DNA of 32,442 nt from Deltaproteobacteria bacterium (lineage in GTDB: Bacteria > Desulfobacterota > Desulfarculia > Desulfarculales > Desulfarculaceae), in the NCBI GenBank assembly GCA_021811275.1, contig JAJZPI010000025.1, positions 1-32,442 of the forward strand, in the 5' to 3' direction. Under the pieces are notes generated by a model. The model worked only from the letters and a program-made list of their open reading frames with translations. It was not told the DNA's origin and ran no database searches. Both the position numbers and the translations under genes were made by a program. Positions 1 to 32,442 of this stretch are shown here, in pieces (positions within the stretch are counted from its first letter, which is position 1; each line of letters begins with the position of its first letter).

Positions 1-70
1 CGTTTCATGGGAGCAGTATTAACGGCGGCGGGGGACGGGCGGCCAGGAGGGCGCTTCCCAAAAACGCTTC

Positions 71-308
71 ATACCAAGCATGCGATCAAAACCATTCATG
101 GCTTTGATCCTCGACCGGCAGGGCAATGGCGTGGTTCTACCCCACAAAGCAAGCGTTATGGGACCCCCGGTTTTGCCCCGCCTCGCCAACGCTTGCGCGC
201 TCGGCGGGCCATCCCCGGGGTCCCCAGCCAACCTCTTGGCTGGGGTTGCTCCATGGCCCGTATGCCAATTAGCGTTCAAAATTAATCGGTTGAGCGCTAA
301 CTTGGTAT
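71..308 (+). repeat. Five-hairpin dispersed repeat, copy A
   Basis: This is one of three related copies in the window; the others are at 17084-17324 and, inverted, 26320-26556. The ends are ATACCAAG and CTTGGTAT, an exact 8-bp terminal inverted repeat. Inside are five hairpins in the order shared by all copies: a GATCAAA/TTTGATC stem (84-109), a CCCCACAAAGC stem (140-162), a GC-rich stem (176-210), a CCCCAGCCAA/TTGGCTGGGG stem (222-245) and a terminal hairpin (262-308). Copy A is the most degenerate copy: its second hairpin has two mismatches. It lies just beyond the 3' end of the minus-strand gene at 331. No coding capacity is convincing. Bases 1-70 to its left hold nothing I can identify. 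Confidence 0.85.
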
Positions 309-330
309 CGTCCGCGCGGATCGCGGAGGC

Positions 331-1011
331 TCAAACCAGGATGCGGCGCTCGGTGGGGATGCCCAGGCGATCGGCCAGGGAGGGCGGGGCCTGGCCGGCC
401 AGCAGGTGTTGCCAGCCGCCCACGTGGACCAGGGGCCCCCGGCCCAGGCGGCGGGCGGCGGCGGCCAGGCGGGTGAGCCTGCGGGCCAGAGCCGCCTCGC
501 GCAGGGCATCCGGCGGCTCGGGCCGGGGCCATCCGCCCCGGCCGGCCAGCAGCGCGCGGGCCCGCTTGAGTTCCAGGGCCGGGCCGGCGGGGGCGGGGGA
601 GGTAAGTAAAAGGGCGAGGTTCGCCACCTCGACCATCTCGTGGGCCAAGGTTAACAGACGCCGGGAGAGGGCCGAGATATCCAGGGCCAGGCAGGGCGCG
701 CCCCTGGCCCGGGCCGCCGCCAGGCTGGCGGTCCATTCGAAGGGCTGCTCCAGGTAGGCTTGCAGCCAGGCCAGAGCGGGGTGGGACCGGGCTTGGCCGA
801 GGCTCAGGCCGGCCTGGCGCGCGGCCTCGGGCAGGCTCGCCAGGGCCCGTTGCCAGAGGACCGGTCCAAAGCGCCTGCGGAAGCTCAGGGCGTAGGCGCT
901 GACCTCCACGCTGACAAGGTTCCAGGGCAGATCAGCCAGGATCCTGGCCAGGCGCGGCCCTCCGTCCGGGTCGCGGTGGACGGTGCCCAGGATGTACAGT
1001 TCGATCTCCAT
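331..1011 (-). CDS. TraB/PrgY/GumN-like protein, 226 aa
   Basis: The protein opens with a beta-strand and the motif ILGTVHRDP (His12). Near the C-terminus it has HVGGWQHL (His202). This LGTxH ... GxxH pair is the hallmark of the TraB/PrgY/GumN superfamily, whose members are thought to be metal-dependent hydrolases or regulators of secreted peptides. The middle is helical and rich in Ala, Arg and Leu. The reading frame stays open upstream to 2025, but the upstream part is antisense to the epimerase gene. I start at ATG 1011, directly before the first core strand. The start faces the divergent epimerase gene, with about 70 bp between them. There is no signal peptide or membrane segment. The specific function is unknown; family membership rests on two short motifs. 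Confidence 0.68.
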   Translation of the reverse strand: MEIELYILGTVHRDPDGGPRLARILADLPWNLVSVEVSAYALSFRRRFGPVLWQRALASLPEAARQAGLSLGQARSHPALAWLQAYLEQPFEWTASLAAARARGAPCLALDISALSRRLLTLAHEMVEVANLALLLTSPAPAGPALELKRARALLAGRGGWPRPEPPDALREAALARRLTRLAAAARRLGRGPLVHVGGWQHLLAGQAPPSLADRLGIPTERRILV

Positions 1012-1080
1012 GCCCCACCATAACCCATGGCCGGGCTTGTGGTACAATCCCGCCACGATCGGATGGCACGGAGCGGAAGC

Positions 1081-2034
1081 ATGAAAATTTTGGTCACCGG
1101 CGGGGCTGGGTTCATAGGCAGCCACGTGACCGAGGCCTTCCTGGAGGCCGGCCACGAGGTGGTGGTGCTGGACAATTTTTCCAGCGGCCGGCGGGAGAAC
1201 GTCCCCGCCGGGGCTCGCCTGGTGGAGCGGGACATCCGCGACCCCGAACTGGGGGGCTGGCTGGCCCGGGAGCGCTTCGAGGTTATCGACCACCACGCCG
1301 CCCAGATCTCCGTGCCGGCCTCCATGAAAGATCCTCGCCTGGACGCCGAGGTGAATCTGGTGGGGCTGGTCAACCTCCTGGAGGGGGGGACGCTGGCGGG
1401 AATAAGGCGCTTCATCTACATAGGCTCGGGCGGAGCCATCTATGGCGACCCCGAAACCCTGCCTGTGGATGAGGATTACCCCCCCCGGCCGCTCTCCCCC
1501 TACGCCACCAGCAAGCTGGCCGGGGAACTCTATCTCGGTTACTACGCCCGCAGCCGGGGACTCGATTGGGTGAGCCTGCGCTACGCCAACGTCTACGGCC
1601 CCCGCCAGCTCCCACAGGGCGAGGCCGGGGTGGTTTCCATCTTCATGCAGGCCCTGAGCGAGGACCGCGAGGTTACCATCCACCGCCCGCCGGGCATGGA
1701 GGGCGGGGGCTTGCGCGACTACGTCTTCGTGGGCGATTGCGCCCGGGCCAACCTGCTGGCCCTGGGGCGCGGCCAAGGTCCCTATAATATCGGCACCGGC
1801 CAGACCACCAGCACCCTGGAGCTTTGGCGGGCGATTCAAGAGGCGGCCGGTAAGACGGGCCGCCACCGGCTGGGAAATCACCGGCCCGGCGACGCCAGGC
1901 AAAGCGCCCTGGACTGCGCCCGGGCGAATGATGGCCTGGGCTGGCGGCCGGCCACCGGCCTGCCTCAAGGTTTGGCCCCCACCTGGGCCTGGCACCAGGG
2001 CCGGCGGACGCAAGAGGGGAGCCAAGGCGCGTGA
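1081..2034 (+). CDS. NAD-dependent sugar-nucleotide epimerase/dehydratase, 317 aa
   Basis: This is an extended short-chain dehydrogenase of the UDP-glucose 4-epimerase type, acting on nucleotide sugars in the cytoplasm. The Rossmann motif TGGAGFIG is at residues 6-13. The catalytic YxxxK is Tyr141-Lys145 in SPYATSK, preceded by the serine-containing GSGGAIYGD. An ANVYGPRQ segment and a C-terminal LGWRP segment match the family's substrate-binding half, and the length is normal. ATG 1081 is chosen because it directly precedes the first strand of the NAD fold; 18 further in-frame codons upstream resemble nothing. The stop overlaps the next gene's GTG by 4 bases, so the three genes from 1081 to 2980 are probably one operon. 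Substrate specificity (GalE or another epimerase or dehydratase) cannot be fixed from sequence alone. Confidence 0.9.
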   Translation: MKILVTGGAGFIGSHVTEAFLEAGHEVVVLDNFSSGRRENVPAGARLVERDIRDPELGGWLARERFEVIDHHAAQISVPASMKDPRLDAEVNLVGLVNLLEGGTLAGIRRFIYIGSGGAIYGDPETLPVDEDYPPRPLSPYATSKLAGELYLGYYARSRGLDWVSLRYANVYGPRQLPQGEAGVVSIFMQALSEDREVTIHRPPGMEGGGLRDYVFVGDCARANLLALGRGQGPYNIGTGQTTSTLELWRAIQEAAGKTGRHRLGNHRPGDARQSALDCARANDGLGWRPATGLPQGLAPTWAWHQGRRTQEGSQGA

Positions 2035-2540
2035 ACGTAATCGGCGAGATCATCGGCGGCGAACGCCGGCGGCCCTATCCCCTGTTCAAGGTCTGCCTGG
2101 CCATCCTGGTCCTGGCCATGGCCGGCGGGTTTTCCTTCAACCTGCTCATGCCCCAGGGCATCGGCTGGCTGCCGCCGGAGATCATGTCCCCGCGCTATGC
2201 CTTGGCCGGCCTGGAGCAGGTCAAGGCCCTGCACGACCAGGGCGCGCTTTTCGTGGACGCCCGCGACGCCGGCTCCTATGCCCAGGTTCGCCTACGCGGG
2301 GCGGTGAAGCTGCCCGCCGACGAGCTGGACCAGGTCTACCCCCTGCTCAAGTCCACCCTGGAGGCTGCCCCGGCCCTGGTGGTCTACGGCCGCAGCCTCT
2401 CGCGCTTTCCAGCGGCCAAGGTGGGCCAGTTCCTGCGCGACCAGGGATTCAAAGCGGTTTACGTCTCCGAGTACTGCTTGGATTCACTTCAAGAGGCCGG
2501 CCTGTCAGTGCAGCGGCGCCGGCGCGGGGGGCAGTCATGA
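2031..2540 (+). CDS. Membrane-anchored rhodanese-like protein lacking the catalytic Cys, 169 aa
   Basis: One hydrophobic segment at about residues 19-40 (FKVCLAILVLAMAGGF) is followed by a single rhodanese domain at about 60-155. The domain has the typical LFVDARDAGSYAQVRLRGAV core. At the loop where active rhodaneses carry Cys (VVYC), this protein has Gly120 (VVYGRS), so sulfur transfer by the usual mechanism is not expected. The start is GTG 2031 within a GTGA overlap with the epimerase stop. Its own stop overlaps the next start (ATGA), which suggests translational coupling with the DoxX/MauE-like protein. The domain probably faces the periplasm. A structural or binding role is inferred. 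Confidence 0.85.
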   Translation: MNVIGEIIGGERRRPYPLFKVCLAILVLAMAGGFSFNLLMPQGIGWLPPEIMSPRYALAGLEQVKALHDQGALFVDARDAGSYAQVRLRGAVKLPADELDQVYPLLKSTLEAAPALVVYGRSLSRFPAAKVGQFLRDQGFKAVYVSEYCLDSLQEAGLSVQRRRRGGQS

Positions 2541-2980
2541 GCCCCTGGCAAGAGGCGCTTTCGCTCCTGGCCCGGCTCTTCGTGGCCGGGGTGTTTCTCT
2601 ATGCCTCCTACGACAAGGTCTGGGAGCCGGCCAAGTTCGCGGCCTCGGTGGCCCAGTACGACCTGATCCCCCTCTGGTCGGTCAACGCCGTGAGCGTGGT
2701 CATGGCCTGGCTGGAGATCATCCTGGGGGCCATGCTGCTTCTGGGGCTCTACACCAAGGCGGCGGCGGCCTGGGCCTCGGCCCTGTTGATATTCTTCACC
2801 GGGCTGATGATCTACGCCGGCATCACCGGGGCGGGCTTTGACTGCGGCTGCTTCCCCGGCGGGGTCCCTGGCGAGGCTCACGCCGCCGGCTGGCTGGGCG
2901 CGGCCCGCGACCTGGGTTTTTTGGCCGCGGCCCTGTGGCTGGCCTGGCGGCCCGGGCGCTGGGCCTCGCTCAAGGCCTGA
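2537..2980 (+). CDS. DoxX/MauE-family four-helix membrane protein, 147 aa
   Basis: Four predicted transmembrane helices span the protein. The pattern LLARLFVAGVFLYASYDKVWEP near the N-terminus and FDCGCF between helices 3 and 4 is typical of the DoxX/MauE group of small quinone- or thiol-redox-linked membrane proteins. The ATG at 2537 lies in an ATGA overlap with the rhodanese-like gene. Pairing of a rhodanese-type domain with a DoxX/MauE protein is known from other anaerobes and suggests one membrane complex. The CxC in FDCGCF could be redox active. It ends 3 bp from the convergent rubrerythrin gene, leaving no room for a separate terminator. Confidence 0.85.
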   Translation: MSPWQEALSLLARLFVAGVFLYASYDKVWEPAKFAASVAQYDLIPLWSVNAVSVVMAWLEIILGAMLLLGLYTKAAAAWASALLIFFTGLMIYAGITGAGFDCGCFPGGVPGEAHAAGWLGAARDLGFLAAALWLAWRPGRWASLKA

Positions 2981-2983
2981 TTT

Positions 2984-3601
2984 TCAACCTATCCGCTCGA
3001 ATTTGTCCCTCTTGCTGCGGCAGACCGGGCACTCCTCCGGAGGGGTCTCGTCGAAGACGTAGCCGCAGACTTTGCAGACGTGGTAGTCGAGGGCCCGTTC
3101 ATTGACCAGGGCGTCCAGGGCGTCCTTGTAGAGCTTGGCGTGGCGCTCCTCCACGTCGCGGGCGCGGATGAAGCTCCAGGCCACGTCTTCCCTTCCCAGA
3201 TGGAAGGCCTCCTTGACCAGGGCGGGGTAGATGTCCTGCTTGACCCTGATCTCGCTTTCGAAGGCGCGCTGGAGGTTGTCGGCGGTGCCGCCCGTCACCC
3301 CCTCGAGATACTTGAGATATTCATCGGCGTGCACCTTCTCGGCGGCGGCCACGGCCTTGAACAGCCTGCCGACCTGCTCCAGACCCTCGTCGAAGGCCCG
3401 CCGGGCATAAGCCAGGTTTCGCACATAGGCCTGGGACTCGCCGGCGAAGGCCTCGCGCAGGCGGCGCTCCAACTCCTCGGGCAGAGGGGCGTAAAGGATG
3501 AATTGGTACATGGACGAGCCGCAGACGGGACAGGGGTCCGGGGGGTGTTTGCCTTCGTGCAGGTAGCCGCAGACCGTGCATTTCCATTGTTTGGAGGTCA
3601 T
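2984..3601 (-). CDS. Rubrerythrin with rubredoxin-like domains at both ends, 205 aa
   Basis: This is a cytoplasmic peroxide-reducing non-haem iron protein of anaerobes. The N-terminus carries a rubredoxin-type site (Cys8, Cys11, Cys24, Cys27). A ferritin-like four-helix domain follows (about 40-165) with diiron-ligand motifs such as AFAGESQAY, EKVHADEY, FESEI and DVEERHAKLY. The C-terminus holds a second rubredoxin-like site (Cys176, Cys179, Cys191, Cys194). Classical rubrerythrin has only the C-terminal site and reverse rubrerythrin only the N-terminal one, so having both is less usual. The ATG at 3601 is the only Met ahead of the first Cys pair. It is transcribed in the same direction as the solute-binding protein 73 bp upstream, though co-transcription is unproven. 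Confidence 0.93.
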   Translation of the reverse strand: MTSKQWKCTVCGYLHEGKHPPDPCPVCGSSMYQFILYAPLPEELERRLREAFAGESQAYVRNLAYARRAFDEGLEQVGRLFKAVAAAEKVHADEYLKYLEGVTGGTADNLQRAFESEIRVKQDIYPALVKEAFHLGREDVAWSFIRARDVEERHAKLYKDALDALVNERALDYHVCKVCGYVFDETPPEECPVCRSKRDKFERIG

Positions 3602-3674
3602 TCCCTACACCTTGCGCCGGTCCCCGGGGTCAGATCGCCGGGGCCGATCATGGCAGAAAGCTGGCCGGCCGGTC

Positions 3675-4427
3675 TCAGCGATTCAGCCAGCGGTTCTTGA
3701 TCCGGTCAAATTCTCCGCTGTCGCGCAGGGCTTGCAGCCCTTCCCGCAAGCGCGCGGCCAGGCTTTCCTGGCCCATTCCCACCGCGAAGTACAGGGGCTC
3801 CTCGTTCAGGGGCTGGGGCAGGGCCGTGATCCCGGGTTGCCCCAGCGCGGCCAGGCCATGGCGGGCAGTCAATTCGCTGCCGGCCATGGCCTCCACCTGG
3901 CCTTCGGCCAGGGCCCGCAAGGCCAGCCCCTCGGATTCAAAGGTGACCACGGCCACGCCAGGCCGGGCGCGCAGGATTGCTTCGTAGGAGCTGCCGCCCA
4001 GGGTGCCCACCCTGCGTCCAACCAAATCGTCCAGGGTGCGGATCTCACCCCCCTCCCTGATGAATACCAAGGACTTGAGCATGGCGTAGGGTTGCTCCAC
4101 AAAGCGGTACAGCTTGCGGCGCTCGCCGGTGTCGGTCAGGCCGGAGATGACCTGGGCCTGTCCGGCCGCCATTTGCGCCTTGGCTTGGCTCCAGGGCAGG
4201 GGACGGAAAGACAGATTGATGCCCTGGCGCTCGGCCACCGCCCGCAGAAGATCGACATCCAGGCCCACGGGGCGACCGTTTTCCAGATACGAAAACGGAG
4301 GGAAGTCTTGATCGAAGACGCAGACCACTCCATCTCCGGCCCGGGCCCAACCCGCCCCTTGGCCCGTCAGACCCAGGACCAGCAGACACATGACAACCGT
4401 GATCACCGCCCAGGGCCGTGCTCCCAT
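3675..4427 (-). CDS. Periplasmic amino-acid-type solute-binding protein (SBP_bac_3), 250 aa
   Basis: A cleavable signal peptide (MGARPWAVITVVMCLLVLGL, ending near ARAGDG) precedes a family 3 solute-binding domain. The core begins VVCVFDQDFPPFSYLENGRPVGLDVDLL and contains the usual WSQAKAQMAAGQAQVISGLT and VGRRVGTLGGSSYE segments. Length is normal. ATG 4427 is preceded by a strong GGAGGAGG ribosome site; the frame runs 43 codons further but that stretch is not protein-like. No ABC permease or ATPase gene is adjacent, so it may work with a transporter encoded elsewhere or as a sensor input protein. Ligand unknown. Confidence 0.88.
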   Translation of the reverse strand: MGARPWAVITVVMCLLVLGLTGQGAGWARAGDGVVCVFDQDFPPFSYLENGRPVGLDVDLLRAVAERQGINLSFRPLPWSQAKAQMAAGQAQVISGLTDTGERRKLYRFVEQPYAMLKSLVFIREGGEIRTLDDLVGRRVGTLGGSSYEAILRARPGVAVVTFESEGLALRALAEGQVEAMAGSELTARHGLAALGQPGITALPQPLNEEPLYFAVGMGQESLAARLREGLQALRDSGEFDRIKNRWLNR

Positions 4428-4634
4428 TCTTGCCTCCTCCGATGCGGGGGTTGGTCGCCTATTTTGAAACTCTAGCATGCTCCACCCCGGGGGGCCAGGA
4501 GGTGATGCGCCTCCGCCGAAGCCGGGTGCGGCGTCCGGGCTCGCCCACTCGCGCAAAAGCCGCTTGACGGGTACATTTCCCGGGGACCAAGCTGGGGCTT
4601 GGACTTGGCTTTTTCATCCGGGAGAGTGGAGCCG

Positions 4635-5804
4635 ATGAGCGGCGGCGCGAGCCATGAGGTGACATCAACGGGCCTGGTCCGACGGCTGGACGCCTTTTTC
4701 TTCCCTGTCGACGGCGGCCGCTTCACCGCCCTGGAGGGCCTGCGCGGCTGGGCCCTGTGGATGATCTTTCACGTCCACTTCCTGGGCTACTACGAGTCCC
4801 GCAATTACTTTGTCGAGCCGGGGACGCCAATCCACCGCGCCTTCTCGGCGCTCACCGCCGGCCACGCCGGGGTGGACCTCTTCCTGCTCCTGACCGGGCT
4901 GCTGATCTACACCACCATCCACCGCAACCATCCGCCTTTGGGGCGTTTCCTGGTCAACCGCTACTGGCGGCTCTTCCCGGCCCTTTTCCTGGTGAACCTG
5001 CCTCTGATCGCCATGATGGCCAAGGACGTCCCCACCGTCATCGACAACCTGTTCCTGCTCCACCTCTTTCCCCAGACCGACTACCTGAACGTGGTCGAGT
5101 GGGTGATGACCTACCAGATATACTTCTATATCCTGGCCGGAATCTGGTTCATCGCCCTCGCGCGGGCGAGCTTTATGCAGGGCTGGCCGTTCTTTTTCCT
5201 GGCCGTGGCCTTGCTCTATCTCGCCCATCAGTACGAGGTGTTCGGGTTCTCTGCCGTGCCCCGCTTCCTCTCAATCTTCTGGGGCCTGGCCCTGGCCAAG
5301 CTGTATCATTCCCCGCGGACCTGGGCCCGGCTCTCGCCCGTCCTGGACCGCCTGAGCCCGGCCGCGCCCCTGGCGGTCTACGCCGCCCGCTGGTACTGGG
5401 CCGGCAACGCCGCGGCCATCATCAACGGCCGCTGGCAGTGGGCTGCCTACTTCGGCTTTATGGACCTGTGCTTCTTCATCATCGTGGGGGCGGTGCTCAC
5501 GCCCGGGAGCCCCCTGCGGGCCATCTTCGCCAGCCGGCCCCTGCGAATGGCGGGCGCGGTGAGCTACTCCGCCTTTTTGATCCATGCCTGCTGGGCCATA
5601 CCCGTGGCCGAGATATTCCTCAAGCCTCTGCCGCAAGGCTTGCCCTACCTGGCCTTGCATTATATTCTCAGCATTGTCTTGACCTTGCTCACCGCCGCGC
5701 TGATGTTCCACTTCTTGGAGAAGCCTTATTTCGTCAGACGGAAGGCGGGGGCCCGCGTGGTGGATGAAGCGGCCAACGCGGGCGCGGCCCCAGGCGGCCG
5801 TTGA
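4635..5804 (+). CDS. Acyltransferase 3 family membrane protein (OafA/YrhL-like), 389 aa
   Basis: This polytopic inner-membrane acyltransferase probably acetylates or otherwise acylates a surface sugar. The N-terminal FTALEGLRGWALWMIFHVH matches the family signature, in which the His in the first helix is catalytic. About ten hydrophobic segments follow, then a short polar tail (RRKAGARVVDEAANAG). There is no appended SGNH domain. ATG 4635 has GGAGAG at 4621-4626 at good spacing; an in-frame ATG at 4599 lies upstream of this site. The gene opens a plus-strand run of envelope-related genes. The acceptor substrate cannot be deduced. Confidence 0.88.
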   Translation: MSGGASHEVTSTGLVRRLDAFFFPVDGGRFTALEGLRGWALWMIFHVHFLGYYESRNYFVEPGTPIHRAFSALTAGHAGVDLFLLLTGLLIYTTIHRNHPPLGRFLVNRYWRLFPALFLVNLPLIAMMAKDVPTVIDNLFLLHLFPQTDYLNVVEWVMTYQIYFYILAGIWFIALARASFMQGWPFFFLAVALLYLAHQYEVFGFSAVPRFLSIFWGLALAKLYHSPRTWARLSPVLDRLSPAAPLAVYAARWYWAGNAAAIINGRWQWAAYFGFMDLCFFIIVGAVLTPGSPLRAIFASRPLRMAGAVSYSAFLIHACWAIPVAEIFLKPLPQGLPYLALHYILSIVLTLLTAALMFHFLEKPYFVRRKAGARVVDEAANAGAAPGGR

Positions 5805-5891
5805 ACCACCGCACGGGCGCGGCGGATGATAGAATGACGCTCAAGCGATCAGGCGGCGGGGCCGGGCGGGAGCGGGAGGGCTCATAGGCGC

Positions 5892-6902
5892 ATGCGCACG
5901 GGTTACCAGGTCAGGCGGGAAATGCGGGCCGAGACGGGCCGGCTGCGCCGGCGCGCCCGCCGGGCCGAGCTGACCCGCCGGCGCGCCCAGGAGGCCCGGG
6001 CCGAGGCCGAGGAGCGCTTCCGCCTGCTCACCGAGACCACAGGCGAGGCCTTCTACCGCCTGCGCTTCGAAACCATGACCTACGACTACTTGAGCACCGG
6101 CATCGTGCGCCTGACCGGCTACAGCCCCGAGGAGGTCAACCGGCTTTCCTTCGCCAGCCTGGTCAAGGCCATCACCGCCCCGGCCGCGGGCGAGCTTTCG
6201 CGCCAGGGCCTGGTGGAAAAGCGGCGGCGCGGCCAGGCCGGGGAGTTTCATGCCGACTACCTGATCGTGACCAAGGACGGTCGTGAGAAATGGCTGGCCG
6301 ACCATTCCTTCCCCTGGCTGGACAGCCGGGGCCGCCTGCTGGGCTCGGTGGGCATCCTCACCGACATCACCGTGCGCAAGCGGCTGGAGGAGCGCCTGCG
6401 CCAGTTGGCCACCACCGACCACCTGACCGGCCTGCACAACCGCCGCTATTTCCTGGACCTGACCCAAAAGGAGATGGCCCGTTTCAACCGCTATGGCCTG
6501 CCGTTTTGCCTGCTGGTGATGGACATCGACCATTTCAAGAATGTAAATGACACCTACGGCCACTTGGTGGGAGACCGCGTATTGAAGGACATCGCCAGCC
6601 TATGCCAGGGGCGCCTGCGCGCCAACGACTTCATGGGCCGCATGGGCGGCGAGGAGTTCGCGGTGGTGCTGGTGGACAGTGATCTCAAGCAGGGGGTGCT
6701 GGCGGGCCAGCGTCTGCGGGCCTTGGTGGAAAGCCATGTGCTGCGCCAAGCGGGCCAGGAGGTGCGGGTGACCATCAGCGTGGGCGCCACCCAGGCCACG
6801 GCCCAGGACGACCTCACCTCGCTGCTCAAACGCGCCGACGAGGCCCTGTACCTGGCCAAGAACAAGGGAAGAAACCAAGTTGAAGCCGCCGAGCAGGCCT
6901 GA
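5892..6902 (+). CDS. PAS-GGDEF diguanylate cyclase, 336 aa
   Basis: The protein makes the second messenger c-di-GMP from GTP. An Arg/Ala-rich coiled-coil (about 8-45) leads into a PAS domain (about 45-165; FRLLTETTGEAFYRL ... SVGILTDITVRKRLE) and a GGDEF domain (about 175-330). The active-site signature is GGEEF at 252-256, with DIDHFKNVNDTYGH upstream. An RxxD at 243-246 (RAND), five residues before GGEEF, is a canonical inhibitory I-site, so product feedback is expected. No transmembrane segment is present, so sensing is cytoplasmic. It lies between acyltransferase genes, which fits c-di-GMP control of surface polysaccharide, but that link is inferred from position only. Confidence 0.94.
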   Translation: MRTGYQVRREMRAETGRLRRRARRAELTRRRAQEARAEAEERFRLLTETTGEAFYRLRFETMTYDYLSTGIVRLTGYSPEEVNRLSFASLVKAITAPAAGELSRQGLVEKRRRGQAGEFHADYLIVTKDGREKWLADHSFPWLDSRGRLLGSVGILTDITVRKRLEERLRQLATTDHLTGLHNRRYFLDLTQKEMARFNRYGLPFCLLVMDIDHFKNVNDTYGHLVGDRVLKDIASLCQGRLRANDFMGRMGGEEFAVVLVDSDLKQGVLAGQRLRALVESHVLRQAGQEVRVTISVGATQATAQDDLTSLLKRADEALYLAKNKGRNQVEAAEQA

Positions 6903-6929
6903 GCAAGGGGCGGCCGGTCCCCTCGAGCC

Positions 6930-8588
6930 ATGACCGCCCGGCGCTTATCGCCGGCGATCTTGATCTGGACCGCGCTGGGGCTTGGCTTCCTGGCCCTGTG
7001 GTGGTGGGGCCAGGCCCTCGTTTTTCGCCTGGCTCTTTTGCCAAGCGTCGAGGAGGGCAAACCGGGCTGGATGGTGGAGAGCTTCACCAATGAGTTCCTG
7101 CGACGCCCCCCTTGGCGGGTGGCCTTCGCCCCGGCCAGCGACCGCCTGCACCTGGATAAGCACGACACCTCCTTGAGCGCCTACGGCATCTGGCGGGCGT
7201 CGCGTCCGGGCCTCTACCGCTTCCTGGTCATTTGCGACGACTATGCGGATCTGGGCCTGGATGGTCGAAGCGTAGGCTCGATGTCGCCGGCCCAGCAGGC
7301 GTACAACCTGGATGAATTCACGGTGCGGCTGGAGCCGGGCCCGCATCTGATAAAACTCGATTTGCACAACGCCGGCGAGAAGGGCTACGCCGCCCTGCTG
7401 GTGGCCGAGCCGGACCAACTTGACCACGAGATGGTGTCTGGCCGGGCGGTGGCCTTTCCTGATCTGAGCAACGTGCACAACTGGTGGCTGATGCTGGGCT
7501 GGGTGCGCATGCTGTGGCTCCCGGGCCTGGCGTGCCTATGCGTGGCGGCATTGATCATCTTGCTGCCTCGCGCCGCCGGCCTGGGCTGGCCGGCCCTGGC
7601 CACGGCCTGCCTGGTGCTGCTGGCCCCGGCCGCGTTGATTCCCCCGCCGACGCTTGATAAGGCTCCCTTCAGCGACCGCGGCATCATCGAAAAACTGCAA
7701 CTGGAACAACCTCGCTACGTCTTCATCGGCAACTCCATCGTTGAGAGCCAGGTGGACACCAAGCGCCTGAGCGAACTCTTGGGCGGGGCCAAGGTCTCCA
7801 CGGTCATCACCTACGGAGGCTTCACGGCCTACGACTACCTCATGTTCAAAAATGTCGTCCTGGCGGCGGATATCCATCCCAAACAGGTCTTTTTCGTTTT
7901 TCGGGGCACCACCCTCACCCAGCCCACCCTGCGCACGGAAGGCGAGTTCCGCAAAATCATAGAGAGCATGTCCCATGAACGGGAGGACCGGCTCGACCAG
8001 GTGTTGGAAGGGCGGCATACCTGGGCGCAGCGCGTTGAGGCCTGGTTGGGCGAACGGGTCTTCACCGTCAGCGCCAGCAGGGAACAGGCGCGTTCCTGGC
8101 TTGACCAGGCGGCGCTGTTTTTGGCCATCCCGCCGCTGCCCGGCAACAAGCCCCAAAAGTGGCGCCCCCGCCTGAAGGCGGCGGTCAACGCGCGCTTCGG
8201 TCTGGCGATGCTGCGAGGGGCGGCCGGCGACCTGGTGGAGGCCGACCCCGCCGCCGACAACGGCAGGCCTGACTATGACTTCGCCGGCAACGTGGAATAC
8301 TCCTTTTTGCCGGCCATCATCGAGTTGGCCAAGGCGCGGAGCGTGGGCCTGGTGTTCATGCGGGCTCAGGAGCGACCCGGACCCAAAGGGCCCCCGCCCC
8401 AGGACCCGCGCCTGACGCGCTACATGGAGCAGGTCCGGGCCTATATGGCAGAGCGCGGCATACCCTTCCACGACTTCACCGGCGACCCCGAGCTGCCGCT
8501 GTCCATGTACGCCAGCGGCGACCATATCGCCGACCCCAGGCGCTACTCGGAGATCCTTCACCGGCGCTTGCAGGGAGTATTTCGATGA
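6930..8588 (+). CDS. SGNH-hydrolase-like membrane protein with PA14-like domain, 552 aa
   Basis: This is probably the periplasmic acetyl-transfer partner of the MBOAT protein encoded next. A transmembrane helix lies at about 10-34. Residues 85-165 resemble a PA14 or carbohydrate-binding beta-sandwich (SRPGLYRFLVICDDYADLGLDG). Two more hydrophobic segments follow (about 195-240). The C-terminal half has an SGNH-like core with FIGNSIVESQ (Ser269) and GDHIADP (Asp531-His532) as candidate nucleophile and acid/base motifs. AlgJ, AlgX, DltD and PatB proteins pair with MBOAT partners in this way. The stop overlaps the MBOAT ATG (ATGA). The PA14-like insertion is unusual, and its assignment is from pattern only. 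Confidence 0.78.
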   Translation: MTARRLSPAILIWTALGLGFLALWWWGQALVFRLALLPSVEEGKPGWMVESFTNEFLRRPPWRVAFAPASDRLHLDKHDTSLSAYGIWRASRPGLYRFLVICDDYADLGLDGRSVGSMSPAQQAYNLDEFTVRLEPGPHLIKLDLHNAGEKGYAALLVAEPDQLDHEMVSGRAVAFPDLSNVHNWWLMLGWVRMLWLPGLACLCVAALIILLPRAAGLGWPALATACLVLLAPAALIPPPTLDKAPFSDRGIIEKLQLEQPRYVFIGNSIVESQVDTKRLSELLGGAKVSTVITYGGFTAYDYLMFKNVVLAADIHPKQVFFVFRGTTLTQPTLRTEGEFRKIIESMSHEREDRLDQVLEGRHTWAQRVEAWLGERVFTVSASREQARSWLDQAALFLAIPPLPGNKPQKWRPRLKAAVNARFGLAMLRGAAGDLVEADPAADNGRPDYDFAGNVEYSFLPAIIELAKARSVGLVFMRAQERPGPKGPPPQDPRLTRYMEQVRAYMAERGIPFHDFTGDPELPLSMYASGDHIADPRRYSEILHRRLQGVFR

Positions 8589-10003
8589 GTTTCACCAGCA
8601 TCGAATACCTGATGTTTCTGGCTGCGGCCCTGGTTGTCTATTGGCTGCTGGGCCACCGCCTCCAGAACGTATTCCTGCTCCTGGCCGGGGTCGTCTTCTA
8701 CGGTTGGGTCAATCCCTGGCTGTTGATTCTGCTAGGGGGCGTGGTGCTAGCCAGCTACGCCTGCGCCCTGGGAATGGTCGCCAGGCCGCAATGGCGGCGG
8801 CTCTTACTCTGGGCGGCGCTGGTTGTCTGCCTGGGAACCCTGGGCGTGTTCAAGTACGCCGACTTCTTCCTGTCCAATCTGGGCGGCCTTTTGGACGCCT
8901 TGGGGCTGCCCACCTTCCATGCCTCCCTGAAACTGATCCTGCCCGTGGGCATCTCCTTCTTCACCTTCCTATGCCTGGGCTACTGCCTGGACGTCTACCA
9001 CGGCCGCCTGCAGCCCCGGCGCAGCCTGGTGGACTTCGCCCTCATGGCTTGCTTCTTCCCCACCCTGCAGGCCGGGCCCATCGAGCGCGGCGGCCATCTC
9101 CTGCCCCAGATCGAGCACCCCCGGCGCTTCGATCCCGCCGCCTTCCGCGACGGCCTCTTCCTGCTCGCCTGGGGATTTTTTCAAAAAATGGTGGTGGCCG
9201 ACAACCTCTCTCTGTTGGTCAATAAGATCTTCGCCCTCAAGGACCCGGACTTCTGGCTGCTCTGGACAGGGGTGCTGGGCTTCACCTTTCAGATATTGGC
9301 CGATTTCTCCGGCTATACCGACATCGCCCGGGGCAGCGCCCGCCTGCTCGGATTCGAGCTGCTCAGGAACTTCGACCAGCCCTACCTGTCTCATTCGCCG
9401 GCCGACTTCTGGCGACGCTGGCACATGTCGCTGTCATATTGGCTGCGCGACTACATCTACATCCCCCTGGGCGGTTCGCGGGTGGGGCCGGCGCGCGCCG
9501 GCCTGAACATACTCACCGTCTTCTTCGTCTCCGGTCTCTGGCACGGCGCCAACTGGAACTTCATTGTCTGGGGGCTCTACCACGGCTTGCTGGTTTTGGC
9601 CGAACGCTGGTGGCGCAGGCTCGTTCCCCGCGCGCTCCAGGAGGCGGCCTGGACCGCTCCCTTCAAGGTGGTATTCACCTTCGCCTTGGTAGCCTTCGGC
9701 TGGCTTTTCTTTCGCGAGACCGATCTGGGCTGGATCGCGCGCTATTTGAGCCTTTCGCCCTTGGCGCCCTCCGAGGCGGGGGACCACCTCATAACCCTTT
9801 ACCTGTTCTACACCGTGCTGCTCTACTCCCTCCCCCTCTGGGCCCATGCCGCCTATGACCGCCTGGCCCGCCGGGCGAGGCCCGGCACAGGCCTGGCCCG
9901 GCGCCTGCTACTGTTCCGGCCCCTGGCGGCCAGCCTGCTCCTTTTGGGGGTGCTCACCCTGAGCAGCCCCGCCTCCGGGGTTTTCATCTACTTCCAGTTC
10001 TAG
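8585..10003 (+). CDS. MBOAT O-acyltransferase (AlgI/DltB/PatA-like), 472 aa
   Basis: This polytopic inner-membrane protein moves acyl groups across the membrane for O-acetylation of a glycan. The family core is clear: FSGYTDIARGSARLLGFEL, FWRRWHMSLSYWLRDYIYIPLGG and SGLWHGANWNFIVWG, with the invariant catalytic His320 in SGLWHGANW. Around ten or more membrane spans are visible, and length matches AlgI and PatA (about 470 aa). The ATG overlaps the upstream stop, so translation is coupled with the SGNH-like partner. Because alginate, cellulose and peptidoglycan systems all use this pair and no polymerase gene is adjacent, the glycan target is left open. Confidence 0.93.
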   Translation: MSFTSIEYLMFLAAALVVYWLLGHRLQNVFLLLAGVVFYGWVNPWLLILLGGVVLASYACALGMVARPQWRRLLLWAALVVCLGTLGVFKYADFFLSNLGGLLDALGLPTFHASLKLILPVGISFFTFLCLGYCLDVYHGRLQPRRSLVDFALMACFFPTLQAGPIERGGHLLPQIEHPRRFDPAAFRDGLFLLAWGFFQKMVVADNLSLLVNKIFALKDPDFWLLWTGVLGFTFQILADFSGYTDIARGSARLLGFELLRNFDQPYLSHSPADFWRRWHMSLSYWLRDYIYIPLGGSRVGPARAGLNILTVFFVSGLWHGANWNFIVWGLYHGLLVLAERWWRRLVPRALQEAAWTAPFKVVFTFALVAFGWLFFRETDLGWIARYLSLSPLAPSEAGDHLITLYLFYTVLLYSLPLWAHAAYDRLARRARPGTGLARRLLLFRPLAASLLLLGVLTLSSPASGVFIYFQF

Positions 10004-10022
10004 CCGCCGTCTTTTCCGGACC

Positions 10023-10052
10023 GGCGAAAATCGGGTGCGGCTATTTTTCGCC
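10023..10052 (+). terminator. Possible terminator after the MBOAT gene
   Basis: An 8-bp perfect stem, GGCGAAAA (10023-10030) with TTTTCGCC (10045-10052), closes a 14-nt loop. It lies 20 bp past the MBOAT stop. The T-run is inside the stem rather than after it, so classical intrinsic termination is uncertain. The rest of the gap to 10263 shows no other feature. Confidence 0.35.
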
Positions 10053-10263
10053 TCCGGGAGCGGGCCGCGCATTTTCCGTTAAAGAAAGTCACGCCCCCTG
10101 CCGATCTAAGCAAATAGGAGAATCTCGCTTCGGGCGACGCGTTTTTCGAGCCATACGGCCAGGGGGCGGAGGGCCGGGAGGCCGGCGGGAGGGCAGCCCG
10201 CCGGGCTTGGGGAGACTTGCGCCCCGGCTTGGGCGGCAAGGGCCAACTCCAGGGAGATCGGGC

Positions 10264-11208
10264 ATGGGCGCTGGGCCCCTCATAGCCATCATCCATCACA
10301 ACCGTCCGGACCTCACGGACCTGGCGGTCTATTCCCTGCGGGCCCACACCCCGGCTCCCTACCGCCTGCTCCTGATCGACAACGCCTCCGGCGACGACCT
10401 CGCTTGCCTGGCCCCGGACGAACTGGCGGTCAACCAGCGTCCCCGCCAATTCGCCCACAACTGCAATCTGGCCCTGGAGCGGGCCGGCGGCGCGCGGGTG
10501 GTGCTTCTGAATAACGACGTGTTTCTGCCGTCGGGCTGGCTGGAGGGTCTGCTGGGCGGCCTGGACCTGGGCCACGGCGTGGTGGGCGGGGTTTCCAACT
10601 TCGAGTTGCCCCTGGACCTGGAACTGGCCGGGGAGAGGGTGCGCCTGGGGGCTCAGGGCGACCGCAAGGATGTGCACGGCCGCTGGGAAGAGCTGGCCGG
10701 GGTGCTGGGGGCCTATAATCGCGCCGGGGCGGGTCGCCCGCCCTTACTGAAGAACAGCGTTTCTTTCTATGCGGTGGCCATCTCGCGGGCCGCGCAACGC
10801 CAGGTGGGCCGGTTGGACCAGCGTTTCGTGCACGGCTACGAGGACCTGGACTACTGCCTGCGGACCTGGTTGGCCGGGCTTAGCGTGGCGGCGGCCCCGA
10901 ACGCCTTCGTGGTGCATTTCGGCGGGAGATCCACCCCCGGGGCTGGGCCGGAGGAGTTGGCCTATCGCGACCGTCACAACCTGGCCTGGCTGCGCGAACG
11001 CTATCCCTTGCCCCTGCGGAGAAAGCTGGCCCGGATATGGTCCGGCCACGGCCTGGGCGAGGAGGGCCGCCTGCTCTGGTCGCGTATCGACCGTCGCTGG
11101 GAGTGGCTGCGCTCGCGCGAGGGCTCCCTGCCCACGGCTCCGGCTCCCGCCCGCCGCCCCGCCATGACCATAATTCCCGGCGGCGTGGCCGGCGCTCTGC
11201 CGATCTAG
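10264..11208 (+). CDS. Family 2 glycosyltransferase, 314 aa
   Basis: A GT-A fold glycosyltransferase that adds a sugar to a growing surface glycan. Visible motifs are the N-terminal LIAIIHHNRPDLTDLAVYSL, the nucleotide-binding LLLIDNASGDD, the acceptor-side LLNNDVFLPSGWL (DxD-like) and GYEDLDYCLRTWLAG, the ED-containing segment typical of rhamnosyl-transferase-like GT2 enzymes. ATG 10264 follows an AGGGAG ribosome site; in-frame codons back to 10207 are not protein-like. There are no membrane segments, so it is cytoplasmic or peripheral. The C-terminal Pro/Ala-rich tail is probably disordered. Donor and acceptor are unknown. Confidence 0.9.
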   Translation: MGAGPLIAIIHHNRPDLTDLAVYSLRAHTPAPYRLLLIDNASGDDLACLAPDELAVNQRPRQFAHNCNLALERAGGARVVLLNNDVFLPSGWLEGLLGGLDLGHGVVGGVSNFELPLDLELAGERVRLGAQGDRKDVHGRWEELAGVLGAYNRAGAGRPPLLKNSVSFYAVAISRAAQRQVGRLDQRFVHGYEDLDYCLRTWLAGLSVAAAPNAFVVHFGGRSTPGAGPEELAYRDRHNLAWLRERYPLPLRRKLARIWSGHGLGEEGRLLWSRIDRRWEWLRSREGSLPTAPAPARRPAMTIIPGGVAGALPI

Positions 11209-11246
11209 GAGTGTTTCGGAGAAAGCCGTCCATGACCCGCCCGGGA

Positions 11247-11273
11247 GCCTGTCGAAGGATTACTCCGGCAGGC
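11247..11273. terminator. Hairpin between convergent genes
   Basis: GCCTG (11247-11251) pairs with CAGGC (11269-11273), with further interrupted pairing (CG, AG with CT, CG) inside. It sits between the stop of the glycosyltransferase and the stop of the molybdopterin enzyme and could act as a weak two-way end. No T-run follows on either strand. Confidence 0.3.
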
Positions 11274-11275
11274 CC

Positions 11276-13306
11276 CTAGGTCCGGACCGCCTCCACCTCC
11301 ACCAGGTTGCAGTGAAAGGCCGAGGATCCGCCCAGGTCGGCCAGGCGCTGGCTGGTCAGGTGGTTTATGCCCTTGCCGCCGGGGGCGTGCGGCCCCCACC
11401 AAAGCCCTTCGGCCACCGTCACCCCAGGCAGCACCTCCCCGCCCACCCGGGCGCGCAGGACGCACTCGCCGCGCCGGTTGAAGACCCGCACCAACTGGCC
11501 CTGAACGATGCCACGCGCCGCCGCGTCTTGGGCGTGCATGATCAGCTCGGCTTGGCCCGCCTTGGCCCGCAATTCCTCCACCTCGTTGAAGGTGCTGTTG
11601 AGGAAGTGGTGGTTGGGCGGAGTTATGAGGCGCAAGGGGTGGCTCGGGCCACCCTCGGGGTCCAGGCTGGGTTCGCCGTTGGGCAGGGGGTCCAGGCCCA
11701 GGCCGGCCCAGGCCGGCAGGCTCATCTCCACCTTGCCCGAGGGCGTGGCGAAGCCCTCGGCGTAGGGGTTGGCGGGCGCGTTGACCCTGAGCGGTCGGCA
11801 GGCGGCCAGGCGCTCGAAGGTGATGCCCTCGAGATAGGGGGATTTGGTCTCCAGCAGCCAGGAAATGATCTCATCCTCGCTGGCTTTGAAGACCGGCTCG
11901 CTGAAGCCCAGGCGGCCGGCCAACTCCTGGAAGACCGCTAGGATGGAGCGGCTCCGGCCCACGGGCGGGATGACCGGGCGGGCCATCTGCACGTAGTGGT
12001 GGCCGTAGGCGCGGTAGAGGTCGGTCATCTCCAGGGACGAGGTTCCCGGCAGAACCAGGTCGGCCAGACGCGCGGTCTCGGTCAGGAACATCTCGTGGAC
12101 CACGGTGAACAGGTCGTACCTGGCCAGGCCCCGCTGCACCTGGCCGCTGTCCGGGGCCACCACCGCCGGGTTGCTGAGGTAGACGTGCAGCAGCCTTACG
12201 GGCGGGTCGGCTTGGTTCAGGGTCCGGCCCAACTGCACCATGTTGAAGGGGCGGGTCCCCTTGGGCGCCAAATCTTCGCGGGTTAGCGCCTTGAGATTGA
12301 AGGGCGCGGCCTCGCTCAAGGTGCGGGTGATGCCGCCACCGCCCTTGCGCAGGGCCCCGGTCAGGGCGGGCAGCAGCGCCACCGTGCGCATGGCCATGGC
12401 CCCCTTGAGCTGGCGTGAAAAGCCGAACCCGGTGCGTATGTAAGGCGCGCGCGCCCGGCCATAGGCCCGGGCAAGGTCCTCGATCTGGGCGGCAGGCACC
12501 CCGGTGACCGCCTCGGCCCGGGCCGGGGTCCACTCGCCCGCCCTTTGCGCCAACTCCTCGAAACCCAGGCACCAGCGCGTAATGAATTGGCGGTCGATCA
12601 GGTCCTCGGCGATAATCACGTGCATGAGCCCCAGGGCCAGGGCGGCGTCGCTGCCGGGCCTTAGCAGCAGGTGCCTGTCGGCGGCCTGGGCGGTGCGGTT
12701 CAAGTAAGGGTCCACCACCACGATGGGCGCGCCCCGGCGGCGGGCCTCCAGGAAGAAGGGCCAGGCGTGCAGGTTGGTGGTGAGGGTGTTGCCGCCCCAG
12801 ATGAGTATCAGGTCGGCCCTCGCGGCCGACTCGATGTCGGCGCTGGGCCCCGCCCCCAGGCTGGCGGCGAAGCCGGCCCCGGCGGTGGCCCCGCAGATGG
12901 TGCGGATCAGTCGGCTGGCCCCCAGGCGGTGGAAGAAGGCGTGGCCGCCCTGGCGGTGGACCAGTCCCATGTGGCCGGCGTAGGAGTAGGGCAGGATGGC
13001 CTGGGCCCCGTGGGCGGCTACGGTCTCGTCGATCTTGTCCGCCAGCAGGCTCATGGCCTCGTCCCAGCCGATAGGCTTGAACTGGCCGGAGCCCTTGGCG
13101 CCCGCGCGCAGCAGGGGCTGGGTGAGCCGGGCCGGGGAATGGACTCGCCGGGGATAGTGGGCCATCTTGGCGCAGAGGAAACCACGGGTGAAGGGGTGCT
13201 CAGGGTCGCCGCGCAGGGAGACCAGGCGCCCGTCCTCGACCTTGGCCAGGCACCCGCAGGTGTCCGGGCAGTCGAAGGGACAGACCGTGGGTTCGAGCTT
13301 GGCCAT
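11276..13306 (-). CDS. Molybdopterin (bis-MGD) oxidoreductase, 676 aa
   Basis: A DMSO-reductase-superfamily catalytic subunit. The N-terminus binds a [4Fe-4S] cluster through CPFDCPDTCG and GFLCAKM, and the whole length follows the family: FKPIGWDEA, DLILIWGGNTLTTNLHAWPF, VVDPYLNRTA, SNPAVVAPDSGQV, LVLPGTSSLEMTD and the C-terminal barrel with GGKGINHLTSQ. There is no twin-arginine signal, so it is probably cytoplasmic, unlike many respiratory members. The molybdenum ligand is not certain; the RTICGATAGAG segment is where one is expected. No iron-sulfur or membrane subunit lies next to it, so it may act alone with a soluble partner. GGGAGG precedes ATG 13306. Substrate unknown. Confidence 0.92.
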   Translation of the reverse strand: MAKLEPTVCPFDCPDTCGCLAKVEDGRLVSLRGDPEHPFTRGFLCAKMAHYPRRVHSPARLTQPLLRAGAKGSGQFKPIGWDEAMSLLADKIDETVAAHGAQAILPYSYAGHMGLVHRQGGHAFFHRLGASRLIRTICGATAGAGFAASLGAGPSADIESAARADLILIWGGNTLTTNLHAWPFFLEARRRGAPIVVVDPYLNRTAQAADRHLLLRPGSDAALALGLMHVIIAEDLIDRQFITRWCLGFEELAQRAGEWTPARAEAVTGVPAAQIEDLARAYGRARAPYIRTGFGFSRQLKGAMAMRTVALLPALTGALRKGGGGITRTLSEAAPFNLKALTREDLAPKGTRPFNMVQLGRTLNQADPPVRLLHVYLSNPAVVAPDSGQVQRGLARYDLFTVVHEMFLTETARLADLVLPGTSSLEMTDLYRAYGHHYVQMARPVIPPVGRSRSILAVFQELAGRLGFSEPVFKASEDEIISWLLETKSPYLEGITFERLAACRPLRVNAPANPYAEGFATPSGKVEMSLPAWAGLGLDPLPNGEPSLDPEGGPSHPLRLITPPNHHFLNSTFNEVEELRAKAGQAELIMHAQDAAARGIVQGQLVRVFNRRGECVLRARVGGEVLPGVTVAEGLWWGPHAPGGKGINHLTSQRLADLGGSSAFHCNLVEVEAVRT

Positions 13307-13348
13307 GATGCCTCCCGAACGGTTATGATGCGTCTGAATCGCTGACCC

Positions 13349-13354
13349 ATTATA
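13349..13354 (-). promoter_or_regulatory. Possible -10 box for the molybdopterin gene
   Basis: TATAAT reads on the minus strand about 43 bp upstream of ATG 13306. No good -35 element lies 16-18 bp further upstream, so activator dependence or chance is possible. Confidence 0.3.
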
Positions 13355-13465
13355 TGCCCGCCTCGCTGCCGGCGCCCCATGGTTCCGATCAATCCTCCGA
13401 AATCGGGCATGGACCTTGAACGCCGATTTGGCTTATTGTGAATCAGGGCGCGGGGTCGAAGGAAG

Positions 13466-13471
13466 AGGAGG
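13466..13471 (+). promoter_or_regulatory. Ribosome binding site that decides the radical SAM start
   Basis: AGGAGG lies 8 nt before the GTG at 13480 and directly precedes the first strand of the cobalamin-binding domain. The longer in-frame GTG at 13438 has no comparable site. Confidence 0.7.
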
Positions 13472-13479
13472 TGCGGCCG

Positions 13480-14751
13480 GTGCGGGTGCTGTTGGTTTCG
13501 GGCAACCGCGAAGAGATCAACATGGTCTCCCTGCCCTTGGGGCTGGCCTTGGTGGCAGAGGCCGCGCGGCTGGCCGGGCACGAGGTCCGCATGCTGGACC
13601 TGCTGGGCGTGGAGGATCCCGGGCCTTTGCTGGCCGGGTCCATCGCCGAGCATGGCCCGGAGGTCATCGGGTTGTCGGTGCGCAACATCGACGACCAAAA
13701 CATGGCCGCCCCTCGGCTGCTTCTGGACCAGGTCCGGGAGGTGGTGGAGGTCTGCCGGCGGCACAGCCGCGCCCCCATCGTGGCGGGAGGCGCGGGCTAC
13801 AGCATATTCCCCGACAGCGCGCTGTCCTATTTGGGCGCGGACATGGGGCTGGCCGGGGACGGCGAGGATGCCTTCCCGGCCCTGCTGGCCAGGTTGGCCC
13901 AGGGCGGGGACCCGGCGGGGGTGCCCGGACTCTGGCTGCCCGGCCACGGGCTGACCGCGCCCCGGGCCTTTCCCCGCGACCTGGACCGGGTGCCCCTGGC
14001 TGCGGCGGCGCGCTGGTTCGGCCAGGCCAGGCGGGCCGACCTCTGGCTGCCGGTGCAGTCCCGGCGCGGCTGCCCCATGGCCTGCTCCTACTGCTCCACG
14101 CCGGTCATAGAGGGCAAGGCGATCCGGCGGCGGTCCGTGTCCTCCTTCACCCAGGGGCTGGCCGAGCTGATGGCCACGGGTTACGGCCAATTCTATTTCA
14201 CCGACAACGTCTTCAATCTGCCGCCCGGCCACGCCCTGGAGCTTTGCCGGGCCCTCGCCGGGCTTGATCCCAAGCCGCGTTGGCGCTGCATACTTTATCC
14301 CGGCGGCCTGAAGCCGGAACTGGTGGAGGCCATGGCCGGGGCCGGTTGCGTGGAGGCCTCCCTGGGCTTCGAGAGCGGCTCCCGCCCCGTCCTGCGCGGA
14401 TTGGGGAAGCGCTTCGCCCTGGAGGAGGTGCGTTCGGCCCGCGCCCTGCTGGCCGGGCAGGGTATCCGTTGCATGGGTTTCCTGCTGCTGGGCGGACCGG
14501 GGGAGACCCGCGCCAGCGTGGAAGAGAGCCTGGCCTTCGCCGAGTCGCTCAAGCTGGACATGCTCAAGCTGACCATTGGCATCCGTATCTATCCCGGAAC
14601 AGACCTGGCCAGGCTTGCCGTGGCGCAAGGCATGATCCCCCCTGAGGATTCGCTTCTGCTGCCGCGCTTCTATCTGGAGCCAGGGCTCAACGGCTGGCTC
14701 AAGGAAAAGCTGGCGGCCTGGCGCGCCGGGCGTCCCCATTGGGTCATGTGA
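13480..14751 (+). CDS. B12-binding-domain radical SAM protein, 423 aa
   Basis: The N-terminal half is a cobalamin-binding Rossmann-like domain (VRVLLVSGNREE ... PEVIGLSVRNID ... PIVAGGAGYSIFP) followed by a radical SAM barrel. The [4Fe-4S]/SAM site is CPMACSYC (Cys198, Cys202, Cys205). A GFESGS segment and a MGFLLLGGPGET segment are usual for BchE/Fe-S oxidoreductase relatives. Start is GTG 13480, chosen by the AGGAGG at 13466-13471. The gene is divergent from the molybdopterin enzyme with a 173-bp spacer. Members of this class do methylations, cyclisations and other difficult C-C chemistry. Substrate cannot be told, and no biosynthetic gene cluster surrounds it. Confidence 0.9.
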   Translation: MRVLLVSGNREEINMVSLPLGLALVAEAARLAGHEVRMLDLLGVEDPGPLLAGSIAEHGPEVIGLSVRNIDDQNMAAPRLLLDQVREVVEVCRRHSRAPIVAGGAGYSIFPDSALSYLGADMGLAGDGEDAFPALLARLAQGGDPAGVPGLWLPGHGLTAPRAFPRDLDRVPLAAAARWFGQARRADLWLPVQSRRGCPMACSYCSTPVIEGKAIRRRSVSSFTQGLAELMATGYGQFYFTDNVFNLPPGHALELCRALAGLDPKPRWRCILYPGGLKPELVEAMAGAGCVEASLGFESGSRPVLRGLGKRFALEEVRSARALLAGQGIRCMGFLLLGGPGETRASVEESLAFAESLKLDMLKLTIGIRIYPGTDLARLAVAQGMIPPEDSLLLPRFYLEPGLNGWLKEKLAAWRAGRPHWVM

Positions 14752-15003
14752 GGGGATGGGCCTGCCCGGACTGCCTCGGCCGGGAGGACCCAAACGACCA
14801 GGTCGGCCCGGCCTGCTTGATCGAAGGCGGCTCAAAAGCGCGCCGATGGCTATTGCCCGAGCCGGGAGCGGGCGCTCCTGGCTGCTGATTGATACAGCAT
14901 CGAGTATGCGTCCCGCCGAACCGTAGGGCGCGCCGGTTGTCTTGGGTGGCGGTTTCTGGGATCCTGCACCCAATGCCCTTCTCTTTTCGGGGCGGATCGT
15001 CCA

Positions 15004-17019
15004 ATGGCCATGGCCATGTTTCACGGACATCGTCTGCCGCTGATGGGGCTATTGATAGCCGGTTTGGCTCTGCGCATTGCTTTCATGGAAATCAGCCTGG
15101 AAAAGTTGCCCGCAACCTCGGATGAAGCCATTGTCATTTTGCAGGCCGAGGACATAGCCGGCGGCAACCGACCCTTGCTGCTCCTGGGCCAGCCTTACAT
15201 GTTCCCCATGGACGCCTATTTCCTGGCTCCCACGGCCAGGCTCCTGCCACGCAACACCTTGGGAGCCAGGTATCTATCCTTGGCTTTGGGCCTGGCGTCA
15301 TATTTGGGAGCCGGGCTTTTGCTGATCCAGCTTGGCTCCTTGGCCACGGCCTGGCCAGGGTTGTTGTTGCTGGTCTTTCCGCCCGCCTATTTGTTGATGA
15401 TCCAAAGCGCGTATGCGCCTCCGGGATACGGCTTTCTCCTGGCCTCGTGGACCCTGGGGGCCTGGCTGGCCTGGACCATGAGGGAAAAGTCCGGCTTGCC
15501 GGCCCTGGCGACCGCCTTCGTGCTGGGGCTGTCGCAGGGGCTGGCCTTCAGTGTGTTGCCTCTGGCTGCGGACCTTGCAATCCTCCTGATCCTTTGGGCT
15601 TGCCTGGCCGGCGGCCTTCGGCCGGCCCCCACCCGCCTGGCGGCCACGGGCCTGGGGCTGACCCTGGGGTTGGCTCCCTACCTTATCGCCCTCTCCAGGC
15701 ACACCCAGGACGTCTTGGCGGTCTTCGAGACGCGGCCGCTGGCGGAGGCCGTGAGTTGGCGCTGGCTGGATGCCTTGCGGGAAGCCCTGGGCGGGGTGCT
15801 GGGGGCGAATACCTGCACCTACCCCGACTTGTACGGAAGGCTGGCCCTGGCGTCCTGGCCGGAGGTTCCGATTCTGGCCGTTTTTGCCGTGGCTCTGTTT
15901 ATTGCCATCGCGGCCGGCGTCGGGCGTCTGGCCCGCAAACCTTCTCAGGAACCCGCGGCGGCCGGCGGCCTGCTCGCGGCGATCTCGGCCGCGCCTTTGT
16001 TGGGCATGGCCTTGTTCCTGCTTAACGACCGCTCACACCCGGGACAGTTCCGCTACCTTTTGATCGTTCCCTGGTGTCTGCCTTTCCTGTGGCTGCAAGT
16101 CCGGCGCACAGCGGGCAAGTACATGCGGACGGTTTGGGGAGCCGCGGCCGCGCTTCTGGCCCTTTTCAATCTGCTGACCTCGATCTACCTGGGCGGCAGA
16201 TGGATGGAACCGGGCTTTGCCGAACGCGATGCCCTCATGCCGGATATTGGCCCGGCATTGAGCTTCCTGCGCCGGGAAGGCGATAACCATTGCTTCGCGG
16301 CTTATTGGACGGCCTACCGCCTGACCCTGGAGGCCCAAGGCGAGATGCTGTGCAGCCAGCCCTTCAATGAACGGTTCCCTGGCTGGCCCATTCCTTATAA
16401 GGACGAAGTCAGCCGCGATCCTCGGGCCGCCTATGTGCTCACATCGTCCGACTCCTTCAATAGCGCCGATTTTGCAAAACGGTTGGACCAGGCCGGTGTT
16501 GCCTGCCGCCGCACCCAGGCCGGCGGTTATGTTGTCTTTGACCATTTCAGTCAAGGGCAGGCGCCTCGGGAACTGCCCGTCCCCAGGCATCAGATCAGGG
16601 CGGAAACGAGCCACGAGCCGTCCCGCGCCCACTTGCTCGTGGATGGTCAACGAGCCAGCAAATGGAACAGTGGCAAGGGACAGGAGAAGGGCATGTGGAT
16701 CGAGCTGCGTCTTGGGCAGCCGTTGCCCCTCAGCCGCCTTGTTCTGCATTATCATCACTACGCTGATGACCAGGCCGAGACCTTGAGGCTGTCCTGCCTC
16801 AGGGATGGGAAGTGGCAGGTCCTGCTGGAAGATATCCCGGCGGGCCTGGACCCCTTTGAGTTCGCCAACGACTTGCCCTTGTTCGGGGAGAAGTTGCAGA
16901 CCCTGCGTTTTGCGGCGGTTTTGACCAATGCCTTGCGTTTGGAGATCGTGTCCCCGCGGCCGGGACGGCTTTGGACCATGGCCGAGATAGAGATCTTTCG
17001 AACAGAGCCCCTTCCCTGA
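15004..17019 (+). CDS. Polytopic glycosyltransferase-like protein with C-terminal galactose-binding-like domain, 671 aa
   Basis: The first 400 residues hold about ten or more hydrophobic helices. A loop after helix 1 carries the acidic pair TSDEAIVILQAEDIAGG, which resembles the first-loop Asp/Glu site of dolichol- or undecaprenyl-phosphate-dependent (GT-C) transferases. After a soluble segment, residues about 530-665 resemble an F5/8 type C (discoidin) beta-sandwich: LVDGQRASKWNSG, MWIELRLGQPLPLSRLVLHY and LRLEIVSP ... WTMAEIEIF. The fusion is unusual and suggests a transferase with its own periplasmic sugar-binding module. ATGs at 15004, 15010 and 15016 are all possible starts. The gene uses more TTG-Leu codons than its neighbours, a hint of a different origin. 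The 252 bp before it shows no other gene. Confidence 0.75.
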   Translation: MAMAMFHGHRLPLMGLLIAGLALRIAFMEISLEKLPATSDEAIVILQAEDIAGGNRPLLLLGQPYMFPMDAYFLAPTARLLPRNTLGARYLSLALGLASYLGAGLLLIQLGSLATAWPGLLLLVFPPAYLLMIQSAYAPPGYGFLLASWTLGAWLAWTMREKSGLPALATAFVLGLSQGLAFSVLPLAADLAILLILWACLAGGLRPAPTRLAATGLGLTLGLAPYLIALSRHTQDVLAVFETRPLAEAVSWRWLDALREALGGVLGANTCTYPDLYGRLALASWPEVPILAVFAVALFIAIAAGVGRLARKPSQEPAAAGGLLAAISAAPLLGMALFLLNDRSHPGQFRYLLIVPWCLPFLWLQVRRTAGKYMRTVWGAAAALLALFNLLTSIYLGGRWMEPGFAERDALMPDIGPALSFLRREGDNHCFAAYWTAYRLTLEAQGEMLCSQPFNERFPGWPIPYKDEVSRDPRAAYVLTSSDSFNSADFAKRLDQAGVACRRTQAGGYVVFDHFSQGQAPRELPVPRHQIRAETSHEPSRAHLLVDGQRASKWNSGKGQEKGMWIELRLGQPLPLSRLVLHYHHYADDQAETLRLSCLRDGKWQVLLEDIPAGLDPFEFANDLPLFGEKLQTLRFAAVLTNALRLEIVSPRPGRLWTMAEIEIFRTEPLP

Positions 17020-17083
17020 CCCCGTCGTGGTCATACACGAAGATCAACCGGGTGATGACCGCCGGTGGCGGCACGCATGCCTT

Positions 17084-17324
17084 ATCCCAATATGCGATCA
17101 AAGCCATCCATGGTTTTGATCTCCGATAGGCAGGGCAAAAGCTTGGTTCGACCCCACGAAGCAAGCTTTGTGGGGACCCCCGGTTTTTGCCCCGCCTCGC
17201 AAGCGCTTTCGCGCTCGGCGGGCCATCCCCCCGGGGTCCCCGGCCAAGGTTGTTGGTTGGGGGTGAATCCAAGGCCCGCATAACGATTGGCGCTCAAACT
17301 ACTCGTTTGAGCGCCAATCGGAAT
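17084..17324 (+). repeat. Five-hairpin dispersed repeat, copy B
   Basis: Same architecture and orientation as 71-308. Hairpins: GATCAAAGCCAT (17096-17107) with the arm at 17110-17121; CCCCACGAAGC (17152-17162) with GCTTTGTGGGG (17165-17175); a GC-rich stem near 17186-17222; a CCCCGGCCAA stem near 17238-17262; and the terminal GATTGGCGCTCAAAC (17285-17299) with an exact complementary arm at 17305-17319 and a 5-nt loop. It lies between the 3' end of the glycosyltransferase-like gene and the 3' end of the acyl-CoA dehydrogenase gene. Confidence 0.88.
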
Positions 17325-17595
17325 TACTGTTATTTTCGAGATGTCACCGCCGGGTTGGGCTTCCGGCGCCTGCGAGCCGGCCTCCCGCCTTTGCGCGCCC
17401 ACGGCAAAGCTAGGCGGTTCATCCAAGCCGGCTCCCATGAGGGGACCTGCAAGGCCCCCCAGGCGTCCTCAAGCGGGAGCGGTGGTTGTCTCCCGGCTCA
17501 GCTTCAAGGCCACAAACGTCGCAGGCCGGTTGCCTTGCTGAACCATAACCCGCCTGGTTCCAGGATCATCATATCGAACGACGTACTCGCCACAG
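17325..17595. other. Intergenic stretch after repeat B
   Basis: No convincing gene is seen. On the minus strand, 17469-17603 is open and its conceptual translation contains EYVVRYDDPGTRRVMVQQG, which looks protein-like. However, it has no start codon before a Met 26 codons from the end, so it could be a gene remnant or chance. The convergent neighbours end at 17019 and 17596. Confidence 0.4.
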
Positions 17596-19290
17596 CTAGG
17601 GGTTCATCTCGTAGAGGCCCTCCAGGGCGTAGACCTCGTCCCAGACCCTGCCGAAAAGCTCCCTGTCCACCGCCGGCCGCTTGATCATGGCCAGGCACAT
17701 CTCCATCTGCTCAGGCGTGCTGCTGGGCTTGTGGTAGAGCTGGAGCGCGTACTTGGAGAAGTCGCGCACCATGAAGTCGAAGATCTGCTCCACCAAGTCC
17801 CGGGAGACGCCGTAAATCCTGGCGTTCTCCAGGATCAGTTGGCCGTAGGGGATGAGGGTGAATATCTCCCCGAGGCTGAGCAGGAAGTCTACGTCCTTCT
17901 GCTGCTCCGGGCTGGGCGGAGTTTTCAACAGGAACTTCTTCAGGGTCTTGATCTGCTCCTTGAATATGCTCACGTTGAGGCTGTCCGCCGGGCCGTAGGC
18001 CAGGTTGTAGTCGTGGAACTGTATCTTGCCCAGGCCCTTGGTGGGGCCCTGGTGGAAGAGGAACTCGTCGTCGGCCGCGTCGTCGCGCCTGGGTATCTCC
18101 GGGAACTCGCGGGGGTTGAACAGGTAGTTGGCCATGAACTTGACCACCAGGGCCATGTTCACGTGGGCCGTGCCCTCCAGCTTGGGCAGGGCCCGGATGT
18201 CGCGGGTGGCGCTCTCGAAGTAGACCTCCTTCTCAAAGCCGCGCGCGGCGATCACGTCCCAGAGGGCGTCGATGACCTGCTCGCCCTGCATGGTGACCTT
18301 CATCTTGACCATGGGGTTGTAGAGCAGGTAGCGCCGGTCGTTCAGCGAGGCGCTGCGCAGGTAGTCGGCGGCGCGCAGGGAAAAGAGCTTCATGGCGATG
18401 AGCCGGGTGTAGGCGTCCACGAAGAGCTGGCGCACGTGGGGGAAGTCGGTGACGAACTTGTCGTAGAGTCGGCGGTTGGCGGCGTGGTTGATGGCCTCGT
18501 AGAGGGCGTGGGTGCAGATGCCGATGGAGGCCCAGCCCAGGTTGAACTTGCCCACGTTGACGGTGTTCAAGGCCGCGTCCCAGGCCTCGGGCCCCCGCGA
18601 GAGGATGTCGGCCTCGCCGATGGGGTAGTCGTGCAGGGCGTATTCGGCCACGTAGGACTGCACGTTGACCAGGTTGCGGATGCATTCGAACTTTTCGTGT
18701 TGGGAATCGGTGGCGAAGAAGACGTATTCGTCCGTGCCCGCGAAGCGGCCGAAGTTGGAGACCAGGGCGGCCACGTTGGCGTTGCCGATGTAGTACTTGC
18801 CGCCGCGGGCTCGCCACGTTTTCTCACCGGTTGGGAAGAGCGTCATCTCGCTGGCGTAGACGTCGGCGCCGTGTTCCTTCTCCGAAAGCCCGAAGGCAAA
18901 GACCGCGCCTTGTTTGAGCAACTCGGCGGTCTTCTCCTTGATGGCCTCGTTGGCGCTCATCCACAGCGGCCCCAGGCCCAGAATGGTCACCTGCCAGGTG
19001 TACCAGTAGTGCAGGCCGTAGAAGGCCAGGATCTCGCTGAACTCGCAGTTGCGCCAGGTGTCCCAGCGGCAGTCGCCCTGGCCATACCTGGTCGGGGTGA
19101 GCAGGGTGTGGAACACGCCCTCCTTTTTAAGGAATTCCAGCAGGTCGGCGTACCAGATCCGCTCGCGGTCATCCTCCTTGAGCTTGACCTTGCCCTTTTT
19201 CTCGAAGAACTCGATGGTCTTGACCATGATTTGGCGCGAGCGCTCGTCGGGGTAGGGCCGGTTGTGGGCATGGGGGTTCAATAGCAGCAT
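17596..19290 (-). CDS. Acyl-CoA dehydrogenase, 564 aa
   Basis: A FAD-dependent enzyme that introduces the alpha-beta double bond in acyl-CoA thioesters. The FAFGLSEKEHGADVYASEM segment matches the first acyl-CoA dehydrogenase signature. The C-terminal ALPKLEGTAHVN places a Glu where short- and medium-chain enzymes keep the catalytic base (EGT). At 564 aa it belongs to the longer group with an extra C-terminal helical region. ATG 19290 is preceded by AGGAG; the frame runs back to 19404 without protein-like sequence. It is followed in the same direction by nothing until repeat B, and preceded by the CoA-transferase gene 154 bp upstream, so the pair probably serves fatty or organic acid activation and oxidation. 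Exact substrate unknown. Confidence 0.93.
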   Translation of the reverse strand: MLLLNPHAHNRPYPDERSRQIMVKTIEFFEKKGKVKLKEDDRERIWYADLLEFLKKEGVFHTLLTPTRYGQGDCRWDTWRNCEFSEILAFYGLHYWYTWQVTILGLGPLWMSANEAIKEKTAELLKQGAVFAFGLSEKEHGADVYASEMTLFPTGEKTWRARGGKYYIGNANVAALVSNFGRFAGTDEYVFFATDSQHEKFECIRNLVNVQSYVAEYALHDYPIGEADILSRGPEAWDAALNTVNVGKFNLGWASIGICTHALYEAINHAANRRLYDKFVTDFPHVRQLFVDAYTRLIAMKLFSLRAADYLRSASLNDRRYLLYNPMVKMKVTMQGEQVIDALWDVIAARGFEKEVYFESATRDIRALPKLEGTAHVNMALVVKFMANYLFNPREFPEIPRRDDAADDEFLFHQGPTKGLGKIQFHDYNLAYGPADSLNVSIFKEQIKTLKKFLLKTPPSPEQQKDVDFLLSLGEIFTLIPYGQLILENARIYGVSRDLVEQIFDFMVRDFSKYALQLYHKPSSTPEQMEMCLAMIKRPAVDRELFGRVWDEVYALEGLYEMNP

Positions 19291-19444
19291 GGCTGGCTCC
19301 TGGCTTGGTGGCGGGCGGGGCGCCGGGGGGAGGTCGGTATCCCAGGGTCCGGCCGAGGGGCCGGACGCTGGGATCATCTTCGCCCTATGAATGCCATTCG
19401 GCAACAGGTTTCGCCGGGTGCCCGGCGGCGGCCGGTCCGGCGGT

Positions 19445-20944
19445 TCAGCCGGCGGGGCGCATGTCCCCGCTGGTCAAGAAGCGCTGGTGGAAGCCGAAGG
19501 CCTCCTCCAGAATATGAGGCTCGTGGCCGCCCTGCCTGAGCGCCCGCTGGAAATAGTCTCGCAGGGGCTCCCGATACTCGGGCGCGGCGCACTTGGCGAT
19601 GATCTGCTCGGCCGCCTGGCGGGGGGGCAGGCCGCGCAGATCCACCAGACCGTGCTCAGTCACCACCACGTCCACCGAGTGCTCGGAGTGGTCCACGTGG
19701 GCGACCATGGGCACGATGCGCGAAAGTCTGCCGCCCTTGCCGGTGGAGGGGGTGACCATGAAGGACAAGGCCGCGTTGCGCACGAAGTCTCCCGAGCCGC
19801 CGATGCCGTTCATCATGTCTCGGCCCCAAAGATGGGTGGAATTGACGTGGCCGTAGATGTCAATTTCCAGCGCGGTGTTGACCGCCAGCACCCCCAGGCG
19901 GCGGATCACCTCCGGCGAATTCGATATCTCCACCGGCCTCAGGATCACCCGCTCCTTGTAGCGGTAAAGCTCCTTTATGAAGCGGTCCTGGGCCTTGGTG
20001 GAAAAGGTGAGCGCCGAGCCCGAGGCGCTGCGCACCTTGCCCAGGTCCAGGAGGTCCAGCACCGCGTCTTGGAGCACCTCCGAATAGAGATCCAAGGCGT
20101 GGAAGAAGTCATTTTCCAAAAAACCCAGGAGCACGGCGTTGGCCACGTCACCCACCCCGGATTGCCAGGGCAGGCCGGCGGGCAGGCGGCCTGCCCTGAT
20201 CTCGTGCTCAACGAACTCGAGGATATGGCTGGCGATTTCATGGGCGGCACGGTCCGGGGGCGGGAAAATGGGGCAGTGGTCCCGCTCGTGGGAATAGACG
20301 ATGCCCACCACCTTGCGGGGGTCCATCTCGATGAAGGGCTTGCCGATGCGGTCGCTGGCCCGGTAGATGGGTATGGGCATGCGGTAGGGCGGGTCCTCGG
20401 GGATGAAGATGTCGTGTATGCCCTCCAATTCCGGCGGGCAGGCGTCGGTCATTTCGATGATGATCTTATTGGCCTCGCGCACGAAAGTGGGGGTGTTGCC
20501 AACGCTCATGGTGGGAATGAGGTTCCCCTTCTCGCTGATGGCCAAGGCCTCCACCACCGCCACGTCCACATTCCCCAGGCTGCCGGAGCGCACCTGGGCC
20601 GAGGTGGAGGAGAGGTGGTCGTCCTTGAAAAGAATCTCGCCCCGGTTGATGCGTTCGCGCATAGCCTTGGCCGCCATGTAGGGTCTGCGCCAGTTCACCA
20701 CGCCGGCCTCGGCCAAAACCCCGTCCAAATCCTCGCCTGTAGAGGCGCCGGCGTAGAGGTTGATCTTGATTTTTTCTCCGGCGCGGGCCCGCTTGGCCAC
20801 TTCCTGGGGGATGAGCTTGGGGTAGCCCACCGGGCTGAAACCGCTCACGAAGAGGTTGCTGCCATCGAGGATGTGGCGGGCGGCCGAGGCCGGATCGGTC
20901 AGCTTGTCGCGCAAGGGGGCGTAGCGGATGCGTTCATGCGGCAT
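19445..20944 (-). CDS. Acetyl-CoA hydrolase/CoA-transferase family protein, 499 aa
   Basis: A class I-type CoA transferase of the succinyl-CoA:acetate CoA-transferase / acetyl-CoA hydrolase family, moving CoA between short acids in the cytoplasm. The catalytic Glu is most likely Glu289 in LYSEVLQDA, by comparison with Acetobacter AarC and clostridial Cat1. The glycine-rich MNGIGGSGDF (about 378-387) and ALEIDIYGHVNSTHL are strongly family-like, and 499 aa is the usual length. ATG 20944 starts directly on a family-like N-terminus. It shares direction with the acyl-CoA dehydrogenase 154 bp downstream. Acetate, propionate or butyrate specificity is not readable from sequence. Confidence 0.93.
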   Translation of the reverse strand: MPHERIRYAPLRDKLTDPASAARHILDGSNLFVSGFSPVGYPKLIPQEVAKRARAGEKIKINLYAGASTGEDLDGVLAEAGVVNWRRPYMAAKAMRERINRGEILFKDDHLSSTSAQVRSGSLGNVDVAVVEALAISEKGNLIPTMSVGNTPTFVREANKIIIEMTDACPPELEGIHDIFIPEDPPYRMPIPIYRASDRIGKPFIEMDPRKVVGIVYSHERDHCPIFPPPDRAAHEIASHILEFVEHEIRAGRLPAGLPWQSGVGDVANAVLLGFLENDFFHALDLYSEVLQDAVLDLLDLGKVRSASGSALTFSTKAQDRFIKELYRYKERVILRPVEISNSPEVIRRLGVLAVNTALEIDIYGHVNSTHLWGRDMMNGIGGSGDFVRNAALSFMVTPSTGKGGRLSRIVPMVAHVDHSEHSVDVVVTEHGLVDLRGLPPRQAAEQIIAKCAAPEYREPLRDYFQRALRQGGHEPHILEEAFGFHQRFLTSGDMRPAG

Positions 20945-21097
20945 GGCCAGGCAATCTCCGCTTCGGGTTTGTGGTGGAGGGCGCGGACGTGGTTCAGTAT
21001 AACAGGAAGCGTAACGGTTGCGGCGCTCTGGGCTATCAATGGCGGCGCGATTATGCCATCATGGCTCGAAGCGGAAGGCGCATGGTAAGAGGGAAGA

Positions 21098-21289
21098 TTG
21101 GAGCAAGACGCACCCAACTGCTTTCGCTGCCAGCATCTGGTGATCACCTGGGAGCACGGCAGGGGCTATGCCTGCCGGGGCATGGGCTTCAAGTCCAGGG
21201 AGATCCCCTGGCGGGTGGTGCTGCGCACCTCGGGAAGGCCCTGTCTGCTTTACACCCCCAAACAGCCTCGCCCATCCGGCGGAGCCTGA
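21098..21289 (+). CDS. Small Cys-rich protein, putative metal-binding, 63 aa
   Basis: The sequence NCFRCQHLVITWEH is followed by YACRGMGFKSREIPWRVVLRTSGRPCLLY. Four Cys (8, 11, 26, 49) could bind one zinc or iron. The pattern CxxCxxxxxTW ... C..xGFKS ... SGxxC recalls a small conserved protein of Deltaproteobacteria, sometimes mislabelled uracil-DNA glycosylase; function unknown. The start is TTG 21098, just after GAGGGAAGA. The start is uncertain because no ATG lies in frame. It points toward the convergent peptidoglycan-binding gene. Confidence 0.6.
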   Translation: MEQDAPNCFRCQHLVITWEHGRGYACRGMGFKSREIPWRVVLRTSGRPCLLYTPKQPRPSGGA

Positions 21290-21374
21290 CCCGGGCCGGA
21301 CGCCAAGGCCCAAAAGTTCGCCCCGGCCTGATTAACATGCCGGGGCGTGGCGGTAACTCTTCAGGTCTGAAAAA

Positions 21375-22022
21375 TTAGATCAGGCCCAACCTGGCCAAGG
21401 TGTGGCGGTCGGCTTGGCCGGTGGCTGGCAAACCATGGGCGCGCTGGAAGTTGCGCAGCGCCTGACGGGTCTTCTTGCCCAGCTTGCCGTCCAGGGGGGC
21501 TGGGTGGCCGGCGCGGTTCAATGCCTGCTGCACCGCCCGGGTTGAGATCTTGGCCGGAGGCGCAACGGCTGCCCGGGGCGCGGCCTTGGGTGCCTTCACC
21601 TGCTTGGGTGGCGCTGCCTGCCTTATCGGTTTGATCCGCTTGGCAGTCTTGGCAGGCTTGGCCGGTTCAACCTGCTTGACCGGCTTGTAGGTTCTGGCCT
21701 TGGCCCGGGGTTTGGGCCCCTTGACCAGCTTGGGTGGGGCAGGCTGGGAGGCGCTGGCCGCGGAGTCGGCCTTCGGGCGCTTCCTGGCCTTGGTGGACTT
21801 GGCCGGCCTGCTGGAAGGCGAAGCGGGGGGTGCGGCCGGTTCAATGTAGTTGCTATGTAGCGGCTTGGGCTTGGGGCCAAGGCGGGCCGGGCGGTCACTA
21901 TCGCCGACATAGGCCCCGCCCTCGCCGGTTTCCTGGGCTACCGCCGGCCCCAGACTCCAGACGAGGCAGAGAGCACAGGCCAGGACAGCGGGCAGTAGTC
22001 CCCGGCCTTCAGACAATTTCAT
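21375..22022 (-). CDS. Secreted peptidoglycan-binding-domain protein, 215 aa
   Basis: A signal peptide (MKLSEGRGLLPAVLACALCLVWSL, cleavage near AVAQ) is followed by a long Lys/Pro/Ala-rich, probably disordered linker (about 45-155) with repeated KPAK/KPV-like units. A C-terminal PG_binding_1 domain (about 158-215) reads TRAVQQALNRAGHPAPLDGKLGKKTRQALRNFQRAHG in shorter segments across the sequence. It would bind peptidoglycan in the periplasm with no catalytic domain of its own. ATG 22022 has a good AGGAGG site that lies inside the preceding gene's 3' end. The basic linker could touch acidic polymers. Confidence 0.85.
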   Translation of the reverse strand: MKLSEGRGLLPAVLACALCLVWSLGPAVAQETGEGGAYVGDSDRPARLGPKPKPLHSNYIEPAAPPASPSSRPAKSTKARKRPKADSAASASQPAPPKLVKGPKPRAKARTYKPVKQVEPAKPAKTAKRIKPIRQAAPPKQVKAPKAAPRAAVAPPAKISTRAVQQALNRAGHPAPLDGKLGKKTRQALRNFQRAHGLPATGQADRHTLARLGLI

Positions 22023-22278
22023 TTGAGTCGTTCCTCCTAATGAGCTTGTAGTCTTCCAGGTAAAGCCTTTTGCGGCCACCTTCGTGCTCGCTGACAACCC
22101 CGGTGACCTCCACCTCGCGGCGGACCAAACCCAAGAGTTCGCTGGAGCGTGGACTTTCGGCCAGCAAATATTCTATCTCATCGGTGGCGGATATGCCCAC
22201 CGCGGTGACCCTGCCCTCGGCATCCCAGGCGGTCGGAATGACCACGCCTACGATGTTTTTGATTCTGGGCACGGGCAT
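22009..22278 (-). CDS. Small conserved-looking hypothetical protein (OB-fold-like), 89 aa
   Basis: The protein starts MPVPRIKNIVGVVIPTAWD and ends REVEVTGVVSEHEGGRKRLYLEDYKLI, a strand pattern like a small OB-fold domain. Its stop overlaps the next gene's start by 14 bp, so the two are probably translationally linked. ATG 22278 has AGGAG about 10 nt upstream; the in-frame codons back to 22326 are an alternative. Function unknown. Confidence 0.65.
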   Translation of the reverse strand: MPVPRIKNIVGVVIPTAWDAEGRVTAVGISATDEIEYLLAESPRSSELLGLVRREVEVTGVVSEHEGGRKRLYLEDYKLIRRNDSNEIV

Positions 22279-22329
22279 GGGGCGGACGCTCCTTTGAAAT
22301 GGCTGGAACACACCATTCCCTAGCAACTA

Positions 22330-22845
22330 TGCTGCCACATGATAACAAATTGAATATCAAGATAAAATATATCTAGGCTAATGCAAGGCGAACTTCCAAT
22401 TCCGGTAAATAAAAGACTGTTTACTAATGGCCTGTACCAAGTCTCACTAAAAGTAATGTTGTAATTTATTGATAACATATAAATAAATAATTTTTAGGAA
22501 CTAAAATTTCTTAAAATATCTGATCATGAACCAATTATTCCGTAAAATATGGAGCATTGAAAAAATTCTTTTTGTTTTATTTGGTATAATTTGTAGTTAA
22601 TAAGTTTTTGTTCGGATTATTATTTAGTTGCATAATAAGACAGGAACTTGATGTTCCTAAAATCAATATTCATGAATTAGAGGTTCCGTTATCAAGGAAC
22701 ACAGTAAAATAACAATTATTTTTGATGGTATCTTATATTTGGCCAGAGGCAGGATAGACCAAAATTATATGATTATATAAGAATTTTTAGTTCTCAACCA
22801 TGTCTATTGTTTATAATAATTATAAATATTTCAGTAGGTTGTTAT
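22330..22845. other. AT-rich intergenic island
   Basis: About 500 bp are strongly AT-rich in a window that is otherwise GC-rich, with abrupt edges. Stops are frequent in most frames and I see no convincing gene. Content: poly-A/T tracts, a TATAAT at 22585-22590, and paired GGAAC hairpins at 22642-22700. It could be a promoter/upstream region for the gene at 23021, a binding site for a nucleoid protein, or acquired DNA. Confidence 0.75.
22642..22700. repeat. Two GGAAC/GTTCC inverted repeats
   Basis: AGGAAC (22642-22647) and GTTCCT (22653-22658) form a perfect 6-bp hairpin with loop TTGAT. GTTCC (22683-22687) and GGAAC (22696-22700) form a second one with loop GTTATCAA. A further AGGAAC occurs near 22497-22502. 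They could be regulator half-sites; chance is possible. Confidence 0.45.
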
Positions 22846-22944
22846 GGTGGCAAGCCCATTGCTGTAGACATGCCGGAAGTAGATTGGGCTGACCTGGTGG
22901 AGAACGACAGGCACCCGAGCAAGAGAGAAGGGTTGCCGCATTGA
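22807..22944 (+). CDS. Doubtful small ORF, 45 aa
   Basis: TTG 22807 opens a frame giving a hydrophobic start (FIIIINISVGC) and a soluble tail, PEVDWADLVENDRHPSKREG. The end of the ORF returns to the GC-rich codon use of the genome. A Cys after SVG hints at a lipobox, but the position -3 residue is atypical. No clear ribosome site is seen. It may be the 3' remnant of a gene or not a gene at all. Confidence 0.18.
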   Translation: MFIIIINISVGCYGGKPIAVDMPEVDWADLVENDRHPSKREGLPH

Positions 22945-23020
22945 GCAAATGCTGCGTCGCGCGTTTCGACCAGAGCCAGCAACATTAGCTTCTGGATTTC
23001 ACCGATCAGGAGGAGAGAAG

Positions 23021-23215
23021 ATGAAAAAGCTGTTGGTGATTCTCATGGCCCTGGCGTTCTCCGTGGGCTGCGCTTCCTTCGTGGCCGCGGCCGATACCGC
23101 CACCGGCGACCAGCCTGCCCAGACCACCACCAAAAAGAAGAAGAAGAAGGCCTCCAAGAAGAAGGTTTCCAAGAAGAAGGCCAGCACCGCCGCGACTTCC
23201 GCCACCACCAAGTAA
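23021..23215 (+). CDS. Small exported lysine-rich protein, 64 aa
   Basis: A signal peptide (MKKLLVILMALAFSVGCASF, likely cleavage after AAA near residue 24) leads to a mature chain of about 40 residues. This is almost entirely Thr, Lys, Ser and Ala, with a KKKKKK run and repeated SKKK units, so it is very basic and unstructured. AGGAGGAG precedes ATG 23021 at good spacing, which argues for a real gene. A strong terminator follows. The VGC also leaves a lipoprotein reading possible. It could bind DNA, LPS, peptidoglycan or acidic polysaccharide; the role is unknown. In-frame codons back to 22949 are not needed. Confidence 0.7.
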   Translation: MKKLLVILMALAFSVGCASFVAAADTATGDQPAQTTTKKKKKKASKKKVSKKKASTAATSATTK

Positions 23216-23231
23216 TCCAGCTATCGCGCAT

Positions 23232-23250
23232 GGTCCGGTGCCGCCGGACC
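23232..23250 (+). other. Hairpin after the lysine-rich gene
   Basis: GGTCCGG (23232-23238) and CCGGACC (23244-23250) form a perfect 7-bp stem with a 5-nt loop, directly before the terminator at 23257. Confidence 0.5.
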
Positions 23251-23256
23251 GTTCGG

Positions 23257-23290
23257 ATGATGGGCCGTGAAAGCGGCCCATCATTTTTTT
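23257..23290 (+). terminator. Strong intrinsic terminator
   Basis: ATGATGGGCCG (23257-23267) pairs perfectly with CGGCCCATCAT (23274-23284) over a 6-nt loop, followed by a run of T to 23290. It ends the lysine-rich gene's transcript and separates it from the Rrf2 operon. Confidence 0.9.
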
Positions 23291-23302
23291 CCGTCCCAGC
23301 GC

Positions 23303-23343
23303 TTGACACTGGCCAATAAATAAGTATTATAGTACCTAAATAC
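23303..23343 (+). promoter_or_regulatory. Sigma-70 promoter and possible operator of the Rrf2 operon
   Basis: TTGACA (23303-23308) and TATTAT (23325-23330) are separated by 16 bp, close to consensus. GTATT (23324-23328) and AATAC (23339-23343) form an inverted repeat over the -10 and start region and could be the autoregulatory site of the Rrf2 protein encoded next. The promoter is well supported; the operator is inferred. Confidence 0.78.
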
Positions 23344-23358
23344 ATTAAAGAGGGCCCC

Positions 23359-23784
23359 ATGAATTCTCTACGCATATCCGAAGCCGCATCGCTGGGATTG
23401 CATACCATGGCTCTTCTGGCCGCCTATCCCACACAGACCCTTTCCACCAAGGACATTGCCACAACCCTGCGGGTCTCTGAGGCACATTTGGCCAAGATAC
23501 TTCAGCGCCTGGGCCGCGCCGGCCTAGTCAGCTCCCAGAGGGGACCCAAGGGCGGGTTTTCCCTGGCCTTGCCCGGCGACCAGATAACCCTGCTGGACGT
23601 TTATCAGGCCGTGGAGGGCGCCTTGGAGCCGCCGGGCTGCCTGCTGGGCACGCCGGCCTGCAACGGGAACTGCATCCTGGGCGGCCTGCTTCACAAGATG
23701 GGCCAGGAAGTGCGGGACTACTTCTCGCGAAACAAGCTTTCTGATTTTTCGGATTCCTTTCAATTGGAGGCCCGCCATGCCTAA
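23359..23784 (+). CDS. Rrf2-family transcriptional regulator, 141 aa
   Basis: A winged-helix repressor or activator of the IscR/NsrR group. The N-terminal part (about 1-75) has the wing motif RGPKGGFSLA and the helix pair LSTKDIATTLRVSEAHLAKILQ. Cys94, Cys101 and Cys105 sit where Rrf2 proteins bind an Fe-S cluster, so oxygen, NO or iron sensing is likely. The stop overlaps the next start by 8 bp. It leads a four-gene operon and has its own strong promoter with an inverted repeat, which suggests autoregulation. Members next to this type of ferredoxin often control the hybrid cluster protein, but no hcp is present here. Confidence 0.93.
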   Translation: MNSLRISEAASLGLHTMALLAAYPTQTLSTKDIATTLRVSEAHLAKILQRLGRAGLVSSQRGPKGGFSLALPGDQITLLDVYQAVEGALEPPGCLLGTPACNGNCILGGLLHKMGQEVRDYFSRNKLSDFSDSFQLEARHA

Positions 23785-24568
23785 GCTCAGAAACATCATC
23801 AGCATCGACGAGGATAAGTGCACCGGCTGCGGCCAGTGCATCCTGGACTGCGCCGAGGGCGCCCTGGCCCTGGTGGACGGCAAGGCCAAGCTGGTGGGCG
23901 AAATCTACTGCGACGGCCTGGGCGCCTGCCTGAGTGGTTGCCCCACCGGCGCGCTGCAGGTTATCCAGCGCGAGGCCGACGATTTTGACGAAAAGGCCGT
24001 CGAGGGCCTGCTGCGCTCCCAGGGCCGCCCCCTGCCCCCGCCCCAGGGTGGCCATGCCGCCCACGCCCAGCCAGCCGCCGCGCCCATGGCCAGCGGCTGC
24101 CCCGGCTCGGCGGCCATGGCGCTGAAGCCCGCGGCCCCCGCCGGGGCCGCGCCCGCCGCGGGACAGGCCGCCTCCACCTTGGGCCACTGGCCCATCAAGC
24201 TGGCCCTGCTGGCGCCCCAGTCACCGTTTCTCAAGAACGCCGACTTGGTGCTTTTGGCGGACTGCGCCGCGGCGGCCTTGCCCGATCTGCACGCCCGGGT
24301 GTTGCCCGACAGGGCCGTGGCCCTGGCCTGCCCCAAGCTCGACGACGCCCAGGCCCATATCCGCAAGCTGGCTGCCGTGCTGGCCGAGGCCCAGCCGCGG
24401 TCCGTCACCGTGGTGCACATGGAGGTTCCCTGCTGCCATGGCCTGATGTTCGTGGCGAGCAAGGCGGCGGAGATGGCCGGGATCAGCATACCCATCCAGG
24501 CCCTGGTGGTGGGCCGCGACGGCAAGGTGAAGGAAGACGCAGGTCTGCTGCGCATGGCGGCGCGCTAA
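23777..24568 (+). CDS. Ferredoxin-like 4Fe-4S protein of the Hcp-associated type, 263 aa
   Basis: The N-terminus binds iron-sulfur clusters: CTGCGQCILDC (Cys15, 18, 21, 25), then CDGLGACLSGCP, where the usual CxxC is replaced by CDGLGAC. A Pro/Ala/Gly-rich linker (about 85-145) joins a C-terminal domain with LLADCAAAAL, ALACPKLDD and MEVPCCHGL, which carry several Cys of their own. This layout is known from proteins next to Rrf2 regulators and hybrid cluster protein in anaerobes. It probably passes electrons to a redox partner in the cytoplasm. ATG 23777 overlaps the regulator gene. The linker is longer and more Ala-rich than I would expect. Confidence 0.85.
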   Translation: MPKLRNIISIDEDKCTGCGQCILDCAEGALALVDGKAKLVGEIYCDGLGACLSGCPTGALQVIQREADDFDEKAVEGLLRSQGRPLPPPQGGHAAHAQPAAAPMASGCPGSAAMALKPAAPAGAAPAAGQAASTLGHWPIKLALLAPQSPFLKNADLVLLADCAAAALPDLHARVLPDRAVALACPKLDDAQAHIRKLAAVLAEAQPRSVTVVHMEVPCCHGLMFVASKAAEMAGISIPIQALVVGRDGKVKEDAGLLRMAAR

Positions 24569-24585
24569 CCTAAGGAGGGCGGCTC

Positions 24586-25416
24586 ATGCCCAGGCTAACG
24601 TGGGAAAGCCAGGCCCAGGAGGCCTTGAAGCGGGTGCCGGTCTTGGTGCGGCCCCTGGCCCGGCGCAAGATCGAGGAGCGTGTGGGCGCTAGCGGCCGCC
24701 GAGTGGTCACCGTGGCCGACTTCGCCGAGGCCGAGGCGCGCTTCAAGGCGGTGGCCGGAGGCAGGAGCGGCGAGGAGATCAAGGCCGTGCTGCCGGCGGC
24801 CAATGAGCCGGGCGTGGAGATGGTGATCCTCGAGGCCTGCCGGGCTTCGCTATCTGGCTGTCCCAACCCGCTGATAGATGTTGACGCCTGGCGGAGCGCC
24901 CTGGAGCGCTGGGTGGCCGAAAGCGGGCTGTCGGAACGGCTGCGGGCGCGGGTTCAGGGCGAGCAGGTGCTCTTTCACCACAAGCTCAAGATCGCCGTGG
25001 CCGGCTGCCCCAACGGCTGCTCGCGCCCCCAGATCGCCGACCTGGCCCTGGTGGGCATGGCCCGTCCTGAGTTCACGCCGGGGGCCTGCACGGCCTGCGG
25101 TGCCTGCGCCGAGGCCTGTCCGGACCAGGCCCTGACCGTGGACGGCGCGCCGCCCCTTTGGGACCGGCTCGCCTGCCAGGGTTGCCTCGCCTGTCAGGAG
25201 GCTTGCCCGGCGGACTGCGTCAGCTTGGCGCGGCCGGGCGCGCGCATCCTCATGGGCGGCAAGCTCGGCCGGCAACCCCGGCTGGCCACCCTGGCCGGTG
25301 AGGCCCGGAACCCTAGCGGGGCGGTGGAGGTCCTGCGAGGGACGATGGAGGAGTATCTGGCCCAGGCCAGGAGCGGTGAACGATTCGCGGCCTGGTATTG
25401 CCGCGCTCACGCGTAA
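24586..25416 (+). CDS. PCP_red + siroheme sulfite/nitrite-reductase-like + double ferredoxin protein, 276 aa
   Basis: Residues 1-55 (WESQAQEALKRVPVLVRPLA ... RRVVTVADFAEAE) resemble the PCP_red domain also found at the C-terminus of light-independent protochlorophyllide reductase subunits. Residues about 60-160 resemble a sulfite/nitrite reductase siroheme domain, with CRASLSGC (Cys85, Cys92) and CPNGC (Cys141, Cys145). The first pair is spaced C-x6-C, not the usual C-x5-C. Two [4Fe-4S] ferredoxin motifs follow (Cys168, 171, 174, 178 and Cys197, 200, 203, 207). It is a small, low-molecular-weight sulfite-reductase-like protein. An AAGGAGG site precedes ATG 24586. Real reductase activity on sulfite, nitrite or NO is untested. 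Confidence 0.82.
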   Translation: MPRLTWESQAQEALKRVPVLVRPLARRKIEERVGASGRRVVTVADFAEAEARFKAVAGGRSGEEIKAVLPAANEPGVEMVILEACRASLSGCPNPLIDVDAWRSALERWVAESGLSERLRARVQGEQVLFHHKLKIAVAGCPNGCSRPQIADLALVGMARPEFTPGACTACGACAEACPDQALTVDGAPPLWDRLACQGCLACQEACPADCVSLARPGARILMGGKLGRQPRLATLAGEARNPSGAVEVLRGTMEEYLAQARSGERFAAWYCRAHA

Positions 25417-25427
25417 GGAGCAAGACC

Positions 25428-26228
25428 ATGGGAAAGACCATGTGCCCCGGCCAAGACACCGCCTTCTGGCGGCCTGGCGACATCTTCGAAGTTCCTTGCA
25501 GCCACTGCGGCTACGAGCTGGAATTCTTCAAGGATGACGCCGCCCGCCGCTGCACCCGCTGCGGCTCGCGGGTGGCCAATCCCAAGCTGAACCTGGGTTG
25601 CGCCCAGTGGTGCGAGCACGCCAAGGAATGCCTGGGCTATGACCCCAAGGAGGTGCTCATGGCCGAGGGCGACGAAACCTCCCTGGTCGACCGCCTCATA
25701 GCCGCCATGCAGGCCACCTTTGGCCAGGATCAGAAGCGCATCACCCATGCCCTCACCGTCCTGGAGAGGGCCAAGGAGATCATGCGCGGGGAGCAGGGGG
25801 CCGAGCCCAAGGTGGTGCTGGCCGCGGCGGTGCTGCACGACATCGGCATCCAGGAGGCGGAGCGCAAGCACGGCTCCAGCGCCGGCCGCTGGCAGGAGGT
25901 GGAGGGCCCGCCCATCGCCGAGGCCATCATGAAGGACCTGGGCATGGACGAGGCCAGCCGCGACCACGTGGGCAAGATCATCGCCAACCACCACAGCGCC
26001 GGGGAAATCGACACGCTGGAGTTCCGTATCCTCTGGGACGCCGATTGGCTGGTGAACATCCCCGAGGAATACCCGGAGCACACCCCGGAGAAGCTCGAGG
26101 CCCTGATCGAAAAGGTTTTCAAGACCGCCAGCGGCAAGGCGGCGGCCTACCAGCGCCTGCTCCAGCGGGAGGTCCCGGCCGCAGCCCCTCGACCCGCCGC
26201 CCAGCAGCGCTCCTGGCTGGGGGCTTAA
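25428..26228 (+). CDS. Zinc-ribbon HD-domain hydrolase, 266 aa
   Basis: The N-terminus has a zinc ribbon (CSHCGYELEFFKDD ... CTRCGSRV) and a further Cys set (GCAQWCEHAKEC). A C-terminal HD phosphohydrolase domain follows, with ITHALTVLERAKEI, VVLAAAVLHDIG and IIANHHSAGEID supplying the metal-binding His and Asp residues. Such domains hydrolyse phosphate esters or nucleotides. AAGGAG lies 7 nt before ATG 25428, and the gene follows the siroheme-like gene by 11 bp, so it belongs to the Rrf2 operon. It may sense or process a nucleotide, or the zinc ribbon may bind the redox partners; substrate unknown. Confidence 0.85.
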   Translation: MGKTMCPGQDTAFWRPGDIFEVPCSHCGYELEFFKDDAARRCTRCGSRVANPKLNLGCAQWCEHAKECLGYDPKEVLMAEGDETSLVDRLIAAMQATFGQDQKRITHALTVLERAKEIMRGEQGAEPKVVLAAAVLHDIGIQEAERKHGSSAGRWQEVEGPPIAEAIMKDLGMDEASRDHVGKIIANHHSAGEIDTLEFRILWDADWLVNIPEEYPEHTPEKLEALIEKVFKTASGKAAAYQRLLQREVPAAAPRPAAQQRSWLGA

Positions 26229-26250
26229 ATTTTGGAGAGCGTGCAGGAGC

Positions 26251-26290
26251 GGGGGGAAGCCTTTTGGGTGGCCCCAAAAGGCTTCCCCCC
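26251..26290 (+). terminator. 18-bp perfect hairpin at the end of the Rrf2 operon
   Basis: GGGGGGAAGCCTTTTGGG (26251-26268) pairs with its exact complement (26273-26290) over a TGGC loop, 22 bp past the HD gene stop. No T-run follows, so it may stop transcription weakly or stabilise the 3' end of the mRNA. Confidence 0.65.
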
Positions 26291-26319
26291 GGCCCCCCCT
26301 TCCTAACAGGCCGGGGGTA

Positions 26320-26556
26320 ATGCCAATTAGCGTTCAACCGAGTAGTTTGAGCACTAATTGGTATGCGGGCCAAGGATCCACTCCAGCCAACAAGTTGGCT
26401 GGGGACCCCGGGGGGTGGCCCGCCGAGCGCGCAAGCGCTCGCGAGGCGGGGCAAAACCGGGGGGCCCCACAAAGCTTGCTTTGTGGGGTCAAACCACGCC
26501 TTTGCCATGCCGATATGCGATCAAGGCCATGGATGGCTTTGATCGCATATTGGTAT
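26320..26556 (-). repeat. Five-hairpin dispersed repeat, copy C (inverted)
   Basis: The same element as 71-308 and 17084-17324, on the other strand. Plus-strand order: terminal hairpin arms 26325-26337 and 26347-26359; CCAGCCAAC (26383-26391) with GTTGGCTGG (26394-26402); GC-rich stem 26419-26450; CCCCACAAAGC (26465-26475) with GCTTTGTGGGG (26478-26488); ATATGCGATCAAGGCCAT (26513-26530) with its near-perfect arm (26533-26550). Ends are ATGCCAAT and ATTGGTAT, inverted repeats with one mismatch. It lies between the convergent ends of the HD gene and glnK-like gene. It is the best-folded copy. Confidence 0.88.
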
Positions 26557-26584
26557 AAGTTCAACTTCGCGCTGTTTACGTCGG

Positions 26585-26607
26585 GGCGGGGCTGATCCCC
26601 GCCTTTT
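26585..26607 (+). terminator. Intrinsic terminator-like hairpin
   Basis: GGCGGGG (26585-26591) and CCCCGCC (26597-26603) close a 5-nt loop and are followed by TTTT. It sits just after repeat copy C, and would end transcription coming from the Rrf2 operon through the repeat. Confidence 0.6.
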
Positions 26608-26639
26608 ATGCCAAGTTGAAACTTGATGTTAACGCCGCT

Positions 26640-26670
26640 GCAATCTCCCGCTTCGCTCGCAATGACAACT
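26640..26670 (-). repeat. REP-like GTCATTGCGAGCGAAGC element
   Basis: On the minus strand this reads GTCATTGCGAGCGAAGCGG then GAGATTGC. The string resembles a short repeat seen in many bacterial genomes (GTCATTGCGAGcgaaGC...GCAATCTC). It is a single arm or one copy; I recall the wide spread but cannot verify it here. The stretch 26671-26760 shows nothing else. Confidence 0.45.
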
Positions 26671-26761
26671 AGTTCAGTATTTGCCTGGACAACCCTTCAA
26701 CGGAAGCGCGCAAGGCCGAGGGGGCGGGCCGTTATCGACACGCCTCGGCCGCGGCGGCACG

Positions 26762-26805
26762 CCGCCGGCCCGGGTGAGGGAGGGAGACCTCGTCCGGGCC
26801 GGCGG
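26762..26805 (-). terminator. Possible terminator-like hairpin after glnK
   Basis: CCGCCGGCCCGG (26762-26773) pairs perfectly with CCGGGCCGGCGG (26794-26805) over a 20-nt loop, about 25 bp beyond the PII gene stop. No T-run is present, so it may instead be a stable 3' end. Confidence 0.45.
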
Positions 26806-26830
26806 GTTGAGGAGAGAGAGGTTTGGTGGG

Positions 26831-27223
26831 TTACTTCTTCTTGCCTTTGCGCTCATCGATGTCGCCGGGATACATGACCGCGTCGTGGCCGCGCTCGCCG
26901 GTGCGGATGCGCACGACTTCCTCGACCGGCAGGATGAAGATCAGTCCATCGCCGGCCTCGCCGTTGGCGCCGCTGCGGGCGGAAGTCACGATGGTCTCGA
27001 CGGTCTCGTCGACGTTGTCCTCGCTCAGCACGATATTGATCTGGATCTTGGGCAGCAGGTCGACCTGGTAGGAGCCGGAGCGCCCGCTGAGGACGATGCC
27101 TCCCTGTCGGCCGTGGCCGCGTATCTCCGCGACGTTCATGCCCATGATCCCGATGCTCCGCAGGGCCTCCTTGACGTCGTTGAGCTTGTCTTCCCTGATT
27201 ATGGCTTCAATCATCTTAAGCAT
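26831..27223 (-). CDS. glnK: PII signal protein (GlnK/GlnB family), 130 aa
   Basis: A trimeric nitrogen/energy sensor that binds ATP, ADP and 2-oxoglutarate and blocks the ammonium channel. The fold is clear: MIEAIIREDKLNDVKEAL at the start, GRQGG near the T-loop base, SGSYQVDLLPK with the T-loop Tyr that is uridylylated in many proteobacteria, and GDGLIFILPVEEVVRIRTGE as the B- and C-loop signature. A short basic tail (DERKGKKK) exceeds the usual 112 aa. It is encoded 19 bp after amtB, the reverse of the common glnK-amtB order, and shares its sigma-54 promoter. GlnK is preferred over GlnB because of this linkage. Confidence 0.93.
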   Translation of the reverse strand: MLKMIEAIIREDKLNDVKEALRSIGIMGMNVAEIRGHGRQGGIVLSGRSGSYQVDLLPKIQINIVLSEDNVDETVETIVTSARSGANGEAGDGLIFILPVEEVVRIRTGERGHDAVMYPGDIDERKGKKK

Positions 27224-27242
27224 GGCTTTACCGCCTTTCTTT

Positions 27243-28472
27243 CTACGAGTAGGCCCGTTCGCCGTGCTCGCTCAAGTCGAGTCCAACTTCCTCCTCGGGG
27301 GCGGTCACCCTGAGCCCGAAGATCGCGTCCAGGATCTTGGTCAGGATGTAGGTCGCCACGAAGACAAAGACTATGGTGGTGGCGCAGGCGATGATCTGGG
27401 TCACGAGCTGGCCGGGGTTGCCGTAGAAGAGGCCGTCGGCGCCGGCTTCGTTGATGGTCTTGGTGGCGAACAGGCCGGTCATGAGGGCGCCGGTTAGGCC
27501 GCCCATGCCGTGACAGGCCCAGACGTCCAGGGAGTCATCCAGCCCGAACTTCTGGCGCAGGCGCATGCAGTAGAAGCTGATGGGGGCGGCCACGGCGCCG
27601 ATGACTATTGCGCCCATGGGGGTTACGAAGCCGGCGGCCGGGGTGATGGCGACCAGGCCCACCACCGCGCCGGTGGCGATGCCCAAGACGCTGGGCTTGT
27701 CGTGGCCCCAGCTGACCAGCATCCAGGAGAGGGCTGCGGCGGCTGCGGCGGTGTTGGTGTTGATGAAGGCGTAGGCGGCCAGACCGTCGGCGGCCAGCGA
27801 GCTGCCGGCGTTGAAGCCGAACCAGCCCATCCAGAGCAGACCGGCGCCCAGCACCACGAAGGGGATGTTGTGCGGCTCCATGGGGGCGCTGGGATAGCCC
27901 TTGCGCGGGCCCAGGGCCAGGGCGAAGGCCAGGGCGCTGAAGCCGGCGGCGACGTGGACCACGGTGCCCCCGGCGAAGTCCAGGGCGCCCAGGGTCTTGA
28001 GCCAACCGCCATCGCCCCACACCCAGTGGGCCAGCGGATCGTACACTACCGTCGCCCATAGCAGGCTGAAGATCAGGAAGGTCTTGAAGCGCACCCGGTC
28101 GACGATGGTGCCGGTGATCAGCGCCGGGGTGATGATGGCGAACATCATCTGGAAGATGCAGAAAACCAGGTGGGGAATAGTCTTGGAGTAGGCATCAAAG
28201 GGCTTGGGACCCACGCCGGCCAGGCCGGCCCAGGACAGATCACCCACCAAGCCCTTCACGTCGGGTCCGAAGGCCAGCGAGTAGCCGAAGAGCACCCACT
28301 GCACGCTGATCAGACCGATCATGATGAAGCTAAGGTTGAGGGTGGACAGGACGTTCTTTTTGCGCACCATGCCCCCGTAGAAAAAGGCCAGGGCCGGGGC
28401 GGTCATCATCAGCACCAGGGCCGAGCTGATCAACACCCACGCGGTATCGCCGCTGTTGATACTGGGTTCCAT
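27243..28472 (-). CDS. amtB: Ammonium transporter, 409 aa
   Basis: The AmtB/Mep/Rh channel for ammonium at the inner membrane, with about eleven helices. The pore His pair is present in TVVHVAAGFSAL and VWACHGMGGLTGALMTG. The start has MEPSINSGDTAWVLISSALV with no cleaved signal peptide. Length matches the family (about 400-430 aa). A strong AGGAGGAAG lies before ATG 28472. GlnK follows 19 bp downstream, so surplus ammonium likely closes the channel by direct binding. Transcription begins at a consensus sigma-54 promoter (28572-28587), as usual for nitrogen-limited expression. Confidence 0.96.
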   Translation of the reverse strand: MEPSINSGDTAWVLISSALVLMMTAPALAFFYGGMVRKKNVLSTLNLSFIMIGLISVQWVLFGYSLAFGPDVKGLVGDLSWAGLAGVGPKPFDAYSKTIPHLVFCIFQMMFAIITPALITGTIVDRVRFKTFLIFSLLWATVVYDPLAHWVWGDGGWLKTLGALDFAGGTVVHVAAGFSALAFALALGPRKGYPSAPMEPHNIPFVVLGAGLLWMGWFGFNAGSSLAADGLAAYAFINTNTAAAAAALSWMLVSWGHDKPSVLGIATGAVVGLVAITPAAGFVTPMGAIVIGAVAAPISFYCMRLRQKFGLDDSLDVWACHGMGGLTGALMTGLFATKTINEAGADGLFYGNPGQLVTQIIACATTIVFVFVATYILTKILDAIFGLRVTAPEEEVGLDLSEHGERAYS

Positions 28473-28571
28473 GTTAACTTCCTCCTACTGTCTGATTTCC
28501 GCGGGCGAGTTCAAGGAGCCCTCTGCTCATCGTTGCGCCCACTGTGCGCTGGTTGGCTCATCCAAGGCTTG

Positions 28572-28587
28572 AGCAAGGGCCGTGCCA
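28572..28587 (-). promoter_or_regulatory. Sigma-54 promoter of amtB-glnK
   Basis: On the minus strand the sequence reads TGGCACG, four bases, then TTGCT, an exact match to the -24/-12 consensus for RpoN. It lies about 100 bp upstream of the amtB start, so a leader of about 85-90 nt is expected. An NtrC-type enhancer should lie further up; I found no clear site. Confidence 0.88.
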
Positions 28588-28904
28588 TAGGCATGAAAAA
28601 AATATAAGTTGCTTAAATATATTACTAAAATAGATTTAGAACAAAGGCGGGCAGGGTCCTGTCCCTACGCTCAGGTATGATATTCAATATGGGCCAATAA
28701 CCAAAATGTAGGGATGAGGATGGGCTATCGATCAGAGGCGGGAAGATGGCGGTTGCGCGCGGCTTCCCTGGGCGGGATTCCCGTGCCGGTGGGTGTTGCC
28801 ATTGCCCTTCCAGTAATGGCGTTTATGATGCAAGGGATATATTGTCGCCGAGGATAGGTCGGTTCAAGGGTAAAGATACCAAATTGTAGGTTATGCCGGA
28901 TGTC
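28588..28904. other. Intergenic spacer between amtB and queE
   Basis: The first part (28594-28640) is AT-rich and could bend DNA or hold an IHF or enhancer site for the sigma-54 promoter. Several short frames exist, for example one from ATG 28746 of about 46 codons, but none has convincing coding features. No RNA gene is seen. Confidence 0.5.
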
Positions 28905-28935
28905 CTGACCCTGGGGAATGATTTTGGCATATAAT
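28905..28935 (+). promoter_or_regulatory. Possible sigma-70 promoter of queE
   Basis: A perfect TATAAT at 28930-28935 lies 25 bp ahead of ATG 28961; CTGACC (28905-28910) is a weak -35 at a 19-bp distance. If real, transcription starts near 28942, which excludes an ATG at 28934. Confidence 0.5.
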
Positions 28936-28960
28936 GCTCGGCGAGAGATGGATGTTAGCC

Positions 28961-29605
28961 ATGCCCATCCTTAAGGTAAACGAGATATTTCTGAGCATAC
29001 AAGGCGAGTCGTCCTGGGCGGGGCTGGCCTGCGCCTTCGTGCGCCTGACCGGCTGCCCCCTGCGCTGCCGCTGGTGCGACACCGCCTATGCCTATGAAGA
29101 TGGCGAGTATTTGAGCTTGAATGAGGTGGTCCGACGGGTGCTCGATTTCGGGGTGGGGCTGGCCGAGGTCACCGGCGGCGAGCCCCTGGCCCAGGCCGGG
29201 ACACCGGAGTTGGTCTCGGCCCTCTTGGAGGGCGGGCTCACGGTGCTGGTGGAGACGGGCGGGTCGCTGGACATCGGGGTGCTGGACCGGCGGGCGCGGG
29301 TGATCCTGGACGTGAAGTGCCCCAGCTCGGGCATGAGCGGGCGCATGCGCTGGCCCAACCTGACCAAGTTGCGCCCCCACGACGAGGTGAAGTTCGTCCT
29401 GGCCGGCCGCGAAGACTACGAATACGCGCGCCAGGTCATTATTGAATACAACCTGGCCCGAAGGGCATCGGCGCTGGTGTCCGTGGCCCATGGCCAAATC
29501 GAGCCCCGGCGGGTGGTGGAATGGATGCTGGACGACCGCCTGCCCGCGCGCTTTCAGCTCCAACTCCACAAGCACATCTGGCCGCCGGATAAGCGGGGGG
29601 TATAG
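28961..29605 (+). CDS. queE: 7-carboxy-7-deazaguanine synthase (QueE), 214 aa
   Basis: A radical SAM enzyme of queuosine precursor synthesis, turning 6-carboxytetrahydropterin into the deazaguanine ring. The N-terminus VNEIFLSIQGES and the CPLRCRWC site (Cys32, Cys36, Cys39 from ATG 28961) are diagnostic, as is EVTGGEPL. The C-terminal RFQLQLHKHIW is a known QueE ending. Length is in the usual range. ATGs at 28934, 28952 and 28961 are all in frame; I chose 28961 because the -10 box overlaps 28934 and a GGA lies 8 nt before 28961. No queC, queD or queF gene is adjacent. Confidence 0.93.
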   Translation: MPILKVNEIFLSIQGESSWAGLACAFVRLTGCPLRCRWCDTAYAYEDGEYLSLNEVVRRVLDFGVGLAEVTGGEPLAQAGTPELVSALLEGGLTVLVETGGSLDIGVLDRRARVILDVKCPSSGMSGRMRWPNLTKLRPHDEVKFVLAGREDYEYARQVIIEYNLARRASALVSVAHGQIEPRRVVEWMLDDRLPARFQLQLHKHIWPPDKRGV

Positions 29606-29646
29606 GCAAACTGGGGCGGGGGCGGTCAAGGCGGGGGGGCCGGCGT

Positions 29647-30216
29647 TCAGCCGCCTGCGGCTATGACCAATTCAGCCTCCGAAACCAGGCTGACCCCGCG
29701 TTGGCGAGCGGCTTCTTGCAACCGGGCCAAGGCCGTGGCCTCGTCGATGTGGCGGCGTTCCATGAGAATGCCCTTGGCCCGCTCGATGAGCTTGCGGGCC
29801 CTGAGTTCCTCGCGCAGGTCCACCACCTGCCGCTCCAATTCCCGCACGCGCCGGAAGTTCTGGCAGGCCAGGTCGATGGCCGGGCCCAGGACCGCGGTTT
29901 CCACCGGTTTGAGTAGGTATGAGCAGACCCCGGCCCGACGGGCTCGCTCCAGGAAGATCCGGTCGGCGTGGCTGGTGACCAGCACCACCGGCAGAGGGCT
30001 CTGGCGGTTCATGGCCTCGGCGGCCTTGAGGCCGTCCAGGATGGGCAGGCGGATGTCCATGAGCACCAGGTCGGGCACCAGCTGCCGCCGAAGCCGGCAG
30101 GCCTCGCGTCCGTCCCGGGCCAACCCCAAGACCCTGTGCCCCAGGGCGTTCAGGCTTTGCTGCAAGGACAGGGCGTGGGCCGCCTCGTCCTCCACCACCA
30201 GGATCCCCAGACTCAT
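29647..30216 (-). CDS. Response regulator with ANTAR RNA-binding domain, 189 aa
   Basis: A receiver domain (1-120; Glu9, Asp10 and phosphoacceptor Asp54 in LVLMDIRLP; YLLKPV near 104) is followed by a coiled-coil and an ANTAR domain (about 130-185; ARKLIERAKGILMERRHI ... A..LQEAARQRG). ANTAR proteins bind paired RNA hairpins and prevent termination. ATG 30216 overlaps the kinase stop by 4 bp (ATGA), so the two are one unit. The layout equals EutV and the Geobacter GnfR type, and it lies 1.2 kb from amtB. I infer nitrogen control, but no target hairpin pair was found nearby. Confidence 0.93.
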   Translation of the reverse strand: MSLGILVVEDEAAHALSLQQSLNALGHRVLGLARDGREACRLRRQLVPDLVLMDIRLPILDGLKAAEAMNRQSPLPVVLVTSHADRIFLERARRAGVCSYLLKPVETAVLGPAIDLACQNFRRVRELERQVVDLREELRARKLIERAKGILMERRHIDEATALARLQEAARQRGVSLVSEAELVIAAGG

Positions 30217-30905
30217 TGCCAAGCGCTGCGGTTTAAGTTGGCCAACTCCTCGGCGGGCACGGTAAGCCGGACCTGCAAACCGCGGCCAGGCTGGTTCAAA
30301 TCCATGCGCCCGCGCAGATCGTTAATGGCCACGGCCTTGGCCAGTCTGAGCCCCAGGCGGCTGTGCCGTTCGAGGTCGAAGCCCGAGGGCAGGCCGGGGC
30401 CGTTGTCGGTGACGCTGAGGCTCAAGCCATCCCGGCCCATCTCGCCCTGCACCACCAGCTTGGGCCGGCTGGAACGGCCCAAGCCGTGAATCAGGGCGTT
30501 GCCCACGACCTCATGCAGCCAAAGCGAAAGAGGGGAGCAGATGCGCAGGCTGAGCGGCAGCTCCTGCACCTGCCGCTCCACTTGGGCCAGGCCGCCATAG
30601 CGCCAGAGCAGCCGCCGCAGCACCTCCTCGGCCATGAGGTCGAGCCTGGGTTGGGCCCCCTCGCCGGCGACCAGGGTGTAGCAGACGCTGAGCGCGCCTA
30701 CCCGGCCCTCCACCGCCGTGGCCAGGTCCTCGGCGGACTTGGCATAGGGGGCGGCCAGGGCGATCAGGTTGGCGATGGTTTGCAGGTCGTTCTTGGCGCG
30801 ATGACAAACCTCGCCCGCCACCCGGCGGCTATAGGCGGCCAGGTGGGGGAGGGGCTCCTTGGCGAGGGCCTGGGGCGGGATTTTTCCTTCAACGGTCTGG
30901 GCCAT
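30213..30905 (-). CDS. HisKA_2-type sensor histidine kinase, 230 aa
   Basis: The kinase has phosphoacceptor His35 in GEVCHRAKNDLQTIANL, the HisKA_2 pattern, then an ATPase domain with LHEVVGNALIHGL (N box), DNGPGLPSGFD and RLGLRLAKAV. Only about 34 residues precede the His, with no membrane span, so the protein is cytoplasmic and has no obvious sensor domain; it may read a partner protein such as PII or a metabolite. It is translationally coupled to the ANTAR regulator. EutW and GnfK are comparable partners of ANTAR regulators. ATG 30905 is preferred; the frame is open to 30944. The receptor signal is unknown. Confidence 0.9.
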   Translation of the reverse strand: MAQTVEGKIPPQALAKEPLPHLAAYSRRVAGEVCHRAKNDLQTIANLIALAAPYAKSAEDLATAVEGRVGALSVCYTLVAGEGAQPRLDLMAEEVLRRLLWRYGGLAQVERQVQELPLSLRICSPLSLWLHEVVGNALIHGLGRSSRPKLVVQGEMGRDGLSLSVTDNGPGLPSGFDLERHSRLGLRLAKAVAINDLRGRMDLNQPGRGLQVRLTVPAEELANLNRSAWQ

Positions 30906-30969
30906 GCGACGATCCCCGTTGGTTAAAGGGTCAGGGATCAACAATGGCAGGCCCGGATTCGCCGGGCGT

Positions 30970-31191
30970 CTATACCGACTCGACGCTTTTCACTTCGGGC
31001 ACGAACTGTTTGATGACCTTTTCAATGCCCATCTTTAGGGTCATCTGGCTCATGGGGCAGCCCCCGCAGGCGCCCTTGAGGCGGACCTTCACCACCCCCT
31101 GGGGATCGACCTCCACCAGTTCGACGTCACCGCCGTCCCTTTGCAAGGCTGGACGAATTTTCTCCAGGGCGTCTTGCACCTGCTCTTTCAA
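30970..31191 (-). CDS. NifU C-terminal-domain (Nfu) Fe-S scaffold, 73 aa
   Basis: A single Nfu domain that assembles or carries an Fe-S cluster. The signature GACGGCPMS holds Cys42 and Cys45, and VQDALEKIRPALQRDGGDVELVEV and MTLKMGIEKVIKQ are typical. The start is TTG 31191 preceded by GGAGG at 6 nt spacing; no ATG lies in frame upstream. It could serve Fe-S proteins such as the redox operon products, but it stands alone and co-transcription with purC upstream is uncertain. Confidence 0.92.
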   Translation of the reverse strand: MKEQVQDALEKIRPALQRDGGDVELVEVDPQGVVKVRLKGACGGCPMSQMTLKMGIEKVIKQFVPEVKSVESV

Positions 31192-31248
31192 GGCGATCCT
31201 CCGCTATGATGATTTCCGGACCATAGCACACAGTTAGATGATTGCCAA

Positions 31249-32145
31249 CTAATCCAGCCCCCGTCCGCTCAGTCTGGTCAGGGCCTCCAGATAGCGGGCC
31301 CTGGTGCCCTCGATGATCTCCGGAGGCAGCTTGGGCGCGGGTGGCTTCTTGTTGAAGCCCACGCTTTCCAGCCAATCCCTCACATACTGCTTGTCGAAGC
31401 TTTTCTGCGAGCGCCCGGGCTGGTAGTCATCGGCCGGCCAGAAGCGGCTGGAGTCGGGGGTGAGCACCTCGTCGATGAGGATCAGTTCGCCGTTCTTGAG
31501 CCCGAATTCAAATTTGGTGTCGGCGATGATGATGCCGGCCTTGGCCGCCATCTCCCTGGCCCGCTTGTAGATGGCGATGGCGCGCGCCGCCACCGTCCGC
31601 GCCACCTCGACGCCGGCGATTTTCTCGGCCTGGGCCAGGTCGATGTTCAGGTCGTGGTCGCCCAGTTCGGCCTTGGTGCTGGGAGTGAACAGCGGCTCTT
31701 CCAGGCGGTCGCTTTCCCTCAAGCCCTTGGGCAGAGCGTGGCCGCAGACCGCTCCGGTCTGCTGGTAGTCCGCCCAGCCGCTGCCGGCCAGATAGCCGCG
31801 CACGATGGCCTCTATGGGCAGGGGCTCGCACTTCCTGACCAGCATGGAGCGGCCCTCGAGTTGCCCGCGGAAGGGCTTGAGGGAGGCCGGGAAGTCGTCC
31901 ACCCGGTGGGCCACCAGGTGGTTGGGGGTCAGATCGGCCATGGCCTGAAACCAATAGAGGGAAATCTGTGTGAGAATCTTGCCCTTGTCGGGGATGGGGT
32001 CGGGCAGGATCACGTCGAAGGCGCTGAGGCGGTCGGTGGCCACTATCAGGAGGTTCTCGCCCAGGTCGTAGATGTCGCGCACCTTGCCGCGGGCCTTCAA
32101 GGGGATGCCTTCCAAGTTGGTCTGTACGACAACGGAGCTGGACAT
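31249..32145 (-). CDS. purC: Phosphoribosylaminoimidazole-succinocarboxamide synthase (SAICAR synthase), 298 aa
   Basis: Purine biosynthesis enzyme joining aspartate to CAIR with ATP. The N-terminal KARGKVRDIYDLG and DRLSAFDVILPDPIPDKG, the IEAIVRGYLAGSGW motif, IIIADTKFEFG and the C-terminal LIDEVLTPDSSRFW and SFDKQYVRDWL segments are diagnostic. At 298 aa it is the longer form found in many bacteria and eukaryotes rather than the 237-aa E. coli form. GGAGG precedes ATG 32145 at about 9 nt. It is divergent from mdh with a shared 113-bp regulatory region. Confidence 0.97.
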   Translation of the reverse strand: MSSSVVVQTNLEGIPLKARGKVRDIYDLGENLLIVATDRLSAFDVILPDPIPDKGKILTQISLYWFQAMADLTPNHLVAHRVDDFPASLKPFRGQLEGRSMLVRKCEPLPIEAIVRGYLAGSGWADYQQTGAVCGHALPKGLRESDRLEEPLFTPSTKAELGDHDLNIDLAQAEKIAGVEVARTVAARAIAIYKRAREMAAKAGIIIADTKFEFGLKNGELILIDEVLTPDSSRFWPADDYQPGRSQKSFDKQYVRDWLESVGFNKKPPAPKLPPEIIEGTRARYLEALTRLSGRGLD

Positions 32146-32180
32146 CTTTCATTACCTCCGGTTCAAGATACGGGGGTGTG

Positions 32181-32202
32181 TTGACGATGTTCGGATGGCG
32201 AT

Positions 32203-32210
<8 letters not shown>
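32181..32210 (+). promoter_or_regulatory. Candidate mdh promoter
   Basis: TTGACG (32181-32186) and TATCCT (32205-32210) are 18 bp apart; TAGTAT (32202-32207) at 15 bp is an alternative. The -10 boxes of the divergent promoters overlap, so firing of one could affect the other. Confidence 0.45.

Positions 32211-32442
<232 letters not shown>

Follow-up and report, generated by a model that had tools for sequence, protein, structure and literature searches.

Elements of the IS1031 group, such as ISLrh, make exclusively 3-bp TNA target duplications (PMC12016507), and NuwaII, eukaryotic relatives of IS5 in the PHIS group, have the target C|TNA|G (PMC4482050). Both the duplication and the target are shared by a dispersed repeat found in the window, i.e., the whole stretch of 32,442 nucleotides of Desulfarculaceae DNA analyzed here (contig JAJZPI010000025.1, assembly GCA_021811275.1). 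However, ISLrh encodes a transposase, is ~0.85 kb long and has ends reading GAACCTG... (PMC12016507), whereas the repeat is 45–277 bp long, geneless and ends in TACCAA; NuwaII and its PHIS superfamily, in turn, are eukaryotic and have coding members, the likeness lying in target choice only (PMC4482050). The prokaryotic MITEs with stable folds, QMITE2, Correia, RUP and ERIC, are likewise short, non-coding, bounded by terminal inverted repeats (TIRs), intergenic and stably folding if transcribed (PMC10969869), but their ends, target duplication and host differ, and while a review describes prokaryotic MITEs as typically AT-rich (PMC10969869), the repeat studied here is GC-rich. As is generally known, BOX elements and BIMEs are also mosaics of repeat modules in varying number; in contrast to these, the repeat has TIRs and a TNA duplication, and its modules are the hairpins of a transposon. 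Rather than a novel functional RNA, it is mobile DNA of a familiar kind: a new family of MITEs, hosted by a Desulfarculaceae genus without cultured members, in which hairpin modularity is the unusual trait of an otherwise ordinary family. Our literature search recovered no MITE reported in this lineage.

The preliminary description of the window had noted three copies of similar length, at 71–308 and 17084–17324 on the forward strand and inverted at 26320–26556. All three are present and alignable, with lengths of 237–241 bp, and copies 1 and 2 are 84–85% identical to copy 3. The ATACCAA-like ends ascribed to them are also present, but the first A and the last T of "ATACC...GGTAT" are part of the target duplication TNA and lie outside the element, the actual ends of which are the terminal inverted repeats TACCAA(T)/(A)TTGGTA. 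The copies and their target-site duplications are accordingly delimited thus:

69–71, forward strand: target-site duplication TCA, left of copy 1
72–307, forward strand: MITE copy 1, TACCAAG...CTTGGTA
308–310, forward strand: degraded target-site duplication TCG, right of copy 1
17082–17084, forward strand: target-site duplication TTA, left of copy 2
17085–17323, forward strand: MITE copy 2, with mutated ends TCCCAA...TCGGAA
17324–17326, forward strand: target-site duplication TTA, right of copy 2
26318–26320, reverse strand: target-site duplication TTA, right (3′) end of copy 3
26321–26555, reverse strand: MITE copy 3, TACCAAT...ATTGGCA, the main copy studied
26556–26558, reverse strand: target-site duplication TTA, left (5′) end of copy 3, with a C before it

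Convergent genes flank both copy 2 and copy 3, and copy 1 sits at a gene's 3′ end; as had been remarked earlier, no transposase is evident in the window.

In 60 copies, the left flank reads CTN and the right flank NAG, and N is identical on the two sides in 45 of the 60 (mean 15 and maximum 29 in 10000 shuffles). A duplication of the single base N was considered and dropped in favor of TNA given the CT and AG flanks: a 3-bp duplication TNA inside CTNAG, with the ends TACCAA/TTGGTA, is the only reading that fits them. Across 95 distinct insertions in the genomes read, TNA is found on both sides in 67, of which 57 have the same N (p=7e-25); 53 of the 95 have a C at position −4, and 60 have a G at +4. 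In a sister genome, G002, another dispersed repeat, at least 190 bp long (...CCCGTGTCCCGCTCTTAGCCCGGCCATTCTTAGGGCACCGGCAGG...), was observed with and without the MITE (L115 1585–1775, L156 6153–6343, L151 1126–1317, L116 2509–2699). Its empty copies, in L115, L156, L116 and L151, read ...CCCGCTCTTAGCCCGGCCATTCTTAGGGCACC..., whereas the filled ones carry the element in the first CTTAG (L075) or the second CTTAG (L113, L157). BLAST comparisons of empty with filled copies show an overlap of exactly 3 bp, TTA, in L075 and L113; the joint in L157 is TCA/TTA, with the left copy reading TCA. These paralogous empty sites are the strongest evidence for transposition by a staggered cut. An orthologous empty site was also sought for copy 3: the HD-domain gene beside it is present in all five relatives with no copy detected in its 3′ flank, and gene order beyond that gene is not conserved in the five, so that no clean empty site emerges. 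Comparisons of L011 with L169 and of L095 with L149 yielded nothing informative.

The three copies, though real, belong to a much larger family. BLAST searches of the window's own genome (G000, a 3.95 Mb MAG) gave at least 73 matches from the best 40 of 162 candidates scored, and a pattern for hairpin 3 occurs 53 times in it. The end pattern CTNATACCAA was found 80 times in G000 and 131 times in G002, against 9 and 5 occurrences of the reversed pattern, and a hairpin-1 pattern 98 times in G002. All copy numbers from these searches being lower bounds, the family numbers at least ~80 copies in G000 and ~130 in G002. Within the genus, four of six genomes have the hairpin-1 pattern, compared with none of the 14 from other Desulfarculaceae genera; a DNA search added one weak match in a fifth genome of the genus, G003. 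Among about 85,000 species genomes, a set that may omit the window's own genome, the exact hairpin-1 pattern was recovered from only two Desulfarculus MAGs, both from groundwater, and the plasmids, phages and viral contigs searched held no match. In these searches the family was found in one Desulfarculaceae genus only. The preliminary description had staked its case on further copies being found and on no known transposon end or Rfam family being matched, and the outcome favors a real family. Copies at different sites in G002 are up to 99.4% identical, with a median nearest-neighbor identity of about 96–97%, compared with a median of 86% for full-length copies in G000, indicating recent activity in G002 and older copies in G000. 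Many G002 contigs (e.g., C74, C95, C15, C76 and C121) start or end in or at the edge of a near-identical copy, i.e., the repeat breaks the assembly.

We called genes with a purpose-written codon-usage gene caller and classified the gaps that hold the insertions. The 136 insertions comprise 53 in convergent, 64 in codirectional and 19 in divergent gaps, against 30, 154 and 64, respectively, among 248 element-free gaps. Convergent gaps are hence enriched (39% of insertions versus 12% of element-free gaps; Fisher p=2e-9), divergent gaps account for 19/136 insertions versus 64/248 element-free gaps (Fisher p=0.007), and overlap with a gene exceeds 30 bp in only 2 of the 136 insertions. This distribution is the residue of selection against insertions in genes and promoters; the element might serve as a terminator. 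A strong G+C-rich palindrome (GGAAGCCTTTTGGG...CCCAAAAGGCTTCC; window 26237–26303), possibly a terminator in its own right, lies directly beside copy 3 and follows the HD-domain gene; it gave chance matches to microRNA models of Rfam at relaxed thresholds.

Left open earlier were three readings: a MITE, a BIME-like element or a structured RNA. The TIRs TACCAA/TTGGTA, the TNA duplication, the paralogous empty sites, the length of 45–277 bp with no transposase gene, and the many copies all point to the first, and we hold it very probable that the repeat is a MITE, a family of non-autonomous DNA transposons moved in trans. A REP/BIME or REPIN-type element mobilized by a Y1 (RAYT) transposase would similarly be intergenic, palindromic, high-copy and mosaic, and G000 does have one Y1_Tnp gene. 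This sole RAYT-like gene (G000 C160:926–1255; L037) lies near putative tRNA genes and has one internal TGA; however, neither a copy of the repeat nor a terminal repeat occurs in its 2.7-kb neighborhood, and, from general knowledge, TIR-bounded ends with a staggered-cut TNA duplication are unlike, and unexpected for, the single-strand mechanism of Y1 enzymes. Of the readings weighed here we give this one the least credence.

As for the enzyme that would move the MITE, the TNA duplication in the IS1031 group and the C|TNA|G target of NuwaII suggest an IS5-type DDE transposase acting in trans, most likely IS1031-like. Hits to the families PF01609, PF13359, PF13586 and PF13340 were obtained in G000, with no MITE ends at the loci scanned, and none of the four had a hit in G002, the most active sister genome. 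Three IS5-like transposase genes of G000 considered as partners (L088, L091 and L092, on C243, C26 and C52) were rejected, as they have other ends (AGAACTTATCCG...); stop codons were seen in at least two such genes (C26, C52). When long TIR pairs with matching TNA were sought, only chance pairs or two neighboring MITEs emerged, and a candidate longer element (L151 1090–2462) proved to be unrelated sequence with a 123-bp MITE inside. No autonomous element with TACCAA/TTGGTA ends was found in the searched assemblies; these are fragmented MAGs with many copies at contig ends, in which a multicopy transposon may be missed. To our knowledge, MITE families with no known autonomous partner exist, a partner being typical but not strictly defining. 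The MITE shares the TNA duplication with the IS1031 subgroup, but no IS5-type DDE transposase was found within its ends, and we do not claim membership of the IS5 family or that subgroup. A variant overlapping with the preferred reading is that a DDE transposase of some other 3-bp-duplicating family moves the MITE, which would account for G002 yielding no IS5-type gene and for TACCAA ends that differ from the GAACCTG... ends of ISLrh in the IS1031 group (PMC12016507). Since, among the known families, a TNA duplication within CTNAG points to the IS5/PHIS group, we regard this variant as possible but the less likely course.

The interior of the element is dominated by hairpins. The five hairpins described initially are borne out by the predicted fold of copy 3, which has five top-level hairpins, two with an inner stem (−128.8 kcal/mol; z=−9.95; 0 of 200 shuffles equally stable); copy 2, folded as DNA, gives z=−8.3. 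From fold and covariation, the hairpins of copy 3 are:

26513–26550, reverse strand: hairpin H1, terminal, adjoining the left inverted repeat
26445–26511, reverse strand: hairpin H2, with the inner stem CCCCACAAAG/CTTTGTGGGG
26424–26441, reverse strand: hairpin H3, CGAGCGCTTGCGCGCTCG
26365–26423, reverse strand: hairpin H4, with the inner stem CCAGCCAA/TTGGCTGG
26323–26361, reverse strand: hairpin H5, a terminal palindrome with the right inverted repeat

Across the family, the elements are mosaics of these near-perfect modules, with H1 and H5 terminal and H2, H3 and H4 between them: the inner part of H2 is absent from short subfamilies, and the inner stem of H4 is absent, single or tandemly duplicated depending on the copy. 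Copies with exact duplications cluster at ~45–50, 80, 123, 160, 200, 240 and 275 bp. Both terminal hairpins also exist as solo elements, H5 as a 45-bp element in G000 (L093, L102) and H1 at four unrelated sites in G002, where it forms a palindrome of ~50 bp that is near-perfect. In solo H1 the right half repeats the left end in inverted form instead of carrying the usual right end, which suggests an origin by re-copying of one arm. In L104 (971–1211), L105 (1969–2263) and L049 (about 391–625), part of the interior gives way to another hairpin module (CATTGCACGGGGC...GCCCCGTGCAATG), which also adjoins an IS5-like transposase remnant, near a transposase fragment in L091.

Such folding raises the alternative that the family is a structured, dispersed RNA, either a small RNA or a 3′-UTR element, with its hairpins selected at the RNA level. 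Besides the stability of the fold, it would explain the strong covariation between subfamilies, where 22 stem pairs have both sides changed, amounting to 94 such cells versus 32.5 in shuffles and 8–18 when slid. However, selection on an RNA made from one strand should favor G.U mismatches, and the main subfamily has 92 G.U to 92 A.C (104:101 with more copies); subsets that are small or mix subfamilies are noisier, two leaning to G.U (66:31, 16:8) and one the opposite way (28:35). This parity gives no hint that selection maintains an RNA once a copy has inserted. Covariation inside a subfamily amounts to little (both sides changed in 13 pairs versus 8.6 in shuffles). Variation is nearly as high in paired as in unpaired columns (0.087 versus 0.108; p=0.05), and orientation relative to neighboring genes is unbiased (37 versus 27). 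A search of the whole window against Rfam likewise gave no family at gathering score, and one at relaxed thresholds gave only weak chance-level matches far below that score. We therefore consider an RNA-level role highly improbable. Rather, the covariation belongs mainly to master copies, and each copy seems to decay freely after insertion; palindrome correction by template switching can yield covariation with no RNA function.

If the repeat is taken as a MITE, the element would be excised or copied by a DDE transposase acting in trans, most likely an IS1031-like one from the IS5 family, and would then insert into CTNAG by a staggered cut duplicating the central TNA. The hairpins would be perfect at birth in master copies, through palindrome-correcting replication or through hairpins aiding amplification, and would thereafter decay unconstrained. 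A further point counts against this explanation: near-perfect pairing in every subfamily consensus exceeds the needs of a plain MITE. We speculate, with considerable doubt, that the palindromes are a working part of mobility, whereby extruded hairpins or snap-back template switching might keep master copies perfectly paired, rebuild ends and create the solo terminal-hairpin elements, so that the MITE could gain or lose whole hairpin modules with its transposable ends kept.

The family offers a clean case of a bacterial mini-transposon that is high-copy and recently active, and for which target, duplication and empty sites are all defined. Because its stem changes are paired between subfamilies and yet its mismatches are strand-symmetric, it is also a warning case that covariation in a dispersed repeat is, alone, no evidence for a functional RNA. 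Its discrete modules and solo end hairpins make it a testable system for how MITEs gain and lose interior parts.
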